Below, one piece after another: positions 1 to 64,000 of a DNA stretch of 64,000 bases. Source of the DNA: Sedimentisphaerales bacterium (lineage in GTDB: Bacteria > Planctomycetota > Phycisphaerae > Sedimentisphaerales > SM23-30); the NCBI GenBank assembly GCA_028281535.1, contig JANQJS010000002.1, positions 62,001-126,000 of the forward strand, written 5' to 3'. The translations under genes and the position numbers were made by a program. The notes beneath the pieces were generated by a model, which saw only the letters and a list, made by a program, of their open reading frames with translations, did no database searches and was not told the origin of the DNA. Numbering within the stretch: position 1 is the stretch's first letter; each line of letters begins with the position of its first letter.

Positions 1-583
1 CCAGGATACCCCATAAATCATGCAATTGCATATGCCCGCGAAGGTCTACATCGCAGGGAATGTCGTTGGTTTTCTGGGTACCGATCAGGACCAGTGGCTT
101 ACCATCGAGGTGCTGTTTAAGGTGTTCGGCATGTTCAACAGGCCATTGTCTGGAGGCATGTCCCCCCTCTGGTGCAAATAACACACAATCCCTTAAATGC
201 TTATATTTTTGACTCCAACGTTGCGGTATTTTGACATAAGGTGATTCGAAAGGAGGCTCTTCTCCCAGCAGTAATCCCAGTTCATCCGTTCGGTGAAGTG
301 TTGGAGGTCGATTTTTAGTTAAATAATCCAGGTCGATGAATTCTTCGTTGGATTCTCCCAACCAGGTAAATTCAGGCCTAATTTCAGAAAATGCGTCAAC
401 CCAGGTAGCGGATGTGATAATTTCCACATGGACATCTCGCGCATGGACTTTATCCAGAACAGGTAGTAAGCATACCACATTACCGAGTCCATGGTTGCGT
501 TTGATGCGAATTATTTGTTTGTTAGGCTGAAGAAGATGATCCGCTGTGCGAATATCTTGAATTCCAATGGCCTTTGCCTCCAT
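1..583 (-). CDS. Glycosyltransferase family 9 (heptosyltransferase-like), partial
   Basis: This gene runs off the left edge, so only its first 194 codons are visible. The readable protein has a nucleotide-sugar transferase look: a glycine-rich GLGNVV segment at residues 32-37 near the N-terminus, the FAPEGG...RQWP segment at 136-148, LIGT at 166-169 and DLRGH at 180-184. These are the usual landmarks of GT9 enzymes, which add heptose or related sugars to lipopolysaccharide core. The start at 583 is chosen because AAAGGTG lies 5 bases upstream; an in-frame ATG at 598 has no clear ribosome site. It is divergent from the next large gene, which also ends in a glycosyltransferase-like domain. The exact sugar cannot be told. 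Confidence 0.75.
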   Translation of the reverse strand, partial: MEAKAIGIQDIRTADHLLQPNKQIIRIKRNHGLGNVVCLLPVLDKVHARDVHVEIITSATWVDAFSEIRPEFTWLGESNEEFIDLDYLTKNRPPTLHRTDELGLLLGEEPPFESPYVKIPQRWSQKYKHLRDCVLFAPEGGHASRQWPVEHAEHLKQHLDGKPLVLIGTQKTNDIPCDVDLRGHMQLHDLWGIL

Positions 584-893
584 GCAAACACCTTTCATGT
601 TGCAAAATTAGTTTTCTATCAATTTAATGATCGGCATTGCACTGCGAAAATGTTCAAACTAATTCCAATTGATTTGCACCGCTATAGCTATGGAATTGAG
701 ACTTTTTGATTGAATCACGTGTGAGAATGTAATAATCTAATATATCAAGGTCCGATAAATTAGATATTTTGTGCGATTCTTTGAGATTCGACGATAAGAG
801 GATATCTTGTTTGTACAAATAACCTTGTCGATTCATGGATGATAATAATGGAAATGTTCCAATGAGCGTTTCAATTAATAAAGGTAGGATGCT
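584..893. other. Divergent intergenic region, no gene seen
   Basis: About 310 bases separate two divergent glycosyltransferase-type genes, so promoters for both should lie here. I see AT-rich stretches and a short palindrome GCTATAGC near 681, but no convincing -35/-10 pair. A 60-codon minus-strand ORF at 654-836 has no ribosome site and no recognisable features, so I do not call it. Confidence 0.5.
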
Positions 894-2900
894 ATGACAC
901 GTTCAGCGACCCCATCACAACAGGCATCAGAAAGTTCTGAAGTCACCTTCATGCCTGCAGATAAAATTGATGCATACAAAACGAACTTGTTAAATACATG
1001 GCCGCTTGAGCAATTACTTGCAGTTAACCTGCAGGCATTAAGTCAGAAAAATCCTTTATTGGCGGATCAAATTCAAAAAACTCCCGTGCCTGATTCTATT
1101 GAATTGACGGTTGCTAATGATGGTCAAATTACCTTCATCCAAAAGTTACCTGATAATCGCATCCAATGGTTTGGTTCTTCATCCATTCCCGGAGTTTTTG
1201 CAGAACAAAATATTGAGCGGATTGATGTGGATCAAATTAATTTAGCATTGAATGGTATCTGGCAAGGGGCGGATGTCATGGCAATTTTAAAGAAGATGAA
1301 TCCCAATCAAGCCCTGTTTATTTTTGAGCGCGATTTACTCAATTTACGTTTGGCCTTTTGCCTGTATGATTTTTCATTGCATTTGGTGAATGGCAATCTT
1401 GTTATTTTTGTGGGCGAAGATTATGAAAAACAGCTCATAGAGTTTTACGATGAGAATTCAGGATACACCATTTTGGAACGAGTTGTTTCGTTGCCATATT
1501 GTGAAGATAAAGAGAATCAAATATTTTCACTTCAGATTACCACGGTTATGCAAAATCAACTTCAGGCTATTTTTAAGAAAATTGCGAGTCTGGGTAAGGA
1601 GTTGTCTGAAGCCTATGAGCAGCGTCCATTAATTCAATGTCTTGAAACATTGAAAAGTCAAAACTGGGATGAGTGCGGTATTTTAAATGTTGCACGTTTT
1701 TATAATGAGCATGAATACTTTTTAAGCTTACATCTTCTGACCGGTATGATGCAACAGGGATTGGTAGTTGATCAAATGGTTTGTGATCAACCTGGTAAGG
1801 CTTCTGTTATACCTCAGTTAGAAAAGCTCTTAAGCAACCTTCCGCAAATGGTTATCTTAAAAGAGAACTATCGCAAAGATTTTAGTTATGCTATACCTGA
1901 AAATGTCGTTTGTTTAACATGTCTTGATTATGTCGATGAGCAAGTACTCGAAAACCAAGAGCCTGTGAGTCAGCGAATCAAACCACAAGATATGTTGATC
2001 GTTACTAGTCAGGAGGATAAAGAAACGTTAGTTAAGTTTGATGTTCCAGACGAGCAAGTCTTAAATGTAAAGATTACTGCGAATACGGAATTATACCAGC
2101 CGGTAGAGCTGGAGACGAATGATTTAAAATATTATGGCAGCGATGTTGCTTTAGTTTCTGATCGGTTTAGTTCTGATCCGGAAGATTATGGTATTCGTTT
2201 GCCCACCCACCAAAAGTTACTGGATGTTGTGATACATGAGATTTGTGATGCTAGTGAAAAATATGAATATGAGAAAGCACGTCTCTTTTTGAAGCGGGCG
2301 CAGCGTTGCGGCGTTCAATTAAAAGAAAAAGATATTGAAGAGCATTTTGTAAAGTTGGTTCGGGAATTTTATGGGGAGATCATTCTGCGAGATTTGTATG
2401 CCGCTTCTTTGATACAAAAAGAGATTGATTTAAAGATATGGTATACAGAGTCCGTTCATCCACTCATGGCAAATCCAAATACTAATTTTTGGCATCAATC
2501 CAATGTTAATGATTTTGTTGCAGGCGGTGTTTCAGAGGGTGAAGCACTTAATAAATTGTATAATGCGGCAAAAATTTACCTTTACATTAATAGTCAGGGG
2601 TTGGTGAATAAGCGGCTTATTGATGGTATTGCGGCAGGTGCCTTTTTTCTGGTAAAAGCTCATTCAAAATCTGATCACTCAAATAGTCTTATGAATTATT
2701 TTAAGCCTGGCAAAGAAATCATCGTTTTTGATACGATTGAAGACTTACAACGGAAAGTTAAATATTATCTTAAACATGAAGATGAGCGAATTAAAATTGC
2801 ACAGGCGGCACGACTTAAAGTGTTAGAGAATTACAGTGCCAAGAATAGCGCTGGCATTATATTGGATGGAGTTGAGAAGAGATTAAGCCAAATTCTCTAA
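894..2900 (+). CDS. Large protein with C-terminal CgeB-like glycosyltransferase domain
   Basis: The 668-residue protein has no signal peptide or membrane segment. Its first 500 residues are not recognised. The C-terminal part resembles the nucleotide-sugar-binding half of GT-B glycosyltransferases of the CgeB / Glyco_trans_1_2 type: an IYLYINS segment near 560, then NKRLIDGIAAGAFFLV, a YFKPGKEIIVF segment near 605, and a helical tail with ENYSA near 647. In that family this half binds the donor sugar and the variable front half the acceptor, so a role in glycosylating a protein or polymer is an inference. AAAGGTAGG precedes the ATG at a good distance. It ends 6 bp from the convergent PilZ gene. 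The acceptor is unknown. Confidence 0.6.
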   Translation: MTRSATPSQQASESSEVTFMPADKIDAYKTNLLNTWPLEQLLAVNLQALSQKNPLLADQIQKTPVPDSIELTVANDGQITFIQKLPDNRIQWFGSSSIPGVFAEQNIERIDVDQINLALNGIWQGADVMAILKKMNPNQALFIFERDLLNLRLAFCLYDFSLHLVNGNLVIFVGEDYEKQLIEFYDENSGYTILERVVSLPYCEDKENQIFSLQITTVMQNQLQAIFKKIASLGKELSEAYEQRPLIQCLETLKSQNWDECGILNVARFYNEHEYFLSLHLLTGMMQQGLVVDQMVCDQPGKASVIPQLEKLLSNLPQMVILKENYRKDFSYAIPENVVCLTCLDYVDEQVLENQEPVSQRIKPQDMLIVTSQEDKETLVKFDVPDEQVLNVKITANTELYQPVELETNDLKYYGSDVALVSDRFSSDPEDYGIRLPTHQKLLDVVIHEICDASEKYEYEKARLFLKRAQRCGVQLKEKDIEEHFVKLVREFYGEIILRDLYAASLIQKEIDLKIWYTESVHPLMANPNTNFWHQSNVNDFVAGGVSEGEALNKLYNAAKIYLYINSQGLVNKRLIDGIAAGAFFLVKAHSKSDHSNSLMNYFKPGKEIIVFDTIEDLQRKVKYYLKHEDERIKIAQAARLKVLENYSAKNSAGIILDGVEKRLSQIL

Positions 2901-2906
2901 GACAGA

Positions 2907-3680
2907 TTATTTTCGAATTAAGTTTGGATGCTTACTGATATTTTGTTGCCGTTGGTATAGATTCACTATGCGGCCGATTCGTCTTAAAACATTTCGACCG
3001 ATTTCGTCCATTTCCTGACCAATGATTTGGAACCCTAACATGGCTTCGTTTGGATCATCGGTATTGGTCGCATGACGGAAACGTGAGTTAATTTCGATCG
3101 GATCTTGACCTGACATAGGGACAAAGGTTAATTTGAATTGGTCGCCTTCATTTAAATCTACTGCGGCATCTTTATTAATTTTCACACCTAATCCACCTGC
3201 TGATAGATCAACAAGATGACCGTGCCATTGTTTACGATCGACGATATGGTCATCCTCTAATCGCTCAAAAGTGACATCCACTATTTCATTTGAAGGAACT
3301 TCTGCACGATTGTAGGCGCGTCGTTGAATACGTTCAATTTGTTCTGGAAACATCACAACAATCACGGGCATAAAAACGCCACTGTCAATTTCAAAACGGT
3401 CTTGCGAAATGGAACGAGTGACAAAGAGATTTTTGTAGTAGCCCTTTTTGAATGAAACGGCAATTTCCTGTCCGGTTGCCATTTCAGTATGGCAGTCATT
3501 CATGTCGGGGGTAGGATGAGCTAAATAGAGACGATTACTTTGAATTGCGATAAAGTTCGATTTGTACACTTGCCAGTTTTTGTCCTGACGTGTCGTAATT
3601 GTGAGGGGTAGACGCTTGCCTACGGCCGTTTCAATCAGTTCTTTGCAATCGACGCCAACCATGAATTTTCGATTGGTCAT
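2907..3680 (-). CDS. PilZ domain protein (cyclic-di-GMP effector, YcgR-like)
   Basis: A 257-residue soluble protein with an N-terminal flagellar-brake-like half and a C-terminal PilZ domain. The c-di-GMP binding signature is visible: RAYNR (RxxxR) near residue 118 and DLSAGG (DxSxxG) near 156. PilZ proteins bind cyclic di-GMP and change motility, adhesion or polysaccharide export; the two-domain order here matches YcgR-type proteins. A strong ribosome site, GAGGAG, lies 6 bases before the ATG. No flagellar genes are in the window, so its output could equally be envelope polysaccharide, given the glycosyltransferases next door. Confidence 0.8.
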   Translation of the reverse strand: MTNRKFMVGVDCKELIETAVGKRLPLTITTRQDKNWQVYKSNFIAIQSNRLYLAHPTPDMNDCHTEMATGQEIAVSFKKGYYKNLFVTRSISQDRFEIDSGVFMPVIVVMFPEQIERIQRRAYNRAEVPSNEIVDVTFERLEDDHIVDRKQWHGHLVDLSAGGLGVKINKDAAVDLNEGDQFKLTFVPMSGQDPIEINSRFRHATNTDDPNEAMLGFQIIGQEMDEIGRNVLRRIGRIVNLYQRQQNISKHPNLIRK

Positions 3681-4029
3681 ATCAGCTCCTCTTAAGGATT
3701 TCTAGTTATAAGCTTAAAATTGCTACAATCTGTCATCTGATAAAGACTTATTTATCTAAAACTGTTTTTCGGCTAATCCCTTTAGCAACATAAGTTAGAA
3801 ATCAGGAATCTCCGTAAAGAAATCCTATAAAGAGTTAATATATAAGTAATAAGTAGTTATAAAACATTGGATTTGATAGCAATTATGAAACACAAAGCAC
3901 ATGGTCTGATAATAAGTCGCCCTTGAGGTGGAATTTTATGAAGCGGATTAATTTCTACTAAACATTCAATACCAATTGTCGTATGATTCTATGTAGGTAG
4001 ATCATTGGAATTAGTGAGCAATATATAAG
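3681..4029. other. Divergent AT-rich intergenic region
   Basis: About 350 bases lie between the PilZ gene (minus) and the DUF2461 gene (plus). The segment 3923-3935 (TTGAGGTGGAATT) is identical over 13 bases to one upstream of the 947-residue GLUG gene at 37660. Here it also looks like a ribosome site followed by a 7-codon ORF (ATG at 3938, stop after Tyr), which may be chance. No convincing -35/-10 pair was found. Confidence 0.4.
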
Positions 4030-4719
4030 TTGAATAAGTCACATATCAAACCAGCGTTATTTAAATTTCTCAGAGATCTCAAAGCCAACAATCGTCGAGA
4101 CTGGTTTCTCGAGAATAAATCCAGATTCATAGAGGATGTCCAAAAGCCTTTGTTGGAATTTATCGAAGATTTTGAATCGCCATTACATAAAATCAGTCCG
4201 CATTTTGCAGCTGTAGCTAAAGTGCAAGGTGGTTCACTTTTTCGGATTTATCGTGATACACGATTCTCAAAAAATAAAAATCCCTATAAAGAAAATGCGG
4301 GTGTTCATTTCTGTCATTATGATGGTAAGGATGTTCATGCTCCGGGGTTTTATTTGCATCTCGAACCCGGTGGGTGTTTTGCGGGTGTCGGACTTTGGCA
4401 TCCTGACAATCAAGCCTGTGGAATGATTCGCCAGGCAATAGTGGATCAGCCACAAGTGTGGAAAAAAATTGTTAGAAATGCAACCTTTAAAAAAACGTTT
4501 GGTTCACTTCAAGGCGATTCATTAAAGCGACCACCTCGAGGCTTTGATCCGGACCACCCTTTGATAGACGATTTGAAACGAAAAGACTTTATTGTTGTGA
4601 AAAAATTCTCACAAAAAAAAATTTGCTCTAGTGAGTTTATGGCGCAGTTTTATAAAACATGCCAAACGGCAAAACCATTTGCAAAATTTTTAACTCAAGC
4701 CGTTGAATTGCCCTGGTAA
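4030..4719 (+). CDS. DUF2461 / TIGR02453 family protein
   Basis: The 229-residue protein begins with the family hallmark: LFKFLRDLKANNRRDWF at residues 10-26, followed by FRIYRDTRFSKNKNPYK around 72-88 and a GVHF segment. This conserved bacterial family has no settled biochemical function. The start is TTG: it is the only start codon after an in-frame stop, and it places the conserved N-terminus where the family usually has it. The ribosome site is weak. The DUF1569 gene follows 13 bp downstream with its own site, so the two are probably co-transcribed. Confidence 0.8.
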   Translation: MNKSHIKPALFKFLRDLKANNRRDWFLENKSRFIEDVQKPLLEFIEDFESPLHKISPHFAAVAKVQGGSLFRIYRDTRFSKNKNPYKENAGVHFCHYDGKDVHAPGFYLHLEPGGCFAGVGLWHPDNQACGMIRQAIVDQPQVWKKIVRNATFKKTFGSLQGDSLKRPPRGFDPDHPLIDDLKRKDFIVVKKFSQKKICSSEFMAQFYKTCQTAKPFAKFLTQAVELPW

Positions 4720-4732
4720 AAAAGGAAATCCT

Positions 4733-5188
4733 ATGGCTGAAAGACGAAAATTAAAATTTCATTCACTACAAGATATTTTAAATGATGCCAAAATGCTGGC
4801 CGCTAGCGAAGTTGATTTATCTGGTGATTGGACATTAGGGCAAATCCTTGGGCACCTATCCGTTTCAATGAATGGGTCAATTGATGGAATAAACGATTTT
4901 AAACCTCCCTTTTTAATACGCCTATTGGCACCTGTTTTTATGAAAAACAAAATTCTAAACGATGGGATGAAACCAGGAATTAAATTTCCCAATAAGCTCA
5001 AAAAAAGTTTTGTTCCTGAATTTTCAACTCAGGAAGGTATAGAAGCAATTGAAAAAGCGTTGCAGCGATTAAATGAAAATGAGCATCGCGTCAAGCATCC
5101 CATTTTAGGAACACTAACGCGGGAGCAGTGGGATCAGTTTCACCTTCGTCATGCAGAGTTGCATTTGAGTTTTGCCAGGCCGATTTAA
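4733..5188 (+). CDS. DUF1569 protein (DinB-like four-helix fold)
   Basis: A 151-residue protein matching DUF1569, a branch of the DinB/YfiT-like putative metalloenzyme superfamily. WTLGQILGHLS at about 35-45 and FHLRHAELHLSF near the C-terminus supply histidines that bind a metal in this fold. AAAGGA lies just before the chosen ATG at 4733; a longer reading from 4703 would overlap the previous gene and lacks a ribosome site. It follows the DUF2461 gene by 13 bp and ends 14 bp from the convergent fabI. Substrate unknown. Confidence 0.75.
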   Translation: MAERRKLKFHSLQDILNDAKMLAASEVDLSGDWTLGQILGHLSVSMNGSIDGINDFKPPFLIRLLAPVFMKNKILNDGMKPGIKFPNKLKKSFVPEFSTQEGIEAIEKALQRLNENEHRVKHPILGTLTREQWDQFHLRHAELHLSFARPI

Positions 5189-5202
5189 TCGCTTCGAAAT
5201 GT

Positions 5203-5973
5203 TTATCCGACAATATTATAGCCGGCATCCACATAGGTGATTTCACCGGTAATACCCGATGACATATCGCTGGCAAAAAAGGCCGCCGTTTCTCCAACTT
5301 CACTTTGGTCAACGGTTCGTTTTAACGGAGTTTTCTCTGTAGCGTGGTCAAGCATTTTTCCAAAATCACCTACGGCCATAGCTGCCAGAGTTCGAATTGG
5401 GCCTGGGGAAATCGCATTGACTCGAATATTTTTTTCACCTAAATCCAATGCAAGGTAACGTACGCTAGATTCCAAAGCTGCTTTGGCAACCCCCATCACA
5501 TTATAGTTGGGGACGGCCATGACACTGCCAAGATAAGTCATTGTCATGAGTGATCCCGGTCCATCGGGTTGTACAGCAACATATTCGCGTGCCATTTCAA
5601 TCAGTGAATAGGCACTAACATTTAACGCTAATTCAAAACCTTCCTTTGAGGTTTGCGAAAACGGTTTGACCAAATCGTCACGGTTGGCGAAAGCCAAAGA
5701 ATGAACGACGAAATCAATTTGTCCCATTTCGCTTTTAGCTTTTTCGAAGATGGCTTTGATGCTGCCTTCTTCAGTCACATCACAGGGTTCCAGGAATAGG
5801 GGGTCGAGTTCCTTGGTGGCTTGAGAAACGCGACGAAGATTTTTGTCACCGGGAAGATGAGTAAATGCCAGCGATGCACCATGTGCATGACAGGATTTTG
5901 CTACGCCTGTCGCAATACTACGATCGTTGGCCACACCAAAAATCAATCCCTTTTTACCATCAAGAATACCCAT
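5203..5973 (-). CDS. fabI: Enoyl-[acyl-carrier-protein] reductase (NADH), FabI
   Basis: FabI carries out the last step of each fatty-acid elongation cycle, reducing trans-2-enoyl-ACP. The 256-residue protein has the FabI-type cofactor motif GVANDRSIATGVA at 13-25 and the catalytic set Tyr147, Tyr157 and Lys164 (YNVMGVAK), one residue shifted from E. coli Tyr146/156 and Lys163. The NAISPGPIRT segment near 190 is the substrate loop, which is where triclosan binds in this family. The C-terminus GEITYVDAGYNI is canonical. It sits downstream of rho on the same strand with its own promoter in the 131-bp gap. Length is as expected. Confidence 0.96.
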   Translation of the reverse strand: MGILDGKKGLIFGVANDRSIATGVAKSCHAHGASLAFTHLPGDKNLRRVSQATKELDPLFLEPCDVTEEGSIKAIFEKAKSEMGQIDFVVHSLAFANRDDLVKPFSQTSKEGFELALNVSAYSLIEMAREYVAVQPDGPGSLMTMTYLGSVMAVPNYNVMGVAKAALESSVRYLALDLGEKNIRVNAISPGPIRTLAAMAVGDFGKMLDHATEKTPLKRTVDQSEVGETAAFFASDMSSGITGEITYVDAGYNIVG

Positions 5974-6034
5974 AAAAACTCCTAATTTACTAATTATATC
6001 ATTATTAATGCTAAGTTACGTGATTTAAGAGGCT

Positions 6035-6063
6035 ACTGTAAGACATTCTCGAGAGAGTGTCAA
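6035..6063 (-). promoter_or_regulatory. fabI promoter
   Basis: Read on the minus strand, TTGACA (6063-6058) and TACAGT (6040-6035) are separated by exactly 17 bases, a sigma-70-type promoter with a perfect -35. Transcription would start near 6028, about 55 bases before the fabI ATG. The -35 is preceded by CGGG, as is the one before rho. Confidence 0.6.
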
Positions 6064-6104
6064 CCCGGAGTTGGATGTAGAATTTTGACATAAATCAGGG
6101 GGTG

Positions 6105-7205
6105 TTATGGCAGCTGTTCTAAGAAATCTGCATTGGTAGCATGTTTTTTCATCGCTGAAAGAATCATTTCTACATCTTTGCCAGGTGCCATGCCATCAAG
6201 ATAGCGACGGAGGCTATGAATTTTATCCAACTCCTTTTGTGATAAGAGAAGTTCTTCTTTTCGTGTACCAGACTCAGGAATGTTGAATGCCGGATAGATA
6301 CGTCGATTGGCAAGGTCACGATCCAGAACAAGTTCCATGTTACCTGTTCCCTTGAATTCTTGGAAAATGACTTCATCCATGCGGCTTCCGGTATCGACTA
6401 ATGCCGTTGCCAGAATTGTCAGTGAGCCGCCAGATTCATTCATACGTGCCGCACCAAAGAATTGCTTGGGAAACTGCAAGCCGCGAATATCCAAACCGCC
6501 ACTCATTGTGCGACCGCTGGATCGGGTGTTGCTATTAAATGCGCGTCCCAGACGTGTAATTGAATCAAGTAAGATGACAACGTCATTCCCAAATTCGACA
6601 AGTCGTTTAGCTTTATCCAATGCGAGCATACCGGTTTTTACATGATTTTCAATTGTTTTGTCATTTGATGATGCGATCACTTCCCCAGAAATATTTCGCT
6701 TCATGTCGGTGACTTCTTCTGGTCGCTCATCAATGAGCAGTACCATCAATTGCACCTCAGGATGATTGGTGGTGATTGCATTGGCGATTTGCTGCAATAG
6801 AATTGTTTTACCGGTTCGAGGGGGTGCAACAATCAGTCCACGTTGCCCTTTACCAATCGGTGTCAATAGGTCTATCATACGTGGGCCCAAGGGGTCTGGA
6901 CCTGTTTCAAGTTTGATGCGATCGCGAGGATCAATCACAACCATATCATCAAAACTGACGACATCCAAATATTCATCTGGAGTGCGATCATTCAGGCTGA
7001 TTAATTCGGAAACGTTCGGATTTTTTCCTTTGCGTTTTTCAGACTCTGCTTTGACAAATAATCCATTTCTTAACGAAAATTCTCTGATAAGATCTCGTCC
7101 AACGAATGGATCTATGGCACTATTAGCCGCAGGGAAACGTTTTGGATCACGTAAAAAACCGTGACCTTTCTCTGTAATTTCCAATACTCCTTCAACGACT
7201 GTCAT
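6105..7205 (-). CDS. rho: Transcription termination factor Rho (lacks N-terminal helix bundle)
   Basis: Rho is the hexameric RNA-dependent helicase that ends transcription. The 366-residue protein begins directly with the cold-shock-like primary RNA-binding domain (GFLRDP at 16-21) and lacks the N-terminal helical domain found in E. coli Rho (419 residues). The motor is complete: Walker A APPRTGKT at 127-134, catalytic Glu in DERPEEV near 160-165, Walker B DVVILLD at 208-214, Q-loop at 227-240 and R-loop KGTGN at 285-289. AAGGA lies 8 bases before the ATG, and the in-frame upstream codons contain no other start, so the short N-terminus seems real. Confidence 0.95.
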
Positions 7206-7252
7206 GTAATCAATCCTTAATATGAATAATTTGTAACTTAATATACTATGAT

Positions 7253-7282
7253 TTTATGTTGGCAATGAATCTCTATTGTCAA
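7253..7282 (-). promoter_or_regulatory. Possible rho promoter
   Basis: On the minus strand a perfect TTGACA (7282-7277), preceded by CGGG as at fabI, is followed after 18 bases by CATAAA (7258-7253); TAAAAT lies 2 bases further on. The -10 is imperfect, so this is moderate support. It is about 50 bases before the rho start codon. Confidence 0.4.
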
Positions 7283-7427
7283 CCCGTCTGACTGGGATTA
7301 TGCCAAAGACGATTGAAAAGCCCGCTAGAAGAGTCAAATGAAATTGCATTCACTTAACTGACAATATTGTAGGCTGGATTGAACTGAAAATCAAGTTTTT
7401 CGTAATTCATTTATAAACTTTATCTGC

Positions 7428-7457
7428 TTGCTATAAACCGTCATTGTGGCATAAAAT
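7428..7457 (+). promoter_or_regulatory. Possible promoter of the nfeD-floA cluster
   Basis: TTGCTA (7428-7433) and TAAAAT (7452-7457) are spaced by 18 bases, upstream of the NfeD gene. Between this and the start codon lies a 7-bp inverted repeat, ATTCGAC (7482-7488) with GTCGAAT (7501-7507), which would form a hairpin in the leader just before the ribosome site. Confidence 0.4.
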
Positions 7458-7549
7458 AGGGACTAGAAATGAAGATAATCAATTCGACCTGACGGAGCAT
7501 GTCGAATATCTGAAAGTTTTTAAAGGTCGAGTTGTTTAGGATGATTGTG

Positions 7550-9814
7550 ATGAATAGAAAAAAAACATTCAAATCTTACTTGTTTGTAACCTTATTGTTT
7601 TTAGTGGTTTGTGTTCAGTCTTTTGCGCAGTCTTCGCCTGAGCCTGTGGGATGGGTGTCCATTAATACCCCTTTTACTGCCAGCCAGTTAAAAAATGTAG
7701 ATCAGCAATTGGAACAACTGAAATCTGAGTCCATTCAGACGATTATTTTTGAGTTTTCAGGTAGTGGCAAAAACTTTGAACGATATTCGCAATTGGGGCG
7801 AAAAATTACAACTCTCAATCGAGATGACATAACGACAGTTGCTTACATTCCAGAAAGTGCCTTAGGGTTAACGATGATTCCAGTCTTTGCTTGTCAGCAG
7901 ATCATGGCGGATGAATTTGCACAAATTGGAATGGTCTTGCCTTTAAAGGATGATCAGAAAGTAAGTTCCCAAGTCGTTCTTAATAAAGTGGTCAGTTTTG
8001 CAGAAGCAGCGGGCCATGATCCGCTTATCGCAAAAGCGATGACAGATAAAAAAATGGTGCTTTATCAGGTTGATCAAGATGGGGGCGTAAAATTAATCGA
8101 TAAAAAATCTTACGAAATCTGGCAAGATAAAATTAAATCTGTTTTTGCCTCTAATGATTCAGCTCCTATTGTGAGTGAAAATGAAACCTTACTCTTAAAT
8201 GGGTTGCAAGCTAAAAAGGTTGGGCTGGTTCGTCAGTTATTTGCAAATAAGAATGAGTGCCTTGAAAAATTAAACTACCAAGTGGCCGGTGGAAAAACCG
8301 ATCAGGCTAGTAAAGAGCCTAACGCGGTATTGGCATCTGATGGAATACCTGATGGTGATGGTGTCGAGAAAGTGGTATTTGAAGATGGTCAGGTACATAA
8401 AGTCGCAGTGATTATTTGTAAAGATATGGTTGACGAAGGGATGTATATTTCGATTAAACGTCGAACAGAGCAGGCAATCAGTGAAGGGGCAACATACATA
8501 ATTTATGAAATTGACACCTTTGGCGGCGCACTCAACAGTGCGATTAGTATTTGGGACTATTTTATGCATGATGTCTCTAAGCGTGCACATACCGTTGCTT
8601 ATGTTCCAACGAAAGCCATTTCTGCAGGAGCTCTTATCTCGGTTGCGTGTAATGATATTATTATGAAAGAATCAACACAGATTGGTGACTGTGCTCCTAT
8701 TATTATGGGTGGAAAACTAGAAGGCGTTGAACGGGAAAAAGCGGAGTCACCCACACGTAGTTATTTTGAAGCCGCAGCTAAAGCTAACGGCTATCCTGTT
8801 GCGTTATGTCGTGCAATGGTCACATTAAATATTGCGGTTTATAAAATTAAAAATTTGCAAACGGATCGTTATGAATATTTTGAAGATGACCAATTACCTA
8901 AAGATGACGGAACCTATGATTTGGAAGGTAAGACCATTGTTGTCAAAAGTGATCAACTCTTAACCTGGGATGCTGAAAAAGCGGTCGAACATGGGTTAGC
9001 TCGAAGTGTTGTAAATAGTCGTGATGAAGCCATTGCTTTTCTCGCCAAACGCGATCAGATTACATTTGATGACAATATTGTGGTTTATGAAACAACCTGG
9101 TCTGAAGAAATGGTGCGTTGGTTGACGTCACCCACGGTCGCTGGGATTTTATTGACCGTGGGTTTGTTGGGAATTTATGCCGAACTCAATAGCCCTGGTT
9201 TGGGCATTCCTGGTGCTATCGCTGTTATTGCTTTTGCGGCGCTGTTTGGTAGTAAGTATATGATTAACCTGGCCAATTGGTGGGAAATACTGCTATTTAT
9301 CATTGGTTTTCTACTGCTTACAGTTGAAATCTTTTTGATACCAGGCTTTGGAATTGCCGGATTTTCAGGTATTGTGTTAATCTTTTTCTCACTGATAGCT
9401 ATGATGGTTGCCAATCCGTCAGATCAACTACCGATTCCGCAAGAGCAGTGGGATTGGAATATTTTGCAGGATAATTTTAATAGTTTATTATTATCTATTG
9501 TTGGTTTTATTATAGGGGCATCTATTATTTCGCGGTATATGTATAAAATCCCGATGGCCAATAAAATGGTTTTGAATGCCCCTGGACAATCAGAAAGTGT
9601 TGGCGTTACAATGACGCCTGTCGTTGAGGATGAGCCTGTTGAAGTATCTCTCAATGAAGAGGGTGTTAGTTTGACCCAATTGCGTCCTGCCGGGCGTGCG
9701 AAATTTGGTGAAAAAAAATGTGATGTGGTCTCGCGTGGCGAAATGATTGAACAAAATATGCCTGTGCGAGTAATAGAAATTGAAGGTAATCGTATTGTCG
9801 TTGCTCCAAAATAA
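7550..9814 (+). CDS. Long NfeD-family membrane protein with two ClpP-like domains
   Basis: Long NfeD proteins join a ClpP/crotonase-fold serine protease to membrane helices and a small OB-fold, and occur with flotillins in membrane quality control. Counting from ATG 7550 (AGGATG nearby; ATG 7541 and TTG 7532 are alternatives), the protein has a signal peptide at about 1-27 and a first ClpP-like domain at about 30-250. A second ClpP-like domain follows at about 285-480 with candidate nucleophile Ser358 in AISAGALISVAC. Four to five membrane segments lie between about 520 and 655, then the NfeD OB-fold to the end. In the first domain the aligned serine position is Gly106, so that copy looks inactive. 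Two further NfeD/FloA genes follow directly. Confidence 0.85.
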   Translation: MNRKKTFKSYLFVTLLFLVVCVQSFAQSSPEPVGWVSINTPFTASQLKNVDQQLEQLKSESIQTIIFEFSGSGKNFERYSQLGRKITTLNRDDITTVAYIPESALGLTMIPVFACQQIMADEFAQIGMVLPLKDDQKVSSQVVLNKVVSFAEAAGHDPLIAKAMTDKKMVLYQVDQDGGVKLIDKKSYEIWQDKIKSVFASNDSAPIVSENETLLLNGLQAKKVGLVRQLFANKNECLEKLNYQVAGGKTDQASKEPNAVLASDGIPDGDGVEKVVFEDGQVHKVAVIICKDMVDEGMYISIKRRTEQAISEGATYIIYEIDTFGGALNSAISIWDYFMHDVSKRAHTVAYVPTKAISAGALISVACNDIIMKESTQIGDCAPIIMGGKLEGVEREKAESPTRSYFEAAAKANGYPVALCRAMVTLNIAVYKIKNLQTDRYEYFEDDQLPKDDGTYDLEGKTIVVKSDQLLTWDAEKAVEHGLARSVVNSRDEAIAFLAKRDQITFDDNIVVYETTWSEEMVRWLTSPTVAGILLTVGLLGIYAELNSPGLGIPGAIAVIAFAALFGSKYMINLANWWEILLFIIGFLLLTVEIFLIPGFGIAGFSGIVLIFFSLIAMMVANPSDQLPIPQEQWDWNILQDNFNSLLLSIVGFIIGASIISRYMYKIPMANKMVLNAPGQSESVGVTMTPVVEDEPVEVSLNEEGVSLTQLRPAGRAKFGEKKCDVVSRGEMIEQNMPVRVIEIEGNRIVVAPK

Positions 9815-9842
9815 TAAACGGCAATCATAAAGGGACAGAATA

Positions 9843-10328
9843 GTGATATATGTCATTACATTATTAGTCATTGGCTTTGCCATGGCGTTTTTGGAAGTCC
9901 TCATTCCTTCTGCTGGATTGTTTGGCATTATGTCCGGATTGTCGGTCATCGCAGCTGTGATGCTGGCATTTGGCGAAAGTCAAGCGACAGGATATACCAC
10001 TTTGGCAGCGGTGGGTGCCGGCTTGCCAACGACTATTTTTTTGTCGTTCAAGTGGTTGCCGCATTCGCCATTTGGAAAGGATATTATTTTAAGTCCGGTT
10101 AAAGAAACGCCCCAGCAATTTGGACAAGATGGTGTGAGTGATGAAGATTATGCTTCTTTACTTGGTAAAACAGGTGTAACCGATAGCGAATGTCGACCAA
10201 GTGGATTTGCTTTAATTGATGATCAACGATATGATGTGGTTAGTTCTGGTGAAATGATCAGCGACAAAACCCCAATTCAAGTGATTGAAATTGAGGGAAA
10301 CAGCATTGTTGTAGAAGAGAAAAAATAA
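9843..10328 (+). CDS. Short NfeD-like membrane protein
   Basis: A 161-residue protein with two or three N-terminal membrane segments (residues 1-25, 28-46 and 54-70) and a C-terminal OB-fold that closely repeats the end of the long NfeD protein: both contain a YDVVS/CDVVSRGE-type stretch followed by a VIEIEGN motif. This is the short NfeD type usually coded beside a flotillin. It lies 28 bp after the long NfeD gene and 50 bp before FloA, so it is in the same transcription unit and is likely the partner that sits with FloA in the membrane. Confidence 0.8.
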   Translation: MIYVITLLVIGFAMAFLEVLIPSAGLFGIMSGLSVIAAVMLAFGESQATGYTTLAAVGAGLPTTIFLSFKWLPHSPFGKDIILSPVKETPQQFGQDGVSDEDYASLLGKTGVTDSECRPSGFALIDDQRYDVVSSGEMISDKTPIQVIEIEGNSIVVEEKK

Positions 10329-10378
10329 GATATACTAATTATAAAATAATCGTTAAAGACTTTTTCGGAGAATAGATT

Positions 10379-11527
10379 ATGCAAAATATGTTAGCAGCCT
10401 TTGATCCCGCCTGGATTATTTATGGTGTTGTGGGAATCATTCTACTTGTATTCCTTATAATCATTTTTACATACTTCAGGATTTATATTCAGGCTTTTAC
10501 CAGTGGCGCTCGTGTTTCGCTGTTTGGTTTGATTGGTATGACGCTACGAAAAGTGTCTGCTCAGCTGATTGTGAATGCCCGAATTTCTGGTGTCCAAGCT
10601 GGGATTGATTTAACGACGACCGAATTAGAAAGTGTTTACCTGGTGCGTCGTGACCCAACGGATGTTTATACTTGTGTCAATGCTTTGATCATTTCACACA
10701 AAGCGAATCTGCCAATTACCTTTGTTGACCTTCAAGCTCACCATTTCGCAGGTGGTAATGTGGTCAACTTAGTGCAGGCAATGATTGCGGCTCAGCGTGC
10801 TCAAATTGCATTATCATTTGATGTAGCTAGAGCGATTGACTTGGCAGGTCGTGATATTTTTGAAGCGGTACAAACCACGGTTAAACCAAAAATTATTGAT
10901 TGCCCATCTCAAAGCACTGGCTCTGGCGTATCTATGCTCGATGCCGTGGCGAAAGATGGTATCAGACTCTTAATCAAAGCACGTGTGACAGTGAGATCAA
11001 ATATTTCACAGCTGGTTCGTGGTGCTACGGAAGAAACCATTATCGCTCGTGTTGGCCAGGGAATTGTTAGTGCCATTGGTTCGGCCAATACCTATAAAGA
11101 TGTTTTGGAAAACCCAGATCATATTTCTAAAAAAGTGCTGTCCAGTGGTTTGGATGCTCAAACAGCTTACGAAATTGTATCAATCGACATTGCAGATGTG
11201 AGTGTTGCTTCTGTGAAAGATGTGGCTAACGTGGGCGCTCTATTAGAAACCGAACGTGCAGAGGCGGATAAGCAGTTGCGTCAAGCAGAAGCGGAAGGAC
11301 GTCGTGCCATGGCAGTTGCCAAAGAACAAGAAATGCGAGCATTGGTCCAAGAAAATCAGGCCAAGGTTGTATTGGCAGAAGCAGAAGTGCCACGTGCCAT
11401 GGCAGAAGCTTTTCGTAGCGGTAATATGGGAATCATGGATTATTATCGCATGAAGAATATAAAAGCCGATACAGATATGAGAGAGTCCATTAGTCGTGAC
11501 GATGAAGAAGATAACAAACCTTCATAA
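10379..11527 (+). CDS. floA: Flotillin-like protein FloA (SPFH family)
   Basis: FloA forms membrane scaffolds in bacterial lipid-ordered domains. The 382-residue protein has one N-terminal membrane helix (about 13-36), an SPFH domain with the FloA-type features ([10 protein letters not shown] near 52, then [12 protein letters not shown]), and an Ala/Glu-rich coiled region at about 280-345 ([17 protein letters not shown]). The C-terminus is somewhat longer than Bacillus FloA and charged. GGAGAA precedes the ATG. It follows the two NfeD genes, the usual partner arrangement. Confidence 0.92.
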
Positions 11528-11550
11528 AATATTAAGTGCGAAGATAACAG

Positions 11551-12291
11551 ATGATTCAAGAAATACATGACATAGTGTCGGTTAGGATATTAGCGGAATC
11601 CGATTGGACCAAGCTAATATTCCCTGCCATATTGATGGTCATGTATTTTTTGAGTTCCATATTTGGTGAAAAGAAGAAAGAAGATCAGCCAAAGCCTCGG
11701 CGGCCGCAGCCTTCTTCATCGCCTGATCCTAAACCGCAAACTACCTCCAAAAAGCGTTTGCCTTCTTATGCTAGAAAGCATCAGCAATCGCAAACAGATG
11801 GGCGGTCGGATCAGACGCAGCCACAAACGATATCCAGGTCAACATCGACAACACCACCACAGCCTGTGCAACGGCAACCGCAGAGAACCCCCAGGCCTGT
11901 AAGTCAACCTAAGCCTCCCGTTTCTCAGCCTAGGCCACAACAGGTATCCAGGCCAACGCAGCGAAAGCCAGCTGGTGATGCTCGTAAGTCCGTTCAACCT
12001 AAAATGACACAAACGCAGAGGCATGTTCAGGCTGAACAAAAGCTTCGTGAACAAAAAGCAAAAGAAAGACAACGAAGAACTTCACAATCTAGCGCCAAAG
12101 CAAAACGTGCTCAATATGAGCAAGTGTTTGCGCCTCAGGTCGTTAGTGATGTAAAAACAAATAAAGCATTGAATATGCTTTACAAAAAAACTCATCGTAA
12201 TAATAAACTTGCCCAGGCAATTCTTTTTACTGAATTTCTTAATCAGCCGGTGGGGCTGCGGCAAAATGATTCTAACTCATACGGATATTAA
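11551..12291 (+). CDS. Pro/Gln-rich single-pass membrane protein
   Basis: The 246-residue protein has one membrane helix at about 20-38, then a long disordered stretch rich in Pro, Gln, Ser and Lys (about 42-195). A short conserved-looking C-terminus ends in AQAILFTEFLNQPVGLR. Comparable proteins with the same closing pattern occur downstream of NfeD/FloA genes in planctomycetes (from memory, not searched), so a structural or tethering role with FloA is possible but unproven. It begins 23 bp after floA and ends 16 bp before the glycosyltransferase gene, consistent with one operon. Confidence 0.6.
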   Translation: MIQEIHDIVSVRILAESDWTKLIFPAILMVMYFLSSIFGEKKKEDQPKPRRPQPSSSPDPKPQTTSKKRLPSYARKHQQSQTDGRSDQTQPQTISRSTSTTPPQPVQRQPQRTPRPVSQPKPPVSQPRPQQVSRPTQRKPAGDARKSVQPKMTQTQRHVQAEQKLREQKAKERQRRTSQSSAKAKRAQYEQVFAPQVVSDVKTNKALNMLYKKTHRNNKLAQAILFTEFLNQPVGLRQNDSNSYGY

Positions 12292-12307
12292 TTAGACTCA
12301 TTCAGAT

Positions 12308-13447
12308 ATGAAAATAAGTTATGACCTTCGTTTTGCCAATCTACCCTGTGGCGGTAGAACTTACGTTCAAATTATTTATGCCCTGGTAAAGAATCATCCT
12401 GATTGTCACTGGGTTCTCTACTATAATCCCTGGTGTTCATCCCAAACAGAAATCGTTGACAAGTTATCTGAACTTTATCCCTCTCGAGTTGAAAGCGGGG
12501 AAATTTGTTTTGTCACCGTTCAGGCGGCCTGTTTATCCTTAAAACATCATATTGAATTCAGAAAATTTAATGATGATTCAGACTTGTATCATTATCTACA
12601 TTTTGATATGCCTTTGGGAATCAAGGCCAATCGACATTTGGTAACCGTTCATGATCTTTATCCGATTACTTTGCCTGGATATTGCTCATCACTAAAGCAA
12701 TTGTATTTTAAATCGATTACGCGGAAAAGTTGTCAACGATCAGAAAAAGTCATCGCTATTTCCCATCACACAAAGAAAGACATTATTGAAAATTTGGGAA
12801 TCGAAGAAAGTAAAATCGAAGTTATTCATCAAGGCTATTCGGATCGATATGGCAAAGTGTCAGATCAGCAGCAATTGGATCAAGTTAAGAATAAATATCA
12901 ATTGCCTGAGAATTTTATTCTCTATACAGGCATCCACAAGCCACATAAGAATTTAGAGAGGTTATTTCAAGCTTATGCGCGACTCCCTAAATTGCAGTTA
13001 GATTATTTTAATTTGATTTTGACAGGTCCTATTAACCAAGATACCGAAAAATTAAAAGAATTGGCAAAATCGTTGGGGATCGAATCTAAAGTGTCATTTA
13101 AAGGGATGCTCCCAATTGAAGATTTGCCCGCTCTCTATACCCTTGCAAAATTGTTTGTATTGCCCAGCTTGTATGAAGGTTTTGGTGTCCCTCCTTTAGA
13201 GGCGATGGCCTGTGGAACGCCGGTGGCTTGTTCCAATGCAACAGCAATCCCTGAAGTTGTAGGAAATGTTGGTCGATTATTTAATCCGACAGATATCGAT
13301 CACATGGCAGACACGATTTCTCAGGCATTGGAAACTGATATTGATGATAGTGATTTACAGAAAAAATGTATTGAGCAGGCTGCTAAATTTTCCTGGGAAA
13401 AAACTGCGAAGCGTACATTTCAAATGTATGAGAAAATCGTTGGTTAG
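12308..13447 (+). CDS. Glycosyltransferase family 4
   Basis: A 379-residue GT-B fold enzyme. The N-terminal half has the acceptor-side start with a CGGRTYV glycine turn, and a VHDLYPI segment near 117 as in GT4 mannosyltransferases. The C-terminal donor-sugar half has ILYTGIHKPHKNLERL near 205 and the EX7E-type signature YEGFGVPPLEAMACGTPV near 290-308. Such enzymes add mannose-like or other sugars to exopolysaccharide or lipopolysaccharide. Translation start is tight against the previous gene (16 bp). It ends 15 bp from the convergent LysM gene. Confidence 0.9.
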   Translation: MKISYDLRFANLPCGGRTYVQIIYALVKNHPDCHWVLYYNPWCSSQTEIVDKLSELYPSRVESGEICFVTVQAACLSLKHHIEFRKFNDDSDLYHYLHFDMPLGIKANRHLVTVHDLYPITLPGYCSSLKQLYFKSITRKSCQRSEKVIAISHHTKKDIIENLGIEESKIEVIHQGYSDRYGKVSDQQQLDQVKNKYQLPENFILYTGIHKPHKNLERLFQAYARLPKLQLDYFNLILTGPINQDTEKLKELAKSLGIESKVSFKGMLPIEDLPALYTLAKLFVLPSLYEGFGVPPLEAMACGTPVACSNATAIPEVVGNVGRLFNPTDIDHMADTISQALETDIDDSDLQKKCIEQAAKFSWEKTAKRTFQMYEKIVG

Positions 13448-13462
13448 CTTATTCCGTTGAAA

Positions 13463-14107
13463 TTAGTGGTTGTATCGGCCCGAAATTTCAGCAGGAGTTG
13501 GGATGCGAATTTTCCAGCCAACTTGCAATCTATTGGGGTTTTTAATTAATTCACTGTTGGCGTTCTGAATTTCAGTCCAATATCTTGCACTGCCAAAATA
13601 AGCCTGTGAAATTTTGGAAAGCGTATCCCCTTCGGCAACTTTGTAATATCTTGGCTTAATGCGTTGCTTGATAAGTGCCTGCGATGGCTGTTCAACTGTT
13701 TTTGGTGTTTGAGATTTTACAATGGGTTCTGCTTTAACTGGTATTTCTACAGGTTTTGCGGTAATGATTACTTCAGGTTCTTTAGATGTAGTATCTGTGG
13801 TGACCTGTTCAATAGTGTTATTAACCATTGTTTCAGGAGCTTCTTTAGTCGATTCTGTTATTTTCACCGTTGGGGTTGGTGTGGTTTTGGTTACTTTAGG
13901 TTCTTCAACGGCTTCAGGTGTGGGTGTCACAGTGACTGGAGGAGTCGGTTCTTTAGGTTGAATATCAGCAGGCTTGAGCGTAATATCTGGAACCTCAGTC
14001 AACGTAGGTGTAGGTTTAGTCGCTTGATTACGTTGAATAAAAAAGATCATCAAAACAACAACGACGGCTACCCCTACGGTTATACCTATTTTGATATCCG
14101 ATTTCAT
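13463..14107 (-). CDS. Membrane-anchored LysM protein
   Basis: A 214-residue protein with an N-terminal signal anchor (about 7-24), a long Pro/Thr/Glu-rich linker (about 28-155) suited to spanning the periplasm, and one C-terminal LysM domain (YYKVAEGDTLSKISQAYFG at about 154-172, ending IPTP near 205). LysM domains bind N-acetylglucosamine in peptidoglycan, so this probably holds or measures the cell wall. It lies downstream of secDF but a good terminator lies between them, so it likely has its own promoter. Confidence 0.85.
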   Translation of the reverse strand: MKSDIKIGITVGVAVVVVLMIFFIQRNQATKPTPTLTEVPDITLKPADIQPKEPTPPVTVTPTPEAVEEPKVTKTTPTPTVKITESTKEAPETMVNNTIEQVTTDTTSKEPEVIITAKPVEIPVKAEPIVKSQTPKTVEQPSQALIKQRIKPRYYKVAEGDTLSKISQAYFGSARYWTEIQNANSELIKNPNRLQVGWKIRIPTPAEISGRYNH

Positions 14108-14154
14108 ATCGATTACCTTACTACAAAGTGTGCAAAACCGTTATGCATATTAAA

Positions 14155-14180
14155 GAGCCGGTATTGTGACATACCGGCTC
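14155..14180 (-). terminator. Terminator after secDF
   Basis: A perfect 10-bp inverted repeat, GAGCCGGTAT and ATACCGGCTC with a 6-base loop, starts 7 bases after the secDF stop codon and is followed on the minus strand by TTTAATAT. It separates secDF from the LysM gene. Confidence 0.75.
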
Positions 14181-14187
14181 ATAAAAT

Positions 14188-17100
14188 TCAAGAGGCTTTT
14201 ACTGGGGTTTGTGACATTGAAGCATTTACTGCTTTTTCGCGGTTGATGCCACGTTCGGTTTTTGCTCCTGCAACAATCGGTGCAGCAACGCCAACGGAAG
14301 AGTAGGTCCCTACTAATACGCCGATAATCAGTACATAATTAAATCCACGAAGGCCTTCACCACCATACAGATACATTGTAATTAATACAATCAAAGTGGT
14401 TAGCGATGTCATGATCGTACGGCTCAAGGTTTGGTTGATACTACGGTTGACTGTTTCATCAGAGAGCTCCGTTTGCTTGCCTCTGTTTTCACGGATTCGG
14501 TCAAAGACAACAATGGTGTCATTTAATGAATAACCAATCACAGTCAGGAATGCCGCAATCATTGGTAGGTCAATTTTAAAATCACCGATTTTCAGCAGTT
14601 GACCGATTCCAGTATTTGATAACCAGGCTGTTGCTGCTACCAAACCAAGTGCAATGCTGACATCATGAACCAGAGCGATAACCGCTGCCACACTGAACCG
14701 GGCGGTACCAAATCGAATCCAAATATAGATCACAATGGCGATCAGTGATAATACGATAGCGACTAACGCTTTCATCAGGCTTTCATTACCGATCGAAGGA
14801 TCAATTTGAGTAATACGCGGTAGTGATGTGGTCCATGACAATGTGTCTGCAATACGTGCTTTTTCTGTATTAATCAGGTTTTCCCAGGCCGCTTTATCTG
14901 AACTATCCGCCGTGATGTCGTCTGGCAAAATGGCCACTTCAATACCTTTGATTGTATCAGAATTATTCTGAGTGCTATTATAAGGGGCAAAAATTTCAAA
15001 TGGATGATTAGCATATTGGGCATCTTCACTTTTGCTTGTAAAGCGGAATTGGTCAAATCGGGTTTTCAGTTTACCCAATGAATCCTGCATATTGTTACCG
15101 AATTCACAGCTAATCATCAAACCGCCTAGGTAAGGTTGTAGATAAGTGCGTTCAGCAATGATATCTGGGGTAATAGCAACATGCTGCAAATTGCTAGCTT
15201 GTAAGTTTTCCTGTTGGTCAAGTTTGCCAGATAGTGCACTTAAAACCGCATCGTTAACCGTATTGATAATTTTAGAACTAGCATTCGAATTTGGAAATGC
15301 CGTGGCAAGAGCATTGTTTAAGCGACTGGTGTTAACCTGATTTGTAATGATGGTAAACTCACCAGCGGATGCTCCCTTTGTTACTTTTAGGTAAGCTGGT
15401 TTGATTTGCAAGCGATTATCTTTACTGGCTTCTGCAAGCAAGGCCGCTTCAACTTTTTCTACATTTTTAATATCGTCTGATGCTAGGGTGAGTTGTGTTT
15501 CAACCCGGTTGGTTTCAGTGGTAACAATCTCAAACTGTTTTTTGTTGTCACTTTCAATTTCCTGAACCAAAGCATTGGCAATTTGGACATTTCCAATTTT
15601 CTCGCCTTCAGCACGAATGGCATCCAGGATGGCTTGTCGATCCAAATCTTGGTTTTGTTCATTTAAAACAACTTGTATGCCGGTGCCGCCAGTAAACTCA
15701 ATGGAATATTTGTTATGTGATGAGCCAAAGAAAACACCTAGCATGATGATGACAATCGTGATCGAAATGGCACGGAAAGCCGTTTTCATCCCAATCCAGT
15801 TAATTTTGGTTGGATTGATAAGCTGGAACATTTTGATTTCTTTTTTGACAACATTCTTTTGCAAGAGAAGCTCAAAAACCAATCGTGTGATGAAAATCGC
15901 CGAGAACATACTGCTGACGATACCGATCATTAAGGTGATTGCAAAACCCTTGACTTCAGCTGTTGCTTGTAGCCACAAAATTAATGCAACGATAAATGTT
16001 GTAATGTTGGCATCTAAAATTGTTTTGAAAGCCCTGTCGTAACCACGACTCACGGCCAATCTTACAGAAGATCCACGTTTCTGTTCTTCACGAATACGTT
16101 CAGAAATAAGGACGTTTGCATCCACAGCCATACCAATGGTTAAAATTAAACCTGCAATACCAGGCAAGGTAAAGGTTGATTCACTAATGGCCATGACACC
16201 TAAGATAAAAATGAGGTTCACCAACAAGGCGATACTCGCCAGGAAACCGGGTACCATGTAATAGAACATCATAACCACAATAACAATTGCAAGGCCAGCC
16301 AAGCCAGCTTTGACACCTTTGCTCAAGTTACCAGAGCCGATAGTTGCTTTTACGGTATGTGTACTAATCGGTGCGTCACCTAAACGAGCAGGTAAAGATC
16401 CTGCATTTAACGTGTCGACTAATTTATTAACTTCCGCTGGTGTGAATATACCGCTGATAATACCACTGGAATAAATGGCTTCATTGATATTAGGAGCAGA
16501 ATAGGCTTTGTTGTCGAGTAGAATACATAGTGGGCGATCTTTGTTCTGTTTGGTTAGTTCAAAGAAACGTATGCCACCAGATTCATTTAACGTAAAGGAA
16601 ACCGCTGGGCGATTGTAGCTGTCCGCTGTTGGAGTTGCTTTGGTTAGTTTCCAGCTTGCACCTGTTTTGTCATGTAGTAATGTTTCTCCTGATTGATTTG
16701 ATGCAAGAATATATGTTTTGTCTGCTAGAGAAGAGCGAATTAATCCATCACCATCAGGGAAATCTTTGGGGTTATTAATTTCATACCAAGCATACCGACT
16801 GTCACCACTTTTCTTTGGATTGTCGCCATATTTTTGTAAGCGATCCATGTAGCGTGACACTTCCGTCGGTGTGATTTCAGGTCCCCCTTGTCGAGGTAAA
16901 ATACGAAATTCAAGAACACCTGAGCCTCTTAATTTTTCTATTAATTCTTGAGGGTCATCCAGGCTGCCTGAAATTTTATCAAAATTATCAAAGGCAACGA
17001 CCAATTCGTCAATTTTTGTCGAGAGGTTAGGATGATCCGATTTTAATTTAGCAATTGCTTTGTCTCGGGTAGATTTAGTTGCATTTAATTCAATAATTAA

Positions 17101-17928
17101 AAGATCTTTATTGATGTTTTTGCTGTCAAAGTTATTCCAAGCCTGTGTGAGTTGATCTTTTGTGCCATTTGCCTGCGTAATCGATTGGCGAATACCTGTT
17201 AACTCTTTGCGTTGAGCGAATAAGTTTTCGATCAGGGCTTGTTTCTCTTCAGTATCTGCACTGAAGCTTTCCATCTTTTTAACTTTGTCTTCATCTGAGA
17301 ATGTTTCCCAGTCATTATAAACGGAATTAGCAGAGTTAATGTTTATTCCGGCATCAGTGATTTGCGTTTCCAGGTCAGCGATATTATTAAGCGTATTTTC
17401 TAGCTTTCCCAATTCCGCTTGGTGGGCATCATGGGCGGTTGCAATCGCATTCAAAATACTCAGACGTTCAGTGTTTTCACCTGCGAGTTGTGCAAACATT
17501 GCATCGCGTCCTGCTTTATACGCTGCATCATCCAAACCTTCAGCTTTGCCTAATGCTTTTTGGACGTTGGTTCTGACCAAATTGCCGGCAGTAAGTTCAT
17601 CAAGCTTTTGTTGGTAGATCTCCCGATAAGCGCGAGATTCTTTTGTTGCCAGAGGTAATTGTATCTCAATACGATCTGTTCCCACGGCACGCCAAACCAT
17701 ATTCATTTTATTGTCTGGGTCAATACGTTCACGTAAGATACTGATCATGCGTTGGGCTAATCCCTGTTTTTCATACGATTCAAGGCCGCTATCATCAATT
17801 TGATAGAGCAAGCTCGTTCCGCCTGCCAGGTCGATACCCATTTTAAGTTTCTTTTGAGGCGGATAGACTTCCCAGAGACACACGCCTATTAATACTATGA
17901 CCAACATCCATTTCGTTAAATTATTCAT
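14188..17928 (-). CDS. secDF: SecD-SecF fusion protein
   Basis: SecD and SecF use the proton gradient to help pull proteins through SecYEG. Here they are one 1246-residue chain. The SecD half has an N-terminal helix, the GIDLAGGTSLLYQ motif near 32-44, and a membrane block at about 530-690 with AGLILTIGMAVDANVLISERIREE. The SecF half starts near 700, with EFTGGTGIQVVL near 743 and a membrane block at about 1040-1215 (SLNDTIVVFDRIRENRG). Separate E. coli SecD plus SecF total 938 residues; the excess comes mainly from an Ala/Glu/Lys-rich, coil-like insert at about 100-335 in SecD and an enlarged SecF periplasmic part. yajC lies just upstream. Confidence 0.95.
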   Translation of the reverse strand: MNNLTKWMLVIVLIGVCLWEVYPPQKKLKMGIDLAGGTSLLYQIDDSGLESYEKQGLAQRMISILRERIDPDNKMNMVWRAVGTDRIEIQLPLATKESRAYREIYQQKLDELTAGNLVRTNVQKALGKAEGLDDAAYKAGRDAMFAQLAGENTERLSILNAIATAHDAHQAELGKLENTLNNIADLETQITDAGININSANSVYNDWETFSDEDKVKKMESFSADTEEKQALIENLFAQRKELTGIRQSITQANGTKDQLTQAWNNFDSKNINKDLLIIELNATKSTRDKAIAKLKSDHPNLSTKIDELVVAFDNFDKISGSLDDPQELIEKLRGSGVLEFRILPRQGGPEITPTEVSRYMDRLQKYGDNPKKSGDSRYAWYEINNPKDFPDGDGLIRSSLADKTYILASNQSGETLLHDKTGASWKLTKATPTADSYNRPAVSFTLNESGGIRFFELTKQNKDRPLCILLDNKAYSAPNINEAIYSSGIISGIFTPAEVNKLVDTLNAGSLPARLGDAPISTHTVKATIGSGNLSKGVKAGLAGLAIVIVVMMFYYMVPGFLASIALLVNLIFILGVMAISESTFTLPGIAGLILTIGMAVDANVLISERIREEQKRGSSVRLAVSRGYDRAFKTILDANITTFIVALILWLQATAEVKGFAITLMIGIVSSMFSAIFITRLVFELLLQKNVVKKEIKMFQLINPTKINWIGMKTAFRAISITIVIIMLGVFFGSSHNKYSIEFTGGTGIQVVLNEQNQDLDRQAILDAIRAEGEKIGNVQIANALVQEIESDNKKQFEIVTTETNRVETQLTLASDDIKNVEKVEAALLAEASKDNRLQIKPAYLKVTKGASAGEFTIITNQVNTSRLNNALATAFPNSNASSKIINTVNDAVLSALSGKLDQQENLQASNLQHVAITPDIIAERTYLQPYLGGLMISCEFGNNMQDSLGKLKTRFDQFRFTSKSEDAQYANHPFEIFAPYNSTQNNSDTIKGIEVAILPDDITADSSDKAAWENLINTEKARIADTLSWTTSLPRITQIDPSIGNESLMKALVAIVLSLIAIVIYIWIRFGTARFSVAAVIALVHDVSIALGLVAATAWLSNTGIGQLLKIGDFKIDLPMIAAFLTVIGYSLNDTIVVFDRIRENRGKQTELSDETVNRSINQTLSRTIMTSLTTLIVLITMYLYGGEGLRGFNYVLIIGVLVGTYSSVGVAAPIVAGAKTERGINREKAVNASMSQTPVKAS

Positions 17929-17969
17929 TACTTATGCCTTTGAAATATTAAATAAGTTACAAGGGTTAT

Positions 17970-18365
17970 TTATTTTTTGATCTCTTCTTCCGTCAATACT
18001 TTGCTAATCGCATTTCGGGCAAAATGCATTTTTGTATTATTTGATTCATCTACTTTAACAACCACTTCCGTTTCCTTAACATCCACGACTGTGCCCATGA
18101 TGCCGCCGATGGTACGTATTCGATCATTTTTCTTAAGTGTATCCAGCATTTGTTGATGCTGTTTACGCTGTTTTTGCTGAGGTCGAAAGAGAATGAAATA
18201 CATCACGGCAAACATCAATAAAAACATAGGTGCCAAATCCATGAACGAGCCAGGGTTTTGTTGTGTTTGATCACCAGGTTGAGCTGGGTCAGATGGTTGT
18301 GTGGTCGTTGTTTCGCCTGCTTGTCCACCCGTCTCCTGTGCCAACATGATTGTCATGATATCCAT
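17970..18365 (-). CDS. yajC: Preprotein translocase subunit YajC
   Basis: YajC is the small membrane partner of SecDF. The protein has a short Thr/Gln-rich leader, one membrane helix (about 43-61 in this reading) followed by the diagnostic FRPQQKQRKQHQQML, and the GGIMGTVVDVKETEVVVKV domain. I prefer the ATG at 18365, which has GGAAGGA 6 bases upstream; the upstream ATG at 18380 overlaps the tgt stop as TAATG and would add five residues. It sits between tgt and secDF, the common bacterial order tgt-yajC-secD-secF. Confidence 0.93.
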   Translation of the reverse strand: MDIMTIMLAQETGGQAGETTTTQPSDPAQPGDQTQQNPGSFMDLAPMFLLMFAVMYFILFRPQQKQRKQHQQMLDTLKKNDRIRTIGGIMGTVVDVKETEVVVKVDESNNTKMHFARNAISKVLTEEEIKK

Positions 18366-18379
18366 ATGCATTCCTTCCA

Positions 18380-19555
18380 TTAATTTAAATCGTTGTGTAT
18401 CGTTTCACAGGTTGGTGACTCCATGTCTTTGTCCTTCTGTGATTGAATTCGTTCCATGTCATGATTCTGCCACTGTTTTGCCCAACTGCCGTATCGATTT
18501 TCTTCGATGGCTTGACGAGCTTGTTGCATGAACCACTGATAAAAATGTAAATTATGCAGGGAAACCAAAATTGGCCCTGCCATTTCATTGACTAAAATAA
18601 AATGTCGAAGCGTCCCTTTGGAAAAATTTCGACAGGTATAACAACTGCAATTGGGGTCAATAGGTGAACGATCCGTCGTATATTTGCTATTGCGTAATCG
18701 AAGTGTTCCTTCAGACGTAAAGGCAAACCCATTTCGCCCGTTGCGCGTTGGCATGACACAATCAAACATATCAATACCAGCTTCAATAGCGGCTGCAAGA
18801 TCGCGTGGCGTACCAACGCCCATTAAATAGCGTGGTTTATCTTCAGGTAAGATCGCGGCATTAAAGCGAGTCGTTTCAATCATGAGTTCATGACCTTCTC
18901 CTACACTTAACCCACCAATTGCATAACCGGGAAAATCCAGTTTAATAAGTTCTTCTGTACAATATTGCCTCAGCTCGGGATCGGTACCGCCTTGTGTGAT
19001 GCCAAATAGCCATTGGTCTGATCGTTGATGGGCTTCTAATGATTGCTCAGCCCATCGTAATGTGCGGTCAACCGCCAAACGCATGCGTTCTTTACTGCAA
19101 GGTAATTCCACGCATTCATCAAATGCCATTATAATATCAGCACCTAACCGGTTCTGAACATCAATAGCGATTTGAGGACTCAAACGAATTTTTGCTCCAT
19201 CTATATGCGAGGCAAACTCAACTTCATCGTCACTGATATGATTTAATCCACTCAGCGAAAAAACCTGGTAGCCACCGCTATCGGTCAAGATTGGTCCATC
19301 CCACCCCATAAAACGATGCAAGCCGCCTAAGGTTTCGACGGTTTCCACTCCGGGACGCAAATAAAGATGGTAGGTGTTTGCCAGAATCATTTGGGCACCC
19401 GTGTCGGCGAGCTGGTTGGGCAAAATACCTTTTACGCTGCCGCGCGTACCTACAGGCATGAAGGCTGGTGTTTCCAGCTTGCCATGCGGTGTTTCAAGTG
19501 TTGCCCGTCGGGCTAAACTTGAAGAATCTTTATTTGCAATATTAAATGAAAACAT
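18380..19555 (-). CDS. tgt: tRNA-guanine transglycosylase (queuine tRNA-ribosyltransferase)
   Basis: Tgt swaps guanine-34 for preQ1 in tRNAs with GUN anticodons, the entry step for queuosine. The 391-residue protein has the substrate-binding DSGGYQVFS at 92-100 (Asp92 general acid/base), the GGLSVGEG loop, the nucleophile-bearing GIDMFDCVMPTRNGRNG near 260-277, and the zinc site CSCYTCRNF near 301-309 with a histidine in the next helix. Length is normal. The start is 4 bases after the spoIID-family gene on the same strand, so the two are probably co-transcribed. Confidence 0.96.
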   Translation of the reverse strand: MFSFNIANKDSSSLARRATLETPHGKLETPAFMPVGTRGSVKGILPNQLADTGAQMILANTYHLYLRPGVETVETLGGLHRFMGWDGPILTDSGGYQVFSLSGLNHISDDEVEFASHIDGAKIRLSPQIAIDVQNRLGADIIMAFDECVELPCSKERMRLAVDRTLRWAEQSLEAHQRSDQWLFGITQGGTDPELRQYCTEELIKLDFPGYAIGGLSVGEGHELMIETTRFNAAILPEDKPRYLMGVGTPRDLAAAIEAGIDMFDCVMPTRNGRNGFAFTSEGTLRLRNSKYTTDRSPIDPNCSCYTCRNFSKGTLRHFILVNEMAGPILVSLHNLHFYQWFMQQARQAIEENRYGSWAKQWQNHDMERIQSQKDKDMESPTCETIHNDLN

Positions 19556-19559
19556 TCGT

Positions 19560-20873
19560 TTAATAGGCTCTCACTAATTGAGATTTCGGATAATAATGCG
19601 ACAGGATCGATACACAATCATGTCCCTGTCGTGCCATTCCGCGGCTACCATACTGACACAGACCGACACCATGGCCCCAGCCTTGGCCATCGGTAAAACG
19701 CCAATTTATTCCTGCATCATATAATTTATACCAACTGCTTCTCAGTCGATATTTTTTGTGACTCACTGCCAGTCGAAAACTTTCCGCTTTTAACGTGGCG
19801 GCACGTCCATTACTTCCAATTAATTGAAGTCGTTCTAGTCGACCGTGACCACTTTGTTCCAGTAGCTGAATGTCTTTAATTTCCTTTAAAACTTTCAGCT
19901 TCGGATAGCTGTTGATCAACCTGTCACTAACAACTTTTTTAGGAATCTCCAAAGGATTCCAGCGATAATATTTTGGATTCGTTGTTTTGCAATATGGGCA
20001 AGCTGTCCCTTTTAGCGGGGCCAATGAATCCTCAATTAAGGCGATACTGTCTTGCGTATGTCCACCACACGTTGAACTGAAAAAAGTTGGAAATATTTTT
20101 TCCTTTCCAGCTGGCCCATACGCCAGTACCACTCCGCGCGTATCTTCGAGTACCTCTTTAACGCGTCGATCGATTTTTCCGGCACCGCGATACACCTGGC
20201 TCTGTTGGTCATCAGTCACATCCCAGTTGCGTCTGCCTTGCCGACCATGCATTTCGTAAAGTGCATAGGTCCTGCAGGCAATCGCTTGTGCCTGCAGAGC
20301 TTTTTTATCCCAGCTGGCTGGCATTTCACTGCCGACCACACCAGCTAAGTAATCTTCAATATCAACACTATTGACTAAATCAAACCGGCCATCTGTTCTG
20401 GCCGTTAGAGTAAAACTTCCATGGTAAGTGCGTTTTGTTTTACCGATCCAGTTAAGTGTACTTTGATCATGCGAAACAATTTGTAGTTGATCGCCTGCAA
20501 AGGCAGGTGTCGCCTGAATCAAATTATTCTTTTGATCAAACAATTGCCAATGGCTACCCGATCGTTGAATCCGAAGCGATTGATTTTCGGGCAGTTGTGC
20601 AATATTAGTGTTTCGATTCAAATCAATGACCGTCAAGCCTGATTGAGATGACACCGTTACACGATTATCTTTTAGTAACAATACTCGGATCACCACCGAG
20701 CTTCTGTTAGATTGGTGAATCGTTTGAGATTTGGTGTGAGTTCGTCCTTGAGAGCCTGGCTGAATACAACTAAGTATTACGATGAGGCTTGCCAGCACAA
20801 CGTAAGATGACACGGCCCAAATGGGTCTTCGACCTTGTTGGGTGCTAAAATACATCCTGGCCAACTTCCTCAC
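19560..20873 (-). CDS. SpoIID/LytB-type peptidoglycan lytic transglycosylase
   Basis: A 437-residue exported protein. The N-terminus has a hydrophobic segment at about 20-37 ending in LSC, so it is an anchor or possibly a lipoprotein signal. The SpoIID domain covers about 155-430: the catalytic-acid segment GVVGSEMPASW with Glu183, AIACRTYAL near 198, a CGGHT...CPYC pair of cysteine motifs near 270-297, and the closing GWGHGVGLCQYGSRGMA near 400. SpoIID enzymes cut glycan strands that lack side peptides. Its presence fits a peptidoglycan wall, alongside the LysM protein. It lies between the TPR-alphaCTD gene (61 bp upstream) and tgt. Confidence 0.88.
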   Translation of the reverse strand: MRKLARMYFSTQQGRRPIWAVSSYVVLASLIVILSCIQPGSQGRTHTKSQTIHQSNRSSVVIRVLLLKDNRVTVSSQSGLTVIDLNRNTNIAQLPENQSLRIQRSGSHWQLFDQKNNLIQATPAFAGDQLQIVSHDQSTLNWIGKTKRTYHGSFTLTARTDGRFDLVNSVDIEDYLAGVVGSEMPASWDKKALQAQAIACRTYALYEMHGRQGRRNWDVTDDQQSQVYRGAGKIDRRVKEVLEDTRGVVLAYGPAGKEKIFPTFFSSTCGGHTQDSIALIEDSLAPLKGTACPYCKTTNPKYYRWNPLEIPKKVVSDRLINSYPKLKVLKEIKDIQLLEQSGHGRLERLQLIGSNGRAATLKAESFRLAVSHKKYRLRSSWYKLYDAGINWRFTDGQGWGHGVGLCQYGSRGMARQGHDCVSILSHYYPKSQLVRAY

Positions 20874-20934
20874 TAGTTAAACCGACGATTTAACGTGGTT
20901 CAATTTTGTTGTCGTTGCCAAACGCAGCTGCGAA

Positions 20935-22269
20935 CTAATCTTCAATTCGTCGCAAACTTAAGCCACGTTCATTTAAACTCTTCTTGATTTCATCCAGGCT
21001 CATCATACCAAAGTTTTTGCAGCCTAGAAGTTCTGCCTCCGTGCATTTTACCAAATCACCTATTGTCTGCATATTTAATCGCTGCAGAGCTTTTCTGGCA
21101 CGAATCGTTAGGTCCAATTCTGAAATCGGAGTGTTGTACTCTTCATTCGATTCTACCTGCACGGTCGCGCGTCTTACACTGCTATTAGGATCTTCCAGCA
21201 TTTGACCCAAGCGTAATCCCTTCTGGGTCAAAATGACTTTAATTTCCTGCAGAGATGTTTCACCAAAGTTTTTATAAGCTAATAATTCCGATTCTGTTAC
21301 ACGCAGTAAATCGCCTAAAGTACGAATATTCATTTTTTTCAAGCAGTTGCGTGAACGAACGGACAATTCAAAATCTGAAATAGGAATTTCCAATACCTGG
21401 TTGTGTCGATCAATGCGTTTTTCTTGTTCTTCATCATAAAGCATGGTTGAGCTAGACTCGATATCTTTCATAAAGAGACGAGCACGCTGATGATTAGGGT
21501 ACGCACTTATAACGCGGCGGATACATTTTTTGGCTCGATCGTATTGGCCGGCTTCTTCAAATAGTACCGCAAGGTTTAATAACGCGTTCACATGGACAAC
21601 GCCGCTGTCGACACATTGTTTGTAAAATTCAATGGCTTCATTTTCGTCGCCATAAAGGTCGCAGCAGTAGGCCATATGAAATAATGCATTTACATGGTTA
21701 GCATCCAGTTCAATGGCTTTTTCATATTCATTCATGGCTTCTTCGTAAAGGCCATTGGCATTATTCAAACGACCTAGTTGATAATGAAATTCAGCTCGAA
21801 TTTCACCTACACTAGCAACGCTATTCAACTTTTCTGTCGCCTTTTCGATGTCACCTGAATCGCGAAGGATATCTACGCTTGCCATGGCAACTTCAAAACT
21901 GTCATGACCTTGCTGGCCTGCTTGATCCAAGTTGGCCAAGGCACCTTCGTAATCTTTTTGTGAATGGAGGCATTTCGATTTTAATAAAGATTGCTCTGCA
22001 CCGCTGCCGGCGGAGTTGAGCCATTCAAGGCATGAGTTGTAATCGCATAATGCGTAAAAACATTGAGCGGCGATCAAACTTTTGTTTGTATCTGAACCAA
22101 TAGAGCCATCCTGGGCAATAAGGTTGTTCAAGTCATCGCGAACTTTCTCACGATTAATGACACTGCTTCGTGCAGATTTGACCAGAGTATCTAATTGCTC
22201 CACGCTTAAGCTTCCTGCTTGAGACAACAATTGTGACACTTCAATGACTTCGATTGTTTCCATATTCAT
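20935..22269 (-). CDS. TPR protein with two RNA polymerase alpha-CTD-like domains
   Basis: With the ATG at 22269 (GGAAGG just upstream; the longer reading starts at a TTG) the protein has 444 residues. About 40-285 is a tetratricopeptide-type helical array (for example LFHMAYCCDLYGDENEAIEFYKQ). Two alphaCTD copies follow: about 291-350 (LSVRSRNCLKKMNIRTLGDLL) and about 376-440 (LTIRARKALQRLNMQTIGDLV), each ending in NFG..SL.EIK. In E. coli alphaCTD Arg265, Asn268 and Lys298 touch UP-element DNA. Copy 1 keeps Arg and Asn but has Thr at the Lys position; copy 2 keeps Arg, with Lys and Met at the other two. Role unproven; a transcription-linked regulator is an inference. Confidence 0.85.
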   Translation of the reverse strand: MNMETIEVIEVSQLLSQAGSLSVEQLDTLVKSARSSVINREKVRDDLNNLIAQDGSIGSDTNKSLIAAQCFYALCDYNSCLEWLNSAGSGAEQSLLKSKCLHSQKDYEGALANLDQAGQQGHDSFEVAMASVDILRDSGDIEKATEKLNSVASVGEIRAEFHYQLGRLNNANGLYEEAMNEYEKAIELDANHVNALFHMAYCCDLYGDENEAIEFYKQCVDSGVVHVNALLNLAVLFEEAGQYDRAKKCIRRVISAYPNHQRARLFMKDIESSSTMLYDEEQEKRIDRHNQVLEIPISDFELSVRSRNCLKKMNIRTLGDLLRVTESELLAYKNFGETSLQEIKVILTQKGLRLGQMLEDPNSSVRRATVQVESNEEYNTPISELDLTIRARKALQRLNMQTIGDLVKCTEAELLGCKNFGMMSLDEIKKSLNERGLSLRRIED

Positions 22270-22299
22270 GAAACCTTCCAAATGAATTTTCGACTCACT

Positions 22300-22305
22300 A
22301 TTATA
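22300..22305 (-). promoter_or_regulatory. -10 element of the TPR-alphaCTD gene
   Basis: A perfect TATAAT on the minus strand lies 31-36 bases before the start codon of the TPR-alphaCTD gene. The -35 region is poor, so this is only partial promoter support. Confidence 0.35.
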
Positions 22306-22579
22306 CTACAACAAACAAAATTCCAGCGTCTAAAACCCGCTGGATAAATACAACGAAATGCCTCATTATAAAAAACTAGCAATTTCATGCAATAGAAATT
22401 TGCCACTCTGGTACATGGTTTCAAATAATAGCGACTTTCGACCAAAAAGTCCCATAACCCTATATTAGATAATACTTAATGTCTATTATAGCGTCAAATG
22501 TCACAGGGTCGAGGAAAAACAATGGTTTTTTTGCATAAACCTATAAAAATAAAAATGTTATAGGAATTTACAAGCCCTT

Positions 22580-22588
22580 TGTTATAAT
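22580..22588 (+). promoter_or_regulatory. Extended -10 promoter of the diacylglycerol-kinase-like gene
   Basis: TGTTATAAT (TGn plus TATAAT) ends only 9 bases before the ATG at 22598, with no ribosome site between. Transcription would begin 2-3 bases before the ATG, implying a leaderless message. The rest of the intergenic region 22306-22579 shows no gene. Confidence 0.5.
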
Positions 22589-22597
22589 AGTGCTGGT

Positions 22598-23545
22598 ATG
22601 AATAGGTATCACTTCATTGTTAATCCAAAGTCAGGCACGAATCTGGACCTTTCTGTGATTCGCAGATTATGCCAGAGGTTTAAAGAGTCTAACTCTTTAT
22701 ATAGAATAGATATATCACAATCTATTGAGCATGTGTCGCAACTGGCCAGGCAAGCGGTCGCCCAGGAAGCTAAGATTTTGATCGCAACAGGAGGTGATGG
22801 TACGATTCGGACAGTCATCCAGACCATCCAGGGGTCTGATTTGCCCTTATTGATCATACCTGGTGGAACAGAAAATCTGCTGGCATGTGAAATGGGGCTG
22901 GATGGTAGCTATGAGACAACCATAAATACACTCGAACATGGAAAAATTCGTGAATTAGATATTGCTCGGATCAACGACAATTTTTTCATGGCGGTTGCTG
23001 GGGTTGGATTTGATGCCAAGGTAATTGAGCGAATGAATCGTGTGCCGCGAGGCCATATTAGTCATGCCGATTATATTTGGCCGATTTGCCGAACATTTTG
23101 GGAATATCCCATTCCGCATGTAAAAGTCGTCGCTGACGGTGAAGTTCTTTGTGATGAGCCTGCAATGGCCTTTGTCGGTAATATCTGTCGGTATGCCACT
23201 GGATTAGAGATTTTACCTTATGCTGATGGGTTTGATGGTTTGCTGGATGTCACTATTTTTAAAACAAACGGGCGAATGAAATTAATGTATCATGCTTTGA
23301 TGACTGTCTTGGGCCAGACGCGATTAAGTCGCAGTGTTGTTCGGACAAAGTGTAAGCGGGTTCAGATTCAGAGTTCCAAGCAGGATGTTCCTGTACAAAT
23401 TGATGGCGATCCTGGTCCGTCCCTTCCGTTAGATATCGAGGTACGTCCTGCGGCCGTTCGATTGCTAACACCACCCACAGAAAATAAGCATAAGTTTGCG
23501 CCTCCGCTGATGTACTATTTATCCAAGAGATGGTTGACCAGATAA
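22598..23545 (+). CDS. Diacylglycerol/sphingosine kinase family lipid kinase
   Basis: A 315-residue DAGK-catalytic-domain protein. It begins with FIVNPKSGTN at 6-15, has the nucleotide-binding GGDGT at 65-69 and the PGGTENLLACEMG segment near 87-99, then FFMAVAGVGFDAKV near 130. These mark the bacterial DgkB/YegS/LCB kinase family, which phosphorylates diacylglycerol or related lipids with ATP. The N-terminus begins right at the family's first strand, so the ATG is well placed even though no ribosome site precedes it. kdsA follows 64 bp downstream with its own likely promoter. The lipid substrate is not known. Confidence 0.88.
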   Translation: MNRYHFIVNPKSGTNLDLSVIRRLCQRFKESNSLYRIDISQSIEHVSQLARQAVAQEAKILIATGGDGTIRTVIQTIQGSDLPLLIIPGGTENLLACEMGLDGSYETTINTLEHGKIRELDIARINDNFFMAVAGVGFDAKVIERMNRVPRGHISHADYIWPICRTFWEYPIPHVKVVADGEVLCDEPAMAFVGNICRYATGLEILPYADGFDGLLDVTIFKTNGRMKLMYHALMTVLGQTRLSRSVVRTKCKRVQIQSSKQDVPVQIDGDPGPSLPLDIEVRPAAVRLLTPPTENKHKFAPPLMYYLSKRWLTR

Positions 23546-23548
23546 ACC

Positions 23549-23578
23549 TTGGCAAAAGCTTCTGTTTTCAGGTAAGAT
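23549..23578 (+). promoter_or_regulatory. kdsA promoter
   Basis: TTGGCA (23549-23554) and TAAGAT (23573-23578) are spaced by 18 bases, 31 bases before the kdsA ATG. A small inverted repeat, CCTTA...TAAGG, lies in the leader. Confidence 0.45.
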
Positions 23579-23609
23579 ATGTCCTTACAATATATAAGGT
23601 TGGAAACAT

Positions 23610-24440
23610 ATGAAGACAATTCAAATTGGTAACGGATCCACGACGCATTTTAATATCGGAGATCGCAATAAGCTTGTACTCATGGCAGGACCTTGTGTGA
23701 TCGAATCAAAAGAAATGTGTTTTCAAATTGCAGAAACATTGATAAAGCTTTGTGAGAAGTTGGATATCCATTATGTTTTCAAGGCCAGTTTTGATAAAGC
23801 CAATCGTAGCAGCATGGAAAGTTTTCGCGGGCCGGGCATTATTGAAGGCATTGATATTCTCGATCAAGTGAAAAAACAGTTTAAGGTTCCAGTGTTATCT
23901 GATATCCATTTGCCTGAACAAGCGGCACCAGCCTCTGAAGTATTGGACATTATTCAGATTCCTGCCTTTTTAGCCAGACAGACCGATTTGGTAGCCGCGG
24001 CAGCGCAGACCAGTTCCTGTGTGCAAATTAAAAAAGCACAGTTCATGGCACCTTGGGATATTAAAAATGTGATCAATAAAATCACTCATTTTGGTAATGA
24101 AAATATTCTTCTGGTCGAACGTGGCGTGAGTTTTGGTTACAATCGCTTGGTATGTGATATGACCTCAATTCCAGAAATGCAGAGTTTGGGATATCCCGCG
24201 ATTATGGATGCGACGCATGCAACACAAACCCCTAGCGGTTTAGGTGGCCAGTCAGGTGGCTCGCCCGATTTTGGAAAAGTTCTCGCGCGTTCAGCGACCG
24301 CCGCAGGTGCTGACGGTCTCTTCATTGAAACGCATCCCAATCCAAGTGAAGCACTCTCGGATGCCACAAGTATGATTCCATTAAACGAAATGGAAGCTCT
24401 GTTAACGCAATGTCGAGATATCTTTAATTGTTTGAAGTAG
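23610..24440 (+). CDS. kdsA: 3-deoxy-8-phosphooctulonate synthase (KDO8P synthase)
   Basis: KdsA joins phosphoenolpyruvate and arabinose 5-phosphate to make KDO 8-phosphate for lipopolysaccharide. The 276-residue protein has LMAGPCVIES at 25-34, FKASFDKANRSS near 57-68, RGPGI near 73, DIHLPEQA near 98 and IQIPAFLARQTDL near 113-125. The later GGQSGGSPDF segment and the IETHPNPSEALSD end are also canonical. Together with the GT9 gene it indicates a lipopolysaccharide-bearing outer membrane. GGTTGGA precedes the ATG. A REP-type hairpin pair follows the stop codon directly. Confidence 0.97.
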   Translation: MKTIQIGNGSTTHFNIGDRNKLVLMAGPCVIESKEMCFQIAETLIKLCEKLDIHYVFKASFDKANRSSMESFRGPGIIEGIDILDQVKKQFKVPVLSDIHLPEQAAPASEVLDIIQIPAFLARQTDLVAAAAQTSSCVQIKKAQFMAPWDIKNVINKITHFGNENILLVERGVSFGYNRLVCDMTSIPEMQSLGYPAIMDATHATQTPSGLGGQSGGSPDFGKVLARSATAAGADGLFIETHPNPSEALSDATSMIPLNEMEALLTQCRDIFNCLK

Positions 24441-24505
24441 GCCGGGCAGCCTCTGTCCGGCGATTATTTGTATGAACTGCCATGTAGAGGCTGCCTGGAC
24501 TACTT
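24438..24505. repeat. Inverted REP pair (REPIN-like), also possible kdsA terminator
   Basis: The left unit at 24438-24462 (GTAGGCCGGGCAG...CTGTCCGGC) is itself a hairpin. A second, inverted and more worn unit at about 24486-24505 ends in CTGCCTGGACTAC. The two arms match over about 16 of 20 positions, so the whole can fold into one long hairpin. It overlaps the kdsA stop codon and lies just 3' of the RAYT transposase gene. Confidence 0.75.
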
Positions 24506-24508
24506 GGT

Positions 24509-25081
24509 TTATTCTCCAGCTTGACTAATTTTTTCGATGAAATCAGGGACGGCGCCAGAATCTTTGTTGTTGCATTTACAGTACCAATCATTTTTATACA
24601 CGCCTTGTTTAGCCCATTTGTGAAATGTTGAATGAGACCATAGGTGTGGACATGTGACTAATCCATGCTTAGCAGGATTGTAATGAATGTATTTCATGTG
24701 ATTTTCAAAATCTTCTCTATCGCGAATTAAATGTTCCCAAAAACGTGGTTGCCAAACAGGTTCATTCTTTTTGGTAGGTCGGGCAGCCTCTGCCCGGCAA
24801 TTCTTGTATTGATTCCAATGGATCGTAAAACGACGTTTAATCATATTCCATCGTAAGGAAAAGTTGTCGTCGTTCTCAGGCATTTGCCAAATGCAGTGTA
24901 GGTGGTCAGGTAATAATACCATGCCGATTGTTTCGAAGGGGTGACGGCTATTTACCCATTGAATTGATTCGCGTAAGAGTTTACGGGCCTGTTCGTTGGA
25001 AAATATTTTCTTTCGTTTATATGTAACGACCGTGAAGAAATAGGTGCCGTGCTTTCGGTATAATCTTTTATAATCGGACAT
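24509..25081 (-). CDS. REP-associated tyrosine transposase (RAYT, TnpA_REP)
   Basis: RAYTs are single-copy Y1 transposases related to IS200/IS605 enzymes that move REP hairpins. The 190-residue protein has the HUH metal site LLPDHLHCIWQ (His60, His62), the typical IKRRFT near 81-86, QPRFWEHLIRD at 111-121, and YIHYNPAKHGLV at 131-142 with the candidate catalytic tyrosine. Residues 94-103 (NCRAEAARPT) are encoded by a REP copy lying inside the reading frame, between IKRRFT and the WQPRFWEH block. The frame stays open, so the protein may still be made. REP copies also flank the gene on both sides. Confidence 0.9.
   Translation of the reverse strand: MSDYKRLYRKHGTYFFTVVTYKRKKIFSNEQARKLLRESIQWVNSRHPFETIGMVLLPDHLHCIWQMPENDDNFSLRWNMIKRRFTIHWNQYKNCRAEAARPTKKNEPVWQPRFWEHLIRDREDFENHMKYIHYNPAKHGLVTCPHLWSHSTFHKWAKQGVYKNDWYCKCNNKDSGAVPDFIEKISQAGE
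24774..24800. repeat. REP palindrome inside the RAYT gene
   Basis: GTAGGTCGGGCAG...CTGCCCGGCAA is the same element as the one at 25104-25130, in the opposite orientation, with 2 differences in 27 positions. It lies wholly inside the transposase gene and contributes about nine residues. Confidence 0.85.
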
Positions 25082-25103
25082 TTTGTGTTCTTGGGATATT
25101 TGA

Positions 25104-25130
25104 TTGCCGGGCAGTGGCTGCCCGGCCTAC
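25104..25130. repeat. REP palindrome upstream of RAYT
   Basis: TTGCCGGGCAG...CTGCCCGGCCTAC holds a perfect 9-bp stem (GCCGGGCAG with CTGCCCGGC) and a GTAG/CTAC tail, the layout of REP elements recognised by RAYTs. It begins immediately after the stop codon of the DUF2007 gene and is 23 bp before the RAYT start. Confidence 0.85.
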
Positions 25131-25463
25131 TTATGTTGGTTTTTGTGTTTGGCAATTCCAGCAGGCGGTGAATTGGGATTCGATGGAGTTTTCGCAGGCA
25201 GGACATTGCCAATTGGGCTGATCATCTTCGATTGTGTTTTCGTCGTTTGTTTTTCGTGATTCAAAATGTTCAACGATTTCTAAGGCTTTGTTGCGATCAA
25301 CTTCTGATACCCATACAGTTGGATAGGCTTCGCTAAAGGGAAGTTCGCCGCGAGCACTGAGTAGGTTGTCGCCTATCACTTCTGCTTTTATTCCCTGATT
25401 TTCGATAATATTATGGACAAAATAAGCGTCCATTAAATCTCGAGCCATATAGACTTTTTCCAT
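25131..25463 (-). CDS. DUF2007 protein with C-terminal zinc ribbon
   Basis: The start at 25463 is chosen because GAGGT lies 6 bases before this ATG and a good promoter lies just upstream. The 110-residue protein opens with a DUF2007-type ferredoxin-like domain (VYMARDLMDAYFVHNIIENQG at about 4-24, then AEVIGDNL and PTVWVSEVDRNKALEIVEHF). It closes with a CPAC...CWNC zinc ribbon at about 87-106. DUF2007 is called a putative signal-transducing domain by homology only, so function is open. The stop codon abuts a REP palindrome. Confidence 0.8.
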   Translation of the reverse strand: MEKVYMARDLMDAYFVHNIIENQGIKAEVIGDNLLSARGELPFSEAYPTVWVSEVDRNKALEIVEHFESRKTNDENTIEDDQPNWQCPACENSIESQFTACWNCQTQKPT

Positions 25464-25510
25464 GATATACCTCACAATCTCAAGTGTTAAAAATCCCTTT
25501 GCGTAAAGAT

Positions 25511-25539
25511 AATATACCAATATTTTTGAATTGCGTCAA
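25511..25539 (-). promoter_or_regulatory. Promoter of the DUF2007 gene
   Basis: On the minus strand TTGACG (25539-25534) and TATATT (25516-25511) are separated by 17 bases, giving a leader of about 40 bases before the ATG at 25463. Confidence 0.55.
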
Positions 25540-25718
25540 ACTGGAATGATGTGTCTGTTTCTGTATTGAAAGCAGGTACTTACAATCATAGCGTAATAAA
25601 AGAATGAGTGTGATCGCCCAGGAGTTATCTTTGTTATGATAATATGATTGTGTTATCTGATACCGTTTGCTAGAGTTTGAATATACGTTAGAAGGATTTT
25701 GAACGTGTCAATAGCAAG

Positions 25719-25743
25719 GGTTGGGTAGCTCTGGTTGCCCGGC
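25719..25743. repeat. Degenerate REP element
   Basis: GGGTTGGGTAGCTCTGG followed by TTGCCCGGCC keeps the right arm of the local REP; the left arm pairs only with G-U wobbles on the plus strand. It lies just downstream of the first globin gene and is followed by seven T residues on the plus strand. Confidence 0.5.
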
Positions 25744-25749
25744 CTTTTT

Positions 25750-26118
25750 TTATCGATTTAAAACATCATCTCTTAAAGATTCAATGCGTTCTTCTGCTTC
25801 TTGAATGAGTGGAGCATCAATGCCTATTTCTTGTAGAGTGCTGACCAAGTGTTCATCAATGGCATCGTAGTGTTCATCATTTAATCCTTTATCCTTGACC
25901 AGTTTTAAGTGGGCATCCCGCATCGTGGCTCCGTCGTAGTGAGGAGCTCCTCCAAAGGCAAATGTTAAGAAACGTCTTTGATGACCTCGTTGTAAAATCA
26001 TATCAATGTCAGTGAAAAAATGTTTGATGCGATCGTCCGCTAATACTTTTTTATAAAAAATATCGACGCAGGCTTTAACTGTTTTGTGGCCACCAATTCT
26101 GTCATACAAGCTACTCAT
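25750..26118 (-). CDS. Group 1 truncated hemoglobin (copy 1)
   Basis: A 122-residue 2-on-2 globin. Visible heme-pocket features are the B-helix FYKKVLADDR with Tyr22 (B10), the CD corner HFF at 33-35, the E-helix QRRFLTFAFGG near 47-57, and proximal His70 in RDAH. Such proteins bind oxygen or NO and often protect respiration from NO. It is about 60% identical and equal in length to the globin gene just upstream, so the two arose by tandem duplication. A strong terminator lies between them, and this copy has a poor ribosome site, so expression may differ. Confidence 0.93.
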   Translation of the reverse strand: MSSLYDRIGGHKTVKACVDIFYKKVLADDRIKHFFTDIDMILQRGHQRRFLTFAFGGAPHYDGATMRDAHLKLVKDKGLNDEHYDAIDEHLVSTLQEIGIDAPLIQEAEERIESLRDDVLNR

Positions 26119-26155
26119 CTTATTTTCTACTCATTGTATGATGGTATAAAATAAT

Positions 26156-26184
26156 AAAGGCCAGGTGGTGTTTGCCTGGCCTTT
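26156..26184 (-). terminator. Terminator after globin copy 2
   Basis: AAAGGCCAGG pairs perfectly with CCTGGCCTTT across a 9-base loop, followed on the minus strand by TATTATTTTAT. It begins 6 bases after the stop codon of the upstream globin gene. Confidence 0.8.
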
Positions 26185-26190
26185 CAGTGT

Positions 26191-26559
26191 TTATCGATTC
26201 AAAACTTCTTCACGGGTGGACTCTGCAATTTCGACAACTTCGCCGATAAGATCATCACCTACACCTAAATCTTTGAGGGTGTTGACAAGATTTTCGGCAA
26301 CGGCATTGAAGTGGTCATCGTTGAGTCCTTGCTCTTCGACAAGTTTTTTATGGGCCGCACGCATGGTTCTACCAGGATAGTCCGGTGACCCTCCAAACGC
26401 ATATGTTAGAAAGCGTTTTTGGTGACCTTTTTGTTTGACCATATCAATGTCATCAAAAAAGTGTTTGATACGATCATCTGCCAGGACTTTTTCATAAAAT
26501 TTTTCAACGGCCGCATCCACCGCGGCTTCTCCGCCAAGTCTTTCGTACAAGCTGCTCAT
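26191..26559 (-). CDS. Group 1 truncated hemoglobin (copy 2)
   Basis: The 122-residue sister of the gene at 25750-26118, aligning without gaps. It keeps the same pocket: FYEKVLADDR with Tyr22, HFF at 33-35, KRFLTYAFGG near 48-57 and proximal His70 in RAAH. GAAGGA gives a good ribosome site. It starts only 23 bp after the HEAT-repeat lipoprotein gene on the same strand, so the two are likely co-transcribed, ending at the hairpin downstream. Ligand (O2 or NO) cannot be told from sequence alone. Confidence 0.93.
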   Translation of the reverse strand: MSSLYERLGGEAAVDAAVEKFYEKVLADDRIKHFFDDIDMVKQKGHQKRFLTYAFGGSPDYPGRTMRAAHKKLVEEQGLNDDHFNAVAENLVNTLKDLGVGDDLIGEVVEIAESTREEVLNR

Positions 26560-26582
26560 AGGATTATTCCTTCAAAAGTTAG

Positions 26583-27608
26583 TTACGGGTGTATAGAGTA
26601 ACGTTTTAAGTAATCGACTGTCGCTCTCGCGGCAGCGATTTGAATGTAATGTGATGGAGCATCCATACCTTTGTATAGCATGACCGCATCTTCCTGATTG
26701 CCTACACTACCTACCGCTAATAACGCCAACCCTTTGACTCTATCTTCGTTTTGTGAATTTCCCTCTGGGTCCGCATATGTCAGACTCGATCGCATGAGAG
26801 CAACATGTTTTGGTTCAGCCAAATGTTTCAGGGCGCGAATGGCTGATAGCTGTACTTCAATCTGATCATCTTCAGCCAGAGCTGCCAGCATCGAATGAAC
26901 TGCGTTATCTGTTAGGTAAGATAATCCTGAAATGGCTAAAATTCGATCACTGGCAAAGCCACTACTCGAGTAAACGAGTAAGTTTTTTAAGATCGTTTTG
27001 TCCCCAAGTTTGGCCAGGGACTCTGCGGCTTGTAAACGAACCGCGGCACTCTGATTGTCTTTTTGTATTACACGCCACAGTTTGCTACGGCTGTTTTGTC
27101 GTATTCCCTTATTACCCAATCTGCCTAGGATCAGACATGCTTGCGAGCTGTAATTATCATCATTGCCCATGAGGATTTTATCGTACCATTTTGAAAATCG
27201 CTTATCGCCCATTTTTTCTAGTGCATAGGCCGCGGCCATTTTAACGGATGGGTTGTTTTCGCGGAGCATTTGCTCAAGCAATGGTTTGGCAGAATAATCC
27301 TGCATGTCTCCGGCGGCCATCGCTGCAGCAAAGCGAACAGCTGTTGCATTATCAAACATACGTTCGTGAATCAATGCGGGGGAATCCAAATCAATTTTTG
27401 CCAGGGCTAATGTTTCCAACGCATGACATCGAAGATAAGCATTATTGCTCTGAATCATCTGTAGAATCGTATCTTTCAGACGAGCTTCAAGCTGCTGATT
27501 AGAAACTTTTTCAGTGGGTAATACCATGATGTTAGAATATGAAGAAGAGTCTGTGCATCCCATACACCAGAGGGTTAGAATACTAATTGTAAGAATGATA
27601 TTTTTCAT
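26583..27608 (-). CDS. HEAT-repeat lipoprotein
   Basis: A 341-residue protein with a short signal peptide ending in LWCMGC, so Cys18 is a plausible though imperfect lipidation site. The rest is a run of HEAT-like helical pairs, for example AVRFAAAMAAGDM, SVKMAAAYALEKMGD, AVRLQAAESLAKLGD and EVQLSAIRALKHL. These form a curved protein-binding scaffold; partners are unknown. It sits upstream of globin copy 2, probably in one transcript. Its promoter lies so close that the message may begin at the ATG. Confidence 0.8.
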   Translation of the reverse strand: MKNIILTISILTLWCMGCTDSSSYSNIMVLPTEKVSNQQLEARLKDTILQMIQSNNAYLRCHALETLALAKIDLDSPALIHERMFDNATAVRFAAAMAAGDMQDYSAKPLLEQMLRENNPSVKMAAAYALEKMGDKRFSKWYDKILMGNDDNYSSQACLILGRLGNKGIRQNSRSKLWRVIQKDNQSAAVRLQAAESLAKLGDKTILKNLLVYSSSGFASDRILAISGLSYLTDNAVHSMLAALAEDDQIEVQLSAIRALKHLAEPKHVALMRSSLTYADPEGNSQNEDRVKGLALLAVGSVGNQEDAVMLYKGMDAPSHYIQIAAARATVDYLKRYSIHP

Positions 27609-27615
27609 AGTTCTT

Positions 27616-27644
27616 CTTATATCATGAATAAAGAGCTAGATCAA
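27616..27644 (-). promoter_or_regulatory. Promoter of the HEAT lipoprotein gene
   Basis: On the minus strand TTGATC (27644-27639) and TATAAG (27621-27616) are spaced by 17 bases; only 7 bases lie between the -10 and the ATG, suggesting a leaderless or nearly leaderless message. Confidence 0.45.
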
Positions 27645-27733
27645 TTTGTCTTTTAAGCAAATCATGAGTTGAAGCGGTAAAAAATATTTTGCGCAGTTTA
27701 AAATTGAGATCTTGCTATTTTTGAATGAGATTT

Positions 27734-28174
27734 TTAGCTATAGATGGAAAGGAAATCGGTAATGGCTACTTTGATGCAGTCATGGCCTAAGCCCCAGATG
27801 TTGTACCATGCAGCACAGAGAGAAATGATAATCGTACCAGTTAAGACGAGTGTAGCAAGCCGGCCTCGCAAATAAATACTGACCACAAGACCTGCAACGA
27901 GTTTCAGATAGGCACAGAGCAGTGGGCCAATATATGGACCGTGCGTTTCTATTCCCCAACGAAAGATTGGGTGTAATTCTGCTTCTGGGCCTAATTTGTA
28001 GACGGTCAGGAAATAGGTTGTGCTGGCAGCGTCACAGAATATCGCAAAAATAAAACCAATAAATAAAAAACCATGGGCCTGCCAGTAGCCTCGATAATTA
28101 TCATAAAATCGCTCTGTAATTTGAGCAAAGCATGGTTCATTTATCTGATTCGTATTTTTTACGATTAAATCCAT
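27734..28174 (-). CDS. Small membrane protein, DUF5658-like
   Basis: A 146-residue protein with three membrane segments (about 34-55, 80-100 and 105-125). The first runs into CDAASTTYFLTVYKLGPEAELHP, a charged-Asp then Gly-x-Glu-x-x-x-His-Pro pattern like that of DUF5658 proteins, which is how I class it (moderate certainty). Function is unknown. It is alone between lnt and the HEAT lipoprotein gene. The 208-bp upstream gap holds a small CGAAT...ATTCG repeat but no clear promoter. Confidence 0.6.
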   Translation of the reverse strand: MDLIVKNTNQINEPCFAQITERFYDNYRGYWQAHGFLFIGFIFAIFCDAASTTYFLTVYKLGPEAELHPIFRWGIETHGPYIGPLLCAYLKLVAGLVVSIYLRGRLATLVLTGTIIISLCAAWYNIWGLGHDCIKVAITDFLSIYS

Positions 28175-28382
28175 TGTTTTCCCTACAATGATTCAATTAT
28201 TAGAAATTGGTTACTGAATTAATATCGGCGAATCTATAATTCGACTTTCAGGCGAGTGAATGTGACCAGAAATAGCCTGATAATAATAATAGATAGAATG
28301 ACCGTTTAAATGCCTATATTGGGGCGATGGTTGGTGCGTAGGTGTTTGAAGTGTTAATTTATAACGATTATTCGGGCCGGAA

Positions 28383-30113
28383 TTATTTAGGGGTTCGTTT
28401 CAGGATCATTGTTCCAGCTAGGATATCTAACAGAAGAAGCCCCATAATGATTGCGCAACCTATTGCAAAAACATCGCCAATTCGATTATAAAGCGTAATG
28501 CGAGAATCTATTCTGAGTCGATCCGTTTGAAAACCAGCTACTGCCTGGCGATTTCTTATTTTCGTGGGGAGCGTCCCTGCCAGTGGGCGAGTCGAAACGG
28601 TGCCATCAGAATGTATAAATCCACTGATACCCATATTAACTGAGCGAGCAATCGGTACACGATTTTCAACCGCACGAAATTTGCACATGGCCCAATGTTG
28701 AAGTAATTCACCCGTGGGTTTGATGGGGTTGTCTCCTCCGCCAAAGACATACCACCCTTCGTTGCTGATATTCAAAAGAAAATCAACCGGTTTGCGTTTG
28801 TTTTCAGCTCGCGTTAAGACTCGCGGCACGTAGGGAATGACATCTTCATAGCAAATCGCTACAGAAAAAGTGTAAGTGCGATTATTTTGTGCAGGTATTT
28901 CAAAGATGGTGGGGTCTGTTCCGGCGGTTAGTGAATATTCAAAACCTTCGTAAGGTGACAATACGCTATTGAGAAATTTATAAAACGCAGGCCAGCTTTC
29001 TCGAAATGGAATAAATTCGCCAAACGGAACCAGATGCATTTTGTCATAGCGGCTGTGCCAACGCGTTCCATCTTTTAAAAATAGTTCCGCGCTATTAAAT
29101 AATCGAAAGGTGAAATCGTCTTGCAATTCATAGGAATTGGAGCCGACCAGTATCGACGTTTTATTTTTTGATAGTTCTGTTAAGGCGTTGACGATGCGTA
29201 GGCTATCCTGTTGATCAGCAGGTTCTTTAGGTAATGCCAGGTATTCACGGTTAATGGCGCCGATCATAGTTTCAGGCCAGACGATTAGATCCGGCTTTAT
29301 GGTCTTGTCTAAAGCGTCCCGGCTTAAATTCAAATGGCGAAGTAAAATGTTTGGCCGCTCGGTTGCGTCGTCTTTGACAAATTGCGGGATGTTATCTTGA
29401 ATGACTGAAACGATGGGCCCTTCTGTAACAACAGAGGGGGTTTGCTTAATTCGAAATAGGCCATAGACGTAAGTGCCAACCAGCAATAAAACTAATATGG
29501 TCATCATGCGTAAGGGGCGAAATGCGAGTAGGTTTGCTTTTTTATTTTTTCCCATGGGTCTTAATAAAATGTCGCAGAAAAAACCATTTGCCATCGCAAT
29601 GAGAAATGTTAGCCCATACGCGCCGAATAGATCACTGATTTGAATCAGCGTAGTGTGTTCATGTTGACTATGACTTAGATAAAACCAGGGGAATCCTGTC
29701 ATGACCCAGCTTCGTAGCATTTCTTGGCCAACCCAGATGATAGGCAGGACAATGGTAAAACTCCATAGGCGATAATGGTAAATCCGATGCAGCAAATATC
29801 CGCATAGAGGAAAGTACATCGCTAGGTAAAAACAAAGCGCAATCATCCCCGGCCCAGTGACCGGCCAGAGCCAGATAAGATTGATCAAATAATAAACCAC
29901 ACCAAACAAATAATTACATAGCGTCATCGTTTTAGGTTTTTGCGTTCGCGTTACCGCCAGCACCCAGGGTACTAAACATATCCACGCAAAATAACTCATC
30001 CCAATGGGTTCATGGATAAGCGTTAGGCACGTCATGCTAACAAACAATAAGACGAGTCCCGTTTTTAGGCCTTGGGAAGATTTGATATGACTAGGTTGCG
30101 TAAGTTCGGTCAT
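28383..30113 (-). CDS. lnt: Apolipoprotein N-acyltransferase
   Basis: Lnt adds the third acyl chain to lipoproteins at the inner membrane. The protein (576 residues from ATG 30113) has about six N-terminal membrane helices and a nitrilase-like domain with the Glu-Lys-Cys triad: WPETMIGA near 280, YDKMHLVPFGEFIP near 355, and AICYEDVIP near 419. A final helix follows. I place the start at 30113, one base past the stop codon of the upstream gene with GGAAAC before it; a longer reading would overlap that gene. The several lipoproteins in this window are its natural substrates. Confidence 0.92.
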   Translation of the reverse strand: MTELTQPSHIKSSQGLKTGLVLLFVSMTCLTLIHEPIGMSYFAWICLVPWVLAVTRTQKPKTMTLCNYLFGVVYYLINLIWLWPVTGPGMIALCFYLAMYFPLCGYLLHRIYHYRLWSFTIVLPIIWVGQEMLRSWVMTGFPWFYLSHSQHEHTTLIQISDLFGAYGLTFLIAMANGFFCDILLRPMGKNKKANLLAFRPLRMMTILVLLLVGTYVYGLFRIKQTPSVVTEGPIVSVIQDNIPQFVKDDATERPNILLRHLNLSRDALDKTIKPDLIVWPETMIGAINREYLALPKEPADQQDSLRIVNALTELSKNKTSILVGSNSYELQDDFTFRLFNSAELFLKDGTRWHSRYDKMHLVPFGEFIPFRESWPAFYKFLNSVLSPYEGFEYSLTAGTDPTIFEIPAQNNRTYTFSVAICYEDVIPYVPRVLTRAENKRKPVDFLLNISNEGWYVFGGGDNPIKPTGELLQHWAMCKFRAVENRVPIARSVNMGISGFIHSDGTVSTRPLAGTLPTKIRNRQAVAGFQTDRLRIDSRITLYNRIGDVFAIGCAIIMGLLLLDILAGTMILKRTPK

Positions 30114-30114
30114 A

Positions 30115-30909
30115 TTACTGTTTCCATGCTTCAGCAATTAGTTTTCTGAAAAAATCATCAACCTCATCGACTGGTGCGATGTTGGCTTTTGCCTCGGCGC
30201 AATATTCTTTCAGGAGCTCCAGGTGTTCTGTGACAAATTGGTCAATCGAATCTATGCGGTCACCTTTGTCAATTTCGCCGCTCGCTTGTTTTTGTTTGAC
30301 GAGCTTGTCAATGTCGCATCGAACCTCATTTGGTAAGTCGACACCATTACAAACTTCTGGAAATTGCATAGGGATTAAACCTCCATGTTTTTTGAGCCAC
30401 ATTAAATTCAATAGCGGTCGAAGGACATAAAGATATTTTTTTAATGACACTTGTTCTTTGCCATAAATATATTTTTCGAATTGGCTTTCAGCCATATTCA
30501 TATAATGATAGGCGCGTGTGATATCACTGCAATAAGTTGTTGCCAACTGATTAATTTGCTCTAAGAAGCTGCCCTGTTTGAGATATTGGTATGGCGATAC
30601 GATCCACTCAAGAAAAACAGGATTGCTTTTGCGAAAAAGTCGTAATGCTTTCCGTAATTCCCAACCGCTGATGTCGAGTTCATCGGTGAGTGGTTTTTCA
30701 ATCACGTCGCGTCGCTCCCGAATCGTTACATACCAATCTGACCGATGGACATAGATGAATCGGACATCATAATCACTATCTTCTGAAGCAAATCCCCAGG
30801 AACGACTGCCAGACTCAATCGCGAAAAGAATTTTTACATCAAACTCTTTTTCAATGTCATAGAGCAGTTGAGTGATCTCATCTTTTTTATCTTCGATGCA
30901 TAGCGTCAT
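30115..30909 (-). CDS. RlaP-type nucleotidyltransferase
   Basis: A 264-residue member of the polymerase-beta-fold nucleotidyltransferases of the RlaP type (PF10127; RNA-ligase-associated). The active-site pattern is GSRSWGF at 34-40 followed by SEDSDYDVRFIYV at 42-54, giving Gly34-Ser35 and Asp46/Asp48. The all-helical C-terminal part includes KKYLYVLRPLLNLMWL. The start at 30909 overlaps the end of the upstream aminotransferase gene by about 23 bases; a longer reading would overlap more. Co-transcription with dat and lnt is likely. The nucleotide acceptor is unknown, and no RNA ligase gene is in the window. Confidence 0.8.
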   Translation of the reverse strand: MTLCIEDKKDEITQLLYDIEKEFDVKILFAIESGSRSWGFASEDSDYDVRFIYVHRSDWYVTIRERRDVIEKPLTDELDISGWELRKALRLFRKSNPVFLEWIVSPYQYLKQGSFLEQINQLATTYCSDITRAYHYMNMAESQFEKYIYGKEQVSLKKYLYVLRPLLNLMWLKKHGGLIPMQFPEVCNGVDLPNEVRCDIDKLVKQKQASGEIDKGDRIDSIDQFVTEHLELLKEYCAEAKANIAPVDEVDDFFRKLIAEAWKQ

Positions 30910-31738
30910 ATAATTTCTCGTGAAGTTGTGTGGAATAAGGTCCCTTCTCGCCGGAGCCGATTTTATTGCCATCCAGTTCGATCACTCCCATGATCTCGGT
31001 GGTGGTCCCGGCAACGAGTAGTTCATCTGCATCCAATGCCTGCTGAACGGTGAAAGGTTGTTCGATGGCCGTGAGTCCGATGCTGTCAGCAATTTCCAGA
31101 ATCAATGCACGTGTAATGCTGGGAAGTACATTGGCAGTTAATGGGGCGGTTAATAACTCCTTGCCTCGAATCATCATAACGCTGTTAGCGGTTGCTTCTG
31201 TGATGCGGCCATGTTCGTTGACTAAAATGGCATCATCCAGACCCGATTGCAGTGCACGATTTTTTGCCATGACGTTGGCGAGTAAATTCAGTGATTTTAT
31301 ATCACATCGTTTCCATCGCCAGTCAGGATGTGTAATTGCTCGAATGGTTTCGGTTTCTCTAGGCGGTGTTTTTCGCAGCGTCAATAGAAAGTTGGGTTGC
31401 CAATCATCTGTGTAGTTCAGACCTCGTGTTTGACGATCTCGAGTTACTTGAAAATAAAGAATGCCATTCTTTAGGTTTGATTTCTCCAGGGCCTGGTCAA
31501 TTCGCTGGTCAATTTGATCCAGGTCTACTTTTTCTGACATACCAAGCTCTTCCAGACTGTATTCAAATCGAGCCATGTGTGGGCCACGAGCAAATAAATG
31601 CCCCTGGCACAAACGCAAAACTTCATAGGCTCCGTCTCCAAAATAGACGCCACCATCATGAATGCTAATGCTTGCCTGGTCGTAGGGTACAATGTCATCA
31701 TTGACCATAGCCAGATTTTCAGTTTTCTGAGTCGTCAT
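30887..31738 (-). CDS. dat: Class IV aminotransferase, D-amino acid type
   Basis: A 283-residue PLP enzyme of fold type IV. SIHDGGVYFGDGAYEVLR at 25-42 is the D-amino acid aminotransferase start, Lys148 in RCDIKSLNLL is the PLP lysine, and the GRITEATANSVMM segment near 178-190 binds the cofactor phosphate. D-alanine aminotransferase supplies D-alanine and D-glutamate for peptidoglycan; branched-chain or aminodeoxychorismate activity is possible in this fold but the motifs favour Dat. AAGGGAA precedes the ATG and a good promoter lies upstream. It heads the dat-RlaP-lnt unit. Confidence 0.85.
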   Translation of the reverse strand: MTTQKTENLAMVNDDIVPYDQASISIHDGGVYFGDGAYEVLRLCQGHLFARGPHMARFEYSLEELGMSEKVDLDQIDQRIDQALEKSNLKNGILYFQVTRDRQTRGLNYTDDWQPNFLLTLRKTPPRETETIRAITHPDWRWKRCDIKSLNLLANVMAKNRALQSGLDDAILVNEHGRITEATANSVMMIRGKELLTAPLTANVLPSITRALILEIADSIGLTAIEQPFTVQQALDADELLVAGTTTEIMGVIELDGNKIGSGEKGPYSTQLHEKLYDAMHRR

Positions 31739-31766
31739 AAATTTCCCTTATTATTTTGTTGCCAAC

Positions 31767-31795
31767 AGTATAGGGATATATCCAAAACCTGACAA
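31767..31795 (-). promoter_or_regulatory. Promoter of the dat operon
   Basis: On the minus strand TTGTCA (31795-31790) and TATACT (31772-31767) are separated by 17 bases, 29 bases before the dat ATG; both boxes match the consensus at 5 of 6 positions. Confidence 0.6.
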
Positions 31796-31954
31796 TAGAA
31801 TTACCGGACGAGAATACCCGCTATTTTTTGCTTTAAATGGATAGTAGAATTTTTTAAAAATAAATAAAAAATGCTAAAGAATTCATGAAAGTTTACCGAT
31901 CTTATTAACACTGGATATGCCAAAAATACACATAAGTGTCGGGGCGGTGGAGGC

Positions 31955-32332
31955 ATGATGATGCCTGAGGCTAGTTCACAACATAGGGAGAGAACGCCAG
32001 TAACAGATCCCAATCGATCCTACCGAAATGGTCTGCCAACAGAAAATCCATCTCAACAGCAAGGCGAAGCGTTTTGGGCATTATTAATCGCATTTTGTTG
32101 TGTCTTAGGCCTAATCTTTTTTATCGCTGGTGGAGACTTGGTCTCCAGCTCTGACTCTCAGCGGTCTACTGGTTTTGCAGTGAATGATTTTAATGAGAAT
32201 CCTGTCGGATATGTCAGCGAGCTGTTTTTCCAAAATATCGATTTCTGGTTGGTTGCTGGAGTTTTAGTTATTTTATGTATGGTTCTGATGGTCATATTTT
32301 CTGCGAAAAACACAAAAAACACCTCTTCCTGA
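31955..32332 (+). CDS. Small two-helix membrane protein, unknown
   Basis: A 125-residue protein not recognised. It has a polar N-terminal 38 residues, a membrane helix at about 41-60, a short polar segment and a second helix at about 95-115, ending in KNTKNTSS. GGAGG lies before three possible in-frame ATG codons (31955, 31958, 31961), so the exact first residue is uncertain. It is divergent from dat and ends just before the promoter of the next small membrane protein. Confidence 0.6.
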   Translation: MMMPEASSQHRERTPVTDPNRSYRNGLPTENPSQQQGEAFWALLIAFCCVLGLIFFIAGGDLVSSSDSQRSTGFAVNDFNENPVGYVSELFFQNIDFWLVAGVLVILCMVLMVIFSAKNTKNTSS

Positions 32333-32345
32333 CGATTTCACTCCA

Positions 32346-32374
32346 TTGACGAATCGTCGCAAATCACCTAAAAT
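32346..32374 (+). promoter_or_regulatory. Promoter of the small membrane protein - clpX unit
   Basis: TTGACG (32346-32351) and TAAAAT (32369-32374) are separated by 17 bases. A perfect 7-bp inverted repeat, GACGATT (32331-32337) with AATCGTC (32352-32358), brackets the -35 and could be an operator or the end of the preceding gene's transcript. Confidence 0.55.
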
Positions 32375-32433
32375 ATTATAGAGTATCCGGAGGGTCATGG
32401 AATGACCTTGTTGTATTTAACGGCTTAGTAATT

Positions 32434-32691
32434 ATGAACCTATGGCAGACATTAGAATCAAAGCTCGGCTCAGATTTGTATTGGATCCTGGGTTCTGTGG
32501 TGACACTTTTACTGGTAATTCTTTTTGCGGTTTGGTTGATCAGAAAGTATTTTCGACCAGATAGCAAAATGGAAAAAAATCTGGCCTTTTCACTCGATGG
32601 GTTGGAAAAAATGTATAAGGATGGCCACATCTCTGACGATGAATACAAGACATTAAAAGGAAAACTAGTTCAGCAGATGGACCTAAAATAG
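32434..32691 (+). CDS. Small membrane protein with SHOCT-like tail
   Basis: An 85-residue protein with one membrane helix (about 17-37) and a C-terminal helical pair reading LEKMYKDGHISDDEYKTLK, the pattern of SHOCT-type short domains often found at the end of small membrane proteins. No ribosome site is seen at its ATG; instead GGAGGG and an 8-codon ORF (32402-32428) end just before it, so translation may be coupled. clpX starts 27 bp later, probably on the same transcript. Function unknown. Confidence 0.65.
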   Translation: MNLWQTLESKLGSDLYWILGSVVTLLLVILFAVWLIRKYFRPDSKMEKNLAFSLDGLEKMYKDGHISDDEYKTLKGKLVQQMDLK

Positions 32692-32718
32692 ATTTGATAT
32701 CGAAAGGTCGAATCCATA

Positions 32719-34008
32719 ATGGCACAAAATAAAAATAATAACGATTCATCTAAAAAACCACCTAGTGTCTGTAACTTTTGTGGCAAACGTGAGTCGGAAG
32801 TCGGGCCCATGATCGAAGGGCCAGATCATGTCTATATATGTGGTAGTTGTGTGGAACTTTGTTCCAGTATTATCAAACAGGAAACGCGTAAATCATCACG
32901 TCAGCGTCCACTTTTTACAACAATACCTGCGCCTCGGGAAATTAAAGAACATTTAGATAATTATGTGATTGGCCAGGATGCCGCTAAGAAAAGCATGTCG
33001 GTCGCTGTACATAATCATTACAAACGATTGACTCATAGCGAAGTACAAGATACAGATGTTGAAATCGAAAAAAGTAATGTTTTACTTATAGGCCCAACTG
33101 GAAGTGGTAAAACACTTCTTGCAAAAACGTTAGCTCGATTTCTCGATGTGCCCTTCGCAATTAGTGATGCGACCACATTGACTGAAGCCGGCTATGTGGG
33201 TGAAGATGTTGAAAACGTCTTGCTACGATTGTTGCAAGCGGCTGAATATGATTTGGATGCTGCACAGCGTGGCATTATCTATATTGACGAAGTCGACAAA
33301 GTTGGTAAAACCAATCAGAATGTCTCGATTACTCGCGATGTTTCTGGTGAAGGTGTTCAGCAATCATTACTGAAAATCCTGGAAGGTACCGTTGCCAATG
33401 TTCCGCCTCAAGGTGGTAGAAAGCATCCAGAGCAGCAATACCTGCAATTAGATACGTCTCAAATTCTCTTTATCTGTGGCGGAACCTTTACCGGACTCGA
33501 AGAAATCATTAAAAAGCGACTGGGTCGCCAGATGATTGGGTTTTCGGCTGAAAATCAACCTGTAGCAGAATCCAGCGAAGAGACGGCAGAATTTTTACAG
33601 CAGGTCGCACCCGAAGATCTTGTCCATTGCGGCATGATTCCTGAATTGATTGGTCGTTTGCCAGTCATTACCTCATTGGCTCCGCTTGATGAAGCGGCAC
33701 TTGTACAGATTTTAACCGAGCCTAAAAATGCTTTGGTAAAACAATATTCCAAATTTTTTGATATGGAACAAGCTCATCTAGAATTTACGCGAGATGGTTT
33801 ATCGGCGATTGCGAGAAAAGCACTCAAACGTGATACGGGAGCAAGGGCGCTTCGAGCGGTAACCGAAGAGCTGATGCTAGATTTAATGTATGAACTCCCA
33901 GAGCATGAACCGAATTGCAAATACGTGATTGATGAAGATATTGTAGAGGGGCGTGCGTCATTGTTTACTGCACGGAAATTGCCTGAGCAAAAGAAAGAGA
34001 CCGCGTAG
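32719..34008 (+). CDS. clpX: ATP-dependent Clp protease ATP-binding subunit ClpX
   Basis: ClpX unfolds proteins and feeds them to ClpP. The 429-residue protein has the N-terminal zinc-binding domain with Cys18, Cys21, Cys41 and Cys44; Walker A GPTGSGKT at 125-132; the pore loop GYVG at 158-161; Walker B IIYIDE at 186-191; and the sensor region [14 protein letters not shown] near 370-383. An IGF-like loop (MIGFS near 273) for docking to ClpP is visible. GAAAGG precedes the ATG. The clpP gene is not in the window. Confidence 0.97.
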
Positions 34009-34130
34009 CGTCCTATAATTGGTTTTTATTAGTACTTTTGCTAACTTTTGTATTATATAATGTCGATAGGACTTATGTGATCGCAAAACAGATAGGGTGG
34101 GGATTACGCAAGGAAAGAAAATAAAGACTT

Positions 34131-34316
34131 ATGGCAGTTAATCTTAGATGTCCTAATCTTAAATGCAGAAAAATACTGAAGGTGCCTTCTACTTCGAGGG
34201 GCCAGCGGGTACGTTGTTCGTATTGTCACACTATCTTAAAAGTGCCTGATAAGGCTGTGGTCAGAAAACCTGTTCGCGCAGCGGTGCAAGAGGAAGATCA
34301 GCAAGAGGGATCTTGA
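34131..34316 (+). CDS. Small zinc-ribbon protein
   Basis: A 61-residue protein whose first 42 residues form a zinc ribbon: CPNLKC at 7-12 and CSYC at 29-32, with the RGQRVRC stretch typical of planctomycete zinc-ribbon N-termini. These often sit in front of larger domains, but here only an acidic tail follows. GGAAAG lies upstream, and a TATAAT near 34058 may be its promoter. Function unknown; it may bind protein or nucleic acid. Confidence 0.65.
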   Translation: MAVNLRCPNLKCRKILKVPSTSRGQRVRCSYCHTILKVPDKAVVRKPVRAAVQEEDQQEGS

Positions 34317-34364
34317 GTCGGCTGAGTTTCCGGTTTGAATTGGAGTGTGGGTAAAATCTGATGC

Positions 34365-34580
34365 TTATTGTTGATCAGATTGTTTTAGTTGCTTAGGTTG
34401 ATCGACGGCATCATTAATTTCTTCATCAATGCCTTTAATCCCCTTTTTGAATTCAACAATCCCTTTTCCCAGGCTTTTTCCCACTTCTGGAAGGCGATTA
34501 CCAAAGATCAATAGTCCGACCAGGGCAATCATTCCAATTTCCATCGGGCCAATCATAAAAGCGAGCATTGTGGTTGTCAT
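34365..34580 (-). CDS. tatA: Twin-arginine translocase subunit TatA
   Basis: TatA builds the pore of the Tat export pathway for folded proteins. The 71-residue protein has the single membrane helix (GPMEIGMIALVGLLIFG at 11-27), the hinge and amphipathic helix GNRLPEVGKSLGKGIVEFKKGIKG at 27-50 and a charged tail. ActB in this window carries a Tat-type signal, so it is a likely substrate. The 5' leader contains a small bulged hairpin near 34627-34645. The tatC gene is not in the window. Confidence 0.93.
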   Translation of the reverse strand: MTTTMLAFMIGPMEIGMIALVGLLIFGNRLPEVGKSLGKGIVEFKKGIKGIDEEINDAVDQPKQLKQSDQQ

Positions 34581-34747
34581 ATTCGTAAGTCCTTATAAAT
34601 AATGCACTAAGTCCAGTGGTAGTGAGAGTCCAGCAGGACCTCTTATATACATACTATATTATACCCGATTTCTCACCGATAGAGGTATTATTTTTTAAGA
34701 GTTCTTGCTATCGAAATATTTATTAAAAGCCTCTATTAGTAACTCAT

Positions 34748-37591
34748 TTACAAGGCTTCCATCCAATTTTGGGTGAGGATTGAAAAGTCGATGAGATTAA
34801 AGACTCCATCGCCACCATTGGGAGCGAAGTCTTTCAGGGGCGTACCTGATTGTAGCCATTCGTTGATAAAGTTTGGTAATTGGATTTTTGGTTGAGTTTG
34901 TGAAAAGTTTGACCAGTCGGCCATGTTAATGGTGCCATCGCCGCCGAGTGGGGCTGTGTCGTTAACAAGTGTTGCTTCCAGCCACACTTCAAGAATAATA
35001 GATAGATCTGAAATGTCCACGTTGTCAGAGCAATTAATATCACCTTCAATCTTGGGTAGAAAGGCAAATCGAGGTGTACTTAATTGATCGCAAATATCCC
35101 AAATGTCATCGGTGCCATTGGTAGGTTCATTAATAAAATCCCAACCCGCATCTAAAAATGTTTGGCGAAGCTGCATCGCTTCAGCAGGTAAGCCTGTAAC
35201 GCCGATTGGATCTGGATTAATAAATGTATTTGGATCTGGCTGGATTTTTGATGTATTCCAAAAACAATTTGTAAACGTATTTTCAGCATACTCATCATTA
35301 AAGCCAAAGCTAGATATGCTGTTGAAGCTACGATATTCCTCATTGATTGTAATTTTACCCGAGTAATAGCAATTTACAAATTCACTATTGTATGGATACC
35401 CCGTAAATCCACTTGCGCTATCCAAACCTTCGATGTCCCCTGTTGCAAAGCAATTGGTGTATGTTCCATTCTCACCGAATGAAGCGAATCCGCCCGGAGA
35501 GCTGACATTGATAATATCAACATCACTAAAACATTGGTTGATTGTGCCTTCGAAGTTGCCGCCCACAAATCCACTTCCACCTTCTTCTGATCCAAGACCA
35601 TTTAAGTGGCCTTTGCTATAGCATTTAGATATTGTGCCGTGGTTATAGCCCACAAAACCAGCCAGGCCTCTGGTCATATTAACGTTGGAATAGCAGTTTT
35701 TGATGATGCCACCTAGGCCATTCGATCCTATAAAACCAGAGTGATACACTTCTTGGAAGGGCGATGATAAATTTCCTGTAACAAAGCAATTGTCAATCGT
35801 TCCTGGCGGAACGGTAGGGGGAGAATCATATTGTCCACTTACGCCAACGAATCCAGCAATATTACCTTCGACATAAATATCTTCATTATTAATAATATTC
35901 AGTTCAAGGTTTGAAATTCCTAAGTTCTTAATCACGGCACCATCGTCAATATAATTAAATATTCCAAAGGCAGGGATAATGTTGTCGTACATTGAAACTA
36001 GAGCTTCGATGTTGGGCGTGATGGTTACCTGGTCAACCATGAAATTGTTGCCATCAAATTCACCTGTGAAAGGAACGTTGTTGTTTTCCCAATAAAAGTC
36101 ATGTGTATGAAATCCCATACCATTAAATGAAACGCCACCCAGCTCGCTGAAATCAATGTCATTCATTAGTTTGAAATGTTTGTCCCAGTCGTTCATATTT
36201 GTGCCAATTGAATTTAATTGCACAGCGGTATAAATTAGATAGGGATTATTTGGATCGCCAGTTGTGCCGCATGGGTTTGCGTAGGGGCCTGTTGTAATAG
36301 GTGTGCCTGGTTGATTTTGCCAAGCGAGTTTGGGTGGAGAAATGCCTTTGTCGATCGTCCAGGTATTGGGGTCACATCCCCAATTCATAAATGTGTTTGG
36401 GTCAAGCATGTGATGACTTTGTACGCCGAGGCCTCCGCCTTTGCTATTGATAAGTCCGCTTTTTTCAGCGTCCCAGAATGATAATGTTGTTGTGTAAGGG
36501 ACGCCATAGCCAACGAGACCTTGAAGTTGCAATCTTTCAGATAGAGCATTGCAATCATTTGCGGGTTGACAATCACGATTGCCATTTGCATAACATCGTT
36601 CAATTATACCTCCGTCTTGTTCCGTGACGGGGAATCTGTGAGTATCTGTGTTGATACCAACCAGGCCACCTTGAGCCCAACCACTTAAGTATATGAGATT
36701 GCTTGTAGTATAGCAGTCGCGGATGATCGCTTGTCTAACGTTTTTACCAACCAGGCCACCTGCGTAGCGGTCCGCTCTCACGTTGCCTGTGCTAAAGGAT
36801 TCTTCAATTAAGGAATTGAATTCATTGATGGCAACCAATCCACCGCCTATGCTCGTTGCAGAAACGCTTCCTGTTGCATAGCATTTAGAAATTATTCCTG
36901 TGTACCTATTTAATTTTACTAGCCCCCCAGCATCTTGGCCGTTTAGTGTTCCAGGTGGGCTAGGGCTGTCATAGCAAGCTGGGACAAAATTTGGATCAGG
37001 CGAGTTTGTTATGATGTTTCCCCATGAGGTGCCTAGTTGGGTGCAGTTGACATCGGCTTCGCTGTAACAGTGGCTGATTAAGCCATAATTGTCTATGACC
37101 AAGCCCGCGATAGATGCATTGCCGGTTGTGAAGCATTCGGTAATCGTTCCGTTGTTCCAGTCAGCAATTATGCCGCGGCCATGTTGGCCGTTGGTAACTG
37201 AGCAGTTTATGATCAATCCATCATTTGTATTGACAAGTGGGCCGTAAGAATTATCGAGGGTTAAGTTTTTAACGACACCTGTTTGGGTAACGGTTGGAAA
37301 TAAGGCATGGGTGGAATAGTTTCCCATGTTGGTGATGGTATGGTTGTCGCCATCGAATTGTCCGGTGAGTGTGATTGATAGTGGGGTCAATCCGCCAAGA
37401 TCAATGTCAGCGGTTAACTTAATATGCTTATCCCAGCATTCAGGGAACGCACTAAGCCCGAACATGTGATCAGCCGTTGCAATAATTAAAGGATCGTTCG
37501 GATCACCTGTTCCGCCACCAAGTACAGCGAATGTTGGATTGGAAAAACTTAAACAGAGTAAGGCGATCAATAATGAAAAGGCCTTTTTCAT
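34748..37591 (-). CDS. Secreted GLUG-repeat protein with dockerin-like C-terminus
   Basis: The 947-residue protein has a signal peptide (about 1-22), then two blocks of beta-helix-like GLUG repeats, each opened by the same phrase (GDPNDP or GDPNNP, then WDKH and DIDL). Repeats read like GGLVGINTD, CYSKG, and NCYYSG. From about 850 the C-terminus has three EF-hand-like loops (DINCSDNVDISDLS, GGDGTINMADWS, GGDGVFNLIDFS), the dockerin-like calcium-binding ending common in Phycisphaerae. A surface or extracellular role, perhaps adhesion or polysaccharide binding, is inferred. CAGGAG precedes the ATG. Confidence 0.85.
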   Translation of the reverse strand: MKKAFSLLIALLCLSFSNPTFAVLGGGTGDPNDPLIIATADHMFGLSAFPECWDKHIKLTADIDLGGLTPLSITLTGQFDGDNHTITNMGNYSTHALFPTVTQTGVVKNLTLDNSYGPLVNTNDGLIINCSVTNGQHGRGIIADWNNGTITECFTTGNASIAGLVIDNYGLISHCYSEADVNCTQLGTSWGNIITNSPDPNFVPACYDSPSPPGTLNGQDAGGLVKLNRYTGIISKCYATGSVSATSIGGGLVAINEFNSLIEESFSTGNVRADRYAGGLVGKNVRQAIIRDCYTTSNLIYLSGWAQGGLVGINTDTHRFPVTEQDGGIIERCYANGNRDCQPANDCNALSERLQLQGLVGYGVPYTTTLSFWDAEKSGLINSKGGGLGVQSHHMLDPNTFMNWGCDPNTWTIDKGISPPKLAWQNQPGTPITTGPYANPCGTTGDPNNPYLIYTAVQLNSIGTNMNDWDKHFKLMNDIDFSELGGVSFNGMGFHTHDFYWENNNVPFTGEFDGNNFMVDQVTITPNIEALVSMYDNIIPAFGIFNYIDDGAVIKNLGISNLELNIINNEDIYVEGNIAGFVGVSGQYDSPPTVPPGTIDNCFVTGNLSSPFQEVYHSGFIGSNGLGGIIKNCYSNVNMTRGLAGFVGYNHGTISKCYSKGHLNGLGSEEGGSGFVGGNFEGTINQCFSDVDIINVSSPGGFASFGENGTYTNCFATGDIEGLDSASGFTGYPYNSEFVNCYYSGKITINEEYRSFNSISSFGFNDEYAENTFTNCFWNTSKIQPDPNTFINPDPIGVTGLPAEAMQLRQTFLDAGWDFINEPTNGTDDIWDICDQLSTPRFAFLPKIEGDINCSDNVDISDLSIILEVWLEATLVNDTAPLGGDGTINMADWSNFSQTQPKIQLPNFINEWLQSGTPLKDFAPNGGDGVFNLIDFSILTQNWMEAL

Positions 37592-37900
37592 GATGGCTCC
37601 TGAATGTATTCCCTGGATATTTTGTATAATATCAAATATCAGAATGACTCATTAATTATTTGAGGTGGAATTCCGACACTTTTTCTTAATGTATCTCTTT
37701 TTAATTCTGGCATGGCAGGACTATGCCGCGACACTCAAACACAATTCCTATTATAGCTGAATGCTGTAAAATAACAAGGTTTATCATCATGATTAAGTAT
37801 AGGTGGCAGTGTGCTTTAGTGTTTTGTAACTACTTTGGTTAAAGTGATTAAGCATCCTGGTGCTGCAATATTAATCGGCCGAAAATACTTGGGTCAATGA
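37592..37900. promoter_or_regulatory. Upstream region of the 947-residue GLUG gene, with a repeated motif
   Basis: This 309-bp gap holds two copies (37660-37679 and 37714-37734) of a motif whose minus-strand form starts GTGTCG, then GG, A and TCC within a few bases. A third copy lies upstream of the giant GLUG gene at 45518-45539. They may be binding sites of a shared regulator. No gene is seen here. Confidence 0.35.
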
Positions 37901-40900
37901 TTACTCCGTGATTAAGACTTTTTCGTTGAAATTCGAAAATTTCAGCCCGAATTCAATAGGGTAAGCTTGATCATCTAAACTCGTTTTGGAGAGACTGATT
38001 TTGTAGCTTGCTTTCGCGAGATCAACCGTGCCTGATAGTTGGCCATTGTCACTTTTATGCTTAATGGTATATTTGCTCCCCTTTTTCTGGATGCTGTCAG
38101 CTGGGATTGTTACTGAAAAATCGTCCCAAGAGAGCTGGATGGGTTCGTTGGAAAGATCGGTTGCAAAGTCTTGAAGTACAATCTGACCTTGAATCATTAA
38201 GCTATCTGAGTTATGCTTTTTTGTATTAGTTTTATACTTATGTTTCTGCGCCGTTAAAATATTTTGTACACCTGACATTAAATTTATAGGAAGTGGTTTT
38301 GAGCCGTTAATCACATCTTTTATTACCAAGCCATCAATGCCTGAAGCCAAATAATCTTCGTTGTTTTCTCCGGCAACGCCTGTTCCAGTAAATTGTCCTA
38401 TTTGTATTTCACATATAAGTGGGCTTTGAAAGCCAGACAAGTCTAGGTTGCTTGCTGAAAGCGTTAGTAGCCCTTTGTTTAAATCCAATCTGAGTCGATT
38501 GATTTTGTTGTCTATATTATTCGAGGTCTGACTGTAATTAATAAAGGTTCGTTTGCTGTTTATCACAATTAGGTTAGCATCAAGTTCTTCGTAGAATTCC
38601 ATCAGTGGCTCAGATGTTGCGCTCATGAGACGGATGGAAATATCTGTTGTGTTATTTTTTTGGTGTTTGATGATCGATGTATAGCTAGGTGATATTTTAG
38701 CTTTGAGTTGTAAAGCATCTGTTGGGGTTTCCCTTTGTGAGCTGGCTTTGATATTTACTTGGGTTATTTCAATAAGACCTGTTGTTGGTAAGATATCATT
38801 AAATGTCCAGATAACACCCACACGATGCTCGAATTTATTTGACCATGCAGAGCCGACAATTGTGCCGTCGATATCTACGTCATGGGCGACAGACTCTTTA
38901 TATTCGTTTGGAAGATAACGATGCAAATCTATTCCGCTTTCGGGGCTGCCCTGCCAAACAAACGCATGTTGCCTTGGGTTATCGTAGTACGCATCGAAGT
39001 ACTCGTTTGTAACTGTATAGCCGACTTGGAATTGATATTTATTTTTTAATGCTCTGGATTCTAGATAGTCTGATGGATGTAAATTGACAACATTCTCTGC
39101 GCTTCCATTCCATAATAACGCCTGGTCAATTTTTTCATAGCACTCTGGGTTGTTTGGTTCTTCATTGGTACATATTTGCCCATAGCCTACTTGCTGGTTC
39201 TCCCAAATCCCTAAGCCAAAGGATCGGCTAAATCCTTCAGGGTGTAGATCTGTATAATCATTGGGGGCTCCATGCCATAGTATTGCTCGAGTGTGTGAGT
39301 TGAATTCTCCAGGGTTTCTATTCCAGAAGTCGTGTAGTTCGTAATTGGAGAAGCTATTTCTTGTATAACATTGTTCTGTTGAATCGTAATAGTCTGGATT
39401 GCAGTAAACACCATAACCTATTTGTTGTTTTTGATGAACGCCCATGGCGATCGATGAAACATATTCGGGTGGATTTAAGTCTATCGTACTGTCTTTTGAG
39501 CCTTGCCATAGAAGCGCATGAATTGTGAATACATCACATAGTTCGCGAACTGTTTGGCAAAGAGTACCAAAGCCAACTTGTTGGTTGGGGGAAGCATCCG
39601 TTCCAAAAGAACTGGTAAATGACCATGGATGTAATTCAATAAATTGATCATTGCCTTTGTCCCAAAGTATTGCCTCAGTGTCACAGTAATCGTATTCTGG
39701 ATAACATCTTAAAGTCGCTCCTAATTGTTTTGTGCCATTGGTTGCAAGTCCAGAGGTCGAATATGCATATGGTGTAGATAGTTTAACGGTTTTGTTGCGA
39801 GATTTATTGATAAGGAACCCTTGTGATGTATAGTCATCGCAATACTCTTCGCATTGCTGGTAATTGCCAATAATTTGTTTATTTTCAATTGAGCGTAGTT
39901 CAGTAATACCTTTGCCGGGATTAATGATCTCTGCGATATAGGTTGCAGGTTGTTGTGGTGTTGGCTGGAAGTTAGGATCATCGCAATCATTAATGAGTGT
40001 GCCTGGCGAATTTTGCCAGACGAGTCTTGGGTAGTCCTGGCCATCATCAATAGTCCATATGTCACAGTCCCACTGGGTGTATGTGTTTTTCATAAACATG
40101 AGATCTGTTGTTAGGTTAAAGAAATCTGTTTCTAATTCAAGATTTAAGTCACTGTCCCAATAGCATTGGTCAATTCGGTTCGGGATGTATTTGCCTGTCA
40201 AGCCGCCGTTGTTTTCTGTTCCGCCTGTGATGTTGCTTGCTGCGTAGCAATTAGTAAGTAAGCAGTTTTGGCTTAATCCAATCAAACCACCTTTGTCTTG
40301 TGTGTCATCAGTGACCTGGATGTTTGATTGGCTGTAATTGTTACGTATCGTGCAGTCTTTTGTTTGTCCGCATAAACCACCTGAAGCTTCATTGCCAGTA
40401 ATGGATGCTGTTGAGTAGCATCCTGAAATTAATGTGTTGGAAGCAAATCCTGATAATCCTGCTGTTTGATTGTTGCCTATAACTCGTCCATTTTCGATTC
40501 CGCATTGGATAATTTTACCGTAGTTAGCGTAGCCAACCAATGCCGCGGCGTTGTCCGCATTGGGAGTTTTTATGTTCGGCTCAGAGATAATGGTGTGACT
40601 AATTACGGCATTGGGTTCAATGTTTCCAAACAGGCCGATATTATTGGCTGAAAACGATTTGTCGAATGATAAGTTTGTTATTCTGTGGTGATTTCCGTTG
40701 AATGTTCCAGTGAAGGGGATTTCGGTGTTACCAATGGTTTGAAAAATCTCTTCAGGGGATTCGGATAAGTCAATATCGTTTGCAAGCTCAAAATGTTGGT
40801 CCCATGTTTCAGGTTGTTTGGCAAGTTCTCTCAATTGAAATGGGTGGTAAATTTTAAAGGGGTTTTCAGTACTGCCATCACCCAGTGTGTCTGGTGTGAC

Positions 40901-43900
40901 AAAGACGCTGATGTGATCTGTTTTTAATTGATTATGATTTGTTTCATTTATTTCTAATTTAAAGGTATATAAGCCGGGAGTGTCAAGTTGGACTTGTGGA
41001 TTAAGTATGGTTAGCTCGCTATTGAATATAGGGGAAGAATTATTTGGGAATTCAATAATAGACCATTGGAATGTTTTGGTTGAATCTAAGCAGTCTGATA
41101 ATATTGGGTCACTACCCAATATTACATTGATTGTAGTATTGTTTGTAGGGATAGAGACAATCTGGTTTTTGCCTGCATTGTCAATAATTTCCCAGCCAAG
41201 TCTTGGGTAATCTGTGCCATCTTCGCATAGTCTCCAGGTCGAATTGTCTCTAACAGGCCAGTTTTCTTCTACGTAAGTTTTTTGTTGTTTCATTTCGTTG
41301 TCAGTGTAACCCGATGAGTTCGAGAATGGTATGAAATGCGTGTTCTTCGATTGGTTCCATATGACATTTTGATATCGCATTGTTTTACGCCAGCCGATGA
41401 AGCCAACAAAGCCACCACTTTCATTCAAGTTTGCTGAGGCGTGCCCTGATGCGTAGCAGCGAGTAGCTATCGAATTGTCAGCTTCGCCAATAAAGCTTCC
41501 AACTTTTGTTTTGCCAGAGACATAACAATTTGAATAGCAATCTGTAAAGCCTTTTATGGTAGAGTTGCCATAAATCGAACGAGTAACATACCCTGTTATT
41601 CCTCCTACTCTTGTTTCGCCTTTTACTAAACCTCTTGAAAAACACTCGTTGTATTGTGAGTCATAGCTGTGGCCAATGAGCCCGCCAATGTGATTGTTTT
41701 TGCCATATACTTTCGACTCGCTGGAGCAAAAGCTTCCCTCAACACTAGATGAGTAACCTGAAAAACCTCCGACATAGTTGTGGCCAATGACTAGGCATTG
41801 ACTATTGCAAAACTCCAATGTCGAGTTGTTTTCTTTTCCTGAAAAGCCACCTGTGTAGTCTTTACCTGCTACATTACCCAAACTTCTACAGTTTGTTAAT
41901 AAGCCTTGAGTGCCGGGTTGGTTTCCTTTGTTTTCGCCGATGAATCCGCCAGTATAAGATGTACCATTTACATTAGCAATGCTTTGTGAGTTTGTTATGT
42001 TGCCAAAATGATTTTGCCCAATTAATCCACCCGTATAATAAGTGCCATTAACATAATTTGTGTTTGTTGAATTTGAAATATTACCGAAATGATTATAGCC
42101 GATTAATCCACCTGTTTTTCCTTGGCCATGAATATTCCCATTGGTGCTTGAGCAATTCGTTATGATACTTTTATATGCTTTGCCAATTAATCCGCCTGAC
42201 ATTTCATCAGATGCTGAAATATCTGCTGATACATTGCAGTTTGTAATTTCACTCTCATGGCTTAAGCCAACCAGACCTCCGACGTGTTTATAGCCAGAAA
42301 TGTTGCCATTAATAATTTGGCAATTGCTGATGTGGCTATTTTCGATCTTTCCAGCAATCGCACCTGTATGGCGACTATTATTTGAGTGGATAGCAGGGTA
42401 TTCAAGTGTGATATTTTTAATAACCGTATTTTCACCTTTGATAATCCCGAAGACACCTGCGTATTCTTCGCCATGAGTATTAAGTGTTAAGTTTGAAATG
42501 GTATGGCCGTTACCATCAAATGTTCCTTGGAATGGAGTCTTTCCGATTCCAATGGTGGTAAAAACAAGATCAGCGTCGTTATCCAAAATCAAGTCATTCG
42601 TTAGCTTGTAATGTTTATTCGATTCAAATGCATAGCTAAGTTTCGAAAATTGTTCCTGAGAACTAATTAGAAATGGATCATTAGGTTCACCATTGCCGCC
42701 ATCAAATGTGATCTCGCAATTTGAAAGAATTATTCCAGAAGTATTTTCCCATGCCAATTTGGGTGGGCTATTTTCTTCATCGAGAACCCATGCTTGGTCC
42801 TCACATCCCCAGCCAAAATAACTTTTGCTTAATGTCATTTGGCGAGAATTTCTACCAGCACCACCTGTACTACTTTGTGTGCCAGATTTTTCGATATCCC
42901 ATCGGCAATTATATGTTGCATAATATTGAGAGTTTGCAGAATAAAACTGTGCACCAAAGCCGCCAATTTCACTTTCACCACTAACTACTCCGGTGCTATA
43001 GCAGTGATAAATGTCGCCATTTATAGAGCCAATGAATCCCCCCACTTTGCTTTTGCCAGAGACGGGGCCGTTGCTGTAACAATTTCGAATGGGAGTGCCA
43101 TTATTTCCGCCTATAAAACCGCCAATGTAAGATTGTCCTGTTACTGCTCCTGTCGCAAAGCATTGTTGGATTTGACCATTTCGACTTGTAATTGCCGCAA
43201 AGCCTCCTAGGCTGTCATTTCCGATTACATTTCCTGTTGCATAGCATTCTGTGATTTCAAGGGTAAAATCACAATTGCCAATGAAGCCACCCAGATTGTC
43301 TAAGCCTAAAACATCACAAGTGCTATAGCATTGAAATATTTTACCGCTAGTTCCGTATCCAATGAGGCCGCCTTTGTTAGAAAAATCGCCTGATATTATG
43401 CCTGAACTATAGCAGTATGAAATTGTATTGTTGGGCGCATGAAGTTTTCCAACGAGCCCGCCGCCTGATCCGGTAATGTGAATGTTTGTATGGCAGTTTG
43501 AAATATTTGCACTGCTCTGGCCAAATAATCCACCGACTCCTGATTCACCGATTAAGGTAGCTTCACTGATACAATTTGTAACATGTCCTCCTTGTATACC
43601 TGAGATTCCACCAATATTAGATTTTCCAGATACATAACATGAGGAGTAGCATTGGGTCAAGTCAACTGTCCCTATGCCAATCAGGCCTCCTACAGAAGAT
43701 GTGCCAGTGATTTTCCCACCTTCAACTCGACAATTGATGATTTGGCCAACACTTTCATCATGGCCAATAAGGCTTCCTACGGCACTTCCGCTGACGATAA
43801 TATTAGGATCGGTAATGGTTAGGTTTTTGACAAAAAAATCAGAACCACTTGTGTATCCAAATATGCCGATATTCTTTTCTGTAACAGGTCCAATGGACAA

Positions 43901-45412
43901 GTTTGAAATAGTATGATGATTGCCATCGAGTGAACCTGTAAAAGCTGCATCCTGATCAAGTGCGATCACATTAAAATTGTCAATATCACTTAAATCAATA
44001 TCCGATTCTAATTTAAAGTGTTTATCCCAAAGTAAAGGGCTCGGTCCGATGCCATTAAGTTGTTCGGCAGTCGTGATAATATATGGGTTGTTGAGAGTGC
44101 CGTTACCTTGTTCTGAAATAAATGCGCATTGATTTAAAATTTCACCTGGTTGATTTTGCCAGGTGAGTTTAGGGGTGTTAGTGTTTTCTTCAATTGTCCA
44201 AATATTATTGCATCCCCAGCTAGTGAAGGTAGATGCTTGTTTCATTTCCAAGGATGTTTTAGGTTGGCCTGAACTACTGTGGTCTACCCCCGTTAATTCA
44301 GTATCCCAATAACAGAACATGGTATTCTTTTTAAATCGTGGATCGACTGTGTCTCCGGGTGTAATGCCACCAGTTGTAACAGCTCCCTCGGGTCTCCAGC
44401 GATCTGGTATGCCTGAGTCTGTTGTTTTTGCAGTACTATAGCATTTAAAAATATACCCAATACTCCAACCTGCTATGCCACCTGCGATTCTTTTCTCTGC
44501 ATGTACTGTACCATTACTATAGCAATTTCTAATTGTTGCTCGGTTCTCACCTACCAGTCCGCCTGCAATATGTAATGTCACTATGACATTTGAGCTGCTA
44601 TAGCATGCGTCAATGATGCTTGCGCTATCATTACTGCCAACTAATCCGCCGGCGCATTCCTGCCCTTCTATGTTATTGTCGGTGTAGCAATTTTTTACAC
44701 TTGCCTTAAATAGACGTCCGATCAAGCCGCCGATGTCTCTTCTTCCTGTGACGTTGCCGGTAGAATGACAATTTGTTATCAAGCTAGCAGATAGGGATCC
44801 TGTAAGACCACCAACAGAATCATCCCCTTCGACGGATGCTGAGCTTGAGCAGTTTATTATGGTACTGTTAATTGAACATGCTCCAACGAGGCCGCCACAG
44901 TTGAATCGACCTGATACATTGCCGCCAATGACAACACAGTTTTCGATTCGAGCATTTTCATATAAGACTCCAGCTAAGGTGCCAGCAGAAGATCCTTCGT
45001 ATGCATTTACTGTTGTATTAATTAGATTTAAATTTTTGATCACGGCATTTTCGCCACGAACGACTCTGAATATTCCTGCTGAAAAGATATCGGTGGAGGT
45101 ATCGATGGTGATATTAGAGATGTTGTAATTATTGCCATCAAAGCTCCCTGAAAAGCTGGGGTTTGTTTCGATGTGTAGTGGTAAACCAATTAAATTAAGT
45201 TCGTCACCAGTAAATACAGACATATCAATGTCATTCATTAGTATAAAATGTTTATCCCAGTTGTTGGGGTCTGTACCTATAGTGTTGAATTGTTCAGCGG
45301 TGTAGATTAGAAAAGGATCATTTGGATCGCCGTTGCCACCGCCGTAGTGTTCGGTAGCGAAGATTGGTATAGAAAAAACTGTACATATGAGCAGGGGGAT
45401 AATGTGTTTCAT
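37901..45412 (-). CDS. Giant secreted GLUG-repeat protein (2503 residues)
   Basis: The signal peptide spans about 1-19. Residues 20-1400 form three blocks of GLUG beta-helix repeats, each opened by a phrase like GDPNDPFLIYTAEQ...WDKHF...DIDMS. Typical repeats are GGLIGYNHFGNISNS and GGFSGKENNS. A PKD-like beta-sandwich follows (about 1410-1500), then a fourth GLUG block (about 1505-1805). Next come six HAF-like units (about 1810-2215) reading like AILWDKG...LHP...QQVGFG, and an unrecognised C-terminal region that lacks dockerin repeats. No stop or frameshift interrupts it. It is probably a surface adhesin or matrix protein. The ribosome site is weak. Confidence 0.85.
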   Translation of the reverse strand: MKHIIPLLICTVFSIPIFATEHYGGGNGDPNDPFLIYTAEQFNTIGTDPNNWDKHFILMNDIDMSVFTGDELNLIGLPLHIETNPSFSGSFDGNNYNISNITIDTSTDIFSAGIFRVVRGENAVIKNLNLINTTVNAYEGSSAGTLAGVLYENARIENCVVIGGNVSGRFNCGGLVGACSINSTIINCSSSASVEGDDSVGGLTGSLSASLITNCHSTGNVTGRRDIGGLIGRLFKASVKNCYTDNNIEGQECAGGLVGSNDSASIIDACYSSSNVIVTLHIAGGLVGENRATIRNCYSNGTVHAEKRIAGGIAGWSIGYIFKCYSTAKTTDSGIPDRWRPEGAVTTGGITPGDTVDPRFKKNTMFCYWDTELTGVDHSSSGQPKTSLEMKQASTFTSWGCNNIWTIEENTNTPKLTWQNQPGEILNQCAFISEQGNGTLNNPYIITTAEQLNGIGPSPLLWDKHFKLESDIDLSDIDNFNVIALDQDAAFTGSLDGNHHTISNLSIGPVTEKNIGIFGYTSGSDFFVKNLTITDPNIIVSGSAVGSLIGHDESVGQIINCRVEGGKITGTSSVGGLIGIGTVDLTQCYSSCYVSGKSNIGGISGIQGGHVTNCISEATLIGESGVGGLFGQSSANISNCHTNIHITGSGGGLVGKLHAPNNTISYCYSSGIISGDFSNKGGLIGYGTSGKIFQCYSTCDVLGLDNLGGFIGNCDFTLEITECYATGNVIGNDSLGGFAAITSRNGQIQQCFATGAVTGQSYIGGFIGGNNGTPIRNCYSNGPVSGKSKVGGFIGSINGDIYHCYSTGVVSGESEIGGFGAQFYSANSQYYATYNCRWDIEKSGTQSSTGGAGRNSRQMTLSKSYFGWGCEDQAWVLDEENSPPKLAWENTSGIILSNCEITFDGGNGEPNDPFLISSQEQFSKLSYAFESNKHYKLTNDLILDNDADLVFTTIGIGKTPFQGTFDGNGHTISNLTLNTHGEEYAGVFGIIKGENTVIKNITLEYPAIHSNNSRHTGAIAGKIENSHISNCQIINGNISGYKHVGGLVGLSHESEITNCNVSADISASDEMSGGLIGKAYKSIITNCSSTNGNIHGQGKTGGLIGYNHFGNISNSTNTNYVNGTYYTGGLIGQNHFGNITNSQSIANVNGTSYTGGFIGENKGNQPGTQGLLTNCRSLGNVAGKDYTGGFSGKENNSTLEFCNSQCLVIGHNYVGGFSGYSSSVEGSFCSSESKVYGKNNHIGGLIGHSYDSQYNECFSRGLVKGETRVGGITGYVTRSIYGNSTIKGFTDCYSNCYVSGKTKVGSFIGEADNSIATRCYASGHASANLNESGGFVGFIGWRKTMRYQNVIWNQSKNTHFIPFSNSSGYTDNEMKQQKTYVEENWPVRDNSTWRLCEDGTDYPRLGWEIIDNAGKNQIVSIPTNNTTINVILGSDPILSDCLDSTKTFQWSIIEFPNNSSPIFNSELTILNPQVQLDTPGLYTFKLEINETNHNQLKTDHISVFVTPDTLGDGSTENPFKIYHPFQLRELAKQPETWDQHFELANDIDLSESPEEIFQTIGNTEIPFTGTFNGNHHRITNLSFDKSFSANNIGLFGNIEPNAVISHTIISEPNIKTPNADNAAALVGYANYGKIIQCGIENGRVIGNNQTAGLSGFASNTLISGCYSTASITGNEASGGLCGQTKDCTIRNNYSQSNIQVTDDTQDKGGLIGLSQNCLLTNCYAASNITGGTENNGGLTGKYIPNRIDQCYWDSDLNLELETDFFNLTTDLMFMKNTYTQWDCDIWTIDDGQDYPRLVWQNSPGTLINDCDDPNFQPTPQQPATYIAEIINPGKGITELRSIENKQIIGNYQQCEEYCDDYTSQGFLINKSRNKTVKLSTPYAYSTSGLATNGTKQLGATLRCYPEYDYCDTEAILWDKGNDQFIELHPWSFTSSFGTDASPNQQVGFGTLCQTVRELCDVFTIHALLWQGSKDSTIDLNPPEYVSSIAMGVHQKQQIGYGVYCNPDYYDSTEQCYTRNSFSNYELHDFWNRNPGEFNSHTRAILWHGAPNDYTDLHPEGFSRSFGLGIWENQQVGYGQICTNEEPNNPECYEKIDQALLWNGSAENVVNLHPSDYLESRALKNKYQFQVGYTVTNEYFDAYYDNPRQHAFVWQGSPESGIDLHRYLPNEYKESVAHDVDIDGTIVGSAWSNKFEHRVGVIWTFNDILPTTGLIEITQVNIKASSQRETPTDALQLKAKISPSYTSIIKHQKNNTTDISIRLMSATSEPLMEFYEELDANLIVINSKRTFINYSQTSNNIDNKINRLRLDLNKGLLTLSASNLDLSGFQSPLICEIQIGQFTGTGVAGENNEDYLASGIDGLVIKDVINGSKPLPINLMSGVQNILTAQKHKYKTNTKKHNSDSLMIQGQIVLQDFATDLSNEPIQLSWDDFSVTIPADSIQKKGSKYTIKHKSDNGQLSGTVDLAKASYKISLSKTSLDDQAYPIEFGLKFSNFNEKVLITE

Positions 45413-45759
45413 TTTTTAGGATCAATTTTGTAATTAATGGTTTATTACTTTAACGTCTGATTTCTCACATGTTTTATGAGATGAAATCAGGCTTTAAAAA
45501 AAAATATCTCTAGTAAGTTGGGTGGAGTTTCCACGACGCTATTAGTAAGTACTCATTATATAAGGTTGATTTGGGTTCGACAAGGTTCAAAAACTTGCCT
45601 GTATAAAGCATTATTTTTCAAGGGAATATGATTTGGAGCCTCTTTTTGTAAGTCCTTGTGGGGTAATATTTTAATTAATAATCGCCTATATTTTAATTAT
45701 TTTGCTTGCCTGTCTTACGTAAAAGTTACAAACAGTCGCTTTTTGTGCAAATTACCAGC

Positions 45760-45787
45760 TTGATTTTTCCCTGAATTGTGCTATATT
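45760..45787 (+). promoter_or_regulatory. Possible promoter of a small RNA
   Basis: TTGATT (45760-45765) and TATATT (45782-45787) lie 16 bases apart. No ORF with a ribosome site begins within the next 200 bases. Confidence 0.35.
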
Positions 45788-45793
45788 AATCGC

Positions 45794-45864
45794 TTTTATT
45801 GTAAGAGTACAGGTGTTAGCAAGACCTCAAACCCATTTGTAGCAGTGGGTTATCGCATTTTTTA
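45794..45864 (+). ncRNA. Candidate small RNA
   Basis: A transcript from the promoter at 45760-45787 would run about 70 bases to an 8-bp hairpin (AACCCATT with AGTGGGTT, one G-U pair, 6-base loop, 45830-45851) followed by six T residues at 45858-45863. The T-run begins six bases after the stem, which is looser than a classic terminator. Only the promoter-hairpin-T layout supports this call. Confidence 0.2.
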
Positions 45865-45916
45865 GTCCGAGAACTACTTTGGTTATATTTATTTTAGCCA
45901 ATAAAAAAAGTAAAAG

Positions 45917-45945
45917 TTGACAACTCGCTAAAAAAAGCATTTTAT
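45917..45945 (+). promoter_or_regulatory. Likely act operon promoter
   Basis: A perfect TTGACA (45917-45922) is followed after 17 bases by TTTTAT (45940-45945), a weak -10. It would give a leader of about 210 bases before actA, containing a 32-codon ORF. Confidence 0.4.
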
Positions 45946-46000
45946 GTGCGGTATTGAGGTGTAATTGATTTTTAAGCCTAAATTCAACCGAAAAGCAGCA

Positions 46001-46099
46001 ATGTCCGATAAGTATCTTGAAGGTCACGGGGCCGTTTGGACCACATCGTTCAAATGGGATGGGATTCAAGGAATTAGCACTTCGATGTCGAATTGTTAA
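46001..46099 (+). CDS. Short ORF in the act leader (32 codons)
   Basis: An open frame from ATG 46001 to TAA 46097 encodes 32 residues, starting MSDKYLEGHG and ending SMSNC, with two tryptophans and no membrane segment. It lies between the likely act promoter and actA. No good ribosome site precedes it, so it may be a leader peptide, a small protein or chance. Confidence 0.25.
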   Translation: MSDKYLEGHGAVWTTSFKWDGIQGISTSMSNC

Positions 46100-46162
46100 G
46101 GACATAGTTAAGTAGTTATTTGATTGAGTCTTGGATCTGCTCCTTTATATAAGGACATTTGG

Positions 46163-46831
46163 ATGTTTAGTAAAAAATTTGACCGTAGAATTTATCTCTT
46201 TCTAATTTTTGTGTTTGGTTCTGGTGCGGTTGGTATGACTTTTGGGTTTTATGCCCTTTGGCCAGCCAATGTAGAAAAGGGGTATAAGCCGGAACAGCCC
46301 ATCGAATTTTCTCATGCTCTCCATGCGGGTGATGGTATTTTGCCAGATGGTCGTCGCGGCATGAACATCGAATGTATCTATTGTCATTCGAATGTTGAGA
46401 CCAGTGCTCATGCGACCGTTCCTCCCACATCGACTTGTATGAAATGTCATAGTCAGGTTCCAGCCCGCCTGCCGGATGGTAGCTTGAATGATGCGGCATA
46501 CAAAACACGTCCTCAAGGCATGGCCGCTTTTGCTGAACTTAAAAAATTGATTGAAGACTATCATGGTGCCGGAAAACCTGTTGAATGGGTGAAGGTCAAT
46601 GATGTCGCTGATTTTGTATACTTTAACCATAGTCGTCACATTGCCGCAGGACTTGATTGTACTGAATGTCATGGTGATGTAGGGACGATGGATCGCGTAG
46701 AGCGTGTTCATTCATTGAAGATGGCCTGGTGTCTGGATTGTCATATGCAGGAACCAACCGAAACCACTACGGAGCAATATAAGGAATTAGAGCTTCGTGG
46801 GCCAATCCACTGTTCGGCATGTCATCGATAA
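46163..46831 (+). CDS. actA: Alternative complex III subunit ActA (pentaheme cytochrome c)
   Basis: ActA carries electrons within alternative complex III, which oxidises quinol in place of the bc1 complex. Counting from ATG 46163 (AAGGA 8 bases upstream; a longer reading from 46124 is less likely) the protein has 222 residues, one membrane anchor at about 11-32 and five CxxCH heme sites at 71-75, 92-96, 166-170, 190-194 and 217-221, as expected for ActA. It is the first gene of a long plus-strand run ending with heme O synthase. Heme attachment would depend on the ResB/CcsA genes at the far end. Confidence 0.92.
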   Translation: MFSKKFDRRIYLFLIFVFGSGAVGMTFGFYALWPANVEKGYKPEQPIEFSHALHAGDGILPDGRRGMNIECIYCHSNVETSAHATVPPTSTCMKCHSQVPARLPDGSLNDAAYKTRPQGMAAFAELKKLIEDYHGAGKPVEWVKVNDVADFVYFNHSRHIAAGLDCTECHGDVGTMDRVERVHSLKMAWCLDCHMQEPTETTTEQYKELELRGPIHCSACHR

Positions 46832-46862
46832 AAGAACAAAACAAGCGAAAAAGAGATAATCA

Positions 46863-49800
46863 ATGATTCAGGAAGATAAAACAAAGTCGAAAATTCAACT
46901 ATTCACTGGCAGTCGTGATGAAGTCAACATGGCAGAATGGAAACGTTTGCCGGCTCACGATGAAAACTTTACCGAACCTAGTGGGTTGGATCGACGCGAT
47001 GCTTTAAAAATTATGGGCGCTTCAGCTGCACTTGCCGTCGGTATCCCCGGTTGCAAGCGTAAGCCAGTTCGATATATCGTTGCCCGTAACGAAATGCCGG
47101 AATATCAAGAACCAGGTAAGGTGCTTGAATATTCATCTACTTGGACAGATGGCGATTTTCCTTATGGTATGATCGTGAAAGTGGTTGACGGCAGACCGAT
47201 CAAAATTGAAGGTAATCCTGATCATCCTGTTAATGGTGAATCTACCAATGCTCAAATGCAGGCTTCAACGCTCTCTTTATATGATCCAGATCGTATGAAA
47301 GAACCAAGCATTGGTGGCAGTGTTGCCGATTGGAAAAAAGCGGATGCTCAAGTTGTGCAAGCGATTAAAGGGGCGGGTAGCGTCGTTTTGATGACGAAAT
47401 CAACGTTAGGTCCATCTGAACGCGAATGGGTAGAGCATTTTCTGAAAGCAAAGCCAGGAGCAAAACATTTTGTTTATGAATCTGTGCATGATACAAATCG
47501 CCGTAATGCCTGGAAAAAAGTCTTTGGCAAAGATGGTGAATTGATTGCAGATTATTCTAAAGCCAAAATTATTTTAAGTGTTGGCTGTGACTTTTTAGGA
47601 ACTGAACCTTTATCGGTTGAAGCCACACGACAATTTGCTCAAGGGCGTCGTGCATTAGATGATGGCACTGACGTAAAAATGAATCGTTTATATGTTGCAG
47701 AAGCTGGAATGAGTGTGACAGGCTCTAACGCTGATCATCGCATTCGCATCAAGCCTTCTGAGATGTTAAAGTTGGTTCATGGCTTGCGATATGCCCTTGG
47801 CGGACAAATGCAAAAATTAACCGAATTCGTTGAAGCGAATCACCTCGATCGCAAAGTCTTTGAGGCCTTAGCTGAAGATTTATCCGCGAATCGTGGTAAA
47901 TGCCTCGTGGTTGCCGGCCAAGAAATGCCAGAATCGGTCCACGCGGCAGTTGCTTTATTAAATAATGACCTGGGCAATTTTGAAAAAGCCAGCAAAGTAT
48001 TCCGTTGGAATCCGTTGGCCTCACGATTGTCTGTGAGTGATACAGAAGAAATAAAGTCAACGCTTCAAGCAGGTGTTGATGTACTCATATGTATGGGAGT
48101 TAATCCTGTATATGATTGGCCTGGTGGCGGATTTAAAACTTTGCTAGCTAAAGCAAAAACGTCAGTTGGTCATGGCTTATATGCCAATGAAACCGTTTCA
48201 GAGTGTACGGTTGGTTTACCCAGCTCGCATAATCTGGAGTCCTGGAATGATGCTGTCGCCCGAATGGGTGTCTTGAGTATTTGTCAGCCAGTCATTCGTC
48301 CTCTCTGGAAAAGTCGTCAGGAAGCTGAATCTTTAATGCTTTGGACGCAACAGATCAGCGATGATGCCAAATTAAAAGGTTTTAAAGATTGGCATGATGT
48401 CATTAAGAAGAATTGGATCACCAAATTATATCCTGGTGTGAAAAATGGAAAGATCAAATGGCAGGATGGATTGCGTAGCGGTGTTTCCGTCTCAACAACG
48501 TTTCCATTGCGTGCCAAATTAGATACAGATAAAGCACTTGAATTGGCCAGTCAGGCGATGCCTGAAGGCGGCGCTTTTGAAGTTGTCGTCTTGCCGGATG
48601 CTGGTGTACATGATGGGCGTTTTGCTAACTTGAGTTGGCTTCAAGAATGTCCAGATCCTGTGACCCGATTGGTCTGGGATAATGCCGCTATGATCAGTCC
48701 GAAAACAGCTATTTCACTGCAAGTGAGTGAAGGTAACTTGGACCAAGGTGATGTGGTGGGGGATGTGCTTGACGTCAGTGTCAATGGCCAAATTGTTAAA
48801 TTGCCAGTACTGATTCAGCCAGGCATTGCAGATAATGTCATCGTAACAACACAAGGCTATGGCAGAACCAAAGTCGGTCGTGTTGGAAATGATAAAGGAA
48901 AAAATGTTTCGGTGTTGGTATCTGGTAACGGTGGCTGGATTCAAACCTCTGCAAAAGTGTCCAAAGCAGCTGAACGTTATCCATTAGTTAAAACGCAGAA
49001 ATACTTCAAGCTTGAAGATGACAAAATGGACCATGATGAATTTCGCCATATTGCGATCGATGGGACATTAAGTGAATATAAAAAGGATCCGGGTTTTGCC
49101 AAACATCGTTATCATATTCCTAAACAAGTAGATATCTATAATAGCCCTTATGATTATACAAAAGGCTATAAATGGGAAATGCATATCGATATGAATAAAT
49201 GTACAGGTTGCCATGCTTGTGTGACGGCTTGTCAGGCAGAAAATAATATTCCAGTGGTTGGTAAAGATGAATGTGCCAACGGTCGTGAAATGCATTGGAT
49301 GCGAATCGATCGGTATCATACCTTTGATCCAAGTGATACGGAAGAAGCCAATCCAACGGTTCATCAACAGCCGATGTTGTGTCAGCAATGTGATAATGCT
49401 CCATGTGAGAATGTTTGTCCGGTGAATGCGACCTCACACAGTCCTGAAGGTCTGAATGATATGACCTACAATCGTTGTGTGGGGACACGATATTGTGCGA
49501 ATAACTGTCCTTACAAAGTAAGACGATTCAATTTCTACGAATATCATGACCGTAATGAAGCGGCATTAATCAATAAAAAACAATTACCTCAGTTTAATCC
49601 ACAAGTAACCGTGCGTATGCGTGGTGTCATGGAAAAATGTTCTTTCTGTGTTCAACGAATTAATACAGGAAAATACCATGCCACGAATCAAGGCCGCGAT
49701 GTTTTGGATGGTGAAATTAAAACCGCTTGTCAGCAGGTTTGTCCATCCAATGCTATTGTCTTTGGTAATATCAATGGCAAAGGCGCTGATGGCACGGGTG

Positions 49801-50009
49801 TGAGTCAGGTTAGAAAATTCAAGGATGCAAAATTAAGCTACAATGTACTTGAAGAGTTAAATGTGAAACCTGGTATTGCCTATGGTGCCAAAGTGAGAAA
49901 CCCTCACCCGGATTTGGCCAAAGCAGTGCCAGCACATCATAACCATCATGGTTCGAGTGGTTCGGATGGAACTCATAATCATGATCATGCTCATGGAGAC
50001 CATGGATGA
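46863..50009 (+). CDS. actB: Alternative complex III subunit ActB (molybdopterin-like plus iron-sulfur)
   Basis: The 1048-residue protein fuses a molybdopterin-oxidoreductase-like domain (about 60-730) to a four-cluster ferredoxin domain (about 760-1000). In known complex III relatives the first domain carries no molybdenum cofactor. A Tat-type signal is visible at about 43-64 ([11 protein letters not shown], ending in PGC). Cluster motifs are [36 protein letters not shown], and CSFC with CQQVCP. The last 25 residues are rich in histidine. It overlaps actC by four bases (ATGA), so translation is coupled. Similar to the polysulfide/formate-type family, but the neighbours fix the identity. Confidence 0.93.
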
Positions 50010-51472
50010 GTGATAGCGTATTAGTAGAAGAAAGCGAAAAAGAACGGCAAGACGCTCGCAAAGAAGAAATAGCCACTCGGAGGGAACGAATGGGCGCCAA
50101 AGAGGCCACATGCCTGGATCCACCTCAATTATTTGAAGAAGGTGAAACGTTACGTAGTATTGATGAAGCGGTGTTTAAACCGGTAGAGTCATTTCCAAAA
50201 TTTAAATGGTATGTCATGTTTGCCATCTCCAGTGCATGCATGGGCTTATTCTTTTTCTGCTTTGCCTATACCATTGTCGAAGGTATAGGTGTTTGGGGAA
50301 ATAATAACCCTGTTGGCTGGGGTTGGGCGATTGTCAACTTCGTGTTCTGGATTGGTATCGGGCACGCTGGTACATTGATCAGTGCGATTTTATTTTTGAT
50401 GCGTCAAAAATGGCGTACCGCGATTTGTCGTTTTGCTGAAGCGATGACAATTTTTGCAGTGATCTGTGCATTGCAGTTTCCGTTGATCCATACAGGTCGT
50501 CCCTGGTTAGCTTGGTATTGGTTGATTCCAGCACCTAACCAGAACAATATTTGGGTGAACTTTCGGTCGCCATTGTTGTGGGACGTCTTTGCTGTGAGTA
50601 CTTACTTTATGATTTCATTGATGTTCTGGTATTCAGGTTTGATTCCTGATCTAGCATCACTTCGTGATCGAGCCAAAAATGGCTGGCGTAAACTGATTTA
50701 TGGTATTCTCAGTTTAGGTTGGAGCGGAAGTAACCGCGCTTGGCGTCATTATGAAAAAGGGTATTTACTCTTTGCTGGTTTAGCTACACCGCTTGTGCTG
50801 TCTGTGCATAGTGTGGTTTCATTTGACTTTGCCACAGCCGTGATACCTGGTTGGCATACCACTATCTTCCCGCCATATTTTGTTGCTGGTGCGGTGTTCA
50901 GTGGATTTGCTATGGTGTCAACAGTGATTATTATTCTGAGACATCAATTCAACTTGCAGCATTTGATCCGAGATGTGCATCTTGAACTTATGAATAAAGT
51001 TATTATCGTTACTTCATTGATTGTCGGTTATGCCTACTCAATGGAATTGTTCATCGCCTGGTATAGTGGTGCAATGTACGAACGATATGTCTTTATGAAT
51101 CGAGTCATGGGACCTTTTGCCTGGGCTTACTGGTCCATGGTGATTTGTAATGTCGTTATTCCGCAATTATTGTGGATTAAGAAGTTCCGAACCAGCGTAC
51201 TATTGATGTACCCAATTGTATTATTGGTTAATGTCGGTATGTGGTTCGAACGTTTTGTGATTATATCAACCAGTTTACATCGGGACTTCTTACCCTCAAG
51301 TTGGGACTACTTCAAACCAACCTGGGTAGATGTCGGATTGTTTGTTGGTAGTATGGGATTATTCTTCACCTTGACGTTGCTGTTTGTTCGGTTCTTACCG
51401 TCGATTGCAACATCCGAAATGAAGGCCGTTATGCCGGGTGCACAACCTACGCATCATGGAGGTAAGCATTAA
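50006..51472 (+). CDS. actC: Alternative complex III subunit ActC (NrfD-like, quinol-binding)
   Basis: A 488-residue NrfD/PsrC-type membrane protein with about ten helices after a 70-residue charged N-terminus. [24 protein letters not shown] near 112-135 and the [10 protein letters not shown]-type segment near 155-165 (here [10 protein letters not shown]) are typical of the quinol-binding subunit of complex III, which also forms a proton path. It overlaps the actB stop as ATGA. ActF later in the operon is its structural sister. Confidence 0.93.
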
Positions 51473-51474
51473 TT

Positions 51475-52035
51475 ATGGCTGAAAAAGAAGTTGTTGGTTT
51501 AGCCGGAATGTTTGATGACCCGAATGCATTAATTCATGCAGCAGAAACGGTGCGTGATGCTGGTTACAAAAAATGGGATTGTCATACACCATATCCTGTA
51601 CATGGTTTAGATGCCGCGATGGGATTAGGTGAATCATTCTTACCTTATATTGTATTGGCTGGCGGGTTTACTGGCATAGCTGCTGCGTTAGGTATGCAGG
51701 GTTGGATGAGTGCCATTGATTATCAAGTGGTGATTGGTGGTAAAGAATTATTCAGCTGGCCTGCATTTGTACCGATTACCTTTGAATTATTTGTTTTGTT
51801 TTCTGGGTTCACCATTACAGCTTGCTTTATCATATTCTGCAAGTTGTGGCGATGGAATCACCCACTACATGATAACAACATCATGGCAGAAGTGACATGT
51901 GATCGTTATGCAGTCGTTCTGGAAGCTGGCGATGATAAATTCAGTGAAGACAAAGCTCGTTCTTTATTGGAAAAAGCTGGATGCAGTGATATTAGAACCC
52001 TGTTTAAAACACAGAATGACGATTCGTTTATTTAG
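51475..52035 (+). CDS. actD: Alternative complex III subunit ActD (DUF3341)
   Basis: A 186-residue protein of the DUF3341 family. GLAGMFDDPNALIHAAETVRDAG at 8-30 and WDCHTPYPVHGLDAAMG at 34-50 are the family's opening; two membrane helices follow (about 59-80 and 95-122). ActD packs against ActC/ActF in the membrane and has no cofactor. It starts two bases after the actC stop. Confidence 0.9.
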   Translation: MAEKEVVGLAGMFDDPNALIHAAETVRDAGYKKWDCHTPYPVHGLDAAMGLGESFLPYIVLAGGFTGIAAALGMQGWMSAIDYQVVIGGKELFSWPAFVPITFELFVLFSGFTITACFIIFCKLWRWNHPLHDNNIMAEVTCDRYAVVLEAGDDKFSEDKARSLLEKAGCSDIRTLFKTQNDDSFI

Positions 52036-52068
52036 TAAACATTAATCATAATTTAGATGGATGACATT

Positions 52069-52698
52069 ATGTCTGACAATGAAATAAAAGGGCCCAAGTT
52101 TTCGCCAAATATATATAAAGGCGTATTACTGTCAATCGCTCTGAGTTCATTTATACTTCCTTTAGGGTTTGTTGCCATGCCCTATATTGAATTTTTCAAT
52201 GGGATGGCCGTGCAGCCTAAGTTAAAAGCTCAGAGTCATTATGGCTGGAAGTTTGGCGAAGAAGCAATTTTTGATACACGTCCAGTAGAGGGAACGATTC
52301 CACGTGGCTTTTTTCCACACCCAGATGAACTGGCCGGAAATGACCCTAAAATTATTGTATTAGCAGGGAGTCTTCTCGAAAATCCTGAATCAATTTCTAA
52401 AGAAAGCCTTGAACGTGGCAAGAAAGTTTATAATACCTATTGTGTTGCTTGCCATGGTAAGTTGGGTTATGGCGATGGATCAGTGACAGGTCCAGATCGT
52501 TTTCCCAGTCCAACCTCTTTTCATACGGATGCCTCAAGGGCACAAAAAGATGGATCGATTTATCAAATTATTGCCAATGGAAAAGGTAATATGATGGGAT
52601 ATGCAGAAAAAATTGAACCTCAAGATCGATGGAATGTCGTCAACTATGTTAGAGCATTGCAACGATCTCAGAATCCAGAGCAAGAGGATTTAGAGTAA
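52069..52698 (+). CDS. actE: Alternative complex III subunit ActE (monoheme cytochrome c)
   Basis: From ATG 52069 the protein has 209 residues (an ATG at 52057 would add four). A membrane anchor at about 18-40 is followed by a periplasmic domain with one heme site, CVACH at 125-129, and a later MMGY that may supply the distal methionine. ActE is the mobile-electron exit heme of alternative complex III. It lies between actD and actF; the actF start overlaps its stop as TAATG. Confidence 0.9.
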   Translation: MSDNEIKGPKFSPNIYKGVLLSIALSSFILPLGFVAMPYIEFFNGMAVQPKLKAQSHYGWKFGEEAIFDTRPVEGTIPRGFFPHPDELAGNDPKIIVLAGSLLENPESISKESLERGKKVYNTYCVACHGKLGYGDGSVTGPDRFPSPTSFHTDASRAQKDGSIYQIIANGKGNMMGYAEKIEPQDRWNVVNYVRALQRSQNPEQEDLE

Positions 52699-53945
52699 TG
52701 ACAGAAGATACGTTAGCAAAAGCCAGAAGTGTCAACGTTGGCCAGGGTGGCAAAGGGCTAATGGGGCTCGGCATCATACTAATATTATTAGGTGCTGTTT
52801 TAACCTTTATGCTTTTTAAAGCGGATAACAGTAATTCTCGCTTTGGCTACGCCTATCTTTGGGGCTATACCTGGGTATGGGCTCTGGTTTTAGGTAGTAT
52901 GTTTTTTGTGATCTTACATCATCTAAGTGGTGCTGTGTGGTCTGTTGTATTACGGCGTGTTGCTGAAATGTTTGCCCATCCCGTTTGTATACTAATTTTG
53001 GCGGTACTATTTATCCCAATAATTATGATCGGGAAATCACATGATATGCATCTGTTTCATTGGATGCATGTTTTGCCTGGTGAAGATTCCGTTTTAGATT
53101 TAAAAGCAGAATATCTTAATGTAGGCTTTTTCAATGGGAGAGCGATCGGATTTTTATTGTTGTGGTTTGTTTTGGGAATCGTTTTTGTGACTAAATCACT
53201 ACAGCAAGATGAAATGCAAGCCACCGAAGCGGTAACAGCAAAGCTCAGAACATGGGCACCCCTTGCGATGATTACCTTTGCTCTTACCATAACCTTTGCT
53301 TCATTCGATTGGTTAATGAGCCTTGAACCACATTGGTTTAGTACAATCTTTGGTGCATATATTTTTGCAGGAATGATTTTGACGTCGCTTTCTGTGATTG
53401 TCATTATGATTGTCTGGCTACGTTCTAAAGGCCAGTTAGGTAATGGAATTGTGACCAATGAACATTTATATAGTATTGGTTTGTTGATGTTTGCATTTAC
53501 CTGCTTCTGGGCTTACATGTGGTTCAGTCAGTTTATGCTGATTTGGTATGGTAACATTCCTGAAGAGACCATTTGGTTTACGAATCGTGGATGGGGGCCT
53601 GATGGTAATGCCAACTGGACGAATATGACTTGGGCGATCATGATTATTCGATTTGTGATTCCATTTTTCCTATTGATTAGTCGTCATGCGAAAATGGGGC
53701 CAAAACGTTTAGTCTTTGCGGGTTGCTTTATATTATTCGGTCAATTTCTCGATCTTTACTGGCTCATTATGCCATCACATGGCAGCTTTTATATGGATAA
53801 ACCATTATTCAATTTCCAAGACTTAGGGCCGGCCTTTTTAATGATTGGTCTCATAGGATGTTTTGCAGCTTGGTTTTTGAATAAATATCGTATGGTTGCT
53901 GTGGGCGATCCATTATTTGAAAAATCTTGTCATTTTCACTTGTAG
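52698..53945 (+). CDS. actF: Alternative complex III subunit ActF (NrfD-like)
   Basis: A 415-residue membrane protein with about ten helices, a shorter relative of ActC. The WGYTWVWALVLGSMFFVILHHLSGAVW-type start near 52-80 and the MSLEPHWFSTIFGAYIFAGM segment near 210-230 are characteristic of the second quinone-binding-like subunit. The stop-start overlap with actE suggests coupled translation. Together with ActC it forms the membrane arm of the complex. Confidence 0.92.
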   Translation: MTEDTLAKARSVNVGQGGKGLMGLGIILILLGAVLTFMLFKADNSNSRFGYAYLWGYTWVWALVLGSMFFVILHHLSGAVWSVVLRRVAEMFAHPVCILILAVLFIPIIMIGKSHDMHLFHWMHVLPGEDSVLDLKAEYLNVGFFNGRAIGFLLLWFVLGIVFVTKSLQQDEMQATEAVTAKLRTWAPLAMITFALTITFASFDWLMSLEPHWFSTIFGAYIFAGMILTSLSVIVIMIVWLRSKGQLGNGIVTNEHLYSIGLLMFAFTCFWAYMWFSQFMLIWYGNIPEETIWFTNRGWGPDGNANWTNMTWAIMIIRFVIPFFLLISRHAKMGPKRLVFAGCFILFGQFLDLYWLIMPSHGSFYMDKPLFNFQDLGPAFLMIGLIGCFAAWFLNKYRMVAVGDPLFEKSCHFHL

Positions 53946-53948
53946 AAA

Positions 53949-54929
53949 ATGCACATAATTAAATCAGGAATCGTATTTATACATATGATCAATAGCAAAA
54001 AAAATAGAATGCGGATAGTGGGGATACAAGCCGGGGGGGCCTGTATCGGTCTGCTTCTATTTATTCTAACATTCCAATCGATTTGCATGGCTAAGCCAGA
54101 ATTATCCGATCAAGTAAAGCAGCCTTTTGCAGGCATTGAGCCGAAATTAGGTGAACTGGTGCCATTGGATTTGACCTTCTATGATGAAGAAGGCCAGCCA
54201 GTCATTTTGAAAGATCTTATTGATGGTCCTACGGCGATAACTTTGGTCTATTACCGTTGTCCTGGGATATGTAATCCTTTATTAAACGAAATGTCCAGTG
54301 TAATGGATAAGGTAGTCAACGAATATGATATGATCGCTGGTAAAGATTATCGTCATTTGACTATTAGTTTTGATCCGTTAGAAAAAGATATCAAGGATCT
54401 TGCTAAAAATAAACGCACAGCGATGATGAAGCAATTGAAACATTCGATTGACCCATCTGGTTGGCGTTTTTTGACCGGTGATGCAGAGAATATCAAAAAA
54501 ATTACTGAGGCCGTTGGTTTTGGGTATATTCCAAACAACCAGGATTTTACTCATAAGGGTGCGGTGATCTTTTTGACAAAAGAGGGCAAAGTTGTTTGTT
54601 ATCTGGATGGTGGGGTAAAAGTGTCATCCATGTCACAAAATCCAAAGCCCAATATTTTACCGATGGAAGTAAAATTAGCTTTGGTCGATGCTTCTGAAGG
54701 TAATGTCAGAAACCTATTTAAAAAATTACAAGGATTATGTTATCAGTATAATGCAGAAAACAAATCCTATAGCATTAAAGTAAATCGTATTATTCTTGGA
54801 TTTGGTGTTTTAACGATTTTAGGTTTTGGCAGTGTGTTGGCGTTTGGTAAAGGGCGTCAAAAATCACAAGCCGAATTGAATCGTAAATTAAACCTACATC
54901 CAACTGAGGATGAAAACAAGAACGTGTAA
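53949..54929 (+). CDS. SCO1/SenC/PrrC-type copper chaperone
   Basis: SCO proteins deliver copper to the CuA site of cytochrome oxidase subunit II. The 326-residue protein has an N-terminal membrane anchor at about 22-46, a thioredoxin-like domain with the copper-binding CPGIC at 104-108 and a histidine in DFTHKGAV (His202), and an additional C-terminal helix at about 283-303. Start choice is uncertain because ATG codons at 53949, 53985 and 54009 all lack a strong ribosome site. Placed between actF and coxA, it belongs to assembly of the following oxidase. Confidence 0.9.
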   Translation: MHIIKSGIVFIHMINSKKNRMRIVGIQAGGACIGLLLFILTFQSICMAKPELSDQVKQPFAGIEPKLGELVPLDLTFYDEEGQPVILKDLIDGPTAITLVYYRCPGICNPLLNEMSSVMDKVVNEYDMIAGKDYRHLTISFDPLEKDIKDLAKNKRTAMMKQLKHSIDPSGWRFLTGDAENIKKITEAVGFGYIPNNQDFTHKGAVIFLTKEGKVVCYLDGGVKVSSMSQNPKPNILPMEVKLALVDASEGNVRNLFKKLQGLCYQYNAENKSYSIKVNRIILGFGVLTILGFGSVLAFGKGRQKSQAELNRKLNLHPTEDENKNV

Positions 54930-54986
54930 GTTCATTTGATAAGAACATATTAAAGTGTTCGAACTTGAATTAAGAGGTTAAAAATC

Positions 54987-56681
54987 ATGGCAAGTGATGC
55001 GGCAGTCGCCCACAAACAAGACTATGTCAATTTTTTCAACACCAAAAAAGGCATTATGTCCTGGGTTTGGACCATTGACCACAAGCGTATTGGCATTATG
55101 TATATGTGTGCTATTACGTTTTTCTTTCTTTTAGCAGTTTGCTTGGGACTATTGATTCGTGGTGAACTAATGGTTCCTAATGCCATGACAGATGGTAAAC
55201 CCTTTTTAGATGTCTTTAGTCCATTGTTTGGTGGTGTAACGGGCGGTGACCTATATAACCGAGTATTGACGTTACATGGCATCATCATGATCTTTCTGTT
55301 TATTATCCCCAGTATTCCAGCGATTTTTGGTAATTTTTTTCTACCGATTATGATTGGTGCTGATGATGTTGCATTTCCAAAGTTGAATTTATTGAGCTGG
55401 TATTGCTATGTATTAGGTGCCATCGTTGCTATTATTTCTGTGGCTGTTGGCGGCATTGATACTGGCTGGACCTTTTATGCTCCTTATAGTGCCAATACCA
55501 GTGCAAATCTATATTTGCCATTGACTGCAGCATTTATTTTGGGATGGTCATCGATTTTAACGGGAATCAATTTTGTGGTAACCATTCATCGATTACGTGT
55601 CAAAGAAATGGGCTGGTTTGAAATGCCATTATTCTGCTGGGCACTTTATGCGACATCATGGATTCAGGTTGTTGCAACGCCTGTCGTTGGTATTACCCTG
55701 ATTCTTTTAATGATGGAGCGATTTATGGGGATTGGAATTTTTGATCCTGCCAAAGGTGGCGATCCTGTCCTTTTCCAGCATATGTTCTGGATTTATTCTC
55801 ACCCAGCCGTATATATTATGATTTTGCCTGCAATGGGTGTGGTTTCAGAAATTATTCCTGTATTCAGTCGTAAAACAATTTTCGGTTATAAGTTTATCGC
55901 ATTTTCATCTATCGCGATTGCTTTAATTGGATCATTGGTATGGGCTCACCATATGTTTACTGCTGGTATGGCCTATGAAGCACGTGTGCTCTTTTCACTG
56001 CTAACGTTCTTTGTGGCTGTGCCCAGTGCGATTAAAGTATTTAACTGGATATTTACCATGTTTAGGGGATCAATCAAAATGGATCCTCCAATGGTTTTCG
56101 CAGTCATTTTTATTATCTTATTTAGTATTGGAGGTTTTTCCGGTTTGGTCAATGGAGCATTAGCCACCGATGTTCATATTCATGATACCTCCTTTGTGGT
56201 TGGCCACTTTCACTATGTGATGTTTGGTGGTACAGGGGTGATTTTCTTCGGTGCCATGCTTTATTGGTTCCCAAAAATGTTTGGCCGAATGTATAACAAA
56301 ACAATCATCAATATTTCAGCTATTATGTTTTTCGTTGGATTTAATACTTTATATGGTGGTATGAAACTGATGGGGCTTAATGGCATGCCTCGACGTTATG
56401 CCGATTATGTCGTTGAATATGCACAAATACAAAAAATATCGACACATGGATCCTGGCTGATGGTTGCTGGTATCTTTTTGATGTTTGGTACTTTATTTTA
56501 TTCCGTTTTCAAAGGTAAGAAAGCACCTGATAATCCATGGGGCGGAGCTACCCTGGAGTGGACGGTACAGACACCTCCACCATTATTGAACTTTGATGAA
56601 CAACCAGAGAATATTCGTGGTGCTTATGATTATCCTGAGGTTGTTGCAGAAGGCGAACCCAAGGAAACCGTTGGCGTGTAG
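54987..56681 (+). CDS. coxA: Cytochrome c oxidase subunit I
   Basis: The catalytic subunit of a heme-copper oxidase, 564 residues, about twelve helices. Ligands are visible: His97 (LTLHGI) and His409 for low-spin heme a, His272 for CuB with Tyr276 as the cross-linked tyrosine, His321-His322 for CuB, and His407 for heme a3. Helix VI reads YSHPAV at 270-275, the signature of A2-type oxidases, which lack the glutamate of the A1 XGHPEV form. GAGG precedes the ATG. It is part of the same plus-strand run as the act genes. Confidence 0.97.
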   Translation: MASDAAVAHKQDYVNFFNTKKGIMSWVWTIDHKRIGIMYMCAITFFFLLAVCLGLLIRGELMVPNAMTDGKPFLDVFSPLFGGVTGGDLYNRVLTLHGIIMIFLFIIPSIPAIFGNFFLPIMIGADDVAFPKLNLLSWYCYVLGAIVAIISVAVGGIDTGWTFYAPYSANTSANLYLPLTAAFILGWSSILTGINFVVTIHRLRVKEMGWFEMPLFCWALYATSWIQVVATPVVGITLILLMMERFMGIGIFDPAKGGDPVLFQHMFWIYSHPAVYIMILPAMGVVSEIIPVFSRKTIFGYKFIAFSSIAIALIGSLVWAHHMFTAGMAYEARVLFSLLTFFVAVPSAIKVFNWIFTMFRGSIKMDPPMVFAVIFIILFSIGGFSGLVNGALATDVHIHDTSFVVGHFHYVMFGGTGVIFFGAMLYWFPKMFGRMYNKTIINISAIMFFVGFNTLYGGMKLMGLNGMPRRYADYVVEYAQIQKISTHGSWLMVAGIFLMFGTLFYSVFKGKKAPDNPWGGATLEWTVQTPPPLLNFDEQPENIRGAYDYPEVVAEGEPKETVGV

Positions 56682-56762
56682 ACGTTCTGTAGGAATGTTT
56701 AGCGTCTAATATTAATAAAACTACATATAGATCAAACTAACATAGTTTGGGATGAGTGTAAA

Positions 56763-57422
56763 ATGACAGATTTGAGTGCACATAGTGATTTAGAGCATGG
56801 TGGCCATGAAATTCATTACGATCCGGAAGGATGTAAGATAGGATTTTGGCTCTTTCTCTTTACCGAAGTCTTTTTGTTTGGCATGTTGTTTATTGCTTTT
56901 GGCGTTTATCTAACAGGATATAAAGCTGATTTTCAAGCAAGCTCAGCGATGCTGGATGTAAAGATGGGTGGGATTAATACATTAGTCCTATTAACAAGTA
57001 GTTTAACGATGGCTTTAGCCATTCGAGCAGTACAAGTGGACAAAAAAGGCCAAAGTCTATTTTTGATGCTTGTTACCATTGGATTTGCTGTTGTTTTTTG
57101 TGTCATTAAGTATTTTGAATGGACACACAAATTTCATACTGGAATTCATCTTGGATCAGCGGAAACATTTGGGGTTCCATCCGTATTAACGGATATGCCT
57201 CGTGGCCAGCAACTCTATTTTGGATTGTATTATGTCATGACAGGCTTTCATGCTTTCCACGTTTTAGTTGGAAGTATTCTGATTATGGTGGCCATGTATT
57301 ATGTTGCAAATGGTAAGGTCAACAAGGATCGTATTACGTTGATTGAAAATGCTGGATTGTTCTGGCACTTGGTAGACCTTGTATGGATTTATTTATTCCC
57401 ATTATTTTATTTGATAAAGTAG
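56763..57422 (+). CDS. coxC: Cytochrome c oxidase subunit III
   Basis: A 219-residue membrane protein with about five helices. GFWLFLFTEVFLFGMLFIAF near 27-46, the FEWTHKFHTGIH stretch near 118 and the closing GLFWHLVDLVWIYLFPLFYL near 198-217 are typical of subunit III, which stabilises the oxidase near its proton entry. It follows coxA by 81 bp. Confidence 0.94.
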   Translation: MTDLSAHSDLEHGGHEIHYDPEGCKIGFWLFLFTEVFLFGMLFIAFGVYLTGYKADFQASSAMLDVKMGGINTLVLLTSSLTMALAIRAVQVDKKGQSLFLMLVTIGFAVVFCVIKYFEWTHKFHTGIHLGSAETFGVPSVLTDMPRGQQLYFGLYYVMTGFHAFHVLVGSILIMVAMYYVANGKVNKDRITLIENAGLFWHLVDLVWIYLFPLFYLIK

Positions 57423-57434
57423 AGCGAGATTAAC

Positions 57435-57731
57435 ATGTCAGATCATGCACATGAAGAACATCATATAATGCCCATTAAGACCTATATCTTAGTATGGGTG
57501 GCACTCTTATTTTTAACTGGAATTACCATTGGGGCCAGTTATGTGAATATGTATAAGTTTACCGTGTTCACAGCCTTTTTTATTGCAACGATTAAAGTAA
57601 CGCTTGTGTTGCTTTATTTCATGCATATTCGATATGAAAAACCTCTGTATACATGGATGATCGTAGCGGTACTCATAACGTATGGTATCTTTATTGGTTT
57701 AACGTATGCAGATTATCAGTTTAGGTGGTAA
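57435..57731 (+). CDS. Cytochrome c oxidase subunit IV
   Basis: A 98-residue protein with three membrane helices (about 17-36, 42-64 and 72-92) of the prokaryotic subunit IV type; the ATIKVTLVLLYFMHIRYEKPL motif near 47-67 is diagnostic. Its histidine-rich N-terminus (HAHEEHH) is short. It lies 12 bp after subunit III and 6 bp before subunit II. Confidence 0.92.
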   Translation: MSDHAHEEHHIMPIKTYILVWVALLFLTGITIGASYVNMYKFTVFTAFFIATIKVTLVLLYFMHIRYEKPLYTWMIVAVLITYGIFIGLTYADYQFRW

Positions 57732-57737
57732 AAAATA

Positions 57738-58847
57738 ATGATTTTGGCTACAACAGGATTGTCAAGTTTATCTGATACTGCCCGCGAGGTAGATCATGCA
57801 TTTTATTTAATCGGTGTGGCGAGTGCCATCATGATGGCGATGATCGTTTTGTTTGTGCTCTACTGCATTGTCAAGTTTCGACGATCTACGACACCAACTG
57901 CATCACAGTTTCATGGTAATAGTGTGGTTGAGATCATTTGTTTAATTGTACCTACTACCATTGTTATGTGGATGTTTTGGGTTGGTTTTAAACCATTTCA
58001 TACCATGCGTACCCCGCCAAAAGATGCGAAGATTATTGAAGTGACAGGTATGCAGTGGAACTGGAGTTTTTATTATCCTGATTATGATGTGACGGATTCC
58101 AAATTAACCTTAAAAGGTGGCGAACCTGTTAAGTTTTTGATGCGATCAAAAGATAATGATGTACTTCATAGTTTGTATTTACCAGATTTTCGCTTAAAAG
58201 AAGATTGTATGCCTGGCAAAACCACCACGATGTGGTTGCAACCAGATATGCCAACAACCAATGAACGCCCCACCTATAATGTTTTCTGTGCCGAATTTTG
58301 TGGCAAAGATCACGCTGCGATGATTACCACGGCAACGATTTTGACGCCGGATGAATATGATCAATGGGTTGCGGCAAAAATTGCTGATAAGAATAAGCCA
58401 GTGGTTTTGGATGTTGCGATGAATCCAGAGTCTCAGGATATTTTGGATCGTAAAGCAGAAACATTGTATAAAACGCATTGTATATCTTGCCATGGAGCAA
58501 ATGGACAGGGGCAAATTGAAACGGCCATACCAAATGCTCGTAATTTCACCACATTGGCAGATTGGAAGCAGGGCAGTAAGTTAACCGATATCTTTAACAC
58601 TCTGGGATCAGGTGTAGCTGGTACGCAGATGGCATCTTATAGTCATTTACCGGCTTGGGATCGTTTTGCTTTAATGCACTATGTTGCATCGTTTTATAAA
58701 GGCGATCGTCCTGAATATACCAAAGAAGACCTGGCATTGATTCAGGAAAAATGGTTGAATCAGCAGGATGGGCCTAAGAAGACGATACCCGTGGATGATG
58801 CGATTGAAGCGATGATCCAGGATGCACAGGTATCTAAATTAAACTAA
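57738..58847 (+). CDS. coxB: Cytochrome c oxidase subunit II with fused cytochrome c (caa3 type)
   Basis: A 369-residue protein with two membrane helices (about 22-46 and 63-84), a cupredoxin domain and a C-terminal cytochrome c. CuA ligands are visible: a histidine in DVLHSLY near 143, Cys184, Glu186, Cys188, His192 and Met195 in CAEFCGKDHAAM. The heme site CISCH is at 248-252. The fused heme domain makes this a caa3-type enzyme that may take electrons straight from alternative complex III. Subunit II usually comes before subunit I; here it is last of the oxidase genes. Confidence 0.95.
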   Translation: MILATTGLSSLSDTAREVDHAFYLIGVASAIMMAMIVLFVLYCIVKFRRSTTPTASQFHGNSVVEIICLIVPTTIVMWMFWVGFKPFHTMRTPPKDAKIIEVTGMQWNWSFYYPDYDVTDSKLTLKGGEPVKFLMRSKDNDVLHSLYLPDFRLKEDCMPGKTTTMWLQPDMPTTNERPTYNVFCAEFCGKDHAAMITTATILTPDEYDQWVAAKIADKNKPVVLDVAMNPESQDILDRKAETLYKTHCISCHGANGQGQIETAIPNARNFTTLADWKQGSKLTDIFNTLGSGVAGTQMASYSHLPAWDRFALMHYVASFYKGDRPEYTKEDLALIQEKWLNQQDGPKKTIPVDDAIEAMIQDAQVSKLN

Positions 58848-58870
58848 AGTAATACAAAGACCGTTCAATC

Positions 58871-59791
58871 ATGCAGGCAAATATTGGAGAAAACAGCCAG
58901 CTGGTAGATGCACAAAAATCCAAAGGGATGATCTATTGGCTGAAAATGATCATGGAGCTTGGTCGTGCTAAGCTGGTGATTGCGGTAACTTTATCGGGGG
59001 TCATGGGGTATTTCCTATTTGCAAAACGTTTTGATTGGGAAGTCTTATTACCTATTTTAGGTATTTTCTGGTTAGGCTGTGGTTGTAGTGCTTTAAATCA
59101 GATCCAGGAAATCAAAACAGATGCAATTATGACTCGAACGCGCAATCGTCCTTTGCCTTCTGGGCGGATGGAGCTTGCGGTAGGGTGGTTTTGGACGTTA
59201 GTAATGATTTTTACCGGGGTCTATTTTCTCGCGTCTATTGAGCATCATACCTATGTCATTTTACTCATGGCACTGTTTACCTTGATTTGGTACAACGGAT
59301 TTTATACTTATCTGAAGGGTGTTTCTGCCTTTGCTGTTATTCCTGGTGCATTATTGGGTGTGATCCCTCCCATGATTGGATGGTGTGCTGCAGGTGGTAT
59401 GTGGTGGGATGCCAATATTATGATGGTGGCCGTATACTTTTTCGTTTGGCAAATTCCACATTTCTGGTTATTGATGATGATGCGGGGCAATGAATATGAA
59501 AATGCAGGGTTGGCAAGCATCACCAAGGTTTTTTCCACTGAACAATTTTATCGCATTACATTTGTCTGGTTGGTAGCAACTGCACTCCTTGGTTTTTGTA
59601 CAGCTTTTTATCTGCAAGCGAAATTGCCATGGATGATTGCTATTGTGATTAGCTCTGTGTGGCTGATTGTTGGTTCTCTGGATTTTCTTAGAGGTAAAGC
59701 TGAATCCAAGTCGCTTAAGCCTGCATTTCTTCGCTGTGTATTTTATAATGTACTTTTTATGCTTTTTCTAACGATAGATGCTTTGACTTAA
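58871..59791 (+). CDS. ctaB: Protoheme IX farnesyltransferase (heme O synthase)
   Basis: CtaB/CyoE adds a farnesyl group to heme b to give heme O, the precursor of heme A. The 306-residue protein has about nine helices and the UbiA-family active site: NQIQEIKTD near 76-84, then TRTRNRPLPSG near 88-98, and YTYLKGVSAFAVIPGALLG near 146-164. The first aspartate of the usual NxxxDxxxD is Glu here. It closes the plus-strand respiratory run. The heme A synthase gene ctaA is not in the window. Confidence 0.94.
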   Translation: MQANIGENSQLVDAQKSKGMIYWLKMIMELGRAKLVIAVTLSGVMGYFLFAKRFDWEVLLPILGIFWLGCGCSALNQIQEIKTDAIMTRTRNRPLPSGRMELAVGWFWTLVMIFTGVYFLASIEHHTYVILLMALFTLIWYNGFYTYLKGVSAFAVIPGALLGVIPPMIGWCAAGGMWWDANIMMVAVYFFVWQIPHFWLLMMMRGNEYENAGLASITKVFSTEQFYRITFVWLVATALLGFCTAFYLQAKLPWMIAIVISSVWLIVGSLDFLRGKAESKSLKPAFLRCVFYNVLFMLFLTIDALT

Positions 59792-59929
59792 TTGCGTTAT
59801 CATTTGCAATGACTCAAAGGACATGAGATTATTTATCGTTATTGGGGAAGATCATTTCTAGTTCACTCACCACTAAAAAGTGATCTGAAGAATCATTAGA
59901 TAACACATGACTAAATGTTATATAATATG

Positions 59930-59969
59930 ATAATAATCATTAGGGGATAATACTGAGTATGGTTATTAT
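59930..59969. terminator. Possible terminator between ctaB and ccsA
   Basis: ATAATAATCAT pairs with ATGGTTATTAT over 11 bp (one G-U) across an 18-base loop, with AT-rich flanks, in the 210-bp gap between two convergent genes. It is AT-rich and thus a weak call. The rest of 59792-60001 shows no gene. Confidence 0.35.
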
Positions 59970-60001
59970 TTATATTGTCGGATAATTGGGGCGAGAACAT
60001 T

Positions 60002-61906
60002 TCAAGTTTGAGTTGTCAGGTTTGATTTTTGGGTCGTTTCATTTAGTTTTATCACAATGAATCCAACGAAAGCGATAGAGATTTCAATGATGCTGAAGAT
60101 TAAGATGTTCAAACCAATCTGGCTTTCAGTGAAACCATAATTATGTAAGCCAACGCTTAATAAGTTAACGCCAAACCATGCTAAAGCGACACAAATATTG
60201 CCAAGGACTAATCCCGCTGCAAAGCCAGGGCCTCTAAGGATTCCGGTAAGCCTGCCATGGGTTAACATTAAAAGCCAGAGTACAATTAGCATTGCTCCAT
60301 TTTCCTTTGGATCCCAGCCCCAGAAGCGTCCCCAGGATTGATCTGCCCAGATGCCACCTAAGATTGTGCCAAGGGTCGTAAAAAAAAGTGAAACCAATGT
60401 TGCACCCACAGCGTTTTTATACATGAGGTCGATTAGTTTTTTATTTCCTGGTTTAAAGATGGCTATGGCCAGGTAGGCATGCCCAATAAGGCCAGCAACA
60501 AATGTCGTTCCGTAACCAATTACAATCGTAACTACATGCGTCGAGAGCCAGAAGTTGGAATCCAAAACAGCTACGAGCATTCCCATGGTATCACCTTCAA
60601 TAGAAAATTTGATTCCTATGAATTGGAGGATAACCCCTGCGGAGCAAGCTAGAAAAGTTCCAAGTGTATTTCTTTGACGCCATTCAATGATTAAGCCAAA
60701 GATAACGATGACCGCACCGACAAAAATAATAGATTCATATAATGTCGATACAGGCGGGCGGTTGCGGATGATCATTCGCAATATGATTCCAGTAACATGA
60801 AGTATTGCACTAAGGCTGACGGTTGTAACACTAAGTCCGAAGATAAATTTTTTACCGCTTAACCAGTAGATTAATAGTAGTAAGAAAGTGAGTATATAAA
60901 GAGCCAGGCTCCAAGTAAAAAGATCCAATTTGTAAAATAACACTTCTAGATCAATGTTCTTTTTGTAGGGGATGCTGGATTTAAATGCATTAAGTTGAGT
61001 TTCAAATTTTTCGTAATTTTTAAAATGGAAATTTGTGACACATGTTTGTAAATCTGCAAGATAAGCAAGTTGAGTGTCTGTAAAATTGCCATTAACATGT
61101 TCCCATGGAGCAACCCATTGATTATTTACTGGATCTGAATCTGGGGGGATGATTTTTAAAACAATACTTTCCTGGTCACCTAGCTTTTTAGATAGGTAGA
61201 ATTGAAGGTTTTGAATGGCTTTATCTTTTTCCGTAAATGAGTTACTATCTTTTTCGTTAAGTTGTATAAGTAACTGTCGCAATTTTGCAGTTTTTGGCAG
61301 AAAATCATACATACTAACTTGATTACGGTCGAAGCCAAGTTCCTGTACCAATTCAGGGTTGTCAATCGGTATGTCAGGGATTAAGCAGGTAAAACTACGA
61401 CAGATATCAAGAAAGGCAAATGATTTAAAATAGAGTGCGGCAAGCTGTTTTTCTGTTGGTTCACGTTCTGCTTGAGGTTTGATTAAAATCTTTTGAAGCA
61501 TATCACGATTTGATTCTATTCCCTCAATGATTTGGGAGAATGAATAGGTATGCTTGTTTACTAAATCAACTTCGATACCTAGTGCCTCAACGACTTTATT
61601 ATTCCTGATTTTGAAAATCTTTTCGTTAAATGCCGTAAATGGATCGAACATCGATCCAATGAGCCATTCGATGGCAGATTTATTTTTCAGGCTGGATTTT
61701 TCTGAAAAAAGCAGGAGTTGATTTCTGGCGAATGTGTCGAGTGGTTTCAATCTGCCTTCATGCTGAATGACGATATTCGCAAAAATGTCTATGTCTACTG
61801 TGTCACTGGCAGGGCTAGCTATATTTTCTTGTGCTTGTAATGTATGCCCCGATAAGGCAACGGATAATAGACTAAACATTAAAACAATTTTTAGAGTGTA
61901 CTTCAT
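60002..61906 (-). CDS. ccsA: Cytochrome c biogenesis protein CcsA (system II heme handler)
   Basis: CcsA with ResB exports heme and attaches it to CxxCH sites. The 634-residue protein has a signal peptide (about 1-25), a 300-residue periplasmic segment, then about nine helices. The heme-handling WGRFWGWDPKENGAM motif lies near 522-537, and membrane histidines in helices near 370-500 are candidates for heme binding. It overlaps resB by four bases. It would mature ActA, ActE and the coxB heme domain, all coded facing it. The extra-long periplasmic N-terminus resembles the ResB-CcsA form of Bacteroidetes and planctomycetes. Confidence 0.9.
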   Translation of the reverse strand: MKYTLKIVLMFSLLSVALSGHTLQAQENIASPASDTVDIDIFANIVIQHEGRLKPLDTFARNQLLLFSEKSSLKNKSAIEWLIGSMFDPFTAFNEKIFKIRNNKVVEALGIEVDLVNKHTYSFSQIIEGIESNRDMLQKILIKPQAEREPTEKQLAALYFKSFAFLDICRSFTCLIPDIPIDNPELVQELGFDRNQVSMYDFLPKTAKLRQLLIQLNEKDSNSFTEKDKAIQNLQFYLSKKLGDQESIVLKIIPPDSDPVNNQWVAPWEHVNGNFTDTQLAYLADLQTCVTNFHFKNYEKFETQLNAFKSSIPYKKNIDLEVLFYKLDLFTWSLALYILTFLLLLIYWLSGKKFIFGLSVTTVSLSAILHVTGIILRMIIRNRPPVSTLYESIIFVGAVIVIFGLIIEWRQRNTLGTFLACSAGVILQFIGIKFSIEGDTMGMLVAVLDSNFWLSTHVVTIVIGYGTTFVAGLIGHAYLAIAIFKPGNKKLIDLMYKNAVGATLVSLFFTTLGTILGGIWADQSWGRFWGWDPKENGAMLIVLWLLMLTHGRLTGILRGPGFAAGLVLGNICVALAWFGVNLLSVGLHNYGFTESQIGLNILIFSIIEISIAFVGFIVIKLNETTQKSNLTTQT

Positions 61907-63045
61907 GAACTAGCACCTGTACGAATTTTCGCAATTAACCTTGGAATTTGCAGCAATAGATGAATAAACATGCCAATACAGATGACAATACTTGAAATAT
62001 AAGGGAACATACGCCCATAATTTTTAACAACAGCTAATACGGTTAAATCTTTTTCGCCACCTTCACTAAATGAAGCCTGGTAAAAAGTATATCCTTTGTG
62101 GCGAAGTGGCTCATTCATTTCGATGAGGGAGCGTCGTTTGCCGCCATCAATGAGGTTGACGATCGATTTATATGTTTTTGGGGTTTGTGTACCAGGGTGC
62201 ACAGTGCGTTGAAAGTCGATAAGTTCTATTGAAAAATCGAGTGGGTATTGTTTTTTACGAATTCCTACGACATACGATTTACCATTCATTGTAAATGATT
62301 GAGGTACAGGTGAATTTTCAAAGAACAGATAGGTGCCATCAACACCATCTCCTAATCCTGTAACATCAACCAGCATGCTAGCTTGATTTCGTTCATATTC
62401 AGGGTCAATAGGAATTGATTTCATTTCAAAACGTTGTGCGACACCTCGGTAATGATCAGGAGCAGGATCTGAACGTCGTAAAATATCTGAATTTCGATAG
62501 AAAGTTTTTATGGTAAATTTAGCAGGAAAAGAGCTACCAGATATAACCGCGCCCTCTTCAATATATTCGTTGGAAAATGAAATTATCTCATCATAAGTCT
62601 CATTAGATAAATCGATGACTGCAAATTCCAAGTCATGATAATCGATAAAAATATTTGACGTTTCACCTTCCGGGATAGCCATGCTGCCTTCAACATTACC
62701 ATATGCCGTTAGAAAACCACCTAATAGTAAACAAAATGCACCAATATGGATGACGAGCGTTCCAATCCGATTTTTTTTAATAGGGCTATCCAATAGGATT
62801 TTAAACAGGAGATTGAAAAACATAATGGCCATAACAAGTCTGGCACCAGGTAAGATGGGTAATCCAAAGATTTCAATAAACCATGAAGAAAAATATAATT
62901 CTTGCGATTGATAAATACCAAGTTTGGTTTGGCTTAATGTGCCTACGACCAGTAGGACCATCAGCCAGATTAAGCAGCCAAAGAAAATGTGAGGTGTATA
63001 AAGAAAAGCCAGTTCTTTTTTCAGAGATGGATTTAAGTTTAACAA
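61903..63045 (-). CDS. ResB-family cytochrome c biogenesis protein
   Basis: A 380-residue protein with helices at about 14-36, 55-72, 84-105 and a last one near 345-370, with a large periplasmic domain between. AFCLLLGGFLTAYGNVEGSM-type sequence (about 92-111) followed by a beta-rich domain, and ending with EPLRHKGYTFYQASF near 307-321, are the ResB/Ccs1 pattern. It partners CcsA, whose start overlaps its stop (ATGA). A 9-bp inverted repeat lies just upstream. Confidence 0.88.
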   Translation of the reverse strand: MLNLNPSLKKELAFLYTPHIFFGCLIWLMVLLVVGTLSQTKLGIYQSQELYFSSWFIEIFGLPILPGARLVMAIMFFNLLFKILLDSPIKKNRIGTLVIHIGAFCLLLGGFLTAYGNVEGSMAIPEGETSNIFIDYHDLEFAVIDLSNETYDEIISFSNEYIEEGAVISGSSFPAKFTIKTFYRNSDILRRSDPAPDHYRGVAQRFEMKSIPIDPEYERNQASMLVDVTGLGDGVDGTYLFFENSPVPQSFTMNGKSYVVGIRKKQYPLDFSIELIDFQRTVHPGTQTPKTYKSIVNLIDGGKRRSLIEMNEPLRHKGYTFYQASFSEGGEKDLTVLAVVKNYGRMFPYISSIVICIGMFIHLLLQIPRLIAKIRTGASS

Positions 63046-63132
63046 TAGTAACTCTTTTTTTACTTAAGAAGTTTCGGAATATAACTTATGTACCAAGGTC
63101 GTTGGCATTCTAGTTCTGGTGAAACTTCTGAC

Positions 63133-63759
63133 TCAGTCGTTTTTTTCTAATGATTTACAAAATTCAATAAATTCTGGTTCAATTTTTTCAACTGCGGCTT
63201 TTGAGGCAGTGCATTTAACAAATAAAGTTTCTGCGGTTTGTGGAATCATAGCAGCCAGGATGGCACTTTCAGGTTTTGCTTCATTGATTAATTTGACATA
63301 AATGCATTTACCTGCAAGGGTAGGAATTTTTTGATAGGCCGCAGCGATTTCTTCAGAGGATTGCTCTGGCAATCCAATTTGCCCTCGCCATCGATTAATA
63401 TTTGCATCGATACCACCTGCCATGCCACCTAATGTCATGACGGAGCAATCTCCGGTTTCGTCTCCAGCTGGTACAGAAAAACTGGCCATTCTCATTGAGG
63501 AGCCTTGAGAATCTTGCCAACTGTCTGGCTTTTTCCAGGTCCAGCCAGATTTGGATTCATGCTTAGCAATTTCAGGTGTTTGCGGCATGGTTGTTGATGA
63601 TTGAATCGCTGGAGCTGGCGGTGTTTCAGCTTGCTCAGGGGGTGACTTTGGCAGCTGATATTTTCTGACTGATTCATCTTCTTTTGTGCATCCAGACAAG
63701 AGAATGATCAAAGAGAAAGATAATAGATAACATGTTGTTTTCAAAGTAGTTATTGTCAT
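63133..63759 (-). CDS. Small lipoprotein, unknown
   Basis: With the ATG at 63759 (GAGGG 6 bases upstream) the protein has 208 residues. The signal peptide ends LLSGC, a good lipobox with Cys24. A Pro/Thr/Gln-rich linker (about 35-75) leads to a globular domain containing WTWKKPDSWQ, MRMASFSVP and GGMAGGIDANINRWRGQIG, ending in EFCKSLEKND. This domain resembles planctomycete proteins of unknown function. It is upstream of resB with 88 bp between; a link to cytochrome assembly is only positional. Confidence 0.75.
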   Translation of the reverse strand: MTITTLKTTCYLLSFSLIILLSGCTKEDESVRKYQLPKSPPEQAETPPAPAIQSSTTMPQTPEIAKHESKSGWTWKKPDSWQDSQGSSMRMASFSVPAGDETGDCSVMTLGGMAGGIDANINRWRGQIGLPEQSSEEIAAAYQKIPTLAGKCIYVKLINEAKPESAILAAMIPQTAETLFVKCTASKAAVEKIEPEFIEFCKSLEKND

Positions 63760-63888
63760 CAAAACCCTCGTTGTTTGGGTGGTATTACTTAAGTTATTTC
63801 TATAATACACTAATCGAATTTAGGTCACTAAGTTCATGAGAATTCGTGTTGAAAAGTTATATTAATCGATAATTTATAAGATTGGAAA

Positions 63889-63916
63889 CCCTTTTTGACA
63901 ATTCATTCAAAAAGGG
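63889..63916. terminator. Terminator hairpin at right edge
   Basis: CCCTTTTTGA pairs perfectly with TCAAAAAGGG over 10 bp with an 8-base loop. It overlaps the stop codon of the possible minus-strand frame at the right edge. Confidence 0.5.
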
Positions 63917-64000
63917 AGAGTTGGCTGTCTAATAAGACCAGATTGTCGATATGAACGATTGCTTTTCGGTCATCGCTGGCATTGTCTCCATGGGATTTTC
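63903..64000 (-). CDS. Possible C-terminus of a gene entering from the right
   Basis: A minus-strand frame stays open from the window edge for 32 codons and ends in TGA inside a terminator-like hairpin; the last residues read KAIVHIDNLVLLDSQ then LSLFE. The tidy fit of stop codon and hairpin suggests a real gene end, but too little is visible to name it. Confidence 0.4.
   Translation of the reverse strand, partial: KSHGDNASDDRKAIVHIDNLVLLDSQLSLFE

Follow-up and report, generated by a model that had tools for sequence, protein, structure and literature searches.

The window analysed here, a contiguous stretch of 64,000 nucleotides, contained a gene for a REP-associated tyrosine transposase (RAYT), with kdsA on one side and a DUF2007 gene on the other. 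Four REP copies were found inside 0.7 kb at this locus, on both flanks of the RAYT gene and within it. The features of the locus are as follows.

23610-24440, + strand: kdsA
24437-24461, + strand: REP, left half of a REPIN downstream of the RAYT gene (pattern match)
24479-24503, - strand: decayed REP that completes this REPIN on the right as the inverted partner (5 mismatches to the consensus)
24509-25081, - strand: RAYT gene, 190 aa (NF047646, Y1_Tnp, 4ER8)
24755-24822, - strand: variable loop of the RAYT, residues 87-109, between IKRRFT and WQPRFWEH, holding the REP-coded residues
24774-24800, + strand: in-gene REP (24774-24798 in the 25-base scan), 0 mismatches to the family pattern
25106-25130, - strand: REP lying upstream of the start codon of the RAYT gene and directly adjoining the DUF2007 stop codon (pattern match)
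25131-25520, - strand: DUF2007 gene

The product of the RAYT gene matched the NCBIfam equivalog NF047646 with 178.3 bits (curated cut-off, 80) and the Pfam Y1_Tnp domain. Its best match was Escherichia coli TnpA-REP (PDB 4ER8), both by sequence (E 5e-57) and by predicted fold (E 3e-17). The HUH motif and the tyrosine region were present, and residues H60, H62, Y131, and N135 were invariant (65 sequences; 4ER8 alignment). The assignment of a RAYT gene to the interval 24438-25750 in the original prediction was borne out by these matches. A protein search of the source genome revealed one RAYT of this type. For a second Y1_Tnp match in the same genome (L360), no exact core of either of the two REP families described below was found around the gene.

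The in-gene REP corresponded to nucleotides 282-308 of the coding sequence, wholly within the reading frame, and encoded residues 94-103 (NCRAEAARPT) in frame, exactly as had been predicted. Its GTAG side was on the + strand, antisense to the RAYT gene. In single-strand folding, the GTAG was accompanied by a 9-bp stem with a 3-nt loop (-8.8 kcal/mol), in agreement with the definition of GTAG REPs, in which a 20-40 bp palindrome comes after the GTAG. The in-gene copy was a single REP and not a REPIN, while the pair on the kdsA side (24437-24503) was an inverted REPIN, as expected from the original prediction. In addition, the stop codon of kdsA was the TAG of the GTAG in the first REP (24437-24440), and the C-terminus of KdsA is thus set by a REP.

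A scan of the whole window allowing up to 8 mismatches in 25 bases detected only the four sites of the locus, some of which, being palindromic, were matched on both strands; three simulated windows used as a control gave 0 sites. Chance similarity was ruled out by the 0 matches in 100 shuffles (pattern with 3 mismatches allowed) and by the copies found elsewhere in the genome. The predicted cluster of four REPs with none elsewhere in the window was thereby upheld, but the right limit given for it (25750) lies next to a half-REP-like arm at about 25733-25746 and not to a full copy. This arm (GGTTGCCCGGCCTTTTTTT) was followed by a T run (25733-25750), and may represent a decayed REP copy or else a terminator.

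A genome-wide search for the 27-base element, which had been proposed together with the original prediction, revealed that the family is also present outside the window. About 21 REP or REPIN copies, as counted by reading the match list of the pattern search, were found in the 4.44-Mb genome (99% complete), 4 at the locus and about 17 elsewhere. Five REPINs were identified including 24437-24503, i.e., four away from the RAYT gene. The family consensus was GTAGGCCGGGCAGCCTCTGCCCGGCAAT, from which the in-gene copy differed at one base. Among the inspected copies, that in the RAYT gene was the only one with a convincing location within a genuine gene; each of the remaining copies was intergenic or touched an ORF end or a doubtful ORF.

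The RAYT was then aligned with other RAYTs. Its nearest homologues, including L068, L212, L364, and L365, were 54-56% identical. Their loops resembled FTKSWLACGGRDVPVSPSRIKRGERGVWQ (e.g., GGRDVPVSPSR) and contained no AEAARP, and the REPs flanking their genes (GTAGGGTGCGAT..ATCGCACC, e.g., GTAGGGTGCGATGAATCGCACC) differed from that of the window. No homologue without this REP was found to carry the same residues. On this sequence comparison, residues 94-103 of the RAYT are indeed derived from the REP, because relatives with different flanking REPs lack them.

The loop between FT and WQ comprised 27 residues in the RAYT of the window vs. 29 in its nearest relatives, and a longer compared segment comprised 43 residues vs. 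a modal 45 in about 100 RAYTs. A clean 27-bp insertion was therefore rejected, as it would add 9 residues while the loop is shorter by 2. The shorter loop indicates that the REP replaced older loop sequence, including the S-x-S-R motif common in the relatives, or that a deletion came after its arrival. No RAYT more than 56% identical was found, so that the state before the event was not directly seen. It had been predicted that the REP was either an insertion into a tolerated loop or a REP that became part of the protein; the tolerated loop and the REP-derived residues stand, whereas simple insertion does not.

The loop was highly variable in length and sequence among the homologues, and E. 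coli TnpA-REP lacked most of it (17 profile positions gapped in the 4ER8 alignment). In the AlphaFold model of the RAYT (mean pLDDT, 91), confidence dipped only at the loop and the termini, with 77-80 at residues 91-110 vs. approximately 97 in the core. The best explanation for these alignment and model data is that the loop tolerates the REP, being probably dispensable for folding and catalysis.

To place the in-gene REP among other RAYT genes, a survey of 261, later 268, distinct RAYT genes was performed, which combined a comparison of each coding sequence with the flanks of the same gene and a search for hairpins tagged with GTAG or CTAC. A REP of the own genome was found in the same loop in six of the 268 genes, namely that of the window (L010 in the survey and the tree) and five others; the sample was a convenience one (the sequences that best matched either the RAYT of the window or a consensus, most of them being from Planctomycetota), and decayed in-gene REPs and those with no copy within 1.5 kb are missed, so this fraction is not a rate for RAYTs in general. 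L016 was from the same order as the window and L334 and L352 from the same class, while L109 was from a Nitrospirota MAG and L099 from a deltaproteobacterial/Myxococcota MAG. The corresponding peptides are as follows.

L109: SYEMVGTAHPTESR
L099: GLAGTAHPTKSR
L334: QEVGGAHPTPSR
L352: TKMVGSAHPTASR
L016: HPVGKNLPTLRISQSR

In whole-genome searches, each in-gene REP belonged to the REP population of its own genome with a matching hairpin-loop flavour (ACC in G494, ACT in G526, TGT/TGC in G774 and G775, and an identical second copy in G014). All six had the CTAC end 3' on the coding strand, i.e., the same orientation, which is also the usual one of the downstream flanking REPs (112:30). The site and the frame were the same in L109, L099, L334, and L352; the position differed in L010, and both position and frame in L016. 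By manual counts, the loop length was changed by -2 residues in the window RAYT, approximately +5 in L334, and +8 in L016, and was unchanged in L352 relative to L327.

The loop accounted for about 12% of the coding sequence and held six of the eight in-gene REPs detected (p 6e-5; 0.0024 when independent events were counted). Both others were located at a C-terminus, which was truncated in L189 and frameshifted in L282; in L189 (G424:C155, near locus position 1920), the RAYT was cut off by the REP directly after NPV. According to our own arithmetic from the survey counts, the density of strict REP-like hairpins per kb was roughly 2 in the flanks (300 bp), about 0.3 in the loop, and about 0.02 in the remaining coding sequence, the last value being near the shuffled expectation. 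An in-gene hairpin in L253 was not regarded as a REP, since flanking copies were absent and codon shuffles gave approximately 1.9 such hairpins per set, indicating chance. L275 and L347 contained AEAA or AARP in a sequence search alone, and no REP was detected there in the survey scan. In L045 (G409:C43), the sister of L109 and L099, GGTGGGCAATAGC / GGTGGGCAAT was observed at the same loop site, with 10 bases matching the REP flavour of its own genome; it is possible, although only suggested by this similarity, that GGTGGGCAAT is a decayed in-gene REP. Separately, pieces of the 5' or 3' end of the RAYT gene were duplicated in the flanks of L059, L040, L088, L144, and L012, which suggests repeated partial copying of gene ends.

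The tree (INDEPENDENCE) was built without the loop columns. It required at least four gains of an in-gene REP: in the window RAYT, in L016, in L109 with L099, and in L334 with L352. L334 and L352 could represent one event (support 68/66). In AU tests, a clade of all six genes was rejected (p-AU 5e-36), as was a clade of L109, L099, L334, and L352 (p 2e-57). A clade of L010 and L016 was also rejected, with a modest p of 0.025 that is weakened most by the fact that the tested groups were named after the tree had been inspected. A REP was gained independently at least four times in RAYT lineages, and since the AU tests reject the one-clade trees, descent of all six from one ancient in-gene REP was discarded.

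We consider it probable that a REP of the RAYT's own family entered the RAYT gene, replaced loop codons, and has persisted because it is tolerated, and that this process recurred at least four times. REPs accumulate around RAYT genes, so that arrivals inside the gene would be frequent. A REP of the resident family would then enter the gene of its own RAYT and replace approximately 10-12 codons of a hypervariable surface loop, and selection on the enzyme would retain only REPs that are in frame in this dispensable loop, where the residues they encode may be neutral. Beyond the identity, frame, loop location, recurrence, and independence of the REPs, which come directly from the comparisons above, delivery would have occurred by RAYT-mediated local hopping and not by another recombination route; placement of the in-gene REP by the RAYT enzyme itself is plausible. 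Two observations fit this explanation less well. The net shortening of the loop by 2 residues counts against it, since simple insertion of a REP is not expected to leave such a footprint, and the common orientation of all six REPs, together with the frame and exact site shared by four, is only partly predicted by pure tolerance.

A possible alternative, which concerns the delivery step only and to which we give less credence, is that gene conversion or template switching, as forms of ordinary recombination, copied the REP in from a flanking REP without RAYT catalysis. Replacement without lengthening, as in the window RAYT relative to its nearest relatives, favours recombination or a later deletion, and the loop of L352 was as long as that of its relative L327; donor REPs were available within 400 bp. 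However, the loops of relatives contained no REP-like sequence to prime homologous exchange, so that the first arrival would need illegitimate joining, and the loop of L016 was longer by 8 residues, which is near a whole REP.

It has been reported from biochemistry on three other systems that RAYTs recognise GTAG and the hairpin (PMC8266576), and by analogy the enzyme of the window could in principle act on its own gene. The in-gene REP might accordingly be a working cis element: by binding or nicking the gene or transcript at this site, the RAYT would limit its own expression or copying, and this function would drive the repeated recruitment. The number of independent captures, the single orientation shared with the downstream flanking REPs, the intact or nearly intact palindromes with the flavour of current genomic REPs, and the stable folding of the hairpin on either strand are all in line with such a role, which we nevertheless regard as unlikely. 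In-gene REPs were rare in the survey, and since GTAG creates a stop codon in one of the three frames, their orientation is in part constrained. Between L109 and L099, four of the five four-fold sites in the REP codons were conserved vs. 18 of 38 in the rest of the gene, a difference that was not significant. Because of this rarity and the lack of demonstrable conservation at the DNA level, self-regulation is given little weight, and it is equally doubtful that the embedded hairpin serves as a self-recognition site (for self-regulation or self-targeting) that would lock the enzyme to its target both evolutionarily and physically.

Descent from one ancient REP-bearing RAYT, with in-gene REPs kept current by concerted evolution with the REPs of each genome, would account for the loop shared by all six, for the site and frame shared by L109, L099, L334, and L352, and for the possible relic in L045. 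It is improbable given the rejected one-clade trees, the absence of a REP from most loops examined, and the deviating positions in L010 and L016. Finally, an origin of the REP family from the RAYT loop sequence, and not the reverse, is very improbable, since beyond the shared sequence nothing speaks for it, the sequence is absent in homologues, and RAYT genes are normally flanked by REPs, even where there is no in-gene copy.

Intragenic REPs, RAYTs, REPtrons, and REPINs are already known. The locus resembles the REPtron of E. coli TnpA-REP (4ER8) in its enzyme family, the conserved HUH and tyrosine region, and GTAG REPs on both sides of the gene, but the E. coli enzyme has no REP-coded sequence in the segment corresponding to the loop. 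In-frame GTAG REPs have been described within coding genes such as uvrA and recB, as has the use of the TAG in GTAG as a stop codon, which kdsA exemplifies here (Di Nocera et al., 2013; PMC3733652), whereas the text of that study mentions neither REPs inside RAYT genes nor repeated capture by one loop. Rickettsia palindromic elements also become part of host proteins; unlike the GTAG REPs, they have CGTC at their ends, and repeats of this CGTC type show no association with genes for transposases (PMC3733652). The inverted REP pairs beside the RAYT gene and at four other places in the genome correspond to REPINs (Bertels and Rainey, 2011; PMC3116915), but the in-gene copy is a single REP and the copy number is low. 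In the main text of the papers searched, neither the presence of REPs within RAYT genes nor their repeated capture in a single loop was found to be reported, although a prior mention is possible.

The findings bear on the movement of REPs and on a possible action of RAYTs on nearby sequences. The in-gene REPs record, in frame, the arrival of a REP, according to which a REP can land in the gene of its own enzyme and replace sequence there, and the marked loop could be used for direct tests of REP delivery and self-recognition.

Several further observations were made. A second REP/REPIN family, GTAGGTCAGGCCATGCCTGAC, had several copies in genome G000 (e.g., C36:21888-21947, C51:53428-53526, and C10:49499-49523); it had 0 copies in the window, and no RAYT was identified for it. 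A search of viral contigs gave a single distant RAYT match. In the window, two adjacent and similar genes of 122 aa (25750-26118 and 26191-26559) were observed, which are probably a tandem duplication and, by inspection only, likely encode truncated-haemoglobin-like proteins.
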